Assembly (NCBI GenBank): GCA_008375315.1
Contig: CP032507.1
Coordinates: 2,665,001 to 2,729,000, forward strand
Direction of reading: 5' to 3'
DNA from: Ectothiorhodospiraceae bacterium BW-2
GTDB lineage: Bacteria > Pseudomonadota > Gammaproteobacteria > Thiohalomonadales > Thiohalomonadaceae
Length of the DNA: 64,000 nt
In this document: one piece after another, positions 1 to 64,000 of the stretch
How positions within the stretch are numbered: the stretch's first letter is position 1
How the letters are laid out: each line of letters begins with the position of its first letter
Made by a program: the position numbers and the translations under genes
Notes under the pieces: generated by a model
Told to the model about the DNA's origin: nothing
The model's input: only the letters and a program-made list of their open reading frames with translations
The model's database searches: none

Positions 1-2
1 GT

Positions 3-1175
3 ACCGCCAATGGTACTACCTACAACGCCTATGTGGTGCGAGGGTGTGACGGTGTGGCGGTGATCGATACAGTTAAAGAGAACTGTAGTGACGAATTTTT
101 TGCCAGATTAGAGTCGGAGGTTAATTATGATGAGATTAAATATATTATCCTTAACCACTTAGAACCGGATCACACCGGAGCGCTGCCGGAGCTGATGCGG
201 CGAGCACCACAGGCGCAGCTCTATATCTCGCAGCGAGCCACTTCGATGTTAAAGGCGCTACTTAAACCCTCCGATGGGGAGCTAAACTATATTACGGTTA
301 AGACGGGCGATACGATCTCACTCGGTGATCGGACATTAACTTTTCTCCACACCCCCTATCTCCACTGGCCCGATACCCAGTGTACCTACTTAGAGGAGGA
401 GGGGGTACTCTTCTCGGGCGATATCTTTGGCTGCCACTACTGCGATAAACGGCTCTTCAACGATTTAGTGGGCGATTTTCGCTTTTCGTTCGACTACTAC
501 TATGCTCACATTATGCGGCCATTTAAAAAGCATCTGCTTGAGGCGCTACAGCTAATTGAACCGCTAAAGATCCGCCAAATCGCCCCGACACACGGCCCGA
601 TTCTGCGTGAGCGGCCGCGTCGATATGTGGCCCACTATCGCGAACTATCGACCTCTAGCCTCAGTCGGGAGCTGGGGAATCAGGAGCAGTCGGTGATTAT
701 TTTCTACATGAGCTCCTACGGCAATACCGCCCGCATGGCCGAGTCGATAAGCAGTGGGGCGAGTGATATTGAGGGGGTGCGGGTGTCGCTCTACGATCTG
801 GAGGGGGGGGAGACCGATCCCTTTGTCGATCTGATTGAAGAGGCCGATGCGCTGCTATTCGGTTCGCCGACAATCAATGGTGACGCGGTTAAACCGGTAT
901 GGGATCTCCTCTCATCGCTAGCGGTGGTTAATTTGAAAGGTAAATTGGGTGGTGCTTTCGGCTCCTATGGTTGGAGTGGGGAGGCGGTACGAATGATTGA
1001 AGACAGAATGCGCGGGTTAAAGATGCATATCCCCTGTGAGGGGCTACGCATCAAACTCATCCCGACTGCCGGGGAGCTGGAGGCGTGTCAGCAGTTTGGA
1101 CGGCAGGTGGCAGAGGTGCTGACCGGTAAGAGCCAAGGCAGCAGCGGCGTGATTGAGATGGCCGATTTGGGTTAG
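3..1175 (+). CDS. fprA: Flavodiiron protein (A-type flavoprotein), 5' end cut by the window
   Basis: The reading frame is open from base 3, so the gene begins before the window; the first GTG at 33 is internal. The N-terminal part is a metallo-beta-lactamase-like domain with the diiron ligand motif HLEPDH, a later GDIFGCHYC stretch and a THGP motif. From about 220 residues after base 33 a flavodoxin domain begins (YMSSYGNTA, FMN phosphate loop). Such proteins reduce O2 or NO using FMN and a diiron centre. The next genes are two ferredoxins, nifQ and nifZ, so a role in protecting nitrogenase from oxygen or passing electrons in the nif system is a reasonable inference. Family assignment is firm; the specific substrate is not readable from sequence. 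Confidence 0.88.
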   Translation, partial: TANGTTYNAYVVRGCDGVAVIDTVKENCSDEFFARLESEVNYDEIKYIILNHLEPDHTGALPELMRRAPQAQLYISQRATSMLKALLKPSDGELNYITVKTGDTISLGDRTLTFLHTPYLHWPDTQCTYLEEEGVLFSGDIFGCHYCDKRLFNDLVGDFRFSFDYYYAHIMRPFKKHLLEALQLIEPLKIRQIAPTHGPILRERPRRYVAHYRELSTSSLSRELGNQEQSVIIFYMSSYGNTARMAESISSGASDIEGVRVSLYDLEGGETDPFVDLIEEADALLFGSPTINGDAVKPVWDLLSSLAVVNLKGKLGGAFGSYGWSGEAVRMIEDRMRGLKMHIPCEGLRIKLIPTAGELEACQQFGRQVAEVLTGKSQGSSGVIEMADLG

Positions 1176-1200
1176 ACCAGAGGGCTATTGTGAGTAATGA

Positions 1201-1509
<309 letters not shown>

Positions 1510-1536
1510 CCTTAACCCTAACATAGGAGCAGACGA

Positions 1537-1893
1537 ATGCCATTAATTACCTTTTCAAATCCCGACTACAAAGATAAAACGGTCTATGCCGTAGCCGGCA
1601 GCTTTACCGAGACGGTGTTAAAGATTGCCAAAACCAACCAAATCCCAATTCGCTTCGACTGTGGCGATGGTGAGTGTGGTAGCTGTGCTATTAAGGTGAC
1701 CTATATCGGTAAAAATGGGCCGATGGGCTACCATCTAGAGGAGAAAGAGAAGCAGGTGCTGCGTGAAATCGGCAAAATCTCCAAAGAGGATTTAGAGCAG
1801 CTCATTGTCGATGATCTACCGAGCAAATGGCGTCTTGCCTGCCAGTTTATCCCGCGTGATGAGGATATTCTGGTCGAGTATGAGGCGATGTAG
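1537..1893 (+). CDS. 2Fe-2S ferredoxin, nif-associated (second copy)
   Basis: The protein has 118 residues with C42, C47 and C50 (DCGDGECGSC) and a distal cysteine in RLACQF, the same 2Fe-2S ligand arrangement as its upstream neighbour but with a longer loop between the third and fourth cysteines. AGGAG precedes the ATG. It ends 5 bp before nifQ. The two ferredoxins are clearly diverged rather than a recent duplication. Expected role is electron transfer in nitrogen fixation or FeMo-cofactor assembly, inferred from neighbours. Confidence 0.86.
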   Translation: MPLITFSNPDYKDKTVYAVAGSFTETVLKIAKTNQIPIRFDCGDGECGSCAIKVTYIGKNGPMGYHLEEKEKQVLREIGKISKEDLEQLIVDDLPSKWRLACQFIPRDEDILVEYEAM

Positions 1894-1898
1894 TTCGG

Positions 1899-2519
1899 AT
1901 GTCGCTAGAACTCAATCAGACAACCTTTCAGTGTGAAAATGGTGCCTTAGCGGCAGTAGTATTGCGACAGCAGCTCTACCAGCAGTTAATGCAGCATCGG
2001 CGGGGAGAGCTGATTGAGGAGTCGCTGGCGCTAATGATCGCCTCACTCCATGGTGGCAGTGGGGCGATGCCGGCGTGGTTAGGGCTAGGCGAGGGACGCT
2101 ATCAGCACCTAATCGCCAGCCACTTTCCAGCGCTTGATCTCTCACAGTGGCCACCACAGCCCCCACGGCCGGTCGATTTAACTCGCCGTGATGAGTGGCA
2201 GGAGGTGTTGACGCTGCTACATCAGGGGCGCAGTGGCGACTCTGAGGCAGAGCTGTGGCTCGCTGAGATTGTGGCTATCGGCTGTCAGGCGAACGACCAC
2301 CTCTGGTCTGATCTTGGACTGTGGTCGCGAGCCGATCTATCGACACTCATGGTGCGCCACTTTCGACCGTTAGCCGAACGCAACAGTCGTGATATGAAGT
2401 GGAAACGGTTTCTCTACAAACAGCTATGTGAGGCCGAAGGTATTTACACCTGTCGGGCACCGAGCTGTGAAATCTGTACCGACTATGCCAACTGTTTTAA
2501 CCTAAACCTAAAGGAGTGA
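1899..2519 (+). CDS. nifQ: NifQ, molybdenum donor for FeMo-cofactor synthesis
   Basis: The 206-residue protein ends with the NifQ cysteine signature C-x4-C-x2-C-x5-C (CRAPSC, EIC, TDYANC), which in NifQ proteins binds a Mo-Fe-S cluster that delivers molybdenum to NifEN. A conserved MKWKRFLYK stretch lies just before it. It starts 5 bp after the second ferredoxin and its stop overlaps the start of nifZ, as expected for a translationally coupled nif operon. The N-terminal 120 residues are poorly conserved in this family and are not diagnostic. Confidence 0.9.
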   Translation: MSLELNQTTFQCENGALAAVVLRQQLYQQLMQHRRGELIEESLALMIASLHGGSGAMPAWLGLGEGRYQHLIASHFPALDLSQWPPQPPRPVDLTRRDEWQEVLTLLHQGRSGDSEAELWLAEIVAIGCQANDHLWSDLGLWSRADLSTLMVRHFRPLAERNSRDMKWKRFLYKQLCEAEGIYTCRAPSCEICTDYANCFNLNLKE

Positions 2520-2797
2520 TGATGGCAATGGATAGAGAGGAGCTCTCAGTAAGAGCGCTGCAGTCGGGCGATATGCTCTATGCGGCGAAGACAATCGTTA
2601 ACGATGGCTCGATTCCCGCCATGGAGCCGCAAGCGGTGATAGCAACCGCCGGTACTCGCGGCGTTTTGGTCAATACCGGTCACTACGAAGAGACGCCCGA
2701 TATCACCATCTATTTAGTCCGTTTTGAAAATAGCGACGGCGAGCTAGGCCTGCCGGTCGGCTGTTATGAGGATGAGTTGCGTACAGCCTCTTCTTAA
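2516..2797 (+). CDS. nifZ: NifZ domain protein
   Basis: The 93-residue protein matches the small NifZ fold: SGDMLYAAKTIVNDGS near the N terminus, a GTRGVLVNTGHY core and an IYLVRFE strand. NifZ assists maturation of the nitrogenase MoFe protein P-cluster. The start overlaps the nifQ stop; several ATG codons (2516, 2519, 2525) are possible and the first gives the coupled start. It is the last nif gene of this strand in the window and converges with the SIR2-like gene, overlapping it by 4 bp. Confidence 0.8.
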   Translation: MMMAMDREELSVRALQSGDMLYAAKTIVNDGSIPAMEPQAVIATAGTRGVLVNTGHYEETPDITIYLVRFENSDGELGLPVGCYEDELRTASS

Positions 2798-3627
2798 AAT
2801 AGCGCCTCGAAATCGGCGCAGATAATCTCTATCCCCATCTTATCGCAAAATTTTTTCTCTTTGCTATTCGGTTCGGCGATCATTGCCCAGCCGGCGGGTC
2901 TCTCTGCGGCATAGATGATATCGGAGAGCACCATCCGCTCGGTATCGCGAGTTAAGCGTAGGCCGAGAAATAGATACTGCTTCCCCTGACGATACTGCTT
3001 CAGAAAGTCAGGTACGGCAAACCCCCCCATCAACTCAGTAATGTAGTCCACATAGTCGGCGTCGGAGGCGATATAGGTCGAGTCGGGTAGGGGGCTCCCC
3101 ATCGGTTTAAACAGGATCGGTAACGAGGCATCGACTTCTGTCTGGTCGATGTGGTGGTAGTTTTCGCCATCATAGTGGTGGATGTGGAAGCGGTAGTCGC
3201 TGCCGCCAACGCGGGCAATGCCGCGAATCAGGGTATGGGGGGTAGTGGTATAGCTCTGCTGTAGCTGGGTGTCACGATTAATATCGACAACATAGTGGGG
3301 TTTTATCTCGGCTAACCAGTCGTGTAGTGCCGCACGACTCCACTCAGTCGCGCCATAGGTCTGATCGAGAAAGCGCTCTACCGCCTTGCGTCCCCGCTTC
3401 TGTTCGATATCCATCGCCGCACGAGGAAACTCATACATTAAGCGAGCATTCATCGGTCGACCGCCGTTAAGGGCGATAATTAACGAATCGCTGTCGGCTG
3501 GGATCGGTCGACCCTCTTCGCTACTAACGACATCTTTCAGCGCCCCAGGCCCTAGGTAGGGGACAATTTGGTGCTGTTTTAGTCCGGTAATGAGTTGTTC
3601 CTTAATCTCGCTAATCTCGCTAATCAT
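2794..3627 (-). CDS. SIR2-like protein under a nif-type promoter
   Basis: This 277-residue protein has a VPYLGPGAL motif close to the N terminus, the position of the NAD-binding Gly-rich loop in SIR2-like domains, and a Rossmann-like C-terminal half (QYLFLGLRL, GWAMIAEP). The zinc cysteines of classical sirtuin deacetylases are absent, so deacetylase activity should not be assumed. Its reading direction opposes the nif genes, but a sigma54 -24/-12 element and a TGT-N10-ACA site lie upstream, tying it to nitrogen fixation. Two ATGs are not in competition: the ORF start at 3627 is preceded by AAGGAGCGCC. Function is unknown. Confidence 0.6.
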   Translation of the reverse strand: MISEISEIKEQLITGLKQHQIVPYLGPGALKDVVSSEEGRPIPADSDSLIIALNGGRPMNARLMYEFPRAAMDIEQKRGRKAVERFLDQTYGATEWSRAALHDWLAEIKPHYVVDINRDTQLQQSYTTTPHTLIRGIARVGGSDYRFHIHHYDGENYHHIDQTEVDASLPILFKPMGSPLPDSTYIASDADYVDYITELMGGFAVPDFLKQYRQGKQYLFLGLRLTRDTERMVLSDIIYAAERPAGWAMIAEPNSKEKKFCDKMGIEIICADFEALF

Positions 3628-3669
3628 GAGGCGCTCCTTGTGGGTGTGACCATTGATACCGTCACAGGC

Positions 3670-3685
3670 AGCAAAATTTGTTCCG
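3670..3685 (-). promoter_or_regulatory. Candidate sigma54 (-24/-12) promoter of the SIR2-like gene
   Basis: On the minus strand the sequence reads CGGAAC-AAATT-TTGCT: GG and GC dinucleotides separated by exactly 10 bases, as required for RpoN, matching the -24 (GG.AC) and -12 (TTGC) boxes. It lies 43 to 58 bp upstream of the start codon. Confidence 0.6.
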
Positions 3686-4060
3686 TTATCCTGTTAGTTA
3701 GAGATATTAATCAGTTATCTTCAACGGGTGGTCAACTTTGTCGCCAACTTCACACCTTTTGTCGCCCTTTGTATAACCCCAGCATGGATATGAGTTGATG
3801 AGGTGGCCGTTCTGACCGCTATGGGCGGGTGGTCGGTCTTGAGCGATAAGTTAGGCTTGTGGGATACTGCTTTCTACAAGATATTTCAATATTCCGACAA
3901 TCTTGCTGCCGTCATCAAAACTGTACAAATAACTGTCCACAGTTGCAGTACCGTCCTGAAGTGATAAAAACTGCCAAAGAACGCCGTCAGTTACAACACC
4001 ATAAATCGGAGAAACCGGACGCGCCTGATCGTAAAGCGTCTGGTTGATTCGGGTGATCGG
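3686..4060. other. Intergenic stretch at the left edge of the accessory island
   Basis: No gene is supported here. The part nearest 3686-3760 holds the nif-type regulatory sites. On the minus strand, GCCTAAC at 3856-3850 and GTTATAC at 3777-3771 would fit attC R'' and R' boxes 86 bp apart. The sequence between them folds only weakly (GACC/CGC against GCGGTC near 3805-3830), so at best this is a decayed site. Short ORFs here have no recognisable motif. Confidence 0.4.
3739..3754 (-). promoter_or_regulatory. NifA-type upstream activator site
   Basis: TGT-N10-ACA, the NifA consensus, occurs about 60 bp upstream of the -24 box, near -87 from the expected transcription start. The spacing is typical for a NifA enhancer. 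The motif is short, so the pairing with the sigma54 element is what gives it weight. Confidence 0.5.
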
Positions 4061-4306
4061 TTAGTGGTGCTGTTTTTTCTGTTGCAGCCGTAACAGTAGC
4101 TGCTGTAGCGCTTCGGGGCTGAGGTGTTCGGCTATTTCATCCGGCGAGTAGCGCTGTAATACTTCGTCCGCTGATAGCAGGTTAAGGTGGTCAGCGACAA
4201 ACTCTTTGGTAAATTGCTCTAAGGTATAGGCCATGTCGGGCTCCAAGAGCCGGTGCCATTGGCGGCGGCGTTGTGGGGTGAGCGGGTGTGAGGTGTAGTG
4301 CTGCAT
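4061..4306 (-). pseudogene. Internally deleted copy of the Rpn/DUF4351-like gene
   Basis: The 81-codon frame joins the first 20 residues and the last ~60 residues of the 284-residue protein encoded at 16417-17271; about 0.6 kb in the middle is missing, removing the putative nuclease core. Nucleotide identity with the full copy is nearly complete on both sides, and continues through 77 bp upstream of the start. The deletion kept the frame, so a short protein may still be made, but the catalytic part is gone. It also has one fewer copy of a 27-bp tandem repeat than the full gene. Confidence 0.75.
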
Positions 4307-4383
4307 CCGGAAATTGTAGCGTTAAGTTTGTGGGGGTGGCAAGGATGCCGGCATGCTTCTCTACGATTTCTTTTGCGCATAAC
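4307..4383 (-). repeat. Direct repeat: upstream region shared by the two Rpn-like copies
   Basis: This stretch recurs at 17272-17348 in the same orientation. The identity ends at GTTATGC (minus strand, 4383-4377), which is also the R' core box of the neighbouring attC site, so the repeat boundary matches an integron recombination point. Confidence 0.75.
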
Positions 4384-4443
4384 ATTTGAGCTCACTGGTT
4401 TTTACGGAGCGGAGTAAAAATCCAGTGCAGCGTCTTGTTGGGC
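4377..4443 (-). repeat. attC site 1, 3' end of the type II RM cassette
   Basis: Minus strand: R'' GCCCAAC (4443-4437) and R' GTTATGC (4383-4377) bracket a 67-bp imperfect palindrome. The arms CACTGG-TTTTTAC (4393-4405) and GTAAAAA-T-CCAGTG (4414-4427) pair fully except for one unpaired base at 4421, the extrahelical base typical of attC. It overlaps the last codons of the methyltransferase, as often seen when a cassette gene runs into its own attC. Confidence 0.78.
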
Positions 4444-5988
4444 GTTGCTTATAATTCGTTGGATTAAGTCATTACTCATTTGAATTGCCAATTTTTCATC
4501 AGCTTTGGCGATTTTAATTACATTTTCAGCCTCTTTGTTATCAATCATGTCAAATTGATTTTGGCTTGGGCAAAAACAGTCGTTTAAATCACTTGGCTCA
4601 AATTTATCTAAGTTGTTCCCATAACTTCTTTTATTGGTTTTTATAATCTCTTGGCCAATGTCACTCAGCAAATAAACGAATATCTTATCTATAAGATGTT
4701 CACCAAACATATTTGGATAAAAAGCATGGAAGCAGGTAAAGTTAATTGCTGTTGTAAGATTTCTTATTACCTTTAGTCGTCCCCTGTTGAATACACCGAA
4801 CAATATTGGAGCAGTATTTCGACGTTCTATTTTATACCAAGGGTTCCTCATCTTTGTAAGATACCTTTCGTGATATCTTAATTTTTCACCTTCATTTATA
4901 TATTGGCGTATTCGTTGGCTCTCATGATCTCTTACATCTAAACAATAAACAGGTTTATCTGAATTATATAAAATATCAAAGTCATATTCCGTAAATACCG
5001 CTTTACGTATTTGAGGGCTTTTTGTAATGCATTTACAGATATTGCCATTATTTAGATTCCACTTTTCGATTTTTGTTTTTGTTAGTGCAAAAAAATCATT
5101 TGCACCCGTGGCAATACCTCTCGTGAATGAACCATAAAGTGATAATTTAACGAAATCTTCTGGAATGGTCTGTCCAGAAAATAATGATAACAATATAGGT
5201 GTCCATTTTTTGTTGAATGGCAAATTCGATGGTTCTATTGCTGCATGATAAAAATTACTAATATTTGATATTTGACTAATCTCATCCTCAGAATTAATTT
5301 GCGTAATTTTTATATCTTCTTCTATCCCGTCTTTTTTACAAAGCAACACACAGACAGTTGTAGTCGCATCTGGGAATATTTCTTTTTCATTTGAAAATAT
5401 TATTATTTGTTTTAATAGATGATTTTTGAGCAGGCTTCTCTTTACCTCTTTTCCATATCCAGTATTAAAAAATTCAAATGGCATAACAAATGCAAGATTT
5501 CCGTTGCCCCTAAGTTCGTTCAATGCCTTTAAAAGAAAGACTGATGAAATATTAGAGTAGCCAACAAGCTTTTTTCCTATTTGTTTTTCAATTTTTGGTA
5601 ATACAGAATGTCTTTTCAAGAAATTCTGAAACCTCATGTAAGGAGGATTGCATATAATCCCATCAAAAGAACCTACATTTGCTTCAAGATAATCACAGTT
5701 ATTGATTTTTAGATTTGATTTATTTATTTCACTATTAAGATAGCCAATTATTTTTTTATCAATCTCGTACCCGACAAATTGCAACTGTTGACTTGGTTTG
5801 GTCTTGAGTACTTCGTCGTAAAATATTCCAAGTCCAAATGAGGGGTCTAAAACGGTTGTTGGGTTATCGTTCAAAACCCACTGAACCATAAGGCGGGCTA
5901 CTGATGATGGTGTAAAAAATTGTCCATAATCTTTCCTATGGCTAATAGGTGTGTGCTTTATATAGTCAGATTCAAGCATTAATGACAT
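4402..5988 (-). CDS. Type II DNA adenine methyltransferase (M.AccI-like)
   Basis: This 528-residue enzyme has the AdoMet-binding motif I DPSFGLGIF (about residue 43) followed by the catalytic motif IV CNPPYMRF (about residue 113), the order and NPPY type of gamma-class N6-adenine methyltransferases. The C-terminal half should hold the target recognition region. It overlaps the upstream endonuclease gene by 17 bp, so the pair is one operon; the in-frame ATG at 5979 is an alternative start. Its 3' end lies in an attC site. Base composition is much more AT-rich than the core genes, a sign of transfer. It would protect host DNA from the adjacent nuclease. Confidence 0.88.
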   Translation of the reverse strand: MSLMLESDYIKHTPISHRKDYGQFFTPSSVARLMVQWVLNDNPTTVLDPSFGLGIFYDEVLKTKPSQQLQFVGYEIDKKIIGYLNSEINKSNLKINNCDYLEANVGSFDGIICNPPYMRFQNFLKRHSVLPKIEKQIGKKLVGYSNISSVFLLKALNELRGNGNLAFVMPFEFFNTGYGKEVKRSLLKNHLLKQIIIFSNEKEIFPDATTTVCVLLCKKDGIEEDIKITQINSEDEISQISNISNFYHAAIEPSNLPFNKKWTPILLSLFSGQTIPEDFVKLSLYGSFTRGIATGANDFFALTKTKIEKWNLNNGNICKCITKSPQIRKAVFTEYDFDILYNSDKPVYCLDVRDHESQRIRQYINEGEKLRYHERYLTKMRNPWYKIERRNTAPILFGVFNRGRLKVIRNLTTAINFTCFHAFYPNMFGEHLIDKIFVYLLSDIGQEIIKTNKRSYGNNLDKFEPSDLNDCFCPSQNQFDMIDNKEAENVIKIAKADEKLAIQMSNDLIQRIISNAQQDAALDFYSAP

Positions 5989-7030
5989 CCCTCATCAATA
6001 TTTCATTATCAAGATAGCCTTTACCACCCTCGAAGGTCACATAGAATAATAATCTGCCTCTATCCAATTCTTTCATAGCTGCCTTATGTTCCGGCATATC
6101 GATCTTCCCTATAACCTCTTTACCTATTTTTACATTAACCTTTATTGTTGTTTTGCCTTGATTTTTTACGTCTCTTTCGATTGAAAAATTATTACCTTCG
6201 TTTTCATCGTTAGAAACGAGTTCAAGAATGTCTTGAAAAGAGATTGCATACGCTTTATCGAAAAACACCTGCAAGTAAAAATGCTTGACATTGTATTTTT
6301 GAATCCATCTGTTTACAAGCGCAATATCCTCCATCTTTGGGGTAATACTTAAATAGTCTCTCTTGTGAAGTGTTTTTATATTTTCTTTTAATCCCTTCAA
6401 AAGATCAGTTAAATCTCTCAGTTCTTGGGTTAGTGACCATGATGGTCGTCGAAAATCCAACTCTTTAAAGGTCTCGTTTGTTGCTCCCAAAATAAGTTTA
6501 TAAATAGTACTATTCTTTCGTTTAAGTAGATTTCCGAGTTCTCCCTCTAATAAGTTTTTACGAATATCCGTGCAGTTTTTTATTGCTTCTTGTTGTCTTT
6601 CATCCATAAAGGCAGTGTATTTGTCGATTAGGAAAGAGCTTGATCTTACTTCTAATGCAACTACTGCCTTTCTAACGTGTTCATCATTTTCGATGTCAAC
6701 ATCTCTATCTGGAAAGTCCGTTAGTTTGAAAATTAAAAGGTCTGGCCTTTTTCCTATTGTATTCAGTTCACTTTGATATTCCATATAAAAATCAGCAAAA
6801 CCATCATCCCCAGCTACTATTGAATCAGATCGCCCATATTGAACAGCAAAATAGTCAGACGAGAATTCATTAATTGCCCTATATACAACTTTTTCAGCCC
6901 AATCGCCTTGTTCCTTATTTGTAAGGAATTCTGAATTTGCCATAGTAGGTGGCCGCCCTGTCATTTGTATTTCTGTATCAATTTCAAGCGGTGATTGTTG
7001 AATAAGATTCAGGATATCGTCTTTATACAT
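5972..7030 (-). CDS. Putative type II restriction endonuclease, AccI family
   Basis: The 352-residue protein precedes and overlaps an adenine methyltransferase, the classic RM layout. An N-terminal SEFLTNKEQGDWAE segment is a feature I associate with AccI-family enzymes, which cut GT^MKAC. A PD-(D/E)xK-like arrangement is visible as GKRPDLLIF followed by VVALEVRSS about 35 residues later, with E as the likely second acidic ligand and R in the position of the usual lysine. A strong Shine-Dalgarno (AAGGAGC) fixes the ATG at 7030. AT-rich composition contrasts with the core genome. Family membership is likely; the exact recognition sequence is not established. Confidence 0.65.
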   Translation of the reverse strand: MYKDDILNLIQQSPLEIDTEIQMTGRPPTMANSEFLTNKEQGDWAEKVVYRAINEFSSDYFAVQYGRSDSIVAGDDGFADFYMEYQSELNTIGKRPDLLIFKLTDFPDRDVDIENDEHVRKAVVALEVRSSSFLIDKYTAFMDERQQEAIKNCTDIRKNLLEGELGNLLKRKNSTIYKLILGATNETFKELDFRRPSWSLTQELRDLTDLLKGLKENIKTLHKRDYLSITPKMEDIALVNRWIQKYNVKHFYLQVFFDKAYAISFQDILELVSNDENEGNNFSIERDVKNQGKTTIKVNVKIGKEVIGKIDMPEHKAAMKELDRGRLLFYVTFEGGKGYLDNEILMRDVINA

Positions 7031-7054
7031 TTTTGCTCCTTGCTATTTTATTAC

Positions 7055-7141
7055 GCCCAACGCCTCGCATCACCGGCAAAATAAAGGTGCAGAGCGAAGC
7101 GGCGCAGCTTTATTTTGTCCGAGTGCATGCGTTTGTTAGCC
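7055..7141 (-). repeat. attC site 2, 3' end of the type I RM operon
   Basis: Minus strand: R'' GGCTAAC (7141-7135) and R' GTTGGGC (7061-7055). The arms CGCAT-CAC-CGG-CAAAATAAAG (7066-7086) and the complement of 7108-7131 are identical except for three single extra bases (G, T, A), all in the R''-proximal arm: the extrahelical base pattern that defines attC. It starts 3 bp after the hsdR stop codon. This is the most convincing of the three sites. Confidence 0.88.
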
Positions 7142-7144
7142 CTT

Positions 7145-10100
7145 CTAGGCATTAACTGTGAACTCATTTGCAATAAGCTCTGCTTGTTTCAGCACCGTTT
7201 CTGTTGCCAACTTTTGCATATCAGGTGGATACCCATACTGCCTAAGTGTGCGCTTAATTATCACTTTCAGTTTGGCTCGAACGCTTTCTTTTATTGTCCA
7301 GTCTATAGAAGCGTTTTGTTTTACACGCTCCGTTAAAACCACAGCCAGTTCTCTTAATTTATCGTGTTGCATCAGCTCTTTAGCACTTTTATTATCGGCA
7401 ACTGCCGTATAAAAAGCATACTCAAATTCGGTTAACCCAAGTTCGCTAGCTTCATCATCCATGTTAATAATTTCTTTGCTCAACTTAATCAGCTCATCCA
7501 TGACCTCAGCAGCAGTTAACACTTTATTGTGGTATTTTTTGATGGCATTTTCCAGCATCTCCATCAATGACTTGCTTTTTACCAAATTTTTTCTTGAGCG
7601 AGATTTTAATTCATCATTGAGTAACTTCTTCAAGACTTCTAAAGCAACATTCTTATGCTCCATGCCTTTAAGTTCTAACAAAAACTCTTCTGATAGAATG
7701 GAAATATCAGGCTTTTTAATCCCTGCCGCATCAAACACATCAACCACTTGCTCAGAAACCAATGCCTTATCTATGACTTGCCTAATGGTGGTTTCTATCT
7801 CTTCATCGCTTCGCCCTGTTCCAGTGCTATCAAATTTGACCAGACGCGCCTTTACCGCCTGAAAAAATGCCACCTCATCTTTAATGTCCATTGCCTGATC
7901 ATGCGGTATTGCAATAGCAAAGGCTTTGGATAAACCATTGACTTCATTGACAAAACGTTTTTTGCCATTTTCCAAGCCTAAAATATGGTCTTCCGCCGCT
8001 AAAATGAGCGATAGCTTTTGCGCCGTATCAGCAGAAAAATAATTCTCGTAAGCAAAACCATGAAAAAGCTGAGAAACCACTTCAAGTTTTTCTAGCATTA
8101 ACTCTACCGCTTGTTTTTGCAGGATAGTGGGGTCGCCTTTGCCACCCGCGTCAGAATAAAAAGAGAGGGCTTTTTTCAAGTCAGAGGCTATTCCCAAATA
8201 GTCCACAATCAAGCCACCTGGTTTATCCTTATAAACCCGATTAACCCGTGCAATCGCCTGCATCAGATTATGCCCTTTCATCGGCTTATCAATATAAAGG
8301 GTGTGCAAACTCGGTGCGTCAAATCCAGTCAGCCACATATCCCGCACAATCACCAACTTCAAAGGATCATCAGGATGTTTCATCCTGTCTGCCAAGGTCT
8401 TTCTTTGTGTTTTGGTCGTGTGATGTTTGGCAATTTCAGGACCATCCGATGAGCTGGAGGTCATCACCACTTTAATCACCCCTTTATCCAAATCATCCGA
8501 ATGCCAGTCAGGTTTTATTTTGATGATTTGGGCATAGAGTTCAGCAGCAATACGGCGACTCATGGAGACAATCATGCCCTTGCCATCAAACGCTTCTTGG
8601 CGTTGGTCAAAATGGCTAACAATATCCTTGGCAATATTTTTGATGCGATTTTCACTGCCAATCAACGCTTCTAGCTGTGTCCACTTGGCTTTGGCTTTTT
8701 GTGTTTCAGTCAGATCATCTTGTGCCAGTTCGTCATCCAGCCCTGTATCTAAATTGGCAACCAGTTGTTTGCCTTCTTCGCTTAAATTGACTTTGGCTAA
8801 ACGGCTTTCATAATAGATACGCACCGTTGCCCCATCTTCAACGGCTTGGGCAATATCATAAACATCAATATAATTGCCAAATACCGCAGGCGTATTGGTG
8901 TCGGTACTTTCTATCGGCGTACCCGTAAAGCCAAGATAGGTCGCATTGGGCAAGGCATCGCGCATATACTTAGCAAAGCCATAAACGACTTTTTTACCCA
9001 CCACATTACCTTGTTCGTCCTTGTCATCAACGGTTTTTGCCTTAAATCCATACTGGGTGCGGTGTGCTTCGTCGGCAATCACCACAATATTTTCCCGAGC
9101 CGATAAGGTATCAAACACATTACCCTCATCCGGCTGAAATTTTTGAATGGTGGAAAATATTACCCCACCCGAGGCAACCTGTAATAACTCTTTGAGTTGA
9201 TCGCGGTTCTCTACCTGTTTGGGTTCCTGGCGTAACAGTTGCGTTGAGGCAGCAAAAGTATCAAACAGCTGATCATCCAGATCGTTGCGATCCGTAATCA
9301 TTAAAATAGTAGGATTATCCAATGCCAGTACAATCTTACCCGTATAGAAAACCATGGATAAAGACTTGCCACTCCCTTGGGTGTGCCACACCACACCGCC
9401 TTTACGGTCGCCTTTGGGCTGGCTTTTTACGCCCGCCACACCATAACTGGCAGGGTCTTCCATTACCTGACTAACAGGCGTTTGCCTGTCTTTATCAGAG
9501 AAGCCCAGCGTATGCCCAGTTGCCCGTAAGGTCGATTCCACCGCACGGTTGACCGCATAGTATTGATGGTAGGCCGCCAGTTTTTTTACCGTTTCAATCG
9601 TCACCACACCTGTTTTTGGATCTTCGGTTTTAGACTTCTCAAACACAATAAAATGACGAATCAAATCCAGCAGGGTTTCTTTCGCCAGCATCCCTTTAAT
9701 CAAGGTTTCCAACCGGCTGACCAGATTCGAGGCCTCGATCTTGCCATCAGCCGTTTTCCAGCTCATAAAACGGCTGAGTCCTGCCGACAATGCGCCTGCC
9801 TTCGCCTCAAGACCATCGGAAATAATCATCAAGCCGTTATAGGTAAACAGGCTGGGAATGGCTTGTTTATAGGTTTGTAGCTGTTTGAAAGCCGATTTAA
9901 TCGTGGCGTTTTCATCGGCGGCATTTTTAAGCTCAATCACCACCAACGGCAAGCCATTCACAAACAGCACCACATCAGGGCGTTTATTCACCCCGTTTTC
10001 AATCACGGTCAACTGGTTTGCCACCACAAAATCATTGTTTTCTGGGTTAGCAAAATCCACCAGCCACACCAGATCACCTCTTTGGTTGCCATCTTTTTGA

Positions 10101-10402
10101 TAACTCACTTTTACCCCTTCGGTGAGTAGTCGATGGAAGCGCTCGTTATTGCTGAGTAATTCAGGGGAGTGAATGCGGGAGATCTCTTTGATAGCTTCCT
10201 GCCGCGCTTCAAGGGGAATGGTCGGGTTGATTCTGTCAACCGCATCCGACAAACGAGAAGATAATAAAACATCATCAAAATCATTGCGTAGTGGATTGTC
10301 GCTATCAGGGGCAATATCAGGGGCGTAAATGTATTCGTAGCCCTGCTTTTCCAGCAATTCAATACAAAAGGTTTCAATGGTGTTTTCGGTGATTCGGGTC
10401 AT
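7145..10402 (-). CDS. hsdR: Type I restriction endonuclease subunit HsdR
   Basis: The 1085-residue motor/nuclease subunit starts with a PD-(D/E)xK nuclease (RPDVVLF followed by VVIELKNA near residues 140-157). The SF2 translocase follows: Walker A TQGSGKS (about residue 340), DEAH box IADEAHRTQ, and motif III GFTGTPIES. The C-terminal helical region binds the methyltransferase core. Its length is normal for the family and no frameshift is seen. The ATG overlaps the fic stop by 4 bp, so it is the last gene of the hsdM-DUF1016-hsdS-fic-hsdR operon. It cuts unmethylated DNA at a distance after ATP-driven translocation. Confidence 0.95.
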   Translation of the reverse strand: MTRITENTIETFCIELLEKQGYEYIYAPDIAPDSDNPLRNDFDDVLLSSRLSDAVDRINPTIPLEARQEAIKEISRIHSPELLSNNERFHRLLTEGVKVSYQKDGNQRGDLVWLVDFANPENNDFVVANQLTVIENGVNKRPDVVLFVNGLPLVVIELKNAADENATIKSAFKQLQTYKQAIPSLFTYNGLMIISDGLEAKAGALSAGLSRFMSWKTADGKIEASNLVSRLETLIKGMLAKETLLDLIRHFIVFEKSKTEDPKTGVVTIETVKKLAAYHQYYAVNRAVESTLRATGHTLGFSDKDRQTPVSQVMEDPASYGVAGVKSQPKGDRKGGVVWHTQGSGKSLSMVFYTGKIVLALDNPTILMITDRNDLDDQLFDTFAASTQLLRQEPKQVENRDQLKELLQVASGGVIFSTIQKFQPDEGNVFDTLSARENIVVIADEAHRTQYGFKAKTVDDKDEQGNVVGKKVVYGFAKYMRDALPNATYLGFTGTPIESTDTNTPAVFGNYIDVYDIAQAVEDGATVRIYYESRLAKVNLSEEGKQLVANLDTGLDDELAQDDLTETQKAKAKWTQLEALIGSENRIKNIAKDIVSHFDQRQEAFDGKGMIVSMSRRIAAELYAQIIKIKPDWHSDDLDKGVIKVVMTSSSSDGPEIAKHHTTKTQRKTLADRMKHPDDPLKLVIVRDMWLTGFDAPSLHTLYIDKPMKGHNLMQAIARVNRVYKDKPGGLIVDYLGIASDLKKALSFYSDAGGKGDPTILQKQAVELMLEKLEVVSQLFHGFAYENYFSADTAQKLSLILAAEDHILGLENGKKRFVNEVNGLSKAFAIAIPHDQAMDIKDEVAFFQAVKARLVKFDSTGTGRSDEEIETTIRQVIDKALVSEQVVDVFDAAGIKKPDISILSEEFLLELKGMEHKNVALEVLKKLLNDELKSRSRKNLVKSKSLMEMLENAIKKYHNKVLTAAEVMDELIKLSKEIINMDDEASELGLTEFEYAFYTAVADNKSAKELMQHDKLRELAVVLTERVKQNASIDWTIKESVRAKLKVIIKRTLRQYGYPPDMQKLATETVLKQAELIANEFTVNA

Positions 10403-11382
10403 ATAGAATGCTTCCTGTATTTTTGTTTGGGGCTACGAGGGCTATCAGGATATTGCATCTCAATGGAGTGCTGCTTCAAAGCAGGTTCAAGATAATTCTT
10501 TCTGAATGTTGGCTTATGGGACAAGCCTAATAACTGCATGATTTCCGCTGCACTTAACCAGTCATCTGGCAATACAGTAAGCATTTTTTTTACTTGGTCG
10601 CTTACTTGGTCGCTTACTTGGTCGCTGATCGGTAACGAGGAGATGGCAGCCAAAATAGTTTGACACATGTAAACGATAAATAGCGTACTTTCACCCGCTG
10701 CCCCTGATTGCTCCAGTGCCTTGTAATAATCTTGCTGTTTGCTTTTAATCATATTTTCAACGGGAATAAGGGAAAACACGGCGTTCCAGTGATTTAGCAT
10801 CAGATACTGCCAAAAACGCCCCATGCGACCATTGCCGTCTTCAAACGGATGAATAAATTCAAACTCATAATGAAACACGCTGCTGCTGATTAACGGGTGC
10901 GTTGTGGTGGTGTTTAGCCAGTCAAACAATTCAGCCATCAAGCCGGAAACCTGATTGGCAGGGGGGGCGATATGACCCACCCCTTCTGCACCATAAACAC
11001 CGACTGCCTTATGACGATACTGCCCCGCACGGTTGAGTAAATCTCCCATCAGCAACCGATGGGCTTGTAATAAGTGTTCCTGATTTTGGTAATTGAAGCT
11101 ATCCGCCTGTTGGTACAATAAAATAGCCCCCTGAGCCTCGCTGATTTCTCGCATCGGTGCCAGTACCGTTTTACCTTCCAATACAGCGGTAATCTGTTGT
11201 TCATTCAGCGTATTGCCCTCAATCTGCAACGTGCCGGTAATGGTCTTAATCTGGCTGATTTTTCGCAGTTGAATAGCTTGGGGGCTATGTTGTAAATGAT
11301 CCAATCGGCCTAAAGCATGAGAGACCTTGGCAAGCAAATCGATGATTTCATCTGTCAGGGTAAAGGGTGGGCGGTAACTCAT
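10399..11382 (-). CDS. Fic family protein (probable AMPylator) inside the hsd operon
   Basis: The 327-residue protein has the Fic motif HPFEDGNGRMGR (about residue 180), where the His activates the target hydroxyl and DGNGR holds ATP phosphates. Near the N terminus the TLQIEGN stretch fits the (S/T)xxxE(G/N) inhibitory helix, so the enzyme is probably self-inhibited (class II). A winged-helix-like tail is preceded by three tandem SDQV repeats. Start and stop overlap hsdR and hsdS by 4 bp each, so it is cotranslated with the RM system. Fic proteins transfer AMP or related groups onto proteins; the target here is unknown. Confidence 0.87.
   Translation of the reverse strand: MSYRPPFTLTDEIIDLLAKVSHALGRLDHLQHSPQAIQLRKISQIKTITGTLQIEGNTLNEQQITAVLEGKTVLAPMREISEAQGAILLYQQADSFNYQNQEHLLQAHRLLMGDLLNRAGQYRHKAVGVYGAEGVGHIAPPANQVSGLMAELFDWLNTTTTHPLISSSVFHYEFEFIHPFEDGNGRMGRFWQYLMLNHWNAVFSLIPVENMIKSKQQDYYKALEQSGAAGESTLFIVYMCQTILAAISSLPISDQVSDQVSDQVKKMLTVLPDDWLSAAEIMQLLGLSHKPTFRKNYLEPALKQHSIEMQYPDSPRSPKQKYRKHSI
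10592..10627 (-). repeat. 12-bp tandem repeat (3 copies) inside fic
   Basis: ACTTGGTCGCTT occurs three times in a row (last base varies), encoding the SDQV repeats of the Fic protein linker. Its length is a multiple of three, so copy-number change would not alter the frame. Confidence 0.85.
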
Positions 11383-12491
11383 AGTGCCTCTGCGGATAGA
11401 TTGACCCGTATTTCACCGCTCATGAGTTTGGGGAGGAGTGTGTCGCGGAGGGATTCGAGGGTACGGATTTGTCGGCAATTCTTTATTACCTTGTCATTAA
11501 TTGGTTTAACCTCAGACTCAAACTTGCTCACCAAATCTTCAGGTGGTATTACGACTTCCATTTTCTGAAAATCTCCCTTGCTGATAGAGCCAAACACTGT
11601 TCCCTCATCGTTGAATTTCTTTATTTCTTCCATCAAAGATTCAAGTTTAAAGTATGTATATGTATAAAATTCGTGATTATCTTTATACCGAAATGCTGCC
11701 ACACCCCGACCAATACAGCATTCTTGTTCTGCCATATTTTGAGCACCTACAGGAGCTCTTACGCTGATAAGCGTATCAAAGGGTTTAGCTAGTCTTTTTT
11801 GTTCGGTTGTAAAAATTCGCTCAGTTGGAAAACGAAAACCAAAATCAGCATTACCTTGAAACATAGGTATTCCAATACCTGCTTCATTAAATGAACCCCC
11901 TGGTGGAGATTGCCCCATTGTGAAGTCAAACTCTTCAGAAAGCACTCCTTCCTCCCAATCCTCCCCAGCCTCTTCCACAAACCACTGCCGAAACAGCGTT
12001 TCAGCCATTTGTTCAAGGGTTTTGTTCTGGCGGTGGAGTAGGTCGATTTTGTCGTCTAAACTGCTTAGTACCTCAGCTATGGCTTTTTGTTCGGGGAGGG
12101 GTGGGAGAGTAATGTATGCATTACTTAAGTCAGTAATAGTAATTTGAGATTGTGCTGAACCACTATCTAAATACCTTAATGTTTCGATATTGTAGTAATA
12201 ATAGATAAATTTGCTATTTACAGTTTCTTTATCGAAATCCATTTTCAGGGAAAGGTTTGTTAGGTAACATTTTTCTTTTACTATTTTCACATCACCTGTT
12301 CCACCAACTCCTCTCGCTACAACAATCAGATCATTTTTACTACAGTTGAATTCGGGGTAAAAATATTGGTACTTGTATCCAGAAAAAGTTGGGTAAATAC
12401 CGGTATTCAATGCTTCTTTTTTTGGCATTTTTCCATATGAAAAAGTACCAACGTCTCCCAAACGATATTCCAACCACTCACTCATCCCCAA
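11379..12491 (-). CDS. hsdS: Type I RM specificity subunit HsdS
   Basis: The 370-residue protein has two target recognition domains, each followed by a conserved helical spacer: TRD1 begins WLEYRLGDVGTFSYGK and ends in LPPLPEQKAIAEVLSSLDDKI; TRD2 (TMGQSPPGGSFNEAG) ends with LRDTLLPKLMSGEI. The two half-sites of the DNA target are read by these domains. It is somewhat shorter than many HsdS proteins (about 400 or more) but both TRDs and spacers are present. It overlaps the DUF1016 gene by 14 bp and fic by 4 bp. Confidence 0.92.
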   Translation of the reverse strand: MGMSEWLEYRLGDVGTFSYGKMPKKEALNTGIYPTFSGYKYQYFYPEFNCSKNDLIVVARGVGGTGDVKIVKEKCYLTNLSLKMDFDKETVNSKFIYYYYNIETLRYLDSGSAQSQITITDLSNAYITLPPLPEQKAIAEVLSSLDDKIDLLHRQNKTLEQMAETLFRQWFVEEAGEDWEEGVLSEEFDFTMGQSPPGGSFNEAGIGIPMFQGNADFGFRFPTERIFTTEQKRLAKPFDTLISVRAPVGAQNMAEQECCIGRGVAAFRYKDNHEFYTYTYFKLESLMEEIKKFNDEGTVFGSISKGDFQKMEVVIPPEDLVSKFESEVKPINDKVIKNCRQIRTLESLRDTLLPKLMSGEIRVNLSAEAL

Positions 12492-13542
12492 CCTCCAATC
12501 TCAATTCTGCTTCCTCAATCGCTTTATGCAACTTCGCTTGCAATACTTCTTTTGATGGCAGCTTCAACCAGTATTCCGAGATATGAATATCATCCTGTTC
12601 CAGTTCCATCAGTTCGACCACTTCCTGATCTTTGCTGCTGCATAATAAAATCGCAATCGGTGGGTTTTCGTCAGCTTGTTGTTCGTGTTTTGCCAGCCAT
12701 TTGAGATACAGCTCAACTTGCCCTTTGTATTCGGGCTTAAATTCACCGAGCTTGAGTTCAATCAACACCAAACGCTTTAAGCTGCGGTGATAGAACAGTA
12801 AGTCCAGATAATAGTCATTGCCACCGATTTGCAGGCGTTTTTGCCGCGCCATAAAAGCAAAGTCACTGCCGAGTTCCAGTATGAACTGTTCCAGTTTATG
12901 CAAAATGGCATTTTCTAAATCTTTTTCGCTGAAGTTGTCCTGTAGATCGAGAAAATCGAGTAGGTAAGGGTCTTTTAAATGCAGCTAAAGGGATTGTTGT
13001 TGCTCATTACCCAAGTTTGCCAATGCTTGCCGGATGACTTGTTCGGGCTGTTTGGCAATGGCACTGCGTTCAAATAACATGCCGTCCATGCGTTGTCGCA
13101 GGGTGCGGACTGACCAGCCCTCATGGCTGCTCATCTGGGTGTAAAATTCACGTTGAATACCGTTGTCGAGTTTGATTAGCTCAACAAAATGAGACCAGCT
13201 CAATTGTTGTGACAGTGTCGCAACAATCTTTTCATCATCGAATGACAGATAAAATTTCACCATGCGGGTCAAGGATGAGTAAGTAAAGCCTTTGCCAAAC
13301 TCTCCAGTTAATTGCTGAGCGAGTTGTTTCATGGTTTGCTTACCGTATTCTGCACGGTTATCGTCCAAAACCTGCGTTTGAATCTGTTTACCAATCTGCC
13401 AATAAGTAACGGTCAATATCTGATTGACCTGCCTAACAACCGTTGATTTTGCATTAGTAATCAGTTGCCTGAGCTCTGCATACAACTTTTGGTATTCAGC
13501 AGGGGGTTGTATTGGGGGGTGTTCTTTTTTCTTAGCCATCAA
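12478..13542 (-). pseudogene. yhcG: DUF1016/YhcG-type PD-(D/E)xK nuclease gene interrupted by one amber codon
   Basis: The N-terminal part (13542-12985, 185 codons) is a YhcG_N domain (YWQIGKQI, YGKQTMKQLAQQL). It ends at TAG (12987-12985). Translation continues in exactly the same frame as LHLKDPYLLDFLDLQ and into the YhcG nuclease domain (DLLFYHRSLKRLVLIELKLG, with the ExK of the active site) to the stop at 12478. So a single in-frame nonsense codon splits an otherwise intact gene of about 354 codons. The second half has only a TTG as possible restart. The gene overlaps hsdM by 11 bp and hsdS by 14 bp. Either it is a recent pseudogene or the TAG is read through; the sequence cannot decide. 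Confidence 0.85.
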
Positions 13543-15076
13543 CTTTCACCTTCGCCAGATTCTCCAAAATCCGCTGATTGAGTTCGGCTTCTTCTTTTAA
13601 CTGTCCTTCAAACTCGGCTTTTAAACTGGCAAACCGTTCGGCAAAATCAAAATCATCCTCTTCCTCTGCCAAGCCCACATACCGCCCTGGGGTCAGCACA
13701 TAATCCAGCTCTTTGACTCGTTCAATGGGTGCGGCATGACAAAAGCCTTTGACATCCTCATAATCACCTTCAGGATTGCGCCAGTTGTGATAAGTGCCTG
13801 CAATGGTTTGTATATCCTCAGCAGACAGCTCACGGGTTCGGCGGTTGATTAAATGCCCCCTATTGCGGGCATCAATAAACAGAATTTCATGGGTGCGATT
13901 ACGAAACTTGCCATTGGCACGGTTACGGCTCAAAAACCACAGTGAGGCGGGGATTTGGGTATTTAAAAACAGTTTGGCAGGCAGGTTGACAATGCAATCG
14001 ATCAATCCCGCTTCAACCAAGGCGGCTCGTATATCACCTTCGCCCGATGTTTTGGAGGTCAACGCCCCTTTTGCCAACACAAAGCCTGCTTGTCCACTAG
14101 GGGCAAGGTGGTAGATAAAGTGCTGTATCCATGCGTAGTTGGCATTGCCTGTAGGCGGTGTGCCGTATTGCCAGCGCCCATCTTTACGCAGTAGATCGCC
14201 GCTCCAGTCGCTGACATTAAACGGAGGATTGGCGATAATGTAATCGGCTTTCAGGTCTTTATGGGCATCATTTAAAAATGAGCCTTCGTTATTCCATTTG
14301 ACTTGTGAGCTATCAATACCCCGAATGGCCAAATTCATTTTTGCTAGTCGCCAAGTGGTCTGGTTGCTCTCCTGCCCGTAAATGGAAATATCGTTTATTT
14401 TGCCTCGATGTTCGGATACAAATTCTTCTGACTGCACAAACATCCCGCCTGAACCACAGCAAGGGTCAAGCACCCGCCCTTGATAGGGTTCGAGCATTTC
14501 CACCAATAATTCAACGACACTTCTCGGTGTATAGAATTGCCCACCTTTTTTACCTTCTGCCAAGGCAAATTCGCCAAGGAAATATTCAAACACATGCCCC
14601 AACACATCGGCACTGCGAGACTTGGCATCCCCCAAGGCAATATTGCCAATCAGGTCGATAAGCTCACCTAAACTGGTCGGATCAAGATTCTGTCTGGCGT
14701 AGACTTTTGGAAGCACGCCTTTTAATGAGGTATTTTCCTTTTCGATAGCATCCATTGCCTCATCAACGGTTTTGCCAATCGTCGGTTGTTTTGCATGGGC
14801 TTGCAGATGTGACCAGCGAGCATCTGCTGGTACAAAAAATACATTCTCGGCTTTGTATTCATCCTTGTCTTCGGGGTCAGCCCCAGCAAATTCGCCTTCA
14901 CCTGCTTGTAATTGAGCGTATAGCTCCTCAAAGGCATCAGAAATATATTTAAGAAAAATCAAACCCAAGACAACATGTTTATACTCAGCCGCATCAATGT
15001 TTTTGCGCAACTTGTCAGCCGATTTCCAAAGCTGTTTTTCCAGTGATTCTTCTGGTACTTCTTTCTTCTTTACCAT
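13532..15076 (-). CDS. hsdM: Type I RM methyltransferase subunit HsdM
   Basis: The 514-residue protein has an N-terminal HsdM helical domain ([13 protein letters not shown]) and an N6-adenine methyltransferase domain with motif [11 protein letters not shown] and motif IV NPPF ([10 protein letters not shown]). The ATG at 15076 is chosen over an upstream in-frame start at 15139 because GGAG lies 9 bp before it and the conserved domain starts just after. It leads the operon and with HsdS makes the modification enzyme. Promoter sequence must lie between attC site 3 and the ATG or further upstream across the cassette border. Confidence 0.94.
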
Positions 15077-15123
15077 TCTGTCTCCATTGGTTTTTTTACT
15101 ACTGGCAGGTGGTTGTTTTAAGG

Positions 15124-15191
15124 GGCTAACGCTTGCCATCAGCCGACGCTGGAGCGTAGCGGAAGCGGTCGGGTGGATGGCTAAGTTAGGA
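15124..15191 (-). repeat. attC site 3, 3' end of the toxin-antitoxin cassette
   Basis: Minus strand: R'' TCCTAAC (15191-15185) and R' GTTAGCC (15130-15124). The intervening arms pair as CTT-GCCATC-A-n-CCGAC-GCT with three extrahelical bases (A, C, C) in the R''-proximal arm and one mismatch. It begins 8 bp after the toxin stop codon and has the same orientation as the two other sites. The first base of R'' deviates from the RYYYAAC consensus. Confidence 0.72.
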
Positions 15192-15199
15192 TAAATTAG

Positions 15200-15481
15200 T
15201 TAATAGACTTCATCATGTGAACCTATTGCTTCCAACAAGATTGCTTCATCTTCATCATGCTGAACAAACTCAAAAATGATTCTCAAATCATAAGCAACAC
15301 TACAAGCCCATGAACCTTCAAAATTCCCTTTCAGCTTGTGTGTTTTCAATGATGGATGAAAAGCATCTTCAGAAAGCAATTCCAGCGTTGTTTGAATATC
15401 CACTGCTAAATTTGGATTCTTCTTTAATACGCGCTTTGCAGTTCGTACAAATGCAGTAGATTTTATCAACAGCCTGTTCAT
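15200..15481 (-). CDS. RelE/YafQ-type toxin
   Basis: This 93-residue protein fits the ParE/RelE toxin fold of the YafQ group: KSTAFVRTAKRVLKKNP at the N terminus, LHPSLKTHKLKG-like region (FHPSLKTHKLKGNFEGSWACSV in shorter pieces) and the closing strand YDLRIIFEF. Such toxins cleave mRNA on the ribosome. The start overlaps the upstream antitoxin stop by 4 bp, the usual translational coupling of type II toxin-antitoxin operons. An attC site follows directly. Catalytic residues cannot be assigned with certainty. Confidence 0.82.
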   Translation of the reverse strand: MNRLLIKSTAFVRTAKRVLKKNPNLAVDIQTTLELLSEDAFHPSLKTHKLKGNFEGSWACSVAYDLRIIFEFVQHDEDEAILLEAIGSHDEVY

Positions 15482-15693
15482 GACAAAATTGAATTCATTA
15501 TATCCTGTGGTGTTTCAGGAGATAATTTGCCTTGTTGGTACTCTTTACGAGCAGATGATATAAGTGAAGAAATTTCTTGACGGCGATACTCTGCTATACG
15601 ATGACGAACAACATCAATTAAAGATTCTTGTTCATCAAGTGATAGGTGATCGACCGCATCCAATACTTCACTAAACGAAGTTGCCTTAGCCAT
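15478..15693 (-). CDS. Probable antitoxin of the RelE/YafQ-type module
   Basis: The 71-residue, largely helical, charged protein (LDAVDHLSLDEQESLIDVVRH, in pieces EYRRQEISSL and ARKEYQQGKLSPET) precedes and overlaps a RelE-like toxin gene. It resembles the small addiction-module proteins that pair with such toxins, but the DNA-binding fold is not obvious. It would neutralise the toxin and probably repress the operon. The assignment rests mainly on operon position and size. Confidence 0.7.
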   Translation of the reverse strand: MAKATSFSEVLDAVDHLSLDEQESLIDVVRHRIAEYRRQEISSLISSARKEYQQGKLSPETPQDIMNSILS

Positions 15694-15869
15694 TTTAGAT
15701 TCCTTAAAATTAAGTTTTTGCCTTTGTAATAAATAAATAGGGTCAGAGTAGAATTAAACCTTAATTCGGCCTCATTCCCCCCTACACATTCCATTCCACC
15801 AAGTATATCAACCCCGCATCCCATGTCCAGCCTAAATCCACAGCAAGTTACCCAACCTCCACCTAAACC
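15694..15869. other. Spacer upstream of the toxin-antitoxin genes
   Basis: AT-rich, no gene seen. It includes AATAGGGTCAGAGTAG-like sequence at about 15737, a short motif that I have often seen near mobile or repeat sequences; no terminal repeats confirm an element here. Confidence 0.3.
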
Positions 15870-16223
15870 TTAAAAAACTGTCACTCCCTCCGCCCTCGGC
15901 TGCCACTTCTGCCAGCTACCAGTAAACACCGTAGCGCAGTTGTAAGCATCTTGCAGGTAAGCCTGCCGCTTTTCACGGCTAGCACCGGTTTGGGCGATGA
16001 GGGTCTCCCGCAGCGGGTGGTGGGAGCTAATCAGGTACTCGTTACGGGTGTGGAGCCGTTCCAGCAGCGGTAGCGCGGGGATTTGGTCAAATTTGTCTTG
16101 TGCGCCGCGATTGCAGTCGGTACAGGCCAGCACTAAGTTGGCCACGCCATCAATCGGCTTGCCGTCGTCGCACTGTTTCAGTTTGTGGGGGAAGAAGTGA
16201 TCGACATCGGCGGGAATGGCGGC
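15870..16223 (-). pseudogene. HNH endonuclease fragment, 5' truncated
   Basis: In the minus frame ending at 15870 there is VDHFFPHKL, then about 10 residues later DGVANLVLACTDCNRG: the His-rich beta-hairpin and the CxxC/CN of an HNH nuclease. The frame is closed upstream by a stop at about 16224 and has no ATG; the GTG at 16145 would leave out the catalytic His. So the N-terminal half has been lost, probably at a junction near 16215 where a different coding remnant on the plus strand begins. Confidence 0.65.
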
Positions 16224-16401
16224 GGTTTATGCTGAATATTGTGGTGATGCGGGGTATTTTGCGGCTGAGAGGGAGGCTCGGGCGGCTAAATTGGGGGGTT
16301 GGGCGGTTGAAGGGGGGGCAGCAGCGGCCTTGGGAGTGGCGGAAGGGGGAGTAAGTGAGCGGTTGGGTAGGGCTAAAAAAGCGTCAGCCCTTTTTGATTA
16401 G
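16216..16401 (+). pseudogene. Coding remnant, possibly the N terminus of a relaxase-like protein
   Basis: The 61-codon frame on the plus strand (YAEYCGDAGYF, later GGWAVEGGAAAALGVAEGGV) loosely matches the pattern near the N terminus of TrwC-type conjugative relaxases (paired tyrosines, then G-W-G-x-GA-x-LGL). It ends in a short AGGGCT/AGCCCT hairpin and T-run at 16370-16395. The match is to a pattern from memory, not a confirmed homology. It may be a decayed fragment brought in with other mobile DNA. Confidence 0.25.
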
Positions 16402-16416
16402 TATTCATGACCCCAA

Positions 16417-17271
16417 TTATTCACCCCAATTATTCTGTTTTTTCTGTTGCAGCCGTAACAGTAGCTGCTGTAGCGCTTCGGAGCTGAGGTGTTCGGCTAT
16501 TTCATCCGGCGAGTAGCGCTGTAATACTTCATCCGGCGAGTAGCGCTGTAATACTTCGTCCGCTGATAGCAGGTTAAGGTGGTCAGCGACAAACTCTTTG
16601 GTAAATTGCTCTAAGGTATAGGCCATGTCGGGTTCCTCTTCACTGTATATCTCTAGTAGTTGCTGTACTACGCCATAGATGATCTCATTGGGGTGTTGCC
16701 GGTAGCGTTGGCTCGCCTGGCGTACCCGTTCGATTTGGTGGCTAAATAGGTGCCACAGATCATTACGAGGGGCAGTGTCAATTTGGCTTAAAACGATAAG
16801 TTGTATCGTATCACTGCCCCACTGGAGTTGGTAGATGCCGGTTTTATGATCGGCGGTCAGGTAGTTGGCCAGTTTTTGTGGATAGTGGTGGCTAACAGCA
16901 TAGAGTCCGAAGTCGCTTTGTGGTGGCCGTTTGCCCGCTTCGCTCAGCTGTTTACGATAGCTGACATAGTAACCTATCAGCTCTTTAATTGACCAGTCGG
17001 TGAGTGATTCGTGGTGCGATTTAAAGGTCATCAGGTTGTAACGCTGTAGCTGTGTCAGGCCATCGGGCAGGGTGGCAGCTCCGGGCCAGTCGCTCGCTTC
17101 AGTCTGTTCGATCACGACGACATCGAGAAATTGCGGCACTTTGGCCACATCAACTTCTACTTCTACCCGGTACGGGCTGTCGTGACATTGTTGTTGTACC
17201 ATCAGGCCAAAGAGCCGGTGCCATTGGCGGCGGCGTTGTGGGGTGAGTGGGTGTGAGGTGTAGTGCTGCAT
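16417..17271 (-). CDS. Rpn/DUF4351-like putative nuclease, full-length copy
   Basis: The 284-residue protein has a PD-(D/E)xK-like stretch (YRVEVEVDVAK, FLDVVVIE and LMTFKSHHE), a pattern I associate with Rpn-type recombination-promoting nucleases and related proteins that are abundant in Thiotrichales and cyanobacteria. The C terminus holds tandem EVLQRYSPD repeats, encoded by a 27-bp duplication at about 16500-16555, again typical of this family. It lies next to the attC cluster; the shortened copy at 4061-4306 shares its ends and its upstream 77 bp. No function is established. Confidence 0.6.
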   Translation of the reverse strand: MQHYTSHPLTPQRRRQWHRLFGLMVQQQCHDSPYRVEVEVDVAKVPQFLDVVVIEQTEASDWPGAATLPDGLTQLQRYNLMTFKSHHESLTDWSIKELIGYYVSYRKQLSEAGKRPPQSDFGLYAVSHHYPQKLANYLTADHKTGIYQLQWGSDTIQLIVLSQIDTAPRNDLWHLFSHQIERVRQASQRYRQHPNEIIYGVVQQLLEIYSEEEPDMAYTLEQFTKEFVADHLNLLSADEVLQRYSPDEVLQRYSPDEIAEHLSSEALQQLLLRLQQKKQNNWGE

Positions 17272-17348
17272 CCGGAAATTGTAGCGTTAAGTTTGTGGGG
17301 GTGGCAAGGATGCCGGCATGCTTCTCTACGATTTCTTTTGCGCATAAC
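17272..17348 (-). repeat. Direct repeat: upstream region of the full-length Rpn-like gene
   Basis: This is the second copy of the sequence at 4307-4383. Identity between the copies stops after GTTATGC (17348-17342 on the minus strand), the same 7-mer that forms R' of attC site 1. Beyond it no palindrome is found, so the upstream partner here might have been an attI-like site rather than an attC. Confidence 0.7.
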
Positions 17349-17739
<391 letters not shown>

Positions 17740-17922
17740 ACTGAGCGCAGCATTATACATGAAGTGCGGCAAAATGGGAGCCCTTTGTTGCGCCTATTTT
17801 TAGCGCTGTCACTGAGAGATAGTTCACAAAATGGCTCAATAGCTGTTGAAAATGGCAGATAGTGATAATACCTTAGTAAATAAGTTGGTTATTAACTGCG
17901 AATAGACTAATGGAGGTACAAG

Positions 17923-18390
17923 ATGGCCAATCAATTGATTAACGGTTTCCCTCATGATGGTGTCGTCACGATTAATCGGGTGGTACTGAAGCCAGAGTAC
18001 ACGATGGATGATCTGCAAGAGCGAGTCGCTATGCTGTGTGAAAATGTGAAAACTTACCACTCTACCAGCGGATTTATCGGCGGCTTTGTCTCTTTAAATA
18101 CCGGCATGATCTCTAATGAGGGATCAACGATAGGTCAACCGATCGCCTCATCTGATAGGGGTCGCGAGGCGCTGATTATCACCTTTTGGCGCTCATTTGA
18201 GGAGCATGAGGCCTCCCACCGCTCAGATAGCTTTCAGCCGCTGTTCAAAGAGGTGTTGGCGCTGTGCGAAAATGGCAATGAGGAGATCGCCTATGAGGTG
18301 CTCTGGTCAGGCGCTGCCTACTCACCTGAGGAGGCGGAGCAGGCTCAGCTTGCTAAGGAGCGATTTGCGCCGATGGCGATAGCCGCCTGA
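17923..18390 (+). CDS. Conserved hypothetical protein, possible ABM-like dimeric alpha-beta barrel
   Basis: This 155-residue soluble protein has GGAGG before the ATG. The segment ALIITFWRSFEEHEASH followed by FQPLFKEVL resembles the strand-helix pattern of antibiotic-biosynthesis-monooxygenase-like (ABM) domains, in which a W-x-S-x-E-x-H helix start is common. It stands alone, followed by a strong terminator. I do not recognise the family with certainty and no substrate can be proposed. Confidence 0.5.
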   Translation: MANQLINGFPHDGVVTINRVVLKPEYTMDDLQERVAMLCENVKTYHSTSGFIGGFVSLNTGMISNEGSTIGQPIASSDRGREALIITFWRSFEEHEASHRSDSFQPLFKEVLALCENGNEEIAYEVLWSGAAYSPEEAEQAQLAKERFAPMAIAA

Positions 18391-18419
18391 TCCCCATCAC
18401 TCTCTTCTGCTATAATCGC

Positions 18420-18447
18420 AACCCGCCGTTAAAGGCGGGTTTTTTTT
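18420..18447 (+). terminator. Rho-independent terminator
   Basis: AACCCGCC-GTTAAA-GGCGGGTT followed by eight T: an 8-bp GC-rich stem, 6-nt loop and a T run, 30 bp after the hypothetical gene. Confidence 0.9.
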
Positions 18448-18467
18448 GTATTGCAAAGGGGGGCATT

Positions 18468-19895
18468 GTGGGTCTGTTGCTAAAAACGGCGCTATGGGGG
18501 CTGTTGCTGCCTATGTTGGCGCTAGCTGAGGAGGGAGAGACGGAAGTGGTCGAGCCGTTGCCGCTTAATCTCCATCTGCAGGAGCAGTACACTGAAGATC
18601 TGCCCGCTCTGCTACAGCGGCGCTATATTCGGGTCTTAACAACGGTAAATCGGACTAATTTCTATCTCTCGGAGGGGGAGCTAGCCGGGTTCGAGTATTC
18701 GCTGCTGCGCGACTATCAGGACTATCTTAATCAGCACCACCACCAAAAGGGGTTAAAGATGGTGCTGGAGTTTATTCCGGTCTCACGCGAGGAGCTGTTG
18801 CCGAAGCTGGTAGCGGGGTATGGCGATATTGCCGCCGCCGGCTTAACGATTACGCCGGAGAGATTAGCCGAGGTCGATTTTACCATCCCCTATTTAAGGG
18901 AGATCGATGAGGTGGTTGTGACCCATCACCAGATCACCCCACCGCAGTCACTGCAAGATTTGGCAGGAGTGCCGGTGATGGTTCGTCCGAGTAGCAGTTA
19001 CTTCGCCTCGTTGCAGCAGCTAAATCAGACTTTGCGCCAACAAAAACTAGCGCCGGTGCAGATTCTGCCTGCCGGTGAGGAGATGGAGACTGAGCAGATT
19101 TTAGAGCTGGTCAATAGTGGCAGCCTCGCCTATACCGTCGCCGATAGCCATTTAGCCTCTATTTGGGCGAAGATACTGCCCAATATTGTGATCCATCCCC
19201 AGCTTGTGTTGCGTGAGGGGGGCGAGATCGCTTGGATGGTGCGTCAACAGAGTCCAGAGTTGTTACAGAGTCTGAACCGCTTTCTCCAGACCCGTAAAAA
19301 AGGGGCGCTGCACGGCAACCTCTACTTTAAGCAGTACTACCAAAATAGTAAAAATCTGCAAGATCCGACCGATGTCGAGACTTGGCAGAAGATTGCCGAC
19401 TATAAGGCGGTGATGAAGCACTACGCCGCCGAGTATGGTATCGACTGGTTACTGATTTTAGCTCAAGCCTTTCAGGAGTCGCGCCTAAACCACGAGACTG
19501 TGAGCCCGGCCGGTGCGGTAGGGGTGATGCAACTGCTCCCCTCGACCGCAGCTGATAGACGAATTGCGATTGACGATATCTCATCGGTAGAGGCCAATAT
19601 TCACGCTGGCGTGAAGTATCTGGCGCTGCTGCGCGATAACTACTTTAGTGATGAGGCTATTCGACCGCGAGATCAGATTCGACTGGCCCTCGCTGCCTAT
19701 AACGCCGGGCCGGCGAAAATAAATCGTCTGCGCAAGGAGGCGGAGAAGATGGGGCTAAACCCGAACCGCTGGTTTCGCCATGTCGAGTTTGCAGCACTAA
19801 AACATATTGGCCAAGAGACTGTGGCCTATGTGAGTAATATTAACCGCTACTATGTACTCTATCAGGCGCTCTATCTAGGGGATGATGAGTCGTAA
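18468..19895 (+). CDS. mltF: Membrane-bound lytic murein transglycosylase F
   Basis: The 475-residue protein has a hydrophobic N-terminal signal, a solute-binding (SBP_bac_3) domain at about residues 50-285 (RVLTTVNRTNFYL, LTITPERLAEVDF) and a C-terminal SLT domain with the catalytic Glu in QAFQESRLNHE and the motifs GVMQLLPST and LALAAYNAGP. This domain order defines MltF, which cleaves peptidoglycan at the inner face of the outer membrane. Start is GTG at 18468 with a GGGGGG Shine-Dalgarno; no clear lipobox is seen. The small membrane gene behind it is 11 bp away. Confidence 0.92.
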   Translation: MGLLLKTALWGLLLPMLALAEEGETEVVEPLPLNLHLQEQYTEDLPALLQRRYIRVLTTVNRTNFYLSEGELAGFEYSLLRDYQDYLNQHHHQKGLKMVLEFIPVSREELLPKLVAGYGDIAAAGLTITPERLAEVDFTIPYLREIDEVVVTHHQITPPQSLQDLAGVPVMVRPSSSYFASLQQLNQTLRQQKLAPVQILPAGEEMETEQILELVNSGSLAYTVADSHLASIWAKILPNIVIHPQLVLREGGEIAWMVRQQSPELLQSLNRFLQTRKKGALHGNLYFKQYYQNSKNLQDPTDVETWQKIADYKAVMKHYAAEYGIDWLLILAQAFQESRLNHETVSPAGAVGVMQLLPSTAADRRIAIDDISSVEANIHAGVKYLALLRDNYFSDEAIRPRDQIRLALAAYNAGPAKINRLRKEAEKMGLNPNRWFRHVEFAALKHIGQETVAYVSNINRYYVLYQALYLGDDES

Positions 19896-19906
19896 AGGAG
19901 TTTGAA

Positions 19907-20161
19907 ATGGGCACACTGTCATCACTGTTAATCTATATGATTTTGGGGGGAGTCGCCGGTTGGCTCGCCAGTCGAATGATGAAAAAGCGCGGTTATGCGC
20001 CGTGGCAATATATTCTAATTGGGATGGTGGGGGCGGTCATCGGTGGCATTATCTTTAAAATTATCGGCTTTATTGTCGGTGGTATTGTCGGCTCGCTGGT
20101 GATTGCTGTCATCGGATCGATGGTGCTGATCTTTTTAGTCGATAAACTAAAGTCGAACTAG
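19907..20161 (+). CDS. GlsB/YeaQ/YmgE family stress-response membrane protein
   Basis: The 84-residue protein consists of three hydrophobic segments rich in glycine (MILGGVAGWLASRMM, GMVGAVIGGIIF, GGIVGSLVIAVIGSM), the hallmark of the transglycosylase-associated YeaQ family. AAAGGAG precedes the ATG. It is an inner-membrane protein of unknown activity, often induced by stress. It lies between mltF and a helicase gene with only a few bases on each side. Confidence 0.85.
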   Translation: MGTLSSLLIYMILGGVAGWLASRMMKKRGYAPWQYILIGMVGAVIGGIIFKIIGFIVGGIVGSLVIAVIGSMVLIFLVDKLKSN

Positions 20162-20164
20162 CCG

Positions 20165-22216
20165 TTGCAGTTTACCCGTCAACAGGCCGAGGTGATCCAC
20201 CACGGCCAGGGCCATGCGAAGGTGGTGGCGGTTGCCGGTTCCGGTAAGACGGCTACCCTGTTAGGGCACCTTTGTCACACGCTAAAACAGGGGGTCTCGC
20301 CCCACCATATTTTGGTGGTGATGTTTAATGTCGATGCCCGTAACGCCTTCTTGCAGCGGCTACAGCAGCGATTGGGGCCGATGGCTCTTCTGCCCGATGT
20401 GCGTACTTTTAATAGTATGGGCGAGCGTTTGACTCGTTGGTTGGAGCGCTCTGGCTCTCTGCCGCAGCGGCGGTTGGAGACCGATAGCTATCTTCTGGAG
20501 CGGATAGCGCGTGAGGCGTTGATAGCCCACTACGGCAATAAAAGCAGCGAGGTGTGGGATAAGGAGGTAATGGACGCCTTTTTGAACTATATTCTGCTGG
20601 CTAAATCGACACTAAAATCGGCGGCTAAGGTGTGTGAGTCCTATCAGTTTGATGAGGGGTTTGCCGTCGCTTTTGATCACTTCGAGTCGCTGCGCCAGCA
20701 ACAGCAGATCCGCACCTATACCGATCAGATTTGGGAGCCGGTGAAGCTAATCATGGCCGATGAGGCGCTACAGCAGCAGGTGGCTAATCGCATGGAGGTG
20801 GTATTGGTGGATGAGTTTCAGGATGTGAATGAGATTCAGATTGCCCTGATTCGGCTGATTGTGGGGCAGCGGGCGCGGCTGGTTGTGGTCGGGGATGTGG
20901 ATCAGTGTATCTATGAGTGGCGCGGCTCTCGGCCTAGGTTTCTGCTGCGGGAGTTTCAGGCGAGCTATCCTGACGCGAAGAGTTATCGTCTCGATACCAC
21001 CTTTCGTTATGGTCATACGCTGTCGCTGCTAGCGAACCATGCCATTAGCCATAATCAAGAGCGGGAGCCGACCTTCTCCCTCTCTCCGCCTGAGAGTCGT
21101 GATATTACGCTACAGCTCCATCCGCAGCAGGGCGATTCGGCAGCTCTTATCGAGATTGTGCAGCGCTGGAGCGAGAGTCGTCCTTTAGAGCAGATGGCGG
21201 TACTCTACCGTTTTGGAGCGATGGCGGTGGTCGATACCCTCAATTTGATGGCCGCTGGGATCCCCCTACGGCTGCGACGAATCCCCTCGGTCTTCTCCTT
21301 CGGGGTGCTGAACAGTCTGTTGGCGGTGTTGCAGTTAGTAACCGGACGGCTACTCCAGAAAGGTCAGGAGGAGCAGCTACTGCAGCTACTCACCCAGCCG
21401 GCGGTGACGATAGATCGTCGTCGGTTGCAGCATCAGATCAATTTGGCGTGTCGTGAGGGCAATTTTGAACAGCTATGGCCCCTAGTTGACGAGGTGCGCC
21501 ACCCGTTTGCGCGGGAGAAGTTTTTGCAGCGGCTGCTCTGGCTGCAACAGCAGAGTCGAGTGGTGAATGGCGCGGAGCAGTCGGCGGCGACGCTACTACG
21601 ACACTATCTGCAGCAGAACGATATTCTAGCTGCCATGACTAAACTCGCCACCACAGCGACGGTGGCCGAGGAGCGTTTGACCGCTGTTGAACAGTTTATT
21701 CAGTTTATTGCCGTGCGCCAGCTCACTGTTGAGGCTGCGGTGGTGCTGTTTCAACAACTGCAGCAGCAGCTATCACAACAGTCACAGGGGTTGTTGTTAA
21801 CGACTATTCACCAAAGTAAGGGGCTAGAGTGGCCCTGTCTGGTACTACCGCAGCTAAAGCAGGGGGTGTTTCCCCGCGCACAGTGCAATATTGAGGAGGA
21901 GCGGCGGCTCTGGTATGTCGCGATCACTCGCTGTCAGGAGCAGCTCCATCTGATTGCGCCACACGATCCGGTACTGTGGCAAGCCTTTGAGCAGCAGCAG
22001 GAGGTCAATAGTCGCGACTATATTGCTAGTCGGTTTATTTATGAGTCGCAACCGGGGCTCTCGGTGCGGGTAGGCGAGGCAATTCAGCGGCGGCAGTGGC
22101 AGCGTCTTGCCGAGATCGGGGCCGTAAGGGGGCCGGAGGTGGTTAACCACTATCTGCGTCAGGTGGTGGACGATCCTAAACCGCCGCAGTTAGTACGGGC
22201 TAGAGGTTCTCGTTAA
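20165..22216 (+). CDS. UvrD/Rep-family DNA helicase
   Basis: The 683-residue SF1A helicase shows Q-motif FTRQQAEVI, Walker A AVAGSGKTAT, motif II LVDEFQDVN, motif III VVVGDVDQCIYEWRG, motif V TIHQSKGLEWP and motif VI YVAITRCQEQ. It is a separate type from classical UvrD, Rep or PcrA, and shorter at the C terminus. The TTG at 20165 is the only start that keeps the Q-motif; it lies 3 bp after the previous stop, so translation may be coupled. It probably unwinds DNA 3' to 5' in repair, but the pathway is not given by sequence. Confidence 0.87.
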   Translation: MQFTRQQAEVIHHGQGHAKVVAVAGSGKTATLLGHLCHTLKQGVSPHHILVVMFNVDARNAFLQRLQQRLGPMALLPDVRTFNSMGERLTRWLERSGSLPQRRLETDSYLLERIAREALIAHYGNKSSEVWDKEVMDAFLNYILLAKSTLKSAAKVCESYQFDEGFAVAFDHFESLRQQQQIRTYTDQIWEPVKLIMADEALQQQVANRMEVVLVDEFQDVNEIQIALIRLIVGQRARLVVVGDVDQCIYEWRGSRPRFLLREFQASYPDAKSYRLDTTFRYGHTLSLLANHAISHNQEREPTFSLSPPESRDITLQLHPQQGDSAALIEIVQRWSESRPLEQMAVLYRFGAMAVVDTLNLMAAGIPLRLRRIPSVFSFGVLNSLLAVLQLVTGRLLQKGQEEQLLQLLTQPAVTIDRRRLQHQINLACREGNFEQLWPLVDEVRHPFAREKFLQRLLWLQQQSRVVNGAEQSAATLLRHYLQQNDILAAMTKLATTATVAEERLTAVEQFIQFIAVRQLTVEAAVVLFQQLQQQLSQQSQGLLLTTIHQSKGLEWPCLVLPQLKQGVFPRAQCNIEEERRLWYVAITRCQEQLHLIAPHDPVLWQAFEQQQEVNSRDYIASRFIYESQPGLSVRVGEAIQRRQWQRLAEIGAVRGPEVVNHYLRQVVDDPKPPQLVRARGSR

Positions 22217-22238
22217 AAAAGGCGCCCGAAGGCGCCTT
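22215..22238. terminator. Bidirectional terminator between the helicase and amtB
   Basis: AAGGCGCC-CGAA-GGCGCCTT is a perfect 8-bp stem with a 4-nt loop. The A-run before it gives a T-run for minus-strand transcripts, so it serves amtB best; the helicase transcript also runs into it. Confidence 0.8.
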
Positions 22239-22254
22239 GTTAGGGGAGAGGGAG

Positions 22255-23550
22255 TTATTGGTGGCGACCCTGAGTAAACTCTGGGTAGGCCTCCATGCCG
22301 CACTCGCCGACATCGACACCTTCGTACTCCTCCTCTTCGGAGACGCGGATCCCCATCACCATCTTAATGGCAAACCAGGTGATAAAGCTGACCCCAAACA
22401 CCCAGACAAAGATAGTGGCGGCACCGACCAGCTGGCCGATAAAGCTAGCCCCCTCATTGGTTAACGGTACAGCGAGTAGCCCCCAGAGCCCCACCACACC
22501 GTGAACCGAAATAGCACCGACCGGATCATCGATTCTCATCTTATCGAGCGTAATAATCGAGAAGACCACAATCAGACCGCCAACGGCACCAATGAGGGTG
22601 GCAGTTAATGGCGTGGGGGTGGAGGGCTCGGCTGTAATGGCGACCAGACCCGCTAGGGCACCGTTAAGCGCCATGGTCAGATCGGCCTTGCCAAAGAGCA
22701 TTCTGGCTGTGAGCAGGGAAACAATCAGACCACCGGCAGCGGCGGCGTTAGTATTTAAGAAGACCATGGCAACAGCGTTAGCACTCGCCGCATCGCCTAA
22801 CTTCAGTACCGAACCGCCATTAAAGCCGAACCAACCCATCCAGAGGATAAAGGTACCGAGTGTGGCTAGTGGCAGATTAGCGCCGGGAATGGCACGAATC
22901 GACCCATCTGCGCTATATTTGCCTTTACGAGCACCTAGCAGCAGCACACCGGCAAGGGCGGCTGCGGCACCGGCCATGTGGACAATACCGGAGCCGGCGA
23001 AGTCGGAGAAGCCAAAGTCGTCACCGAGTGAGAAGAGGCCGAAGACGGCGTTGCCCCCCCAAGTCCAAGAGCCCTCCATCGGGTAGATAAAGGCGGTCAT
23101 CACCACTGCAAAGAGCAAAAATGCCCACAGCTTCATCCGCTCGGCCACGGCCCCAGAGACGATAGACATCGCGGTGGCGACAAAAACGACCTGAAAGAAG
23201 AAGTCGGAGGCGTTAGCATAGACTGAACTGCCGCCAAAACCGGCCTCTGCCGACTCTTTAATGACCGCCGCGGTTAGCCCATCGGCTGTTGCCGCGCCAT
23301 CAAGGGCGATGTTGTGCAAAAACAGGCCGCCGCCATACATAATGTCGTAACCGACGACCATATAAGCGGTACAGGCGATGGCGAACAGCGCCACATTTTT
23401 GGTTAAAATTTCGGCGGTATTTTTGGCGCGTACTAGGCCTGCCTCAAGCATGGCAAAACCGGCGGCCATCCACATAACTAGCGCTCCCATCACCAGAAAA
23501 TAGAAGGTGTCGATAGCGTACTGAAGTTCAAAAATTTGATTCTCTACCAT
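22255..23550 (-). CDS. amtB: Ammonium transporter AmtB
   Basis: The 431-residue protein has 11 or so membrane segments and the family motifs WMAAGFAMLEAGLVR at the N terminus, a GSGIVHMAGAAAALAG motif with the first pore His, GWFGFNGGS and the second pore His in ISVHGVVGLWG. It moves ammonium across the inner membrane. The gene lies 20 bp after glnK, the standard glnK-amtB operon; the trimeric GlnK blocks the pore when nitrogen is ample. The C-terminal tail is short. A sigma54 promoter in front of glnK explains nitrogen control. Confidence 0.96.
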   Translation of the reverse strand: MVENQIFELQYAIDTFYFLVMGALVMWMAAGFAMLEAGLVRAKNTAEILTKNVALFAIACTAYMVVGYDIMYGGGLFLHNIALDGAATADGLTAAVIKESAEAGFGGSSVYANASDFFFQVVFVATAMSIVSGAVAERMKLWAFLLFAVVMTAFIYPMEGSWTWGGNAVFGLFSLGDDFGFSDFAGSGIVHMAGAAAALAGVLLLGARKGKYSADGSIRAIPGANLPLATLGTFILWMGWFGFNGGSVLKLGDAASANAVAMVFLNTNAAAAGGLIVSLLTARMLFGKADLTMALNGALAGLVAITAEPSTPTPLTATLIGAVGGLIVVFSIITLDKMRIDDPVGAISVHGVVGLWGLLAVPLTNEGASFIGQLVGAATIFVWVFGVSFITWFAIKMVMGIRVSEEEEYEGVDVGECGMEAYPEFTQGRHQ

Positions 23551-23570
23551 TGGGTTATCCTCTCTTACCG

Positions 23571-23909
<339 letters not shown>

Positions 23910-24041
23910 CTATAGTCCTCCGAATGAGATTGCACTCCATTGTAGAGTGATTGGGGTGTCGGTAACCGAGTTATTCAGGGTAACCAACCGCTTGGAAAAA
24001 ATAGCCACTCCGACCTTGGAGGTGACCACTATTGCCTCTAA

Positions 24042-24057
24042 AGCAACTTGTATGCCA
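24042..24057 (-). promoter_or_regulatory. Sigma54 promoter of glnK-amtB
   Basis: On the minus strand TGGCAT-ACAAG-TTGCT has the -24 GG and -12 GC exactly 10 bases apart, close to the RpoN consensus. It lies about 135 bp before the glnK start. Confidence 0.75.
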
Positions 24058-24106
24058 TGAATAAAGTTGTTTTATAACAACGGCTTGGATTGGCCGCAAT
24101 GGTAGA

Positions 24107-24124
24107 GCGCACCATTATAGCGCA
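24107..24124 (-). promoter_or_regulatory. NtrC-type binding site upstream of glnK
   Basis: TGCGCTATAATGGTGCGC on the minus strand is a near-palindrome close to the known NtrC consensus TGCACTA-N-n-TGGTGCA. It is about 50 bp upstream of the -24 box. A second half-site, TTGCACCA, lies at 24150-24143. Confidence 0.6.
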
Positions 24125-24235
24125 TTCACTGCTTTAGATTGTGGTGCAAGGGGGGAGGCGAGGGGGAGAGTGAGATAACTGCCCGCGATAGCGACTCTTT
24201 TTTGCACCATAATAGTGCAGTGCCTCACGGTCAGT

Positions 24236-24874
24236 TTAGTGCTCTGTGGGCTTATCGTTGTAGTCGCACAGCGGCGCAATTAAACAGTGACCGCATCGAG
24301 GTTGACGAGCGGTGCAGGTGTAACGACCGTGCAGAATCAGCCAGTGGTGGGCGTGCTGTCTAAACTGTGCCGGAACCGATTTGAGGAGCCGCCTCTCGAC
24401 CTCAATGACCGTCTCTCCCGGAGCCAGACCGGTACGGTTAGAGACTCGGAAGATGTGGGTATCGACCGCAATGGTCGGCTGTCCAAAAGCGGTATTTAGA
24501 ACCACGCTGGCCGTTTTGCGCCCGACACCCGGTAGCGCCTCCAGTGCTTCACGGTGGTTCGGGACTTCACCTTGGTGGCGCTCTAACAGCAAGCGACAAG
24601 TCTTGAGGATATTGGCCGCTTTGGTGTTAAAAAGGCCGATGCTCTTGATCTGCTCTTTTAGCCCCGCCTCCCCCAAATCGAGTAGCGCCTGTGGGGTGTT
24701 GGCGATCTGAAACAGGCTGGCTGTCGCTCGGTTAACACTGACATCGGTCGCTTGGGCAGAGAGAATCACCGCAATGAGCAACTCGAATGGGGAGCGGTAG
24801 TTAAGCTCGGTGGTGGGGTTAGGGGTCTGCTGCTGCAGCAGGGTAAATATCTGCCGCCGTTTGTCGCGGTTCAT
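24236..24874 (-). CDS. nth: Endonuclease III
   Basis: The 212-residue DNA glycosylase/AP lyase has the helix-hairpin-helix LPGVGRKTASVV with the catalytic Lys, the catalytic Asp in VDTHIFRVSNR and the [4Fe-4S] ligands C-x6-C-x2-C-x5-C at the C terminus. It removes oxidised pyrimidines. Length and motifs are normal. It is preceded by a glutaredoxin-like gene whose stop lies 3 bp upstream, so the two form an operon. Confidence 0.96.
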   Translation of the reverse strand: MNRDKRRQIFTLLQQQTPNPTTELNYRSPFELLIAVILSAQATDVSVNRATASLFQIANTPQALLDLGEAGLKEQIKSIGLFNTKAANILKTCRLLLERHQGEVPNHREALEALPGVGRKTASVVLNTAFGQPTIAVDTHIFRVSNRTGLAPGETVIEVERRLLKSVPAQFRQHAHHWLILHGRYTCTARQPRCGHCLIAPLCDYNDKPTEH

Positions 24875-24877
24875 TAG

Positions 24878-25249
24878 CTAATTGGCAAACTGCTGCTGTA
24901 GGTAGTCGATAATGGCATCGGACTCATAGAGCCACCTCGTCTCGCCGTTATCCTCTTCAATTCGCAGACAGGGGGTCTGCCACTTACCGCCGCCCTGAAT
25001 CAGCTCCTGTCGATACTGTTCACTCTCATTGGCGTTGCGTTGTTCGATCTTGAGATTAAGCCGGTGGATGGTGCGACGAACCTTAATGCAGAAGGGGCAG
25101 AGCTGAAATTGGTAGAGGGTTAAGCGGTGGGTGCGGGTATCAATCTGCTGCTGCTCGCCCTCGCTGCGAGTTATTGGGGTAGGGAGGGTCACCTTTTCGT
25201 AGAGAGACATGAGCGGTTTAAGAATAAGACGGATAGAGCGCATGGCCAA
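24878..25249 (-). CDS. Glutaredoxin-like protein with CPFC active site
   Basis: The 123-residue protein carries a CPFC redox motif (about residue 51, LYQFQLCPFC), a cis-Pro in the TPCL segment and SDAIIDYL in the C-terminal helix, the layout of a glutaredoxin or the thioredoxin-fold half of a glutathione transferase. The first 40 residues are an extension that may anchor the protein (RLILKPLMSLYEKV). It could reduce disulfides with glutathione; the substrate is unknown. Operon partner is nth. Confidence 0.8.
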   Translation of the reverse strand: MAMRSIRLILKPLMSLYEKVTLPTPITRSEGEQQQIDTRTHRLTLYQFQLCPFCIKVRRTIHRLNLKIEQRNANESEQYRQELIQGGGKWQTPCLRIEEDNGETRWLYESDAIIDYLQQQFAN

Positions 25250-25309
25250 AACTCCTGTTTTTAGAGAGGCGGCTATTCTTACCGACTCTTTGGGTGTGGG
25301 TCAAGGTGA

Positions 25310-25338
25310 TTGTCTAGCGCCGCTTAAGTCGCTATAAT
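25310..25338 (+). promoter_or_regulatory. Sigma70 promoter of the rpsF operon
   Basis: TTGTCT (-35) and TATAAT (-10, perfect) are 17 bp apart, about 80 bp before the rpsF start. Confidence 0.7.
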
Positions 25339-25418
25339 CGCCCGCTTCGCTATCGAACGGGTTGATAGCGTCTCTCCTTGCTCCGGTTGCGGGGCTGTTG
25401 AAACCGAAAGGGGTAACT

Positions 25419-25805
25419 ATGCAACATTATGAAATTGTCTTTTTGGTCCATCCGGATCAGAGTGAGCAGGTGCCGGCGATGCTAGAGCGCTATCGCGGCA
25501 TGATTGAGAAAGAGGGGGGCGAGATCCATCGCCAAGAGGATTGGGGACGGCGTCAACTCGCCTATCCGATCAAAAAAGTCCATAAAGCTCACTACATTCT
25601 GTTAAATGTCGAGTGCTCAATTGAGACGATGAAGGAGCTCGAAGCGAGCTTTCGTTTTAATGATGCCATCATTCGTAACATGATCCTCAAAATGAAGCAG
25701 GCGGTCACCGAGCCCTCCTTTATTCTGAAGCAGGGGGACGAGGAGGAGCCGCGCCGCTCCAATAACGATCTCGATAGTCGGGATGAGGAGGATGAGGACG
25801 AGTAG
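25419..25805 (+). CDS. rpsF: 30S ribosomal protein S6
   Basis: The 128-residue protein begins [14 protein letters not shown] and carries the conserved [11 protein letters not shown] and FRFNDAIIR motifs. The ATG at 25419 is chosen because it follows GAAAGGGG and starts the family domain; an upstream in-frame start at 25362 would add unrelated residues. The acidic C-terminal tail (EEDEDE) is usual in S6. First gene of the rpsF-rpsR-DUF2232-rplI operon. Confidence 0.97.
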
Positions 25806-25868
25806 CCGCTTTAGCGCTACCGACCTTGTTCGACCAATATTTAGTGATAATTTAAGAGGATTTTATTT

Positions 25869-26096
25869 ATGGCTCGTTTCTTTCGCCGCCGCAAGTTTTG
25901 CCGCTTCACCGCCGATGGGGTTACCGAAATCGACTACAAAGATTTGAATACCCTGCGTAACTATATTACCGAATCGGGCAAAATTGTTCCGAGTCGGATT
26001 ACCGGCACTAAGGCTAAATATCAGCGCCAGCTCGCTACCGCCATTAAGCGGGCTCGTTTTCTCGCCCTGCTGCCCTACTCGGACGCGCACGAGTAG
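25869..26096 (+). CDS. rpsR: 30S ribosomal protein S18
   Basis: The 75-residue basic protein matches S18: [23 protein letters not shown] and [19 protein letters not shown]. It binds S6 on the platform of the small subunit. AAGAGGA precedes the ATG. Position between rpsF and rplI is the normal proteobacterial order. Confidence 0.97.
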
Positions 26097-26151
26097 TCTA
26101 TCCGTTATCTCGCCGACCAGCCTAGTCTTAAAAATTTAAGATCGTAGATAG

Positions 26152-27072
26152 ATGAAGTTTCTCGCTGACTATACCCTAAAAGGGAGCGCTCAAGCGATTC
26201 TGGTGACCTGTGTTACCGGGATGCTGTCGCTGCTGTTTCTGCCGTTGAGCTACTTTAGTAGTGCCGCCCTCAGTCTGGTCACGCTGCGACAGGGGGTGCG
26301 TGGTGGTGTGATGGTTATGGTGGGGGCGACGGTGGCGATGGCGCTGCTGTCGCAGCTAACGCTAGGTAGCCTCACCCCAGCGCTACTCTATCTACTGCTG
26401 CTCTGGTTTCCGGTCTGGTGGCTCGCCTACCGTCTGCGACTGCGACCAGGGCAGTCACCGCTGCTACTGCACGCGCTAGGCATGGGGGGGCTGTTTCTGC
26501 TGCTGCTCCACGGAGCGATGGCAGGTGAGCCCTCTCTCTGGTGGCAGCAGACGCTGTTGCCGATACTGCATGAGCTCTTAGCTCAGATCGCGACAGCTGA
26601 GATAGATCTGGCGCAACTGGAGCAGGGGGTGGCGCTACTAGCGCCCTTTATGAATGCGCTTTTGGTGGTGACGCTCTTAATGCACATCGTCGGTGGCGTG
26701 ATGCTGGGGCGCTGGTGGCAGTCGCTGCTGTTTAACCCCGGGGGGTTCGGTGCCGAATTTCGGGCGATTACCCTCGGTAGGGGCGTGGCGGGTATGACCG
26801 CTGGGGTGGTGCTAGTGGCCTTGGTGAGTGGCTCGGAGCTACTACAGAGTCTGCTGATGATGGCAGCAGTGGTATTTGCCACCCAAGGGCTGGCTGTGGT
26901 GCACGCCTTAGTGAGACAGCATGGCGCGAGTCGCTGGTGGTTGGTGGGACTCTATCTGCTGCTTCTGTTAGCGATGCCGCAGATAGTGCTACTGCTAGCG
27001 TTGGCTGGGTTGGTGGATAACTGGTTCGATTTTAGAAAATTTTGGCAGGGGCCAAACTCGGATTCCCCGTAG
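26152..27072 (+). CDS. DUF2232 (YybS-like) membrane protein in the S18-L9 interval
   Basis: The 306-residue protein has roughly eight hydrophobic helices (for instance LVTCVTGMLSLLFLPL, ALLYLLLLWFPVWWLAY, GLYLLLLLAMPQIVLLL). Many gammaproteobacteria carry a DUF2232 membrane protein between rpsR and rplI, and this one has the same place and size. Function unknown. It starts 55 bp after rpsR and ends 38 bp before rplI. Confidence 0.8.
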   Translation: MKFLADYTLKGSAQAILVTCVTGMLSLLFLPLSYFSSAALSLVTLRQGVRGGVMVMVGATVAMALLSQLTLGSLTPALLYLLLLWFPVWWLAYRLRLRPGQSPLLLHALGMGGLFLLLLHGAMAGEPSLWWQQTLLPILHELLAQIATAEIDLAQLEQGVALLAPFMNALLVVTLLMHIVGGVMLGRWWQSLLFNPGGFGAEFRAITLGRGVAGMTAGVVLVALVSGSELLQSLLMMAAVVFATQGLAVVHALVRQHGASRWWLVGLYLLLLLAMPQIVLLLALAGLVDNWFDFRKFWQGPNSDSP

Positions 27073-27110
27073 CTACTGCCGCTAAATAGTATATTTTTTT
27101 GAGGTATATC

Positions 27111-27566
27111 ATGGAGATTATTCTTCTACAGAAGATTCGTAATTTGGGCGCTCTAGGTGAGCAGGTGAGAGTTAAACCGGGCTATGCGCGTAATTTTCTT
27201 ATCCCTTCGGGTAGGGCGATTATGGCGACTAAGGCCAATATTGAGAAGTTTCAGGCGCGTCGCGCTGAGTTAGAGAAGCGAGCGGCCGATGAGCAGGCGG
27301 CAGCCCAGTCGTTAGCCGATAAGGTGGCCTCCCTCGGGAGTGTCTCTATCGCGGTACGCGCCGGTGGCGAGGGTAAGCTATTCGGTTCGGTCTCGGCGAA
27401 CGATGTTGCCGAAGCGGTGCAGCGTGCCGGCATTGAGATCGATAGACGCCAAGTCCGGATGCCGGCGGGGGAGAATAGTCTGCGCTCTCTTGGCGAGCAT
27501 GAGGTCATTCTCCATCTGCATGGCGATATCGATCAGCCATTAACGGTAGCTGTTGTGCCCGAGTAG
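27111..27566 (+). CDS. rplI: 50S ribosomal protein L9
   Basis: The 151-residue protein has the N-terminal RNA-binding domain (MEIILLQKIRNLGALG, VKPGYARNFLIPSG), a long connecting helix and a C-terminal domain with GKLFGSV. The ATG at 27111 follows GAGG and starts the conserved N terminus; the ATA at 27099 given by a longer frame is not used. Confidence 0.97.
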   Translation: MEIILLQKIRNLGALGEQVRVKPGYARNFLIPSGRAIMATKANIEKFQARRAELEKRAADEQAAAQSLADKVASLGSVSIAVRAGGEGKLFGSVSANDVAEAVQRAGIEIDRRQVRMPAGENSLRSLGEHEVILHLHGDIDQPLTVAVVPE

Positions 27567-27590
27567 CGCTCGAAACCCTAGTGTCACACC

Positions 27591-27610
27591 AGGCCGCCAT
27601 GTTGCGGCCT
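27591..27610 (+). terminator. Probable terminator after rplI
   Basis: AGGCCGC-CATGTT-GCGGCCT forms a 7-bp stem; a short T-run (GTTTTG) follows 7 bases later, so it may be weak. Confidence 0.45.
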
Positions 27611-27658
27611 GCGCTGTTTTGAGCCTAACGATTTTGCAGCAAGGCATACTATTCGACT

Positions 27659-28138
27659 ATGGCAAAGAAAAAAACTTCGACGACAAACAATTCGGCAACC
27701 ATCGCGCAAAATAGAAAGGCGCGGTTTGACTACTTTATTGAAGAGAACTACGAAGCGGGCTTGGCGCTTGAGGGGTGGGAGGTGAAGAGCCTTCGTGCTG
27801 GTAAGTGTCAGCTAGTCGATAGCTATGTGATTATTAAAGCGGATGAGGCGTGGCTACTCGGATCGCTCATCACGCCACTACTCTCGGCCTCAACCCATAT
27901 TCAGCCCGATGCGACCCGCACCCGTAAGCTGCTGCTCCATCGGCGCGAAATCGATAAGTTACGGGGGGCGGTGGAGCGGCGAGGCTATACCCTCGTCGCC
28001 CTGTCGCTCTACTGGAGCAAGGGGCGGGTCAAAGCCGATATCGGTCTAGCGCGAGGCAAACAGGGTCATGATAAGCGGCAGGTAGAGCAGGATCGTGACT
28101 GGGCGAGGGAGAAACAGCGACTGTTCAAAAGTCGCTAG
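27659..28138 (+). CDS. smpB: SsrA-binding protein SmpB
   Basis: The 159-residue protein contains the SmpB signatures [38 protein letters not shown] and a basic C-terminal tail [12 protein letters not shown] that enters the ribosomal A site during trans-translation. The tmRNA gene is not in the window. Length is normal. Confidence 0.97.
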
Positions 28139-28146
28139 GTTATCCT

Positions 28147-29520
28147 GTGGTCGATTATCAGACCGAAGCGCTGAAAACCCCCCCCCACTCCGCTGAGGCG
28201 GAGCAGTCGCTATTGGGGGGGCTGCTGCTCGATAACCAGAGCTGGGATAGGGTGGCCGATCTGGTCGGCGGCGAAGATTTCTACCGCTACGACCATCGGC
28301 TAATCTTTGCCGCTATTGAGGGGTTAGCCCGCACTAACCAGCCGTTTGATGCGATTACTATCTCCGAATATCTGCAAAAGCGGCAGCAGCTCGATGATAT
28401 CGGCGGCGTGAGCTATTTGAGCAACCTAGTCTCCTCCACCCCCTCGGTGACCAATATTGTCGCCTATGCCAATATTGTGCGCGAACGATCGGTGAAGCGG
28501 CAGCTTATTCGGGTTGCCAATGAGATCGCCGACAGCGTCTTTACCAATGTCGATGGGTCGGTGGAGACTATTCTCGATGATGCCGAGCGGCGGGTGTTTG
28601 AGATCGCCGAACAGACCACTAAAAATCGCTCCTCATTTCAGCCGATGAAGAAGCTGCTCGCTGGGGCGTTAGAGCGCATTGAGGAGCTCTACGCTAGCAG
28701 CGAAAATATTACCGGCATCGCGACCGGTTTTGATGACTTTGATGGGCAGACTTCGGGGTTACAACCGGCCGATTTGGTGATTATTGCCGGCCGCCCTTCG
28801 ATGGGGAAGACCAGTTTTGCGATGAATATCGCCGAAAATGCGGCGATTAAGGGCAAAAAACCGGTCGCTATCTTCTCGCTAGAGATGCCGGGGGAGCAGA
28901 TTGTGATGCGGATGATCGCCTCTCTAGGGCGGATTAATCTGAAAAATCTGCGTACCGGCGCGTTGAGTGACGAGGATTGGCCTAGGATTACTTCGGCAAT
29001 TGCGATGCTGAATGAGGCACCGATTTTTATCGATGACACCTCTGGCCTCTCGCCGACCGAGCTGCGGGCAAAGGCGCGGCGTCTCAGTCGTGAGCACGGG
29101 TTAGGGCTAATCGTGATCGACTATCTACAGTTAATGCAGGGGAGCGACAATAGACAGGAGAATCGGGCGACTGAGCTATCGGAGATATCGAGATCGCTCA
29201 AGAATCTGGCCAAAGAGCTCGGTGTGCCGGTGATTGCGCTGTCGCAGCTCAACCGCAGCCTCGAAAATCGTCCGAATAAGCGGCCGATTATGTCCGATCT
29301 ACGCGAGTCGGGGGCGATTGAGCAAGATGCCGATCTGATCGCCTTTGTCTATCGCGATGAGGTCTATAACGAAGATACGAAAGAGAGCGGTGTGGCGGAG
29401 ATTATTATCGGCAAGCAGCGCAACGGCCCGATAGGAACAGTCAGGCTCTCTTTTTTGCACGAGCATACCCGTTTCGAAAATCTGACCACGAAGAGCTATG
29501 ACGACTACTACCATGAGTAG
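28147..29520 (+). CDS. dnaB: Replicative DNA helicase DnaB
   Basis: The 457-residue protein has the DnaB N-terminal helical domain (PPHSAEAEQSLLGGLLLD) and the RecA-like motor with Walker A GRPSMGKTSFA, Walker B LIVIDYLQLM and the arginine finger region RNGPIGTV. A GTG at 28147, 8 bp after AGG, is the start. No intein is present. The order dnaB-alr is common in gammaproteobacteria. Confidence 0.97.
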   Translation: MVDYQTEALKTPPHSAEAEQSLLGGLLLDNQSWDRVADLVGGEDFYRYDHRLIFAAIEGLARTNQPFDAITISEYLQKRQQLDDIGGVSYLSNLVSSTPSVTNIVAYANIVRERSVKRQLIRVANEIADSVFTNVDGSVETILDDAERRVFEIAEQTTKNRSSFQPMKKLLAGALERIEELYASSENITGIATGFDDFDGQTSGLQPADLVIIAGRPSMGKTSFAMNIAENAAIKGKKPVAIFSLEMPGEQIVMRMIASLGRINLKNLRTGALSDEDWPRITSAIAMLNEAPIFIDDTSGLSPTELRAKARRLSREHGLGLIVIDYLQLMQGSDNRQENRATELSEISRSLKNLAKELGVPVIALSQLNRSLENRPNKRPIMSDLRESGAIEQDADLIAFVYRDEVYNEDTKESGVAEIIIGKQRNGPIGTVRLSFLHEHTRFENLTTKSYDDYYHE

Positions 29521-29523
29521 GCG

Positions 29524-30612
29524 ATGCAACGGGTAGTGGCAACCATTTCGTTAGCGGCGCTACGCCACAATCTACAGCGGGTACGCGCCTTTGCCCCCGG
29601 ACGGCGGATCTGGGCGGTGGTTAAAGCCGATGGCTATGGCCATGGGCTACTCAATGTGGCCAGAGGGCTGACAGAGGCCGATGGTTTCGCCGTCGCGACA
29701 CTGGAGGAGGGGCTGACACTGCGCCACCACTATCGGGAGAGAGCTATTTTGCTGCTAGAGGGGTGTCACGATGACGAAGAGTTACGGCAGGCGCTAGCGG
29801 CTCGATTAACCCCAGTCGTTCACCAGCGACACCAGCTAGCGGCACTCAAGCGCCAAGCGCCGGCCACCATTTGGCTTAAAATCGATAGCGGCATGGGGCG
29901 GCTCGGCTTTTTACCGACCGAAGTGGCCTCAATCTATCGTCAATTAACGGCTCTACCTCACGTAACGCTGGCAGGGTGGATGACCCACTACGCCAATGCC
30001 GATGCTAGCGACCATGAGGGAACTGCGGCACAGTGGCGGCAGTTTCAGCAAACGATTGTTGCTCAACACCGAGTGAAAGGGGGAGCGGTCGTCACCTCCT
30101 GCGCTAATTCGGCGGCTGTGATCGCTTGGCCAGACTATCAGGGTGACTGGGTGCGACCTGGCATTATGCTCTACGGTATCTCACCGATGCTCGGTAGTGA
30201 GGGCAGCGCCCACCAGTTACGCCCCGTTATGAGCCTCACAGCACCGCTTATCGCGATGAAACGGCTATCGGCGGGGGCGACGATCGGCTACGGCTCTAGC
30301 TGGCGCTGTGAACGGGAGACCACTATCGGCGTGGTCGGTATCGGTTATGGTGATGGCTATCCGCGTCACGCCCCCTCAGGGAGTCGGGTCGGTTTTAGGG
30401 GGCAGAGCGTTGCGCTACTAGGGCGGGTGTCGATGGATATGATCGTGATCGATTTAACCGACTGCTCCGCCCCTAACATCGGTGAGCGGGTGGTGTTATG
30501 GGGCGAAGGCTATCCGCTAGAGCGGCTAGCGAATAGCTGCGGCACCATCGGCTATGAGCTAACCTGTCGGCTCACCCCTCGGGTAGAGAGGAGGGTCATT
30601 GATGAGCCGTGA
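29524..30612 (+). CDS. alr: Alanine racemase
   Basis: The 362-residue PLP enzyme has the lysine in AVVKADGYGHG, the MGRLGF motif, the second catalytic Tyr in TIGYGSSW and the C-terminal motif VGRVSMDMIVIDLT. It makes D-alanine for peptidoglycan. It begins 3 bp after dnaB and overlaps pqiA by 11 bp. Confidence 0.96.
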   Translation: MQRVVATISLAALRHNLQRVRAFAPGRRIWAVVKADGYGHGLLNVARGLTEADGFAVATLEEGLTLRHHYRERAILLLEGCHDDEELRQALAARLTPVVHQRHQLAALKRQAPATIWLKIDSGMGRLGFLPTEVASIYRQLTALPHVTLAGWMTHYANADASDHEGTAAQWRQFQQTIVAQHRVKGGAVVTSCANSAAVIAWPDYQGDWVRPGIMLYGISPMLGSEGSAHQLRPVMSLTAPLIAMKRLSAGATIGYGSSWRCERETTIGVVGIGYGDGYPRHAPSGSRVGFRGQSVALLGRVSMDMIVIDLTDCSAPNIGERVVLWGEGYPLERLANSCGTIGYELTCRLTPRVERRVIDEP

Positions 30613-31201
30613 GCTATCGCAACTCATCGCCTGTCGCTATTGTGATCTACTCCAGCGGCGTCAGCCTCTGCAACCTGGGCAGAGTGCTCACTGCTGTCGC
30701 TGCCACTCGCTGCTCTACCGTGATGACGATGGCCACCAACGCGCTCTGCCGCTGCTATTTGCCTCGCTGCTGCTGCTACTGCTGGCTAGTAGTCTGCCCT
30801 TAATAACTCTAGAGGTGGGATCGATGGCGCGTGAGATGCACCTGGTCTCGGCGGTAGTGGCGCTCTATACCAACTATAATCCACCGTTGTCGCTCTTTGT
30901 CGCCATGATTTTGCTCATTCTGCCGCTGATGCGAGTGATTGGGCTCATCTATGTTCTCTGGGCGGCAGAGAGTGGCTGGGCGCTACCGGCGTGGCGACGG
31001 GTGTGGCATCTGACCGAGGAGGTGGCACCTTGGACGATGCACGAAATCTATCTACTAGGTGTGGTGGTGGCGCTGGTGAAGCTAGCGGTGATGGGTGAGG
31101 TGATTTTGGGGGGGGCGCTGTTCGCCTTTGTCGGCTTTATTATCGCCCAAGTGTGGGCTGAGACGCTGATTAACCACGAGGCGTTATGGCGCAAGCTGTG
31201 A
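30602..31201 (+). CDS. pqiA: PqiA-like protein, first half of a split pqiA
   Basis: The 199-residue protein has a zinc-ribbon-like head, CRYC and CCRC, and four membrane segments (LPLLFASLLLLLLASSLPL, ILLILPLMRVIGLIYVLW, IYLLGVVVALVKLAVMG, ALFAFVGFIIAQVW). E. coli PqiA carries two such units fused; here they are separate genes. ATG 30602 follows AGGAGG; the TTG at 30599 is ignored. PqiABC is an intermembrane lipid-transport system. Confidence 0.85.
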   Translation: MSRELSQLIACRYCDLLQRRQPLQPGQSAHCCRCHSLLYRDDDGHQRALPLLFASLLLLLLASSLPLITLEVGSMAREMHLVSAVVALYTNYNPPLSLFVAMILLILPLMRVIGLIYVLWAAESGWALPAWRRVWHLTEEVAPWTMHEIYLLGVVVALVKLAVMGEVILGGALFAFVGFIIAQVWAETLINHEALWRKL

Positions 31202-31833
31202 CAGCCCGCCGTGCCGCTCTTATCGCTTGTAGCGGCTGTAATCGCCTCTATGAGGCGGCGCAGATCGCCTCGATCGAGGGCGGGGTGCGCTGCGGCCACT
31301 GCCATAAACCGCTCTATTCGCGCAAGCCTAACTCACTACAACGAGCGTGGGGTTGGCTTCTCGCCGCGATGGTGCTCTATCTGCCAGCGAATCTCTATCC
31401 GATGATGCAGACCACCTCACTAGGGCGCAGCGATGAGGCCTCTATTATTGAGGGGGTGGCTATTCTATGGCAGCACGGTTCCTATCTGGTCGCGGGCGTG
31501 GTATTTTTGGCCAGTGTCGCGATTCCGCTACTAAAATTTATGGTACTGGGCTATCTGCTGCTGTCGATTCAGCTCCACGCCCAAGTGTCGGCGCGGCAGC
31601 GGCTAAGGCTCCACCGTCTGGTCGAGTTTATCGGTCGCTGGTCGATGCTGGATGTGTTTGTGGTGGCGATCTTAACGACCCTAGTACAGTTTCAGCCGTT
31701 GGCGGCAGTGGTGCCGGGGCTAGGGCTGGAGCTATTTGCCGCTGTGGTCGTATTGACGATGGTAGCGGCCAATTCGATCGATTCACGCCTATTGTGGGAT
31801 AGTATGAACCAAACCGAAGTTAACCGAGGGTAA
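31186..31833 (+). CDS. pqiA: PqiA-like protein, second half of a split pqiA
   Basis: The 215-residue protein has the same plan as its neighbour: cysteine pairs CSGC and CGHC, then four membrane helices (WLLAAMVLYLPANLYPMM, VAGVVFLASVAIPLLKFMV, MLDVFVVAILTTLVQ, LFAAVVVLTMVAANS). Its ATG lies inside the end of the first half (16-bp overlap), so the two subunits are made together. It acts with the MCE protein PqiB. Confidence 0.85.
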   Translation: MAQAVTARRAALIACSGCNRLYEAAQIASIEGGVRCGHCHKPLYSRKPNSLQRAWGWLLAAMVLYLPANLYPMMQTTSLGRSDEASIIEGVAILWQHGSYLVAGVVFLASVAIPLLKFMVLGYLLLSIQLHAQVSARQRLRLHRLVEFIGRWSMLDVFVVAILTTLVQFQPLAAVVPGLGLELFAAVVVLTMVAANSIDSRLLWDSMNQTEVNRG

Positions 31834-31839
31834 GAGCGG

Positions 31840-33519
31840 GTGTCGTTAGAGGGGGAGAGAGTCGCGTCAGAGCCGGTGGCGGTGGTGGTTGAGCGCCATC
31901 ATCGCCTCTCGACGCTGACGCTGTGGCTGTTGCCGCTGCTGGCGATGTTGCTGGGGCTCTGGTTAACTTGGCAGCACTACGAGGAGCAGGGGCCGGAGAT
32001 TACCATCACCTTTGCGACCGCCGATGGGCTGGAGGCGAGGGCGACTAAAATCAAATATAAAGATGTGGTTATTGGGGAGGTGACCGCAGTAGAGCTGTTG
32101 CCAAAACTGGATCGAGTGGCGGTGACGGCTCGTATGGTGAAGCAGGCTCGCCCCTGGTTAACCGCAGAGACGCGGTTTTGGGTGGTGCGGCCCCAAGCGT
32201 CGCTGCAGGGGATTTCGGGGCTCAATGCCCTCTTCTCCGGCACCTACATTCAGGCCGATGTGGTGCTAGAGGGGGAGACAAAGCGCAGCTACACCGGATT
32301 AGATACGCCGCCGCAGACCGAATCGGGGGCACCGGGGATGCGGTTGCGACTCCAAGCGCAGCAGGCGGGATCGATTTCAGTCGGCGCACCGGTCTATTTT
32401 CGTCAAATTCCGGTTGGGCGGATCGAGAGTCGGCAGTTTATTCGTCAGGGGGGGGCGATAGAGTTCGGGATCTTTATCGATGCCCCCTTTCATCAACAGG
32501 TGAGTGATAAGAGCCGCTTTTGGAATGTGAGCGGCTTTCAGGCGACGGTGACCAGTGAAGGGGTGCAGCTACAGACCCACACGCTAGAGTCACTGTTAGT
32601 GGGGGGGGTGGCGTTTGACCATCTCGCCTCCGAGCGGGGAGAGGCGGTCGCGGCGGGGGATAGTTTTATTCTCTACGCTAACGAGGCCGAGGCGAGGGAG
32701 CAGCGCTACGCCGAGCAGATTCGAGCTAAACTCTCCTATCAGCTCTTTTTTGAGGAGTCGGTGCGGGGGCTCAATATCGGCGCAGCGGTCGAATATTTAG
32801 GCGTGCCGGTCGGTCAGGTGGTGGAGGTTAACTTGCGCTACCGCGCCGAGCTGCGGCACGGCGTGATTGCGGTCGTGGTTGAGCTAGAGCCGGAACGATT
32901 CGGTCTTGAGGGGCCGATGGACTATCGTAAACTACTACAGCAGGCGATCGCCAATGGGCTGCACGGCCAGTTGCAAAGTAGTAGCCTCCTTACCGGACAG
33001 CTCATTGTGGCGCTACAGTCGCACCCCGATAGTGAGGCGAAACACTACCCGTTTGCGACCCCGTTAGCGCAGATCCCGACGGTGAGTTCTGATCTAACCC
33101 GTCTGACCCGTAAGGCCAACTCGATGCTAGATCAGTGGCTAGCGCTGCCGCTCGATGAAATTGTCGCCTCGGTCAATCGCACTATTAAAGCCACAGAGCA
33201 GCTCCTGAGCGACCCCACGCTGCAAGCGGTGCCGCAGGGGGTCAATCAGACGCTGCACCAACTACGCCTGTCGTTGCAGCAGCTCGATGAGACTCTAACC
33301 GGCTTTGACCGCTTAGTTAATCGCAGCGAGTCGTTTCTAACCACGACTCAAAGTACGCTGCAGCAGACCCAGACGGTACTTGAGGGGATTGGCCCCGATT
33401 CGGTGCTCTATTTTGATACCCTAAACACCCTTAAATCGCTCGATGAGGCATCACGGGCGGTAGAGGAGCTGATGCGCACCCTAGAGCGCAACCCGAAAGC
33501 GATCTTTGGAGAGAGTTAG
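31840..33519 (+). CDS. pqiB: PqiB, MCE-domain intermembrane transport protein
   Basis: The 559-residue protein has one N-terminal membrane anchor (LTLWLLPLLAMLLGLWLTW) followed by three MCE/MlaD units: EITITFATADGLEA, a middle unit starting LRLQAQQAGSISVGAPVYFRQ and a third starting YQLFFEESVRGLNIGAAVEYLG. A C-terminal helical region makes the needle-like tunnel known in E. coli PqiB. GTG start. It transports lipids between membranes together with PqiA and PqiC. Confidence 0.93.
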   Translation: MSLEGERVASEPVAVVVERHHRLSTLTLWLLPLLAMLLGLWLTWQHYEEQGPEITITFATADGLEARATKIKYKDVVIGEVTAVELLPKLDRVAVTARMVKQARPWLTAETRFWVVRPQASLQGISGLNALFSGTYIQADVVLEGETKRSYTGLDTPPQTESGAPGMRLRLQAQQAGSISVGAPVYFRQIPVGRIESRQFIRQGGAIEFGIFIDAPFHQQVSDKSRFWNVSGFQATVTSEGVQLQTHTLESLLVGGVAFDHLASERGEAVAAGDSFILYANEAEAREQRYAEQIRAKLSYQLFFEESVRGLNIGAAVEYLGVPVGQVVEVNLRYRAELRHGVIAVVVELEPERFGLEGPMDYRKLLQQAIANGLHGQLQSSSLLTGQLIVALQSHPDSEAKHYPFATPLAQIPTVSSDLTRLTRKANSMLDQWLALPLDEIVASVNRTIKATEQLLSDPTLQAVPQGVNQTLHQLRLSLQQLDETLTGFDRLVNRSESFLTTTQSTLQQTQTVLEGIGPDSVLYFDTLNTLKSLDEASRAVEELMRTLERNPKAIFGES

Positions 33520-34134
33520 ATGAGAGGAGCTAGCAACGCTTGGATAGTCTTGATAGTCGGGATGGCGGCTGCGATGGTAGGGGGGTGTTCACTGCTGTCA
33601 CTGGAGGATGCCAACTTCTACCTGCTGTTGCCGCAGGCGGCTAAAGAGCGGCACCCACTGCCGACCGATACGGTCGTGGTATTGAATCGAATAGCGCTCG
33701 CCCCCTATCTCGACTCGACCCGACTGCTGTTACAACAGAGCGATAACCGCCTGCAGCAGGCGGCAGATCGGGTTTGGGCCGAATCGCTGCAAGATAATAT
33801 TCAGCGAGTCGTGGCACTCAATCTAGCGGCAAGATTGCAGCTACCTAGGGTCGAGGGGCCGAGCTATCGAGGAGAGGGGTTTAAACAGGCGTGGCGGGTG
33901 AGTCTCGCTATCGACTACTTTCACGGCTCAATGGTCGATGGTATTGAGCTGCACACCTATTGGCAGCTCCACTATGGTGATAAGGCGACCTTGCTCCAGC
34001 GGCAGGAGCAGATTCATGTCGTGACCGGTTTTAACAGTTATGATCGCCTAGTCGAGGGGATGAGCCGAGCGCTAGCGGAGCTGGCCGACCGTATAGCGAC
34101 AGCAGTCGCACAATCGATTAACTCTAGACAATGA
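33520..34134 (+). CDS. pqiC: PqiC, outer-membrane lipoprotein of the Pqi system
   Basis: The 204-residue protein has a lipoprotein signal with lipobox VGGC (Cys at residue 23) and an ABC-type auxiliary (DUF330) domain: FYLLLPQAAK, VLNRIALAPYLDS and VWAESLQDNIQRVV. It starts on the base after the PqiB stop, completing the operon pqiA-pqiA-pqiB-pqiC. Confidence 0.88.
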   Translation: MRGASNAWIVLIVGMAAAMVGGCSLLSLEDANFYLLLPQAAKERHPLPTDTVVVLNRIALAPYLDSTRLLLQQSDNRLQQAADRVWAESLQDNIQRVVALNLAARLQLPRVEGPSYRGEGFKQAWRVSLAIDYFHGSMVDGIELHTYWQLHYGDKATLLQRQEQIHVVTGFNSYDRLVEGMSRALAELADRIATAVAQSINSRQ

Positions 34135-34146
34135 GACAAAGTAGCA

Positions 34147-35403
34147 ATGGAAAAATTTTTTGTAGGACGACAGCCGATCTTTAACCGTAAGCAGCAGGTG
34201 GTGGCCTATGAGCTGCTCTATCGGGCGAAGGCGGGGGCCGATAGCGCTAATGTGATTGATGGCGATAAGGCCACTTCACAGGTGATAGTCAATAGTCTGT
34301 TTGACATTGGCCTAGAGCATCTAGTCGGTGAGAGTGTCGCTTTTATTAACCTAACCGATAGCTTTATTCGTGGCGATATGGCGATGCCGTTTAACCATCG
34401 TCAGGTGGTGTTAGAGATGTTAGAGAATGTCGAACCGACCGCCGAAGCGTTAGCCGGGATGAAGAAGTTGGCGGCACAAAAGTTTACCCTAGCACTAGAT
34501 GACTTTATCTACCGTCCCGAGTTCGATCCCTTTTTAGAGCTAGCCCATATTGTCAAATTGGAGGTGATGAACCTCTCCAAAACCGAGCTTGCCGCCCGTA
34601 TTGCCCCGCTGAAAAAGTTTAAGGTCAAACTGCTAGCCGAAAAGGTGGAGACCCAGCAGGAGTATCAAGACTGTCTTGAGCTCGGCTTTTCGATGTTTCA
34701 AGGCTACTTTCTCTGTAAACCGCAGCTAGTCGAGGGGCGGCGGCTAGCGCCTAATAAGATGGTGCTGCTCAACTTAATGTCGAAAGTGCAAAATCCCGAT
34801 ATCGAAATGGGGCAGCTTGAGGAGCTGATTGTGCAGGATGTCTCGCTCTCCTATCGACTACTAAAGCTGATTAACTCGGCCAATTTTGGCCTGCGGCATG
34901 AGATAGAGTCGATTGCCATGGCGCTCTCTCTCTTAGGACTAAAGGCGGTACGCAACTGGGTGAGCCTGATTATGTTGAGCCATGTCGATGATAAACCGCC
35001 GGAGCTGCTCAAAATTGCCATCTTTCGGGCCAGACTGTGTGAACAGATCGGCAAGTTGGTGATACCGAACCAGATCGCGCAATGTTTTACGGTAGGGCTC
35101 TTCTCTCTGTTAGAGGCGATGATGGATCAGCCCCTCAAGGAGCTGCTACAGGAGCTGCCGCTAGCGAACGATATTAAACTAGCACTGCTCGATCCGAGGG
35201 TCAATCTTCAGGGCAATATCCTACAGTTAGTGGTACTCTATGAGAGTGGCCGTTGGGCGGAGATTGAGCTTCTTGAGGGGGAGGAGGGCTGTGTTAAATT
35301 GTCCCGAGCGCCGAAGAATCGACAGCTAAAGCTCGACGAGCTGCAACGGCTCTATCTGGAGGCGATCGAGTGGAGTGAGCTGCAGATGCAGCAGTTTAAA
35401 TAA
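34147..35403 (+). CDS. EAL-like/HDOD signalling protein (YuxH type)
   Basis: The 418-residue protein begins with a reduced EAL domain (FFVGRQPIF, YELLYRA in place of EAL, LALDDF) and continues with an HDOD domain from about residue 200 (LEELIVQDVSLSYRLLKLINSANFG). The altered EAL triad suggests that it does not cleave c-di-GMP but may bind it or another protein. It is first in a run of signalling genes. HDOD proteins act as adaptors in stress, motility and cyclic nucleotide signalling. Confidence 0.88.
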   Translation: MEKFFVGRQPIFNRKQQVVAYELLYRAKAGADSANVIDGDKATSQVIVNSLFDIGLEHLVGESVAFINLTDSFIRGDMAMPFNHRQVVLEMLENVEPTAEALAGMKKLAAQKFTLALDDFIYRPEFDPFLELAHIVKLEVMNLSKTELAARIAPLKKFKVKLLAEKVETQQEYQDCLELGFSMFQGYFLCKPQLVEGRRLAPNKMVLLNLMSKVQNPDIEMGQLEELIVQDVSLSYRLLKLINSANFGLRHEIESIAMALSLLGLKAVRNWVSLIMLSHVDDKPPELLKIAIFRARLCEQIGKLVIPNQIAQCFTVGLFSLLEAMMDQPLKELLQELPLANDIKLALLDPRVNLQGNILQLVVLYESGRWAEIELLEGEEGCVKLSRAPKNRQLKLDELQRLYLEAIEWSELQMQQFK

Positions 35404-35423
35404 CTTATCAGAGGATAGGGTAA

Positions 35424-36707
35424 ATGGCAGCTAGTCATCAGCTATTGAGTCGGGTTTTAGTGGTCGATGATAGTGCGGCGATTCGTAACTTGGTAGAGGC
35501 CCACTTGCGCGAGATTGAGGCCCCCATTGAACCGCTGCTCGCCGCGACGATGCGTGAGTGTCAAGTGTTGCTAGAGCAGCGTGGGGCCGAGAGCTTTCTA
35601 TGCGCTATTCTCGATCTCAATCTGCCGGATGCGGCCGAGGGTGAGGTGGTATCGCTAGTACAGCAGCATGAGATTCCGGTGATTATCTTGACCAGTTCGG
35701 TCGATAAGGCGATCTGTAAGACTATGAGTGCAAGATTGGTCATCGACTATGTGGTTAAACGCCACCTAGATGAGATTAAATATATCGCTCAGCTAGTCGG
35801 CCATCTCTACCAAAACCAGAGCTGTCGAGTGATGGTGGTCGATGATTCACGCTCATTTAACCAGTTTATTCAGCGGCTATTAAGCCACTTTCGCTATCAG
35901 ATAGTCGCCGCCGCCTCTGCGGAAGAGGCGCTGCGGCTGCTAGAGCGCTATCCCGATATCGGTCTAGTGATTACCGATTTTAATATGCCGGGGATGTCGG
36001 GACTGGAGCTAATTAGCCAGATCCGCCGCCGCTACCGCCGTGAGGAGCTGGCTATTATCGGGCTATCGAGCAGCGAAGATCAGCAGCTAATTGTGCAGAT
36101 GCTCAAAATTGGCGCGAATGACTACATGAACAAGCCCTTTATACCGGAGGAGTTCTACTGTCGAGTCAATCAGAGCGTGAATATGATCCGTTATACTCGT
36201 CGTCTTAAAGAGAGTGCGGCTACCGACTACCTCACCCAAGTCTATAATCGGGCTAGTCTATTTGAGTTAGGGGAGGCACTCTATGCGAATGCGAAGCGTG
36301 GCGATATCTCGATCGCCACGGCGATGATCGATGCCGATCACTTTAAGTCGGTGAACGATACCTACGGCCACGATGCGGGGGATAGGGTGTTAATCTTGAT
36401 GGCGCAGACGCTGAAGGCGACCCTGCGCACCTCCGATATTGTCGCTAGGTTCGGTGGTGAGGAGTTTGTGGCTATCGCGGTGATTAGGCAGCCGGATGAG
36501 GCGCGGATGGTTTTTGAGAAGGTGCGGCAGGCGATTGCTGCGATGAGCATCAGTTTGGATAATGAGACTAAGTTACAGATAACGGTAAGTATTGGGGTAA
36601 CGACCGATCTACAACACTCACTAGAGCAGATGCTGCAGCTCGCGGATCAGGGGGTCTATCGCTCTAAGCAGTCGGGTCGCAATCGGGTGACGGTCATGCC
36701 GAGCTAG
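35424..36707 (+). CDS. Dual-receiver diguanylate cyclase (REC-REC-GGDEF)
   Basis: The 427-residue protein has two receiver domains (first LVVDDSAAIR, phospho-Asp in LDLNLPD; second MVVDDSRSFN, Asp in TDFNMPG) and a GGDEF domain with the active motif GGEEF. An RxxD inhibitory site (RTSD) is five residues before it, so product feedback is likely. It is 14 bp upstream of the adenylate cyclase gene, an unusual pairing of c-di-GMP and cAMP synthesis. Confidence 0.93.
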   Translation: MAASHQLLSRVLVVDDSAAIRNLVEAHLREIEAPIEPLLAATMRECQVLLEQRGAESFLCAILDLNLPDAAEGEVVSLVQQHEIPVIILTSSVDKAICKTMSARLVIDYVVKRHLDEIKYIAQLVGHLYQNQSCRVMVVDDSRSFNQFIQRLLSHFRYQIVAAASAEEALRLLERYPDIGLVITDFNMPGMSGLELISQIRRRYRREELAIIGLSSSEDQQLIVQMLKIGANDYMNKPFIPEEFYCRVNQSVNMIRYTRRLKESAATDYLTQVYNRASLFELGEALYANAKRGDISIATAMIDADHFKSVNDTYGHDAGDRVLILMAQTLKATLRTSDIVARFGGEEFVAIAVIRQPDEARMVFEKVRQAIAAMSISLDNETKLQITVSIGVTTDLQHSLEQMLQLADQGVYRSKQSGRNRVTVMPS

Positions 36708-36720
36708 GTGAAGGGATGCT

Positions 36721-39540
36721 ATGCTGTTTAAACGGCTGATTAGCTCTCTGTTCGGCACGAAAAAGCCGGCCCACATAAAGGTTGAAGTTAACCACACTAT
36801 CGAGACCTTTCAACAGCTAAATCGGCAGCGACTGGAGCGGGCGTTGTCGATGCTCAAGCCGAGGCAGGCGATATTTATCGAACTCATTCCACTGCTATTT
36901 AACGCCAACCACGAAAACTGGCCCGGTTATGTCGGTCCCGATACCCCGATTGGGATCAGCGGCTTTGTGGCAGAGAAGCTGCTGTTAGATAAAATGGGTA
37001 ATCTCTATGGGCAGGTTCGCTATAAACCGCCACCGCAGCGACCCATTTGGGCGCTCTATGTGATGGGTAGCGTCGGTACCCTAGCCCACGCGGCTGGCAG
37101 CGATTTTGACTTTTGGCTAGTTCACGATCCGCTACTAGAAGAGCCGGAGCTGGAGCTGTTGCAGCGAAAGGCGACCGCGATTGAGCAGTTTGCGGCCACA
37201 CTCGATATCGAGGTGCACTTCTTTTTGACCAATCCAGATAAGATGCGTACCGGAGAGATGAATGAACTCAGTAGCGAAAGTAGTGGTTCAGCGCAGTTTC
37301 GGCTCCTAATTGATGAGTTCTATCGCACCATTTTGGTCGTCGCCGGAAAGTTACCCGCCTGGTGGCTAGTTCATCCCGATGATGAGGAGCGCTATGATGA
37401 GGTGGTAGATCGCTACCTACAGAGTAATCCCGACTATCGTGAGATGTTTGTCGATTTTGGGGCGCTACCGACCATTGGCCGAGAGGAGTTCTTTGGAGGA
37501 GTGATTTGGCAATTTGTTAAGGCGATCGGTTCGCCCTATAAATCGCTAATGAAGCTGTTTTTAATCGAATCCTATGTGGTCGGCTATGACACCACCCCTA
37601 TTTTAAGTCGCCAATTCAAACAGAAGGTCTATCGGGGGGCGAGCAGTATGGATGAGGTCGATCCCTACTGTCTGTTGGCCAAACATCTGGAGCAGTATCT
37701 ACAGCAAGATGGTGATGATCACCGGCTGATTATTCTGCGCCGCGCCTTCTACCTCAAAAATGGCTTAACCCTAAAGCGGGGGGCATCGATACCGGAGTGG
37801 AAGAAAAATCTCCATCGCCAGCTAATGGAGGAGTGGGGCTGGGGGGAGGAGGAGATCGCTGAGGTCGAAAACCGTAGCCTCTGGACACTGCGTCAGCTAG
37901 TCGATGAGCGCCACCTGATTAACCGTACCCTAGCCGACTGCTATACCAATTTAGCTCGCATTGTGCAGGAGAGCGGCAGCAGCCTATTTATTACCGAAGA
38001 GGATATGAGCCAGATTGGGCGTAAGCTGTTCGCTTTCTATGAACGCAAACGCAATAAAATCGAACTGATTCGCTTTAGCGTCGATCAGCCGCTGCTGCAG
38101 GAGAAGATCTCCATTCACGAGCAGAACGATGCAGAGATAGTTAGCTGGGGTTTCTACTCTGGCTATGTCGGTCAGCCCGATCTCGATAGTCCCCAGCTTA
38201 TGTATCGTGCGACAACACTCGTTGAGGGGTTGGTTTGGTGCCATGTTAATTCGATTTGGCGATCGGAGACCCAAATAAATCTCTTTGTGAACCATGCGCC
38301 GATTAGCCAGAAACTGCTCCGCTTTATCGGCACCACATTAGAGCACTTCTTTCCGGTGACCAAGCTGAAAATTCCCGCCATTGAGCGCTTTGCCGATGAT
38401 AATCGACTCTCGCGCCACTGTGGTCTGATTCATGTCGGTATCGCGCCGGCGACCGGATTTGATCCTAACTTGTGCCATGGCGGGGGGATGGGACGAGAGC
38501 CGCTCTGTTTTAGTGTGCGGCGGCAGTTTCTGCTTAAAAAGATCGACTGGATCTACTCGACCGACTATAGCGAGGTCTATCACTACCGCTACAGCGGTGC
38601 GGAGGGGTTGGCCGAGCTTATCTGTCACCACTTAAGCTGGTCTATCTCTGCAGCTGGAGCCCAAGTCGCGGCTATCAATTTGGTGAGCTTCGATGGGGAA
38701 CGGGGCAAGGCGATTAAACTGCGGCTAGAGGAGCTGTTTGAGCAGCTAATCGACCTACAGTTGCAGTGGTACCACCGACAGCAGAGTAACTATCGCTTTT
38801 GGGTGCCGTTCGGTCGCCACTGGTACTGTTTTGAGTGGCAGGCTGGGGCCGATGAGCTGCGCTATCAGACACAGGAGGGGGATCTCGCCTTAATAGCTGC
38901 CCTAGCGACCCCCTCTCGGCCTACCCTCAGCCGTTTTGATCGCGAAGCGCTCTATCTCCACCCAGCTGCCGTCATCTACCAACAGCAGCAGCCTGATCTA
39001 GTCCAGCTATTTGCCATGTTAGAGGGGGAGGTGTGTGAGCTGTGGCTCTTAGATGAACTAGGGGGGCTAACTCGGTGGCAGCTCCCTAAACAGAGCTATC
39101 AGCACGAGGTACCGCAGTTCTACCACTTCCTCTGTTCAGCGGTCACGGCTGTTAACCACTATCCCTCAAAAACGGTACTGATACAGGAGGGGCTGTTTCG
39201 ATTAATGCGGGATAGGCGTTATCGTTATCTGACTAAGGCGGTCAGTCTGCAGTCTAAAGTTAAGGGGCCTGTGGTGACGCTGCTACTCGGTACTACCGCC
39301 CAGGGGAAATTGAGCCAAGCGTTAAGGGTTGGCAAAGAGCGTTTTAGCGCAGGTAAACAGGGTAAGGGGTGGTTGGAGCAGGCGCGTCAAGCTGCTGTTT
39401 CGCGAGGGGGGACGGGGACGATTCAAGCGGTCTCTCTGAGTCAGTCGCTACAGCAGGCAACCGCTCGATCGCCTCTCTCGGTGGCTAAACTTGTTCATTA
39501 TCGACAGAAGGTGATGGAGAAGTTGCTAAGTGGTCTTTAG
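36721..39540 (+). CDS. cyaA: Class I adenylate cyclase
   Basis: The 939-residue protein has the class I catalytic signature near residue 118 ([18 protein letters not shown], the nucleotidyltransferase GS...DxD pattern) and long conserved stretches such as [12 protein letters not shown]. The length agrees with the family (about 850 in E. coli) with an extra C-terminal part. It makes cAMP. The 3' end overlaps the convergent sensor kinase gene by 56 bp. Confidence 0.92.
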
Positions 39541-42514
39541 CGGAAGCTGTCTCATCAAGGCGCTGGAGTAGCGTGGTGAGGGTCTGTAGCGCCTCTTGAA
39601 ACTGGTAGTGGCTAATTTGACGCGCCAGCGTTGCCCCGAGTTGCGGTTGCTGTGTCAGAATCGATTGGCGGTAGTCGTTAAAGAGCGTTACCGCCTGAAA
39701 ATCGTCCTGTTTGAGTCGCTCTAGTAGCGGTTGTAGCTGTTGGGATAGGGGCTGAGAAATCTGTTGAGAGAGCGCTGAGTCGGTGGTGGCTCGTGTCGTC
39801 TCAGGCTCGACATCGGTGTGATCGGTGTGAATAGCGTCGATACTGTTTAATAGCTGTTGGTGTCGTTGGCGGCAGTTGTCGAGTCGGTTTTTCAGCTCGT
39901 TCAGATCGAGCGCGGGCTGTTTGAGCGCCTGTTCTAGCGGTATGATCGCCTGCTGTAGGGCGCTTAACCCGAGGTTGGCCGCGACCCCTTTTAGATTGTG
40001 GGCCGATTTGGCCGCTAGCGTATAGTTCTCTTTGGCTACCTGTTGGGCTATTTTTGCTAAGGCGTGGCGCTGATGGTGGGCAAAGCTCTTAAGATGGGTC
40101 AGATAGCGGCTATAGTGTTGTCGCTGTAATAGGTGGTGGTTAGGATCGATCCCTTCGAGGCTAAATAGCTGTTCGGCTAAGAGTGCCTGACTCTCTGTCG
40201 ATTCTGTCGGGGAGGGGCTGACTACCGCCGTTGCGGCGGGTTCTGTCTGCGGCACGGCGTAGCTTGAGAGCCACTTAAACAGCAGCGTGTAGAGCTGCGC
40301 TGGCCGTACCGGTTTGCCGATATAATCGTTCATACCGGCGCTAAGACACTGCTGGCGATCTTCTGCTGTCGCGTTGGCGGTGAGAGCTAGAATCGGCACT
40401 GTGGCGTAGTTTGGGAGTTGGCGCAGCGCTTGAGTCGCCTCTATACCATCCATGATCGGCATCTGCATATCCATTAAGATCAGAGCGTACTGCTGCTGTT
40501 TAGCGAGTGTGAGCGCTTCACGACCGTTATCGGCAATATCGAGCTTCAGATTGATCTCATGCAGTAGATCGCTAAGCACCTCCTGATTGGTTGGGTTATC
40601 TTCGGCTAACAGCAGGCGGCAGTGGGCATAGTGGTGCGATAGCTGGTACTCCTCATCGGTGTTGACGGTTATTTGAGACGGCAGCGGTGTGGTGGCGAAG
40701 GGCGAGGTGATCGAGGAAACCGAACGGGGGCTTCGCCGCGTTTTATAGGGTAACCACAGTGTAAAATAGAAGCAGCTACCCCGATTCGGGGTGCTATCGA
40801 CGCCGATCTCGCCCCCCATGAGCTCGACTAGGCGGCGACAGATACTGAGCCCTAAGCCGGTGCCGCCATATTGGCGGGTGGTGGAGCTATCGGCCTGCTC
40901 GAAGGGTTGAAACAGCCGCTGTTGATCGGCAACTGAGATGCCGATGCCGGTATCGCAGACCGAAAATAGGAGCTGTAGCTGTTGAGAGCGCTGTTGTTGC
41001 TTGGCCACTTTTAGGGTGATGGTGCCGTGGGGGGTAAATTTGACCGCATTGGTAATGAAGTTAATTAATACCTGACTTAGTCGTAGTGTATCCCCATATA
41101 AAATGTCATCAAGTTCGGGATCGATGTCGATAATGAGTTGAAGATCGGTCTCGCCGATGCGAGAGAACACCATCACCTGCACCGATTTAATCAGATCGAG
41201 TAGCAAAAAAGGGTGTATCTCTAGCTCTAATTTGTCAGCTTCGATCTTTGAGATATCGAGAATATCGTTAATAATCGCGAGCAGATGCTCGGCGGCGTGC
41301 ACAACCTTTCCTAGCTGTAGCTGCTGATTAGGGGAGGCGGCTCGTCGTAGCAGCAGGTGGCTGACGCCGATGATGGTGTTCATGGGGGTGCGAATTTCGT
41401 GGCTCATGTTGGCTAAAAAGGTGCTTTTGGCGCGGTTAGCGCTTTCGGCTGCCTCTTTAGCGCGGGCTAACTCGGCAGTTCGCTCTGCTACCCGCTCTTC
41501 GAGGTGGAGTTGAGTGGTATGGAGCTCGCGGGTTCGTTGATCAAACTGCTCTGCGAGCTGCTCTATCTCATCGTCACTCCCTATCGGGCTGCATCGATGA
41601 TGGATGCCATCGGTAGAGGCGACCCGTTGACTGAGCAGTAGAATCGGTCGGGCGATACGGTAGCCGAGCCAAGAGGCGAACAGGAGCGCGATGAGGGTAA
41701 TGAGTAGCCCGAGGAGCGCAATATCCTGTAGAGCGTTATAGACGGTGGCCATGTAGTGAGAGCGGGGAGCGGAGATCTCTAGCGAGAGCGCTAAGCTGTC
41801 AAATAGCGACTGTTTAGGATGAGATACCGTGTGGTAGGTGGTGAGGTAGTCGATATCGGCTTGAAAATTGTTGCGGTAGATAGTCTCCCCTCTAGTGATA
41901 ACTCGGTGAGATAGGGTGGCGCTATCACTGAGAATAGGCTGAAAAATGCCGGCTAAATCGTACTCGACCACCAGTACTCCCTGACTGGTCTGGTAGTAGA
42001 TAATCGGTACAAAGACCACCCAACTGCGGCGTTCGATATCGACACTCATCGCCGTTAGGGCGCTACTTAGGGTGGAGCGCAGCGCACTGGAGTCGCTATA
42101 GGTGGGGGCATTATCGAGACTGGAGTAGAGGGGACGGCCCTCATAGTCGAGTAGGGCAATCGCCTTCACATCTCGCTGTTCACTATAGTTGACCACGAGC
42201 TGCGGCAGATAGCCGCCGCGCCCTTCAGGATCGTTTAAGCCGTTAATGATAAAGGGGTTGGTGGCGAGTGTGGTCGCGCTCTCTAACAGATAGGTGAAGC
42301 GCTGTACAATAAGGTTGATATCTTGCGAAGCGTGGTTAATGAGCTCCCCTTCGAGATTGTGGGTTAATGTGGTCACTAGGCGGTAGCCGACCGCACTGCC
42401 GATGGTTAACATCGCCACGGCGACATAGAGTGAGAAGATCCAGGTGATACGGCGGCGTATCTTTTGATGACGAGGGGGGGAGGCGCTCATAGTGACAGAG
42501 ATTTTGGCATCCAC
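39485..42514 (-). CDS. Hybrid sensor histidine kinase with HAMP, REC and Hpt domains
   Basis: The protein of up to 1009 residues has a membrane helix near residue 30-50, a periplasmic sensor part, a second helix near 265-290, HAMP, then HisKA ([14 protein letters not shown], His phosphorylation site), HATPase ([15 protein letters not shown]), REC ([12 protein letters not shown], Asp in LMDMQMP) and a C-terminal Hpt ([13 protein letters not shown]). A phosphorelay within one protein is expected. Start GTG at 42514 has AAGG close before it; the ATG at 42490 is an alternative. It follows an HD-GYP gene by 10 bp, its likely output. Confidence 0.92.
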
Positions 42515-42524
42515 TCACCTTTGG

Positions 42525-43631
42525 TTAATCTTTAAAGCGGTCGGCTATCGTCTTAAACTCTGAGTAGCACTGCTCGAAGGCATCGACAAGCAGCGGATCA
42601 AATTGGGTACCTCTGCCTTGGCGGATAATCTTTGCCGCCTTATCATAGGGCATCGCCTCTTTATAGACCCGCTTGGTAATGAGAGCGTCAAAGACATCGG
42701 CGACCGCCATGAGACGGGCTGCGAGTGGAATGTGCTCTTTGGCGAGCCCTTCGGGGTAGCCCTTGCCATCCCAGCGCTCGTGGTGGTAGTGGGCAATATC
42801 CATCGCGACATGAAAGTGGGCGAGTGGGGCGTGGTTACGCACATCACGCAGCGCCATCCCGATAGCATCGCTGCCGAGGCGGGAGTGGGTCTTCATCACC
42901 TGCCACTCCTCGTCGGTCAGTGGCCCGGGTTTGAGCAGAATATGATCCGGAATCCCGACCTTGCCGATATCGTGCAGCGGGGCGGCCTTGGTAATGAGCT
43001 CTACCGCCTCATCGCTGAGACTATATTGGTAGTCGGTGCGGCTCTGTAGATGGCGGGCGAGCACATTGATATAGAATTGGGTGCGAATAATATGGTTGCC
43101 GGTCTCGTTATCACGGGTTTCGGCGAGACCGGCGAGTGCCCGAATACTGATATCTTGAATGAGCTGGTTTTCGGCGATCCTCTTCTCTACTTCGGCCTCA
43201 AGATAGTGGTTATAGTGCTCTAGCTCATCCCGTGTCCGTTTTAGCTCAATGTGGGTCGCGATGCGAGCGAGTACGATCGCAGGTTTAATCGGTTTGGTAA
43301 TGTAATCGACCGCTCCTAGCTCTAAGCCGCGCTGCTCATCTTCGTTGCTCTCCATGGCGGTGATAAAGATCACCGGAATGTTGCGGGTAGTCGGCGACTG
43401 GTGTAGCTGTTCTAACACTTGGTAGCCATCCATGCCCGGCATCATAATATCGAGCAGGATTAGATCGGGTTTCGGATCTCGGTGGGCGATCTCTAGGGCG
43501 CGTCTGCCGTTGAGGGCTATCTGAACTCGATAGCGCTCTTCGACGATTTCGCCAAGGAGTGCCAGATTTTCCGGCATATCATCGACAATCAAAATGGTGG
43601 ATCGGTTCTGGGTGGAGATAGGGTGTTGCAT
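42525..43631 (-). CDS. Response regulator with HD-GYP phosphodiesterase domain
   Basis: The 368-residue protein (from ATG 43631) has REC (ILIVDDMPENL, Asp in LLDIMMPGMDG) and an HD-GYP domain with the metal ligands in APLHDIGKVGIP and HHERWDGKGYPEG. It should hydrolyse c-di-GMP when phosphorylated. A longer frame starts at 43676 but lacks a better ribosome site. It is probably controlled by the hybrid kinase encoded next to it. Confidence 0.93.
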   Translation of the reverse strand: MQHPISTQNRSTILIVDDMPENLALLGEIVEERYRVQIALNGRRALEIAHRDPKPDLILLDIMMPGMDGYQVLEQLHQSPTTRNIPVIFITAMESNEDEQRGLELGAVDYITKPIKPAIVLARIATHIELKRTRDELEHYNHYLEAEVEKRIAENQLIQDISIRALAGLAETRDNETGNHIIRTQFYINVLARHLQSRTDYQYSLSDEAVELITKAAPLHDIGKVGIPDHILLKPGPLTDEEWQVMKTHSRLGSDAIGMALRDVRNHAPLAHFHVAMDIAHYHHERWDGKGYPEGLAKEHIPLAARLMAVADVFDALITKRVYKEAMPYDKAAKIIRQGRGTQFDPLLVDAFEQCYSEFKTIADRFKD

Positions 43632-43792
43632 AATCAGTCTTATACTAAAGATTTGGGGCCAGCTGTGCTCAACCATAGGGGGGACTCTCTTGGTGAGAGT
43701 ATAGGCTAATCGCCCCTACTGTGCTATAGCAGAGCGGCGTCTGTTTGTGGTAGATTGGTTCTCAGTTCGGTGGTTATGGGTTGGAAAAGATA

Positions 43793-44821
43793 ATGGTGCG
43801 TTCACAACAGACAATTTTGGTGGTCGATGATACTCCGAATAATCTCGACCTGTTAGGCTCTATTTTGCGCCACGACTATCGGGTAAAGACGGCCCTTAAT
43901 GGCGACACCGCCCTAAAGATTGCCCGTATGCAACCTAAACCCGATATGTTCTTGCTTGATGTGATGATGCCGGAGATGGATGGGTATCAGCTCTGCCGTC
44001 TGCTCAAGGCCGATCCCTCAACGGCGGCGATTCCGGTCATTTTTGTTACCGCTCGTAGCGACAGTGAGGGCGAGGAGCGCGGCTTCGCGTTAGGGGCGGT
44101 CGATTATATTACCAAACCGGTTAGCCCACCGCTGGTTAAGGCGAGGGTGGCGACCCATCTGGCACTCTACGATCAGCGTTGCGATCTGGAGCGGTTGGTG
44201 CAACAACGGACTGTCGAACTGACCGAAAGTCGGATGGAGATTATCAAACGCCTTGGCCGAGCTGCCGAGTTTAAAGATAACGAAACCGGCCTGCATGTTA
44301 TCCGTATGAGCCACTATGCACGCATTATCGCCACCTGCATGGATCAGGCACCGGCGTGGGTAGAGCTGCTGTTCTTGGCGGCACCGATGCACGATATCGG
44401 CAAGATCGGCATTCCGGATCGGATTCTGCTCAAGCCGGGGAGACTCGATGCCGAGGAGTGGGCGGTGATGCGACGACACCCTGAGTATGGGGCCGGAATT
44501 ATCGGCTCGCACCACTCTGAATTAATCCAAATTTCGCACGATATCGCCCTCACTCACCACGAAAAGTGGGATGGTAGCGGCTATCCACAGGGCCTAAAGG
44601 GGGAGGCGATTCCGTTAGCGGGCCGTATCTGCGCTGTGGCCGATGTCTTTGATGCTTTGACCACCAAACGCCCCTACAAAGAGGCGTGGCCGCTAGAGCG
44701 GGCGCTAGCTGTGATCGATGAGGGGCGAGGGAGCCACTTTGATCCGGCAGTGGTCGATGCTTTTCATCAGGGGCTAGAGCACTGTCTGCTAATACGGGAG
44801 CAGTATGCTGAACAGTCGTAG
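43793..44821 (+). CDS. Response regulator with HD-GYP phosphodiesterase domain (second copy)
   Basis: The 342-residue protein has REC ([14 protein letters not shown], Asp in [11 protein letters not shown]) and HD-GYP with [11 protein letters not shown] and [13 protein letters not shown], all metal ligands present. ATG 43793 follows GGAAAAG; a TTG at 43781 is in frame. It is divergent from the similar gene on the minus strand, and its stop overlaps the next kinase gene by 17 bp, so kinase and regulator form a pair. The two HD-GYP-plus-kinase pairs are arranged back to back. Confidence 0.93.
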
Positions 44822-47800
44822 TGTTGCGCCGTGGTGGGCGCTGTGGCTGCTGTTAGGCGGTTCTGGCGGCGGGGCGTGGGCGTCACCGCTTGCATGGAGT
44901 GGTGCCGAGCAGGCCTATCTCGATAGCGCCGCCCCGATTCCGTTTGCGGTCGATCCTAACTGGTTACCGATCGAGGGGATTCACCCCGAAACGGGGGCCT
45001 ATGAGGGGATCGCGGCGGAGATACTACAGCGCCTCTCCGTCCTGACCGGATTAACCTTTGAGCTAGTAACGACGCAGAGCTGGAGCGAATCGGTCGCGGC
45101 GGTGAAGGAGGGGCGGGCGCTACTGCTACCGGCCGTGAGCATCACCCCTGAGCGGCGTCAGTTTCTCCACTTCTCGGCACCGTTTTTAGAGCTAAAAAAC
45201 GCGGCTATTATGCGCCAACAGGCCCCCTTTATCAGCACCATGCACGATCTGGCCGGCTCTAAAGTGGGGGTTAAACAGGGGAACTCGCTGCACCAATATC
45301 TAAGCCAATCTCATCCCGAACTGACGCTAGCACCACAGCAGGACTCGCTACAGGCGCTGCGGCGACTACAACGGGGGGAGCTCGATCTCTACATGGATAC
45401 CCAGGAGGTGGCCAGCTACCTAATCAACCACCACCGTCTTGAGGGGTTAAAGATGGTGATGCAGCTCGACTTTCGGCGAGAGCTGCATCTAGGGCTCCAC
45501 CACTCCCTCCCCCCAGAACTGCTCTCACTACTTAACAAGGCGCTAGCCGCTATCTCGCCAGATGAGCGCGGTGCCTTTTATAGCCGCTGGGTCAGCTTTC
45601 CTGGTAGTGGCGGTTACGACTACCGCCCCCTCTGGCGAGTCGTCACGGTGGCCGGTGCTGCGCTGCTATTCATATTGGGCTGGGTGTACCATCTACGGCG
45701 GACGCAGCGAGCGCTACAGCAGGAGATGGCGCGGCGGCACGAGAGCGAAGAGATGTTTCGCAATATGTTTGAAAATCATAGCTCAGTGATGTATCTGGTC
45801 GATACCGAATCGCTGCAAATTCTCGATGCTAACCGATCTGCGCAGCAGTTCTATGGCTATAGTCACGCAGAGTTTATCACCAAAAATCTGGCCGATCTGA
45901 ATGTGATCTCGATGGAGGAGCTCTTTGCACTGCGCAAGGTCTATATCGACGATTTAGGTTGGAGTTATCAGCCGATTCAGCACACTTTAGCCTCGGGCGA
46001 GATACGAGATCTGGAGGTCTATACCAGCAAAATCGACTACAGCGGCAAATCGATCTACTTTACTACCCTGTATGATGTGACCGAAAAGCTGCGCTATGAG
46101 GCAGAATTAAAGAGCGCGAAGCGGGAGGCGGAGCGCTCTAATCAGGTAAAAAGTCAATTTCTGGCCAACATGAGTCATGAGATTCGTACGCCGATGAACG
46201 CTGTTATCGGTATGACCTATCTAGCGCTGCAACAGCCGTTACCACCGAAGGCGGAGCACTATCTACAGAAGGTACACCGAGCGGCTGAGTCGCTGCTACG
46301 AATTATTAACGATACTCTCGATGTTTCTAAAATCGAAGCGGGCAAGCTGACCATAGAGCGCACTCCATTTTCATTATTACAAGTGTTGCAAAACATAGAG
46401 AGTATGCTGGAGCTCCGTGCAGAGCAGCAGGGGATTACCTTTCGACTAGAGCTAGCGCCCTCGCTGCCCGATGCCTTAGAGGGGGATCCGCTGCGCCTAG
46501 AGCAGGTATTGCTCAATTTAGGCAGTAATGCGGTGAAGTTTACCGAGCAAGGGGGGGTGATGATTCGTGTTCGAACGCAGAGCATCGAGCCGCAGCGAGT
46601 CGTGTTACGCTTTTCGATTATCGATAGTGGCATCGGCATGACCCCCGAACAGCTAGGGCGGCTGTTTAAGCCCTTTAGTCAAGCCGATGGCTCGACGACC
46701 CGTCGATATGGCGGTACCGGCCTAGGATTGGCGATTAGCAAAAGCCTAATTGAGATGATGGGGGGGGCGATTTGGGTTCATAGCGAGCTGGGGGTAGGGA
46801 GTCGGTTCCACTTTACCCTACCGCTGATACCACTGGCTGAACTACCGCGTTCAGAACAGAGCGCGACGCCCAATCTTGGTAGCGCCTTTCAACTTTTGCA
46901 TGGCAAGCGGGTATTATTGGTTGAGGATAATGAGATCAATCAGGAGTTAGTGAGCGAGCTATTACAACAGGTGGGAATTGAAGTCGGATTGACCAACCAC
47001 GGGAGTGAGGCGCTACAGCTATTAAAACGAGAGCACCCCGATGCCATCTTAATGGATCTACAGATGCCGGTGATGGATGGGTATGAGACGACGGTAGCGA
47101 TTCGTCAACAGCCACAGTGGCAGTCGCTACCGATTATCGCCATGACCGCTAATGTGATGCAGCGCGATCTAGATCGGGCCAGAGAGTGTGGGATGAACGA
47201 TACGCTAGCTAAACCTATCGAGCCGCAGCGACTGATCTCGACCCTGCTGCGCTGGCTTGCGCCCGAGGCTACCGATCCTGCGACACCTCTGGTTAGGGAG
47301 GTGAGTGACAGTGACACCCCTCCCGACTGGGTAGCGGCGCTAACGCTGTTTGAGACGCAAACGGCGCTGGTCAATATGAAATATAAGTATCGACTCTACC
47401 ACCGTCTGTTACAGCGCTTTTTACAACAGTTACAGCAGCTACTACAAGAGTTTGACCTGCTATGGCAACAGCAGTCGTGGGTATCGTTACGACTAAAGGT
47501 GCATAGCCTTAAAGGGGTGGTGGCGACTGTTGGCGTGGCGCGGCTGCAACCGATGCTGGCCGAACTGGAGCGGCAGCTAAGTGGCGACAAGGTCGAGAGT
47601 GGGGCAGTTGAATCGCTGTGGCAATCAGTGCGACAGCAGCTATTACCGTTAGTGAGCGAGCTTCAGCAGTTACCCTCGCAACCTGAGGCTGTCGAGCCTC
47701 CTGAGGAGCCGTCATTTGCTATGGATACGGCGTTAGAGCGGTTGCAGACGCTACTACAGCAGTATGATAGTGAGGCGATTGAGTTAGTGAATGGACTGCT

Positions 47801-47936
47801 CCCAAAGTTAGAGCGAACAGGCGAGGTGGCGCTAGCGAAGCAGTTAGCCGTGGCGGTTAATAGCTACCAATTTGAACAGGCTGATGAGATAGTGGCGCTG
47901 TGGCGTCGTCGTGGTGAATGGGTGAATGGGTTCTGA
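44805..47936 (+). CDS. BvgS/EvgS-like hybrid histidine kinase
   Basis: The 1043-residue protein has a signal-like N terminus, a periplasmic SBP_bac_3 (Venus flytrap) domain (about residues 45-270), one membrane helix ([19 protein letters not shown]), PAS (about 315-430), HisKA ([14 protein letters not shown]), HATPase ([10 protein letters not shown]), REC ([11 protein letters not shown], Asp in LMDLQMP) and Hpt ([11 protein letters not shown]). It may sense a small periplasmic solute. Overlap with the HD-GYP gene implies that c-di-GMP breakdown is its output. Confidence 0.93.
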
Positions 47937-47955
47937 CTAAAGAGGAGTTTCTGTT

Positions 47956-49587
47956 ATGTTTGAGAGTGTGTTTTTTCAAATTGCGGTGATATTGGGTATG
48001 GCCGCAGTCGGTGGTCTGCTAGCGCAGCTTTTGCGCCAGCCGCTGATTGTCGCCTTTATTGCGGTGGGGATTATTCTCGGTCCCTCAGTGATGGGGATGG
48101 TGCAGCATAGCAGCGAAATTGAGCTTTTTGCTCGGCTCGGTATCGCGCTGCTGCTGTTTGTGGTGGGGCTGAAGCTGGATCTGCATATTATTCGCACCGT
48201 TGGACCGGTGGCGCTCGCTTCGGGGTTAGGGCAGGTGATATTTACCTCGGTCATTGGCTATCTCATTGCGCTCATGCTGGGGTTGTCGCCGGTAGCGGCG
48301 CTCTATGTGGCCGTGGCGCTGACCTTCTCTAGTACTATTATTATCGTTAAGCTGCTCTCTGATAAGCGGGAGGTCGATTCGCTCCATGGCCGCATTGCCG
48401 TCGGTTTTTTGATTGTGCAAGATATTGTGGTGGTGCTGGTGATGATTGGTCTGACCGCCTTCGGTGAAGCGGGCAGTGAGGTCCATCTTGGCTGGGAGGC
48501 GGTGCGAGTGGTGCTCAAAGGGGCGGTGATGCTGGTTGCAGTGGCGCTGTTAATGCGCTATGTGTTGCCGAAATTGCTGTTGCGGCTTGCCCACTCCTCC
48601 GAACTATTGATGCTATTTGCGATTGCGTGGGCGATGCTCGGCGCGACTGCTGGAGAGGCACTCGGTTTTAGTAAAGAGGTGGGAGCCTTTTTGGCTGGGA
48701 TCTCCATCGCCTCGACTGCCTATCGGGAGCAGATTGCCGCTCGTCTAGTCAGTTTGCGCGATTTTTTGCTGCTCTTTTTCTTTATCGAGCTAGGGGCGAC
48801 ACTCGATCTCTCTATTCTTGGCTCTCAGGTGGGGGCGGCGGCCGTCTTCTCCCTGTTCGTATTAATTGGTAACCCTCTGATTGTAATGGTGATTATGGGG
48901 TATATGGGCTATCGTAAGCGCACCAGTTTTCTCGCCGGGTTAACGGTGGCGCAAATTAGTGAATTTTCGCTGATTTTGGCTGCGCTTGGCTTTAGTTTGG
49001 GCCATTTGACGCAGGAGAGTGTTGGTCTTATTACGCTAGTGGGGTTGGTGACCATCAGCGTCTCGACCTATATGATCCTCTACTCTCATCAGCTATATGA
49101 GCGGTTAGCGCCGTGGTTGTCGATGTTTGAACGGAAAGTGCCGTACCGTGAGCTAGATAGTTCGCCTGACGGGGTTGGGCAGGCTGAATTGATCGTGATC
49201 GGTCTTGGCCGTTATGGTGCGGCGGTGGCCGATAATCTTCAGCAACAGAACTGCTCTTTGCTAGCGGTCGATTTCGATCCGACGACGGTGGAGCGCTATC
49301 ACAATCTCGGTTATCAGGTTCACTACGGGGATGCGGAAGACCCCGAATTTGTCGCTACCCTCCCGCTAGCGAATGCCCGTTGGGTTGTCAGTACAGTGCG
49401 GGAGCCGATAATTAACCGAATGTTGCTGCACGGATTACAGCAGCAGGGGTATCAAGGCAGTGTGGCGATCGCCTGCTCTGGTGAGCGAGATGCGGAGCAG
49501 TTTCGGCAGCAGGGGGTCGATTTAGTTCTGATTCCCTACTCTGACGCGGCCAAGGAGGCAGCGGATAAGCTGCTTCAAACCCAGTGA
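47956..49587 (+). CDS. CPA2 cation/proton antiporter with TrkA-N domain
   Basis: The 543-residue protein has about 12 membrane helices of the Kef/NhaP2-like CPA2 type (LLLFVVGLKLDLHIIRTVG, LTFSSTIIIVKLLSDK) and a C-terminal TrkA-N nucleotide-binding domain (LIVIGLGRYGAAVADNL, LLAVDFDP). It would exchange K+ or Na+ for protons under redox or nucleotide control. The next gene is a UspA pair, 39 bp on, often found near such carriers. Confidence 0.88.
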   Translation: MFESVFFQIAVILGMAAVGGLLAQLLRQPLIVAFIAVGIILGPSVMGMVQHSSEIELFARLGIALLLFVVGLKLDLHIIRTVGPVALASGLGQVIFTSVIGYLIALMLGLSPVAALYVAVALTFSSTIIIVKLLSDKREVDSLHGRIAVGFLIVQDIVVVLVMIGLTAFGEAGSEVHLGWEAVRVVLKGAVMLVAVALLMRYVLPKLLLRLAHSSELLMLFAIAWAMLGATAGEALGFSKEVGAFLAGISIASTAYREQIAARLVSLRDFLLLFFFIELGATLDLSILGSQVGAAAVFSLFVLIGNPLIVMVIMGYMGYRKRTSFLAGLTVAQISEFSLILAALGFSLGHLTQESVGLITLVGLVTISVSTYMILYSHQLYERLAPWLSMFERKVPYRELDSSPDGVGQAELIVIGLGRYGAAVADNLQQQNCSLLAVDFDPTTVERYHNLGYQVHYGDAEDPEFVATLPLANARWVVSTVREPIINRMLLHGLQQQGYQGSVAIACSGERDAEQFRQQGVDLVLIPYSDAAKEAADKLLQTQ

Positions 49588-49626
49588 GTGTGGTAAGTTA
49601 ACTGAGATGAGTAGAGGGGAATCAGA

Positions 49627-50592
49627 GTGCAACGGTTTAAAAATATTCTTTATGTCTATGAGCCCTCTGTCGCGCAGCAGTCGAGTATTGCCCGTGCAGT
49701 TGAACTAGCGCAACATAATCAGGCCCATCTGACTCTGTTAGCGGTGGTATCGGAACAGATAGCTGGGATTCGGATGGTTGCGGCCGAGGAGGGGAGACGC
49801 GATCTCAATGCGATACGGGTGGCGCAACAGTGTCAGCAGTTAGAGTCGTTGATGGCGGGGTATGATCAGCGGGGGAGTTTTGCCTACAAGGTGGTGGTCG
49901 GTACCCGCTTTTTAGAGGTGATTCGGGCGGTGTTAAGAGATAACTACGATTTGGTGATGAAACCGGCCGAAGACCCCGACTGGATGAATCGCCTCTTCGG
50001 CAGCGACGATATGCACCTGCTGCGCAAATGTCCGGTGCCGGTCTGGCTAATGAAATCGCAGGAGCGGCCAAGCTATGGTTCGGTGGTCGCGGCACTCGAT
50101 TTTAACCCCTATCAGGAGGAGGAGGGTCAGCAGGCGCTTAACGATCTAATTTTGTCACTGTCGGGATCCATCGCCCTAAGCTACTCTGCCGAGTTCCATC
50201 TACTCCATAGCTGGGAGGCACCCGAGATGGGGCTGGTGCGACTGTGGGCTGACGATCCCGATTTAAGCGAAATGGTGATTCTAGAAGATGAGCGGCGACA
50301 GCACAAGGCGGGGATGGATCGAGTGGTTGAGCGACTTAACTCGCTAATAGGGGTGGAGGCTAGCCGCTATCTGGCACCGAAACAGCACCTACCTAAGGGC
50401 TCTGCCCGCAAGGTGATACCGTCGGTAGTGCAGATGCTTCAGGCTGATATTGTGGTGATGGGGACGGTGGCTCGCACTAACATTCCGGGATTTTTTATCG
50501 GTAATACCGCCGAGGCTGTCTTTGATCAACTACAGTGCTCGGTGCTAGCGATTAAACCCCCCGGGTTTGTGACGCCGGTGACGCTAGAGTAG
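49627..50592 (+). CDS. Tandem universal stress protein (UspE-like)
   Basis: The 321-residue protein contains two UspA folds, about residues 1-145 and 150-321; the second ends with the ATP-loop type GTVARTNIPGFFIGNTAE and a final strand CSVLAI. GTG start after GAGGGGAAT. Tandem UspA proteins of the UspE kind take part in stress resistance. Likely cotranscribed with the antiporter. Confidence 0.87.
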   Translation: MQRFKNILYVYEPSVAQQSSIARAVELAQHNQAHLTLLAVVSEQIAGIRMVAAEEGRRDLNAIRVAQQCQQLESLMAGYDQRGSFAYKVVVGTRFLEVIRAVLRDNYDLVMKPAEDPDWMNRLFGSDDMHLLRKCPVPVWLMKSQERPSYGSVVAALDFNPYQEEEGQQALNDLILSLSGSIALSYSAEFHLLHSWEAPEMGLVRLWADDPDLSEMVILEDERRQHKAGMDRVVERLNSLIGVEASRYLAPKQHLPKGSARKVIPSVVQMLQADIVVMGTVARTNIPGFFIGNTAEAVFDQLQCSVLAIKPPGFVTPVTLE

Positions 50593-50677
50593 GGCCGAAA
50601 ATTGACCTACCCCCTTAGTTTTACCCGCTGCTGTCCCCATCTCCTAGCTCAGTTTTCGTGTTAACAGGAGTAACAGT

Positions 50678-51682
50678 ATGGCGGATTGGCAGCCGTTTCT
50701 ATCGTCTCACCCGGCAGTGAGTATGGGCGAATTAGCACATTTTAGTGGCAGTGAGAGCCCCCTTTGGGTCGATTTGTCCCATCTACAGTTGTGGCAACTA
50801 CAGGGGGGCGATACCGAGCTCTTTCTACAGGGGCAGTTAAGCAGTAATGTGCAGAGTTTAGGCCCTGATCTCAGTCAACTGAGCAGCTATAGCACCCCGA
50901 AAGGGCGAATGTTAGCGATGATGCGTCTGCTGCGTACCCCCGATGGTTCGGTGTGGATGCTGCTGCCTGACTCGATAGCCGCGGCGACCCTAAAGAGGCT
51001 ACAGATGTTTGTACTGCGCTCTGAGGTTAAGTTTAGCGACTATAGCGATCATCGGGTGCGGTTAGGGTTGAATGGCGAAGCGGCCGCGACGCTGTTACAG
51101 CGCCACTTCGGCACCCTGCCAGAGGAGGAGAATGGAGTGGCGCAGTTTGATAAGACGCAGCTACTACGACTCCCCTTTGCGCCCCACCGCTATCTACTCA
51201 TCACGACGGCAGAGCAGGCGTTGGCTCTAATGCAGCAGCCGGACGCCGCCAATCTGCCCAGAGCCGAACGAGAGGCGTGGGAGTGGCTCGATATTAGCGC
51301 CGGCCTGCCGAGTCTCGATGCGGCAACGGTCGAGGCGTTTGTGCCCCAAATGGCCAATCTGCAACTGCTCGGTGGCGTTAGCTTTAAAAAGGGGTGCTAT
51401 ACCGGACAGGAGGTGGTCGCCCGTATGCAATATCTGGGCAAACTGAAGCGGAAGATGTATCGCCTGCATAGCGAGAGCGCTCAATGTCCAACTATTGGTA
51501 GCGAGCTCAACTCCCCCCACTCTAAAAGTGGTCAGTGGGTCGGTAAGGTGGTCAATGCTGCTCCAGCGCCGCAGGGGGGGGTCGATCTATTAGCCGTGGT
51601 CGAAATTGCAGCGATGGAGCAAGGGGGGGTAACCCTCGTCGAAGGGGGGAGCGAGGTGACGCTGCTGCCTCTTCCCTATTAG
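50678..51682 (+). CDS. ygfZ: Folate-binding protein YgfZ
   Basis: The 334-residue protein has the YgfZ/GcvT-like fold and its signature KKGCYTGQEVVAR, with the conserved Cys that is essential in E. coli YgfZ, and a folate-binding N-terminal part (LSSNVQSL). It helps maintain some iron-sulfur enzymes such as MiaB. AGGAG precedes the ATG. A MITE-like element begins right after the stop codon. Confidence 0.93.
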   Translation: MADWQPFLSSHPAVSMGELAHFSGSESPLWVDLSHLQLWQLQGGDTELFLQGQLSSNVQSLGPDLSQLSSYSTPKGRMLAMMRLLRTPDGSVWMLLPDSIAAATLKRLQMFVLRSEVKFSDYSDHRVRLGLNGEAAATLLQRHFGTLPEEENGVAQFDKTQLLRLPFAPHRYLLITTAEQALALMQQPDAANLPRAEREAWEWLDISAGLPSLDAATVEAFVPQMANLQLLGGVSFKKGCYTGQEVVARMQYLGKLKRKMYRLHSESAQCPTIGSELNSPHSKSGQWVGKVVNAAPAPQGGVDLLAVVEIAAMEQGGVTLVEGGSEVTLLPLPY

Positions 51683-51689
51683 GCAGAAA

Positions 51690-51780
51690 GTAACCGTTCA
51701 CGCTCCCTGCTAATTTTACCCCTCACCCCAACCCTCTCCCACTGGGAGAGGGAGATTAAGGAGGGAGAGTGAACGGTTAC
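51690..51780. mobile_element. MITE-like palindromic element with 8-bp direct repeats
   Basis: Terminal inverted repeats of 19 bp (GTAACCGTTCACGCTCCCT at 51690-51708, complement at 51762-51780, one mismatch) enclose an inner hairpin CTCTCCC-ACT-GGGAGAG. The element is flanked on both sides by GGCAGAAA (51682-51689 and 51781-51788), a likely 8-bp target duplication. It has no coding capacity and would need a transposase from elsewhere. Confidence 0.7.
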
Positions 51781-51788
51781 GGCAGAAA

Positions 51789-52034
51789 AGATAACCCTCA
51801 TATATTTTATTATGTTCTTGCTTGTCTGCTGACGCTCAGTAACTCGATGGATATCGACGCCTAAACTGCCCCTACGGAGGATCGCCAGGCATGATAGGTA
51901 CCGGCAATGGTGGCGATGTCTTCTGATGAACAAGGCCCGGGTTTCGTAGGGGCGGGTTTGAAACCCGCCCCTACACGCCGTGGATGACCGGAAGAGATGG
52001 TCGTCTAAAAAGCACGGTTTATACAGACTGGTCG
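51789..52034. other. Intergenic stretch between the MITE and the ABC ATPase gene
   Basis: No gene. An apparent ORF on the minus strand across 51679-52113 runs through the repeats and is not believed. The stretch holds the perfect palindrome described at 51946-51974. Confidence 0.5.
51946..51974. repeat. Perfect 29-bp palindrome
   Basis: GTAGGGGCGGGTTT-G-AAACCCGCCCCTAC, with 14-bp arms and a single central base. This is a very stable hairpin lacking a T-run; similar sequences are known as dispersed intergenic repeats in various bacteria. It sits downstream of the convergent ygfZ and ABC genes. Confidence 0.85.
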
Positions 52035-53141
52035 TTAAATCGACTGCGCTGGCCCTAAATCGAGACTCTGCTCGCTCTCGGCTAGGAAGATAATCAGGTG
52101 ATCCATCCGGCACTGCACTGCTATCTTTTTGCCGATAGCAATATTGTTATGGCTGGGGGTATTGAGAGTTAGTAGCGACCCCTCCTCTAACTGGAGCAGA
52201 TAGCGTGACTCGGTACCATGAAAGCTTTTGCCGATGACAACAGCGGTAGGGTCGCTCTTGCTCCCTAGTTGCAGATCATCGGGACGAACCAGAAATGTGA
52301 CCGACTTCCCCCCTAGCTCATTGGCGAGGTGGCGCTGGTTAAAGCGCAGCGTGCCTAACTCCGAAGTGAGGCTCTGGTTCACATGCAGCAGCCCCGGTAG
52401 CAGCGTAGCACTACCGAAAATATTGGCAACGGTACGGCTGTTAGGCGCGTGGTAGAGGTTATAGGGGCTATCCCACTGCAGTAGCTCACCATGATGGATC
52501 ACACCCGCCATCGACGCGGTGGTTTTTAACGCATCGACATTGGTGGTGCCAAAGAGCACCGTTTTCTGGTATAGCTCCGCTAGCTGTTGCATATCTTGAC
52601 CGAGCATAAGCTGTTCGGCTGGATTGGGCTGGTTAAAGGGCTCATCCCAGAGGATCAGGGGGTGGGGGGTGGCGAGCGCACGAGCGAGTTTGCTTCGTTG
52701 CAGACTATCCTCCTGTAGTTGATGGGGGTAGTGTTCACTATACCCTTGTAGATCGAGCTGCTCTAGCAGCAGTTGGCTTAGCTGAATCCGTTCCGTCCGT
52801 CTGCGTTGCAGTAGAGCTAGCTCGATGTTGGCCCGAATAGTCAGCTGAGGAAAGAGCGACTCTGCCGCCGGAATAAAGGTGGCTCGGCGCTTGCCAACCG
52901 GCCACTGATGCCGCTCAGAGGCGACATGGTCACCGGCGATAGTCAGCGTACCGCCCTGTATCGGTTCGAGGCCGATAATGGTGCGTAGTACCCTAGTGAG
53001 ATAGCCACTATGACGACAGAAGAGTCCGGCAATCTGGCCACGGTTGACACTAAAGGAGAGGGGTTTAAGTGCCGGCCCCTCCGTTTCGGGAGTGAGTTGA
53101 AGCTGATCGAGTTTAAGTAGTCGTGGCTGTTGAGCCATCAT
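52035..53141 (-). CDS. FbpC-like ABC transporter ATP-binding subunit with lost nucleotide-binding motifs
   Basis: The 368-residue protein aligns end to end with iron/sulfate-type ABC ATPases (ends with a TOBE-like part, VTFLVRPDDLQLG). But the key motifs are altered: at the Walker A place (residues 39-50) there is GLFCRHSGYLTR instead of GxSGxGKST; the Q-loop reads TFIPAA; the signature is LQEDSLQR rather than LSGGQQQR; and the switch His is replaced (GTTNVDAL). Only Walker B (ILWDEP) is kept. ATP hydrolysis is unlikely. It follows the permease gene by 15 bp. The frame is intact over its full length, suggesting selection for some other role. Confidence 0.85.
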   Translation of the reverse strand: MMAQQPRLLKLDQLQLTPETEGPALKPLSFSVNRGQIAGLFCRHSGYLTRVLRTIIGLEPIQGGTLTIAGDHVASERHQWPVGKRRATFIPAAESLFPQLTIRANIELALLQRRRTERIQLSQLLLEQLDLQGYSEHYPHQLQEDSLQRSKLARALATPHPLILWDEPFNQPNPAEQLMLGQDMQQLAELYQKTVLFGTTNVDALKTTASMAGVIHHGELLQWDSPYNLYHAPNSRTVANIFGSATLLPGLLHVNQSLTSELGTLRFNQRHLANELGGKSVTFLVRPDDLQLGSKSDPTAVVIGKSFHGTESRYLLQLEEGSLLTLNTPSHNNIAIGKKIAVQCRMDHLIIFLAESEQSLDLGPAQSI

Positions 53142-53156
53142 AAGTCCCTCTTTTCG

Positions 53157-54539
53157 TTAGCGGTGCAAGATGCGAAACAGCGGCGCAAGTAGGGGCAGCA
53201 GTAGCAGGCCGGCTCCCAGCTGCATCACGATTGGCCAGAAGAGTTGGCTCGGCTCGTCGCTTAGCATGAGGCTGAAGCTATAGGTTGCTAGCGTTGGCCA
53301 GTCGGGGGGGAGCAGCAGGTAGCTTAAGGTGAGCTCTCTGAACAGCAGTATAGCACCGACCGAGGTAATGGTTAAAAGCGGGAGGGCGACTGCGGGCAGA
53401 TAGAGGCGCCACAGCAGCAGGAGAGGGGAGACCCCGATGATGGCCGAAGCGGTGAGTGGATCGATCGGGAGATTTTGGTAGAGCAGCGTGTTGACCTTCT
53501 GCTGTAGATGGCGGTAGTAGAGGAGCAGATAGCTACCGAGAATCGCCATCCAGATGAGCCCCACCTGTAGTAGCAGGGAGGGGGGGGCACCGCTCAACCG
53601 TTCAGCCAGATCGAGGATCGGTTGACTCAGACTCGCTAGCAGCAGAGCGACAAAGAGGTGAGGCAGGCCGACAACAGGGGGGATATAGCGAGTTAGTTGT
53701 GTCTGTGGAGCGCGAATTCGGCTTAAAGAGATGAGAGCGGTCAGCGTTAGCACGATGAGCATCACCACCACCGGTGCGGCGCTGTGGAGCAGGAGTGGCA
53801 GCAGTGACGGCATCAGCGGCGGCAGGGGATGAGAGAGTCCCCAAGCGATGAGCAGTAGCAGGATCACCATCGCGATCAATCTAAATGGCAGGGGGACGGG
53901 GGTCTCTGATTGTGGAGTGGCGTGGCTTGCTAGTCGCTGTAGTGGTTGATGACTGAGCAGCGTGCGCAGTGACCAGAGCAGTAGCAGTGCGATGAGCAGT
54001 AGGATGAGGGCGGGAGGGAGCAGCAGTGAGAGCGGCCGCTCGCTTAGCCAGGATGCGGCTAGCGTGGTTGCCAGCGTTGGGGTGCCGGTGAGTGTGGGGG
54101 TGGCGTAGTCACTCAGCACTACCGCGATGATGAGCGCAATCCCTTGTAGCAGAGCGAGTTTGAGTTTGGGCCAGGTGAGTAGTTGCCACCGTTTGATGGG
54201 GGAGAGCTGGAGCTGCTCGGCCACCTCCGCTAGCGTTGGATTATTGCGCTGTAGCAGTAGCCGTGTCGGCAGATAGATAACGGGATAGAGGGTTAGGGTA
54301 TAGGCCAGCGGGGTCAGCCAGCTATGGGTGCCGAACTGGCTCTGTAGTAGATAGGCGACCACAAACGAGGGGAGCGCTACCGGCAACAGTAGCAGGTAGT
54401 GGATCGCCTCAGGCGGGCGGTAGCGGTGTACCAGTAGCGCCAGCCCCACACCGATTATCGAACTCAATAGCGTCGTGGTGGTGATGAGTGCGAGGTGGTT
54501 AAAGGTAATCTGTTGCAGCGTCGTCCAGTCGATGGTCAT
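53157..54539 (-). CDS. FbpB-like iron-type ABC transporter permease
   Basis: The 460-residue protein has two fused permease units of about six helices each (LITTTTLLSSIIGVGLALLV and, in the second, LIVLTLTALISLSR). An EAA-like cytoplasmic loop is visible in the first (ATLAEVAEQLQL region) and second unit (DPLTASAIIG). Such two-domain permeases serve Fe3+ (FbpB) or thiamine (ThiP) uptake. The substrate-binding protein is not in the window. Its only visible ATPase partner is degenerate. Confidence 0.8.
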   Translation of the reverse strand: MTIDWTTLQQITFNHLALITTTTLLSSIIGVGLALLVHRYRPPEAIHYLLLLPVALPSFVVAYLLQSQFGTHSWLTPLAYTLTLYPVIYLPTRLLLQRNNPTLAEVAEQLQLSPIKRWQLLTWPKLKLALLQGIALIIAVVLSDYATPTLTGTPTLATTLAASWLSERPLSLLLPPALILLLIALLLLWSLRTLLSHQPLQRLASHATPQSETPVPLPFRLIAMVILLLLIAWGLSHPLPPLMPSLLPLLLHSAAPVVVMLIVLTLTALISLSRIRAPQTQLTRYIPPVVGLPHLFVALLLASLSQPILDLAERLSGAPPSLLLQVGLIWMAILGSYLLLYYRHLQQKVNTLLYQNLPIDPLTASAIIGVSPLLLLWRLYLPAVALPLLTITSVGAILLFRELTLSYLLLPPDWPTLATYSFSLMLSDEPSQLFWPIVMQLGAGLLLLPLLAPLFRILHR

Positions 54540-54631
54540 AGGGTTGTCGCGTCGTATAATTTGGCAAAAGGGGTACGGATAGCGGGTTCAGTTGGCTATA
54601 ATGGCCCTTTTGAGCCGAGGATTCAAAGTTC

Positions 54632-55042
54632 ATGTTACTCGATATTACCCATGCCCGTTTAATGCATCTCGACTGGGAGATGGAACTGGAGGCGATGTTA
54701 AGCGGCAGAAAGCGGTTAAAATCGGTCTGTGGCTGGCATGAGTGTATTTTGGGGCAGTGGCTCTATCAGGAGGGGATACCTCGCTACGGTTCGATTTCCC
54801 ATGTCGTCACTCTGGAGCAGGAGCATAAAAAGTTTCATGAGCTGGCGCAACAGGTGGTTAAATATTACCAGTCAGGTCACGGGGAGCGGGCGGCAGAGCT
54901 GTTTAAAGAGGTGCAGCGCCTGAGCAAAGAGATTATCTTTCTTTTGACGGTGATTGAGCGCCAAGTGGTGAAGCGGCGGCAGATGAGCTACATGGTGCGC
55001 CACCCGCTGAAGAGTCTTCAGCGCGTATTTCGTCGCCACTGA
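54632..55042 (+). CDS. Stand-alone CZB (chemoreceptor zinc-binding) domain protein
   Basis: The 136-residue helical protein has the CZB zinc ligands H12, C38, H65 and H69 in the right context (HLDW, CILGQWLY, EQEHKKFHELA). CZB domains sense zinc or oxidants such as HOCl and are usually attached to chemoreceptors or diguanylate cyclases; here the domain stands alone with a basic C-terminal tail (KRRQMSYMVRH). Its 3' end overlaps the Mms6-like gene on the opposite strand by 110 bp. Confidence 0.8.
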   Translation: MLLDITHARLMHLDWEMELEAMLSGRKRLKSVCGWHECILGQWLYQEGIPRYGSISHVVTLEQEHKKFHELAQQVVKYYQSGHGERAAELFKEVQRLSKEIIFLLTVIERQVVKRRQMSYMVRHPLKSLQRVFRRH

Positions 55043-55412
55043 AGGTAAAGGCCTGTTTTCGGTACCAGCGGTAGGCGAGATAGCCACCGGCAGTGGCACA
55101 GCAGAGCGCTAGCAGCAGTGGCCCGCCAGCACCACCGAGCCCTAGCCCCAATTTAAGTCCCAACCCCTTTCCGGCCATATAGCCGCCACCGCCGCCAAAG
55201 CCTGCTGAGGCGACGACGCTGGTGTGGTGAGCCGCTCCCCAGCCGACAGTTGCCCCCCCTTTAGCCGAGGCCGACTCAACGGTATGAACTGCCGTCTGTG
55301 CCGCTTTCGAGAGTAACTTGGTCTCCTCGTCGGCGCGGCTATTGCGACTGTTCGTTAGCGGATGGCGCTTTAAGCTAGGCGTTGTGGTTGAGGGGGGGCG
55401 ATTGGGGGACAT
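54933..55412 (-). CDS. Mms6/MamD-like magnetosome membrane protein with GL repeats
   Basis: The 159-residue protein has a glycine-rich central part, then the Gly-Leu repeat GKGLGLKLGLGLGG (residues 81-94) and a membrane helix GPLLLALCCATAGGYLAYRW, followed by a charged, Ser/Ala-rich C terminus. The GL repeat directly before a helix is characteristic of Mms6, MamD and MamG, which control magnetite crystal growth. In Mms6 the acidic tail binds iron; here it is only mildly acidic (GDEIRAED). GGAG precedes the ATG. It is divergent from feoA. Confidence 0.72.
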   Translation of the reverse strand: MSPNRPPSTTTPSLKRHPLTNSRNSRADEETKLLSKAAQTAVHTVESASAKGGATVGWGAAHHTSVVASAGFGGGGGYMAGKGLGLKLGLGLGGAGGPLLLALCCATAGGYLAYRWYRKQAFTFSGDEIRAEDSSAGGAPCSSSAAASPLGAQSPSKER

Positions 55413-55635
55413 AGCGACTCCATAAATTATCTAAGGGGTAGAGCGGTTGGATAACTGATCGGGTAATTAGGGTGTGACTATAGAGCAATGGGGGAGAGGA
55501 GAGAAGGGGTTAGGTTGATCAAGCACCCGAGACTCAGCCACACCAAGAGATAGACAGCGGCAAAATAGCTGCTATTATAATGGGATTTGTTTTCATTTGT
55601 CTCTATTACCCACTATCTCAGGAGGGGCTTCATCC

Positions 55636-55875
55636 ATGTCTGAACAACTTACTCAACTCTCAAAACTTAAACCGGGGCAGCGGGGGCAGATTAGCGCCGT
55701 TGAGGGCGAGAAGGAGCTGCGCAGTCGCCTTGCCGCGATGGGGTTTCGCAAAGGGGCGAAGGTATCGGTAGGTCATAGCGCTCTGTTTGGTGATCCGCGT
55801 ACCTATACGCTCGGTAGTTCCCACATCAGTCTGCGCAACAGCGAGGCGCAACATGTTCAAATTCAACTCAGCTAG
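55636..55875 (+). CDS. feoA: FeoA, ferrous iron transport accessory protein
   Basis: The 79-residue SH3-like protein has LSKLKPGQRGQI, SRLAAMGFRKGAKV and a final strand HVQIQL, all FeoA hallmarks. ATG at 55636 is preceded by AGGAGGGG; an upstream TTG at 55597 is in frame but has no ribosome site. It begins a feoAB-mamC-mamO-mamP run and so likely feeds iron to magnetosomes. Confidence 0.92.
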   Translation: MSEQLTQLSKLKPGQRGQISAVEGEKELRSRLAAMGFRKGAKVSVGHSALFGDPRTYTLGSSHISLRNSEAQHVQIQLS

Positions 55876-55887
55876 AGAGGCACACAC

Positions 55888-58059
55888 ATGGAGAGCAGTA
55901 CGACTAAGGGAACGCTACGGGTTGCGATGGTCGGCAACCCTAATACCGGACGCACCACCCTTTTTAATCGGCTGACCGGTGCCTCAGCTTCGACCGGTAA
56001 CTACCCCCGAGTGACTGTTAATATCGAATCGCGCCATATTCAGTATCAAGGTTGGGATATAGAGCTGATTGATCTACCGGGAATTAACTCTCTAAGCTGC
56101 CGTACCGATGAGGAGCTAGCCGCGCGCCAGTTTCTGTTCGAAGAGCCGCTTGATCTGATTCTCAATGTTATCGATATGGGTAATATGGAGCGCAATCTGC
56201 TGCTCACCTCCCAACTCATTGAGATGGGTATTCCCCGTATCTACGCTCTGAATCTTAAATCGGAGGCGGCCCATAAAGGGGTGCGTATCGATACGACGGC
56301 GATGACTAAGATTCTCAACGGGCCGGTGGTAGAGATTGAGGGGCGTACCGGTGATGGTATCGAGACGCTGCTCAATGCGCTAACGAGTTGCGCCGATGCC
56401 GGTTGTCAAAACTGTAGCGTGGAGGCGTGTCGCGGCGGCAGCGTCAAAATTGGCTACGATGATCATCTGGAGGAGGCGATTGAGCGTATCGATGCCGCTA
56501 TCGCTCGTCTCCACCCTAATGTGATGGATAGCTCTCAGTCGCGCTGGCTGGCGATTAAGCTGCTGGAGGGGGATAACACCCTGCTAAAGCAGGAGCAGGA
56601 GCATCGTGAGTTAATGGCCATGGTGGCTAATGAGCGGCAGCTACTGGAGGAGCAGCACGGCGAAGATGCCGAAATTATGCTCAATGATGGCCGCTACGGC
56701 TTTGTGAACGGACTATTGAAAGAGGTCAGCGAGCTCGATCTGGATGTTGCCCTAAATCGGATCGATGTCACGCGGGTGATCGATTCGGTACTGCTGCACC
56801 GCTACTTGGGGCTGCCGCTGTTCTTTTTTGTGATGTGGGTGATGTTTGAGGCGACATTTACTCTCGGCACCTACCCGATGGAGTGGATCGATGCGTTGGT
56901 CGGTTGGGTGAGTGCTGGCGTCGGTGCCATCCTGCCAGAAAGTCTCTTTAGAGATATGATGGTCGATGGGATTTTGGCCGGTGTCGGTGGGACGATTATC
57001 TTTTTGCCTAATATCGTGATTCTGTTCTTCTTTATCGCCTTTTTAAGTGAGTCGGGCTATCTGGCTCGTTCGGCGTTTCTTATCGATAGAGTGATGCACA
57101 GCTTCGGACTCCACGGTAAAGCCTTTATTCCGATGATTACCGGATTTGGCTGTAATGTACCGGCGATTATGGCCACCCGAACGATTGAAAATCGTAAAGA
57201 TAGGCTGGTGGCGATGCTGGTCACCCCCTTTATGAGCTGTTCGGCAAGGCTGCCGGTCTTTATCCTCTTTAGTAGCGCCTTTTTTACCGAAAATGCCGGT
57301 GTGGTGCTGTTCGGGCTCTATAGTGCCAGTATTGTATTGGCGTTGCTGGTGGCGGTTGTGTTAAGTAAAACGGTGGTGAAGGGGGCGAATAGCGCCCCAC
57401 TACTGATGGAGCTCCCCCCCTACCGTAAGCCGACCTATCAATCCATTATGATCCACATGGGCTCGAATGCGCTGGAGTTTCTGAAAAAGGTGGGGGGGAT
57501 TATCGTTATCGGCTCGGTGATTATCTGGTTTTTAGAGACCTTCCCCCAAAATGTCCCGTTAAGTCAGGATTATGAGGCGCAAATTGTTCAGCTACAGAGT
57601 CAGTCGGCGAGTGAAGCTATCGAACAGCAGATTAACACGCTGCAGCAGCAGCAGCAGGCGGAGATCTATCACAACCGCTATTTAGGCCAGATAGGTCGGG
57701 TCGTTGAGCCGATTTTTGCACCACTAGGTTTTGATCTTAACGCCTCGATAGCACTGTTAACCGGCTTTGTCGCCAAAGAGGTGATTGTCGCTACCTTTGG
57801 GGTGCTTAATGCGAAGGGGGGAGAGGTCACCGAATCCGATGAGGGGTTAAGGGAGTCGATTGCCCAGTCGATGGATCCGGTATCAGCTATCGCTTTTATG
57901 GTCTTTGTGCTGCTCTATATGCCCTGTTTTGCGACTTTGGCGATTCTCTATCGCGAAACAGCCTCACTGCGCTGGACGCTCTTCTCGGTGGGGATGTCGA
58001 TGGGGATCGCCTATCTGCTGGCGCTCTCGATTAGTGTTATTGGCGGACTCTATCTGTAG
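55888..58059 (+). CDS. feoB: FeoB, ferrous iron transporter with a deviating G domain
   Basis: The 723-residue protein has the FeoB layout: N-terminal G domain, helical GDI-like part and two Gate regions with membrane helices (GTIIFLPNIVILFFFIAFL, FGCNVPAIMATRTI, FVAKEVIVATFGVL). G2 (T43, NYPRVTV) and G3 (D62, DLPG) are normal. G1 is GNPNTGRTT, with Arg22 in place of the invariant Lys, and G4 is NLKS (122-125), with Ser125 in place of the Asp that gives guanine specificity. Nucleotide binding is probably changed or lost. It is placed directly before mamC, so a magnetosome-linked iron carrier is the natural reading. Confidence 0.95.
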   Translation: MESSTTKGTLRVAMVGNPNTGRTTLFNRLTGASASTGNYPRVTVNIESRHIQYQGWDIELIDLPGINSLSCRTDEELAARQFLFEEPLDLILNVIDMGNMERNLLLTSQLIEMGIPRIYALNLKSEAAHKGVRIDTTAMTKILNGPVVEIEGRTGDGIETLLNALTSCADAGCQNCSVEACRGGSVKIGYDDHLEEAIERIDAAIARLHPNVMDSSQSRWLAIKLLEGDNTLLKQEQEHRELMAMVANERQLLEEQHGEDAEIMLNDGRYGFVNGLLKEVSELDLDVALNRIDVTRVIDSVLLHRYLGLPLFFFVMWVMFEATFTLGTYPMEWIDALVGWVSAGVGAILPESLFRDMMVDGILAGVGGTIIFLPNIVILFFFIAFLSESGYLARSAFLIDRVMHSFGLHGKAFIPMITGFGCNVPAIMATRTIENRKDRLVAMLVTPFMSCSARLPVFILFSSAFFTENAGVVLFGLYSASIVLALLVAVVLSKTVVKGANSAPLLMELPPYRKPTYQSIMIHMGSNALEFLKKVGGIIVIGSVIIWFLETFPQNVPLSQDYEAQIVQLQSQSASEAIEQQINTLQQQQQAEIYHNRYLGQIGRVVEPIFAPLGFDLNASIALLTGFVAKEVIVATFGVLNAKGGEVTESDEGLRESIAQSMDPVSAIAFMVFVLLYMPCFATLAILYRETASLRWTLFSVGMSMGIAYLLALSISVIGGLYL

Positions 58060-58073
58060 CGAGGAGGCGTGTC

Positions 58074-58154
58074 ATTAGCTTTAAATGGATAGCAATTTTT
58101 TTGTGCTGGCCGATGACGCTTGCCCCTCTGCTGTTGTATGATGAGGGGCAGTAA
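58074..58154 (+). CDS. Possible 26-residue membrane peptide with ATT start
   Basis: An AGGAGG (58062-58067) six bases before ATT opens a 26-codon frame whose product would have one hydrophobic helix (WIAIFLCWPMTLAPLLL) and a short acidic tail (YDEGQ). ATT is a rare start, and no ATG or useful GTG is in frame. The strong ribosome site has no other gene to serve. It lies between feoB and mamC. Confidence 0.3.
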   Translation: MSFKWIAIFLCWPMTLAPLLLYDEGQ

Positions 58155-58208
58155 CGGTGGTATAGCTTGGCTCTACTGCGATTTTGTGATTTTTTCAGGA
58201 GTATAGTA

Positions 58209-58595
58209 ATGAATTTAGCAACCTATTTGGCTTCAAGCACCAGTGGTATTGGTGTTTTTGGTGCGCTGGTGGGAGGCGCGGGTGCTGCGGCTAAGAATAT
58301 TAAAGATAGTCGTGATGGCTTGGTAACACCGGTTGAAGCGGTGGTGGATACCTCTAAAGAGGCCGCAGGCGCTGGCGTGGCGACTGTTGTGAGTGCCGTT
58401 AGTGTCGGTGCTGCCGGGGTGGGGCTTGGCGCTTCGCTTGGCATTGCGGCAGTGACGGCTATCGGGGCTAAATATCTTTGGGATCGCTCCATGGAGCAGA
58501 TCGAGAGTCGCTTCTTTAAGGGCGATATGGATCAGCTCGATCATATTGTGGCTAGCAGTGCCGATGAGGCGACTCGAAAAGGGCTGTCACTGTAA
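58209..58595 (+). CDS. mamC: Magnetosome protein MamC (Mms13)
   Basis: The 128-residue protein matches MamC in length and plan: N-terminal APYLA-like start (NLATYLASSTSGIGVFGALVGG in pieces), helix 1, a loop AKNIKDSRDGLVTPVEAVVDT with charged residues, helix 2 (AAGAGVATVVSAVSVGAAG) and a final AKYLWDRSMEQIESR. The loop between the helices faces magnetite in known MamC and affects crystal size. ATG 58209 follows AGGAG; the earlier start at 58167 is not supported. Confidence 0.92.
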   Translation: MNLATYLASSTSGIGVFGALVGGAGAAAKNIKDSRDGLVTPVEAVVDTSKEAAGAGVATVVSAVSVGAAGVGLGASLGIAAVTAIGAKYLWDRSMEQIESRFFKGDMDQLDHIVASSADEATRKGLSL

Positions 58596-58616
58596 CCCCT
58601 ATTTGGGTCAGACCGC

Positions 58617-60563
58617 ATGGATTCCCACTCGCTACTAGCCCCTAATCGACTCATCTTTTGTGAAAAGCGCTGGCAGCTAATCGCCTTTCTGCTTGCCGCT
58701 GCCGTGCTGCTCACCTTTTTTTGGGCCTTCTTTATTCTGGCCCACTATCTTGAGGAGTACAATATAGAGGACTACTCCATCAATATGGTCGATGGGGGGA
58801 TGGGGGGAATGGTCAATATGGCCAACCGTTCGTCGATGTCGCTACAGGCGCTGGTCACGCCGGCGGTGGTGACGCTGGTGCGCCAAGATACCCCTAATAT
58901 GCCACTCGCTTCGGGGGTGATTGTCCATCCGGAGGGGTTTATCCTTACCACCGCCCACTCTATCGATAAGATCGCTCGGATAGGGGTATTGGTACAGGCG
59001 GCAGATGGGGTTAAACGCTATAAGACCGAGGTGGTGAAAACCCACAAAACCCACGATTTGGCGCTGTTAAAAATTGTCACCAATGATAAGTTTCTGTTTC
59101 TTAAACTGGCGGATACGACTCAACTGACGGCCAATACCCAGCTACACGCTTTCGGTAAGAGCGCTAATGGAGTAGTCATGGCGCGCTCCGGTGTGCTACA
59201 GCAGCATGGCGTTAGCTTAACGGTGGGGCGGCAGACTATCTCTCATCTATTAACCACCACAGTCCCCTTTGTAGCTCAGCACTCTGGTGGGCCGATGGTT
59301 ACCGAGAAGGCGCGTCTAGCTGGAGTGAATATTGTCGTGCAGCAGGGGGAGGGATTGGCAGGTTATACGATTCCCTCTCATGTGATTGTGGCTCACTTTA
59401 GTGATGTGTTGACCTTTCATGGCCTCAACCGACCGGTGCAGTCGAAGGTTGATCCTGCGCTACCTCAAGCGGATACTAACGGGGTCGCGGCTGCTTGGTG
59501 GCAACAGGCACGAGAACAGGAGGCGGCACCGGAGCAGCTACTCAATCGGGCGCTCAATCCCGACTTAGCGGCGATGAATGTGGCAGCTGCTGATAGTAAG
59601 CAGGTCGATAAAAATGCCCAAGTTAACCATATCGGCTCGGCAGGCGATGAGGTCACTCTGCTGGATCTGGAGCAGGAGAGCAGCTTTGAGCTTTGGGGTT
59701 ATAAACTTGATGCCATGTTTGCCCTCTCTCTGCTCGGCGTTGCCGGCGGTATGTTAGGGGCGTTGATGCCGATGGGTGGGAGTCTGCTGGTAGTGACCGG
59801 CATGATGATGCTATTCGGTTATGGCCTCTATATGATTCGTCCGGCTATCTATGTGGTTAATCTCTTTACCTATGGTATTTCGGCGCACCACTACTGGAAG
59901 CGAGGACTGGTGATGCGGGAGCGACTGCTACCGCTGCTGCCGTGGATTCTGTTTGGCGTGGTTATCGGCTTCTTTATCGGGCACCACCTGTTTGATCATG
60001 TGGTCGGGATTATGTTAGGGGGGTTTGCGCTGGTGTTGGCCGCCCTCGCGCTCTACGATACCTACAATCGCTGCCCCCCTCAGCAGCCGGTAGTTGAGCT
60101 GCCAGACAGCAGTCGTGAGGCGAAGCTCGAACAGTTTATCAATAGCTCCGGTCTGACCACAGAGCGGGAGCAGCAACAGCGAGGTACTTGGCTAGATCAC
60201 GCTATTATGGGGGGGCCGATGGGGCTGCTGACCGGTATCCTGAGTGTCGGTGGCGGCATTACCGAAGAGCACTACCAGCGCCGTCACGAGGGGCTGGCCA
60301 AAGAGAATGCGGTCGCTAATACGGTAGTGATGGTCTTTGTCGCCTCCTTAGTTGCCGCTTTGGTCTCTTTTAGCTATGGCAGCAGTATTGGTGCCTTCTC
60401 TTGGCAGACGCCGCTAACGCTGGCGATGATCTTAATCCCCTCTACCTATGCCGGGGCGCTGCTGGGCGTGCGCTGGTTTGGAGGGATCCCGCGTGAGATT
60501 CAGCGTTGGCTCTTCGCTTTGATTATGGTAATGATTGCGTTAACGATGTTCTTTGCGCAGTAG
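58617..60563 (+). CDS. mamO: Magnetosome protein MamO: trypsin-like domain fused to TauE/SafE-like transporter
   Basis: The 648-residue protein has one N-terminal helix (20-42), a trypsin/HtrA-like domain (about 75-265) and after a linker a TauE/SafE domain with about eight helices (360-648). His114 (TTAH), Asp147 (HDLALL) and Ser223 (HSGGP) form a complete triad; the adjacent His146 matches the metal-binding His known from Magnetospirillum MamO, where the Ser position is Thr and the protease is inactive. MamO is needed for magnetite nucleation. It starts 21 bp after mamC and ends 3 bp before mamP. Confidence 0.93.
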   Translation: MDSHSLLAPNRLIFCEKRWQLIAFLLAAAVLLTFFWAFFILAHYLEEYNIEDYSINMVDGGMGGMVNMANRSSMSLQALVTPAVVTLVRQDTPNMPLASGVIVHPEGFILTTAHSIDKIARIGVLVQAADGVKRYKTEVVKTHKTHDLALLKIVTNDKFLFLKLADTTQLTANTQLHAFGKSANGVVMARSGVLQQHGVSLTVGRQTISHLLTTTVPFVAQHSGGPMVTEKARLAGVNIVVQQGEGLAGYTIPSHVIVAHFSDVLTFHGLNRPVQSKVDPALPQADTNGVAAAWWQQAREQEAAPEQLLNRALNPDLAAMNVAAADSKQVDKNAQVNHIGSAGDEVTLLDLEQESSFELWGYKLDAMFALSLLGVAGGMLGALMPMGGSLLVVTGMMMLFGYGLYMIRPAIYVVNLFTYGISAHHYWKRGLVMRERLLPLLPWILFGVVIGFFIGHHLFDHVVGIMLGGFALVLAALALYDTYNRCPPQQPVVELPDSSREAKLEQFINSSGLTTEREQQQRGTWLDHAIMGGPMGLLTGILSVGGGITEEHYQRRHEGLAKENAVANTVVMVFVASLVAALVSFSYGSSIGAFSWQTPLTLAMILIPSTYAGALLGVRWFGGIPREIQRWLFALIMVMIALTMFFAQ

Positions 60564-60566
60564 TCT

Positions 60567-61382
60567 ATGGGATTAAGCCGTCACTATCGCTATCCTATCG
60601 GCAGGCTCGGGGTAGCTCTGCTGCTACTGCTAGCCCACTCGCTCTTTGCCGATGAAGATGGTCCGGCGAATGGGGGCGCTGGTAATGGTCAGGGGGTACG
60701 GCTCCATCCGACCAATCAGGAGATCGTCAATATCGCCCCCCCCGGCAGCGGTATCTTTATGGCGCGGGATATCGCCCTCTATGAGGGGCACTGGCAGGGG
60801 ATGGATGTGATGCTGCTTGATGCCGAGCTACGGCAAAAATTGCTCTACCCTAAAGGGCTAAAAGGGGTGATTATTAATGAAGTGACCCTAAATGCTGCGC
60901 TATCGGGGATGTTGGGGGGCGATATTATTATTGCGATTGAGGGGGAACGGGTTCTCTCTTTAGAGGATTTTAAGCACCTGACCTATCAGTATCGTCAGCG
61001 AAACCATGTCGCGGTGACCGTGTTACGCAAGAGCGAGTTGCAAAATGGTGATCGATTTATTATGAATCGCCATATCTTCATTTTGCGGGCACGCAAAGAG
61101 GTGGGCATGGCGCAGATGGAGTCGGCGCCGATGATTGAGCCAGGCGATCCCCGTCCCCACCCTGATCGCGGCCCCTGCACCCGTTGCCATACTATCGGCG
61201 ATGGCCGTTTTACTATGCCCGATCCCGATCTGATTATTTTACCGCCACCGGCTATCGATCCTATCGATATTCAGCGTAACAATCGTCCCCACAGTGATCG
61301 TGGCCCCTGTATCGCTTGTCACGCTGTCAATGGGCAGCAGCCAGCGACGGTGCCGGTACAGCCCCATATTCGAGCCAATTAG
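60567..61382 (+). CDS. mamP: Magnetosome protein MamP: PDZ plus two magnetochrome haem motifs
   Basis: The 271-residue protein has an N-terminal membrane segment (LGVALLLLLAHSLFA), a PDZ domain (about 85-165, GMLGGDIIIAIEGERV) and two short CxxCH haem-binding magnetochrome motifs, C204-C207-H208 and C248-C251-H252, each after HPDRGPC or HSDRGPC. MamP is a c-type iron oxidase that helps set the Fe(II)/Fe(III) ratio for magnetite. Length equals that of known MamP. Confidence 0.95.
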   Translation: MGLSRHYRYPIGRLGVALLLLLAHSLFADEDGPANGGAGNGQGVRLHPTNQEIVNIAPPGSGIFMARDIALYEGHWQGMDVMLLDAELRQKLLYPKGLKGVIINEVTLNAALSGMLGGDIIIAIEGERVLSLEDFKHLTYQYRQRNHVAVTVLRKSELQNGDRFIMNRHIFILRARKEVGMAQMESAPMIEPGDPRPHPDRGPCTRCHTIGDGRFTMPDPDLIILPPPAIDPIDIQRNNRPHSDRGPCIACHAVNGQQPATVPVQPHIRAN

Positions 61383-61402
61383 CTATTGTTAAGGAGTTAA
61401 GT

Positions 61403-61807
61403 GTGAGTATTGAGTCATCGAGCGAAAAAGATAGCCCCTGGGAGAGAGTAAAACAGAGCTGGGAGCAGCGCGTGCAGCCGCAGTTAGATCGCATTACGCC
61501 GCGCTGGAGAGAGGAGCAAGCGCCTAAACAGAGTCAGTTGCGTGAGGTTGAGGTTGAAGATTTGGCAACCGGGCTGAAAAATCTGCTGCTTGACGGCTCC
61601 AAAGAGGGGATTGGCTGGATAAAACAGCTAGGACGCTATACCGTCGTGGGTGCCCGATATGGGGTTAACGATACGGTTTCGCTCTATCATCAGGCGAGTG
61701 AGGCCCTGCTGCGTCGGGGAAAGTGTGGCGGGGTGTGCGCCGAGTGTGCGCCGGAGGAGCCGAAGAGTCAGGGGCCGCTCCCCTCCCAGAGTGATCGTGG
61801 TGGATAG
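61403..61807 (+). CDS. Unrecognised magnetosome-cluster protein with C-terminal cysteine motif
   Basis: The 134-residue protein starts at GTG 61403 after AAGGAG. It is charged and mostly helical at the N terminus (WERVKQSWEQRV), then has a more hydrophobic region (LATGLKNLLLDGSKEGIGWIKQ) and near the end C-x3-C-x2-C (CGGVCAEC). No membrane helix is clear. I do not recognise a family. Its place directly after mamP suggests a role in magnetosome formation, perhaps metal binding or redox. Confidence 0.7.
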   Translation: MSIESSSEKDSPWERVKQSWEQRVQPQLDRITPRWREEQAPKQSQLREVEVEDLATGLKNLLLDGSKEGIGWIKQLGRYTVVGARYGVNDTVSLYHQASEALLRRGKCGGVCAECAPEEPKSQGPLPSQSDRGG

Positions 61808-61823
61808 AGGGAGCAATTAACAG

Positions 61824-62084
61824 ATGGAACCCACCCCACTCACCTTTTGGGACTATGTGACGCTGGCGATTGCAGCGGTGGTCATTTTGCTCTATATCTA
61901 TCTCCGTTTTAGCCGCTTTATGCGTCAAAGTCGAGCTGGCGTTAGCCGTTGTAGTCATGGTTGTTGCGCTCAAATTGGCGGCGGCTGTGGCTCTGGCTCT
62001 CATCGGGGTGAGGTCTGGGTCGATATTAACGCTTTAAAGTCGTCGTCCCCCTCAGGGCAGGATTGTCCCCGTAACCGGAGCTGA
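61824..62084 (+). CDS. Small single-helix membrane protein with Cys-rich tail
   Basis: The 86-residue protein has one N-terminal membrane helix (YVTLAIAAVVILLYIYL) followed by a basic stretch and CSHGCCAQIGGGC. The plan of a single helix followed by a Cys/Gly cluster recalls FeoB-associated Cys-rich membrane proteins, although the sequences differ. A role in iron handling or as a metal relay is possible. It lies 16 bp after the previous gene. Confidence 0.6.
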   Translation: MEPTPLTFWDYVTLAIAAVVILLYIYLRFSRFMRQSRAGVSRCSHGCCAQIGGGCGSGSHRGEVWVDINALKSSSPSGQDCPRNRS

Positions 62085-62094
62085 TAGCGCGATT

Positions 62095-63432
62095 ATGGAG
62101 CTATTGGCCAGCTGGTTATGGCAGCCGCTACTCAGTTTTATCTATCTGGAGCTAGGGGTGCTATTTCTGCTCGTGACCGGTTTTGCCGCTTGGCGCTATA
62201 TGGGGTTGGCGTTTAGTGATCTGCTCCATCTGCGCCGCCACGAATCGCAGTTGCCAGCGAGCGATAACCCGCATCAACGCCATATTTCACAATCGAAAGG
62301 GTTTATGGCGGCTTTAGCCGCTACCGTTGGGGTAGGTAATTGGGCCGGGGTCAGTACCGCTATCCATCTCGGTGGTCCGGGGGCGCTGTTCTGGATCTGG
62401 GTCTCGGCGCTCGTGGGGATGAGTATGCGAATGTGCTCGGTCTGGTTGACGATGTACTATCAACCTAAAGATCCCGACTCGCCCCTGTTTGCCACCCCGA
62501 TGAGCTATCTGGAAAAGTTCAGCGGCGGCCGTACTTGGCTACCGCTGACCTTTGCGGTACTGCTGCTAGTGCAGGGGCTCTTTAGCGCCTTTATCCAGTC
62601 GAACTCAGTGGCACATGCGATAGAGAATGAGGTGGGTGAGTCGCATCTGGTGGTGAGTCTGCTCCTGGCCACGCTGGTGGGTATCGTGATTTTGGGGGGT
62701 GTGCAGAAAATTGTCGCTGTGACCACCCAAATTGTCCCCTTGATGGTAGCTATCTACCTATTGGCCGGGCTCTATATTTTGCTTAGCGATCCGTTACTGA
62801 CGCTAAATACGCTGGGCGAGGTGTTTACCTACGCCTTTACCCCCTACGCGGTTGGTGGCGGCGTAGCCGGTTATTCGGTGCTGGTTGCGATTCAGTTCGG
62901 TGTGGCGCGAGGGGTTTTCTCGCATAGTTCTGGTTTGGGGTTAGCGCCCTTTTTGCAGGCCTCTCATCAGGAACAGCGACATCGTAGTGCGCTATTAGCG
63001 GGGCAGGTGCCGGTGATCGATACGCTGATTATCTGCTCGGTGACCGGGTTGGTGGTGCTCTCTTATGGCGACTGGCAGGCTCTAAACGGTGCCTTTTTGA
63101 CGGTGGAGTCGTTTGCCGTTACCTTTGGCAGTGAGGGACGACTGGTGTTGATTACGCTACTGCTCTTCTTCGCCTACACCACCTTGGTTACTTGGGCCTA
63201 CTTTGCCGAGCGGAGTCTCCACTATTTGCGTATTGAGCGTGATACGGAGTTCCGCTGGCTCTTTATCCTCTGTGTCGCTATCGGCCCTTGGTTTCCGGTG
63301 ACATTTATCTGGTCGCTAGGCGATCTGATTATCGGTGTGGCACTGCTACTGAATATGATCCCGCTGTTTTGGTTAACGCTACAGCATCAGCAGCAGATGC
63401 GGCGAGAGTTAACTGTTCGCTTTGGAAGATAG
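62095..63432 (+). CDS. AGCS-family sodium:amino-acid-type symporter
   Basis: The 445-residue protein has about 11 membrane helices and AGCS (AlsT/DagA) signatures: AALAATVGVGNWAGVSTAI, LGGPGALFWIWVSALVGM and HSSGLGLAPFLQAS with VIDTLIICSVTGLVVL. Such carriers move alanine or glycine with Na+. The conserved SNEAGLGSAP of family members is here SHSSGLGLAP, so substrate choice may differ. It is 10 bp after the small Cys-rich gene and thus seems to belong to the magnetosome operon. The 3' end overlaps the next gene on the minus strand by 24 bp. Confidence 0.85.
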   Translation: MELLASWLWQPLLSFIYLELGVLFLLVTGFAAWRYMGLAFSDLLHLRRHESQLPASDNPHQRHISQSKGFMAALAATVGVGNWAGVSTAIHLGGPGALFWIWVSALVGMSMRMCSVWLTMYYQPKDPDSPLFATPMSYLEKFSGGRTWLPLTFAVLLLVQGLFSAFIQSNSVAHAIENEVGESHLVVSLLLATLVGIVILGGVQKIVAVTTQIVPLMVAIYLLAGLYILLSDPLLTLNTLGEVFTYAFTPYAVGGGVAGYSVLVAIQFGVARGVFSHSSGLGLAPFLQASHQEQRHRSALLAGQVPVIDTLIICSVTGLVVLSYGDWQALNGAFLTVESFAVTFGSEGRLVLITLLLFFAYTTLVTWAYFAERSLHYLRIERDTEFRWLFILCVAIGPWFPVTFIWSLGDLIIGVALLLNMIPLFWLTLQHQQQMRRELTVRFGR

Positions 63433-63819
63433 GCGCTTTTTGCGATACTCTTCCAGCATCTTTATTAGGCGCTCAAACGAAAACGGCTTAACAATAAAAC
63501 CGTTTGCACCGGCACTAATAATTTGTCGTACCAGATCGGCTTTAGTCTCGCCGCTGACGATGACAACATGGCTCTCTGGGCTCTCTGCTCGCACCGCTTT
63601 TAAGACATCAAGACCGCTCATCTCTCCTGGCATGGAGATATCGAGTAGCAGGATATCGGGCCGATACTTTTGAAAAGCGGCGAGCGCTGATCTGCCATCT
63701 TTAGCGGTATCGGCAACTTCGCAGCTAAGTTTGCGGAGCATGTTATCGAGCAAGGAGCGCATGCTCTCCTCATCATCGGCTAAAACGATCTTAACTCCTT
63801 TGCCAATCTCTTCATTCAT
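63409..63819 (-). CDS. CheY-like single-domain response regulator
   Basis: The 136-residue protein (from ATG 63819) is a complete receiver: acidic pair VLADDEESMR, phospho-Asp in LLLDISMPGEMSG, Thr/Ser switch in VIVSGET and Lys in FIVKPFSF. A basic tail follows. It has no output domain. An ATG at 63855 gives a 12-residue extension without a better ribosome site. It could serve chemotaxis or a phosphorelay; magnetotactic bacteria often have many such proteins. Confidence 0.9.
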   Translation of the reverse strand: MNEEIGKGVKIVLADDEESMRSLLDNMLRKLSCEVADTAKDGRSALAAFQKYRPDILLLDISMPGEMSGLDVLKAVRAESPESHVVIVSGETKADLVRQIISAGANGFIVKPFSFERLIKMLEEYRKKRLSSKANS

Positions 63820-63903
63820 GACGATATAGTGCCTTTTGATTAAATAACCTCTCAATTATTGCTATTATCTTATCTATCGATAGTGATAGCAACAGGAGCG
63901 AAG

Positions 63904-64000
63904 ATGAGTTGTGACGGCGAAGAGGGGGACAACAAGGGGACGGCGGTACGGCGGAGCGGGAGTCGTAGTGACTATCTCGCCTCAACACTACAACGGGTAA
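63904..64000 (+). CDS. Start of an unidentified gene, cut by the window end
   Basis: An ATG preceded by GGAGCGAAG opens a frame of 32 codons to the end of the window without a stop (MSCDGEEGDNKG...). It is divergent from the CheY-like gene with 84 bp between. The visible part is hydrophilic and has no family signature. Confidence 0.55.
   Translation, partial: MSCDGEEGDNKGTAVRRSGSRSDYLASTLQRV

Follow-up and report, generated by a model that had tools for sequence, protein, structure and literature searches.

Does a FeoB that lacks two classical nucleotide contacts of its G domain, and whose gene lies beside magnetosome genes, represent a dedicated magnetosome iron pump, and could it still act as a nucleotide-controlled transporter? 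The question is raised by a stretch of 64,000 nucleotides (the window) of contig CP032507.1 of Ectothiorhodospiraceae bacterium BW-2. The genome is a single contig of 4,074,140 bases (99.73% complete), in which the window starts at 2,665,001 and feoB at 2,720,888. A preliminary description, made from the letters of the window, had noted Arg22 for the G1 lysine and Ser125 for the G4 aspartate, and had suggested a FeoB freed from GTP control and specialised for magnetosome iron, perhaps with another, canonical FeoB elsewhere for nutrition. How nucleotide binding in the soluble domain of FeoB opens the membrane pore is an open question, and a natural FeoB without the P-loop lysine, in one species also without the guanine-reading aspartate, yet the only FeoB detected in its genome, is a ready test of the need for GTP.

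The FeoB protein, its neighbours and its copy number

The score against NCBIfam TIGR00437 places the window protein within the FeoB family (Table 1), and FeoB_N, FeoB_Cyto, Gate (two stretches) and FeoB_C are all over their Pfam cut-offs. Compared with FeoB of TIGR00437 type from S. thermophilus and E. coli, it has the same domain order (G, helical, two Gate stretches, FeoB_C), the same pore cysteines, the same G3 motif and G2 threonine and the same K+-site asparagine, and differs by Arg22, Arg41, Ser125 and Ser387 in place of Lys, Gly, Asp and Glu. The G1 stretch GNPNTGRT departs from the canonical GxxxxGK[ST] and the G4 stretch NLKS from NxxD, and the G2 threonine (Thr43) and the DxxG of G3 (Asp62, Gly65) are present. 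The Ser125 codon differs from the aspartate codons GAT and GAC in all three bases, so that a single-base sequencing error cannot explain it.

The two substitutions named in the preliminary description were borne out by the translation of the reading frame, the codons and the census of relatives given below, as was the intact G3. Two further changes, Arg41 and Ser387, had been missed. They qualify what was said of the remaining parts: G2 keeps its Mg-binding Thr43, but the glycine of switch I is an arginine, and the membrane gates keep the pore/membrane cysteines C422, C451 and C680, but the glutamate at 387, constant in the Gly41 FeoBs of the census, is a serine.

By sequence, the closest solved relative is the NFeoB of S. 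thermophilus (3lx5). An AlphaFold2 model of the window FeoB from 20 aligned sequences (mean pLDDT 80.9, pTM 0.59) has NFeoB structures, e.g., 7bwv and 3ss8, as its top PDB matches. Switch I residues 37-42 have a pLDDT <50 in this ligand-free predicted model, and therefore no side-chain or arginine geometry is claimed from it.

Table 1. Genes and substituted codons of the feoAB–mam region, in positions of the window
Feature	Position	Strand	Description
feoA	55636..55875	+	79 aa; ATG at 55636 with AGGAGG just upstream; frame opens with TTG at 55597; Pfam FeoA PF04023, E 1.6e-19
feoB	55888..58059	+	723 aa, ATG start; TIGR00437 579.1 bits (curated cut-off 315.65); sole FeoB_C match of the genome
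Arg22 codon (CGC)	55951..55953	+	replaces the G1/P-loop Lys; within GNPNTGRTT, residues 16-24
Arg41 codon (CGA)	56008..56010	+	replaces the switch I Gly; aligns with Gly33 of S. thermophilus FeoB
Ser125 codon (TCG)	56260..56262	+	replaces the G4 Asp; within NLKS, residues 122-125
Ser387 codon	57046..57048	+	replaces a membrane-domain Glu found in 135/135 Gly41 FeoB rows
mamC	58167..58595	+	frame from TTG 58167, in-frame Met after 14 codons; NF038051 135.8 bits, above cut-off 100
mamO	58617..60563	+	NCBIfam MamO 506.7 bits, below cut-off 800; Pfam Trypsin_2 and TauE
mamP	60567..61382	+	NCBIfam MamP 274.9 bits, below cut-off 300; Pfam PDZ_2 and MCR (magnetochrome)

The frames of feoA, feoB, mamC, mamO and mamP follow one another in this order on the plus strand with gaps of 12, 107, 21 and 3 bases, and make up an apparent operon. 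The neighbourhood of feoB and mamC/O/P described earlier is therefore real, with MamC over its cut-off and MamO and MamP as best matches below theirs. The main mam genes start about 8 kb beyond mamP with mamM (genome position 2,734,105), which is followed by a second mamO (a single 630-aa frame), mamA, mamQ, mamB, mamS and mamT, and later by mamE; among these downstream genes, MamM, MamB and MamQ are over their cut-offs, and the best matches of the others (MamO, MamA, MamS, MamT and MamE) stay under the cut-off. No Fur box with three or fewer mismatches to the E. coli consensus was found within the window, where promoter- and terminator-like sites were not beyond the range in shuffled sequences.

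A profile search of the genome for FeoB_C (PF07664) returned one match, the window gene; on control genomes, the same search gave matches in 7 of 14. The FeoB_N profile had ten matches in the genome, with FeoB_C present in the window gene only. A second FeoB among the other nine was considered and rejected, as these are frames of 224-907 aa without FeoB_C that resemble other P-loop GTPases, presumably Der, Era and similar proteins. The window FeoB is the only FeoB detected in the genome with the FeoB_C and FeoB_N profiles, and the additional canonical FeoB once proposed for nutrition finds no counterpart in this 99.73%-complete genome. One FeoB_C match per genome was also the rule in all eight genomes that encode an Arg22 FeoB, the seven besides the window's being multi-contig bins or genomes of unstated completeness in which a second FeoB could be missed. 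Extra copies are present in Magnetococcales, with two FeoB_C matches each in G059 and G060 and three in G061.

The arrangement has a likeness to FeoABm, the name given to feoAB that stands beside mam genes (PMC9840458). There, feoABm is given as one of seven conserved clusters of magnetotactic Pseudomonadota (PMC9840458), and FeoB1 of Magnetospirillum gryphiswaldense is described as a magnetosome-cluster FeoB (PMC3840617). Unlike FeoABm, the window FeoB is the sole one found and not an extra copy, and the genomes of its nearest relatives carry neither MamC nor a MamB over cut-off. Extra FeoB copies are ascribed to “many” magnetotactic bacteria (PMC3840617), a wording that sets no strict requirement for FeoABm. 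Among the matches listed in a search of open-licence PMC papers by titles and abstract openings, none concerned the substituted residues in a magnetotactic FeoB.

Distribution and order of the substitutions

Relatives were gathered by a contig scan of genomes, from which the best 80 of 264 relatives were kept as loci, and further genome searches added more. The resulting census holds 186 rows of FeoB or FeoB-like proteins, some of them fragments, chosen either for their similarity to the window or for a MamC-positive source genome. Of 190 rows, 4 were taken out as repeats, judged by the C-terminal 120 residues, further repeats having been excluded at entry; G002 and G399 contribute two rows each, the former with fragments of its FeoB and the latter with the pieces of a split FeoB. 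In this set, which is enriched in relatives rather than random, so that its figures are not population frequencies, position 22 is Lys in 175 rows, Arg in 8 and a gap in 3; position 41 is Gly in 135, Arg in 45, another residue in 3 and a gap in 3; and position 125 is Asp in 180, Lys in 3, Ser in 1 and a gap in 2. The Lys125 rows are two Methanobrevibacter FeoBs (L087, L088) and one from an unclassified archaeon (L068). Within the 186 rows, Arg22 and Ser125 occur together in the window only.

Arg22 and Arg41 are common to six FeoBs from gammaproteobacterial bins at 60-64% identity (L011, L012, L013, L014, L015 and L024); their switch I reads NYPRVTV, NYARVTV or NYARVTI, and the G4 aspartate is present in each of them. 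An N-terminal piece from G002 (L142) is a seventh Arg22 relative. Across the eight Arg22 sequences, N19, G21, T/S23, G37, N38, T43, D62, G65 and N122 are kept throughout, and only the window has lost Asp125 and carries Leu123 in place of Met. Asn67 in place of Tyr is found, within the Arg22 clade, in the window and L142 only; mutation of the equivalent Tyr58 of S. thermophilus FeoB left nucleotide association and release unaffected (PMC3153494). The G5 position 152 is Gly in the window and Ala (5), Gly (1) or Ser (1) in the other seven rows.

A tree of 45 FeoBs out of 164 rows was built with positions 22, 36, 41 and 125 masked. All 26 of its Arg41 rows fall in a single clade (support 100/98), and none of the 19 remaining rows has Arg41; the clade is made up of gammaproteobacterial rows and rows of other Pseudomonadota, among them some Magnetococcales bins. 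Nested in it is a nine-row gammaproteobacterial clade (100/98), in which one row (L230/G258) with Lys22, Val36 and Arg41 stands against eight rows with Arg22 and Thr36 that form a clade of their own (100/99). The window belongs to a subclade of four with L011, L024 and L142 (100/99), where its exact position is weak (85/33); L142 is a fragment with 37% of the tree columns filled. Arg41, Arg22, the loss of Glu387 and the loss of Asp125 take one change each on the 45-row tree. The tree places the changes in a stepwise, nested order, in which Arg41 and the loss of Glu387 come before Arg22, and Arg22 before Ser125. On the rows compared, Ser125 is private to the window and is the part of the pattern still special to it.

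The mean identity of the window to clade members is 55.9% for the G domain and 66.6% for the membrane domain, a ratio of 0.84, as compared with 0.81-0.92 for six sisters. Where 92% or more of the other Arg41 tree rows share a residue, the departures of the window number 4 of 37 positions for the G domain and 4 of 130 for the membrane domain (sisters, 0 to 5 and 0 to 7). A relaxation specific to the G domain of the window was rejected, with the ratio inside the range of the sisters and no excess of departures.

Relation of the substitutions to magnetosome markers

MamC was found in five of the eight Arg22 genomes (G000, G004, G012, G057 and G058) and is absent from G002, G011 and G056; MamB over its cut-off shows the same split, so that both markers are present in five and neither in three. 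The genomes without MamC and MamB include the nearest kin of the window in the tree; two of the three are draft bins of 82% (G002) and 92% (G011) completeness, and none is stated for G056. Arg22 as a magnetosome trait was rejected on the basis of these three genomes, in which, moreover, Pfam recognised no mam genes among the examined neighbours of feoAB.

The same holds for Arg41. In a 398-genome sample of the phylum, with the window's genome excluded, Arg41 FeoBs come from 10 genomes with MamC and from at least 16 without it, and a magnetosome-specific Arg41 was rejected, MamC being the sole marker for most of these genomes. Presence of mam markers takes eight changes on the 45-row tree (35 labelled rows), and an independent-pairs test of Arg41 against mam had one pair only; in this test, mam-positive meant MamC or MamB over cut-off, with G060 and G543 labelled by MamC alone. 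Weak MamP matches turned up in 10 of 14 control genomes, which makes MamP a meaningful marker at strong scores only (G000, G004, G041, G058 and G059).

Among the relatives, the feoAB genes of L015 sit within a mam cluster, several members of which are below curated cut-offs: the best matches are mamM, part of MamO, mamQ, mamB, mamS and mamT before feoA, and mamM, mamO and mamA after feoB. L012 has MamO-like and MamP-like frames upstream. By Pfam, the examined neighbours of feoAB in L011, L013, L014, L018 and L024 include no recognisable mam genes. The genomes of L013 and L014 are among those that carry MamB and MamC.

A single FeoB was found, and Arg22 is present in relatives that lack the markers MamC and MamB (over cut-off); therefore, the window FeoB cannot count as an additional FeoB reserved for magnetosomes, nor Arg22 as a trait of magnetosome formation. 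From the proposed specialisation, the location of the gene in a magnetosome region stands, but these two results do not agree with the rest of it. The pattern has the look of a switch rebuilt across a whole lineage, and not of an additional iron pump for magnets only. Odd residues in a mam-linked gene should not be equated with magnetosome adaptation, as the nearest relatives do not carry the mam markers looked for in this case.

Possible function of the rebuilt G domain

The mimic of the gamma-phosphate (transition state) is contacted in S. thermophilus FeoB by Lys14 through its side chain and by Gly33, Val34 and Thr35 through their backbone amides, and Mg2+ is bound by Thr15 and Thr35 (PMC3153494). 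By alignment, Gly33, Val34, Thr35, Lys14 and Thr15 are Arg41, Val42, Thr43, Arg22 and Thr23 of the window. Asn19 aligns with Asn11, a residue of the K+ site. As read from the alignment, the lineage has changed the P-loop lysine to arginine and placed another arginine at the Gly33 site, and the catalytic contacts that are kept argue against a dead G domain.

The explanation that we prefer, though tentatively, is a working FeoB, the sole one found, that would serve both nutrition and magnetosome iron with a stepwise-rebuilt arginine phosphate site and with loose base choice or weak binding. The switch I glycine would have become Arg41 as the membrane Glu387 was lost; next, the P-loop lysine would have become Arg22, together with Val36 to Thr; and finally, in the species of the window alone, the guanine-reading aspartate would have become Ser125. 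Arg22 and Arg41 would jointly still hold and neutralise the phosphates, and Arg41, at the gamma-phosphate contact site of Gly33, may serve as a built-in arginine finger. The loss of Asp125 would relax base choice and leave a promiscuous NTPase, or a weak binder, that still gates the Fe2+ pore. Strict guanine choice has probably been lost in this species.

V. cholerae FeoB retains the P-loop lysine that is absent in the window FeoB. It hydrolyses several NTPs, and base choice in FeoBs, some of which are NTP-promiscuous, is set by G5 residues and, by proposal, by the G4 aspartate too (PMC11406355). The window resembles the promiscuous V. cholerae NFeoB by a departure in the base-reading G4/G5 region, a likeness of proposed working only, and differs in that V. 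cholerae keeps the G4 aspartate (Asp122) (PMC11406355). The G4 aspartate is also lost in the TRAFAC P-loop domain of the ATPase SpoIVA, where this loss is a proposed step in a shift of preference to ATP with function retained; however, SpoIVA is not a transporter and retains G1-G3 (PMC7952092). As all eight Arg22 genomes show a single FeoB_C match, a cell whose FeoB were inactive would have no other FeoB to rely on, which speaks for a working protein; on the other hand, the search was for FeoB, and an only FeoB is not an only iron importer, which leaves room for an inactive protein. An exchange of the P-loop lysine for arginine is usually harmful to NTPases and counts against a working FeoB. 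So do the reports that the D123N variant of E. coli FeoB fails to rescue Fe2+ uptake (PMC8980893), that Fe2+ does not stimulate GTP hydrolysis by the D123N variant of P. aeruginosa FeoB (PMC4847171), and that the NxxD of G4 is required for GTP hydrolysis (PMC11406355); judged by D123N, serine at 125 may simply abolish nucleotide use.

The D123N effects on uptake and stimulation (PMC8980893, PMC4847171) likewise favour a rival explanation close to the idea of the preliminary description, which we consider possible but less probable, namely that the G domain without Lys22 and Asp125 no longer binds or hydrolyses nucleotide and that the protein would be an ungated or FeoA-gated Fe2+ channel for constitutive supply. 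Both classical contacts are gone, feoAB lies in an apparent operon with mamC/O/P, and G-motif losses are found in other FeoBs, e.g., Thr43 of G2 to Asp in G041 and G195, which have MamB over cut-off. However, the other catalytic positions checked are kept in 8/8 Arg22 sequences, the G domain of the window diverges no faster than those of its sisters, and the seven Arg22 relatives retain Asp125. These relatives presumably use GTP, which would fit a FeoB that is still GTP-specific, with Arg22 and Arg41 supplying the lysine charge and with a neighbour, e.g., Glu126, or G5 reading guanine instead of Asp125. We regard this as unlikely: Asn122 is kept and Glu126 adjoins Ser125, but, of the 184 census rows without a gap at position 125, 180 have Asp, and the parts of PMC11406355 and PMC8980893 drawn upon describe no FeoB that reads guanine without the G4 aspartate. 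Neutral drift, with FeoB becoming dispensable in the species of the window and Ser125 as the onset of decay, seems very improbable. As drift would have it, no other member of the Arg22 clade has Ser125 or Leu123, and Asn67 recurs there in L142 only, whereas the frame of 723 codons is intact in an apparent operon, the G domain shows no excess change and no second FeoB was found in the genome. In the same subclade, moreover, the end branch of the window (0.38) compares with 0.53 for L011 and with 0.49 plus 0.06-0.08 for L024 and L142.

A variant of the preferred explanation, which appears doubtful to us, would make Arg41 an internal arginine finger coupled to the loss of Glu387, between the G-domain switch and the membrane gate, with the window FeoB then dropping the P-loop lysine and guanine recognition to become driven by any NTP. 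When Gly41 and Arg41 rows were compared by an 85% rule, with the 6 of 186 rows that have neither residue at 41 left out, three positions differed, namely 41, 387 and 481. Position 387 is Ser in 40, Asn in 3 and Ile in 1 of the Arg41 rows, so that Glu387 is seen in none of the 44 (out of 45) with a residue there, as against 135/135 Gly41 rows. Position 481 is Ser in 44 Arg41 rows, and Gly in 120, Ser in 6, Thr in 6 and Asn in 1 of the Gly41 rows. Despite the clean separation at 41 and 387, Arg41 and the loss of Glu387 each arose once on the 45-row tree, and coupling is therefore not supported by repetition. The matched switch I Gly to Arg and membrane Glu changes provide two residues to test for it. 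Outside the comparison, Glu387 is retained in two divergent FeoB-like rows whose position 41 is Gln or Leu, and of the two pieces of the G399 FeoB, one carries His41 and the other Ser387.

Membrane position 387

Among the FeoB sequences of our 186-row census, which is enriched in relatives of the window, all 135 rows with Gly at switch I position 41 carry Glu at membrane position 387 (numbering of the window FeoB); Ser, Asn or Ile occupies this position in each of the 44 Arg41 rows that have a residue there.

Substitutions in the G motifs of FeoB proteins

In three archaeal FeoB proteins, two from Methanobrevibacter and one from an unclassified archaeon (L068, L087 and L088), the G4 Asp is changed to Lys (NMNK), and the P-loop Lys is kept. 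Asp stands in place of the G2 Thr (VRFPGADV) in FeoB L097 of genome G041 and FeoB L227 of genome G195, which are related gammaproteobacterial genomes, both with a match to the magnetosome marker MamB over the curated profile cut-off; a profile search of G041 found one FeoB_C match. The G2 Thr is also missing from six divergent FeoB-like proteins (L117, L118, L119, L121, L232 and L233; 24-27% identical), in which DLPG is replaced by DLPS or similar, and one of these, L232, lies on the same contig as mamC in genome G515.

Additional feoB and mamO copies

The MamC-positive genome G399 has one FeoB about 3 kb from mamC and a second on contig C15 that is divided over two frames (L242 and L284), owing either to disruption of the gene itself or to misassembly. 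The window's own genome contains a second mamO, which mamM adjoins.

Coordinates of the position 387 codon and of both mamO genes in the window's genome
Feature	Position	Remark
Codon of FeoB position 387	57046-57048 (window)	
mamO	58617-60563 (window)	
Second mamO	2,735,055 onward (L166:19056 into L167, pieces of the same genome)	630 aa frame; ~6 kb beyond window end
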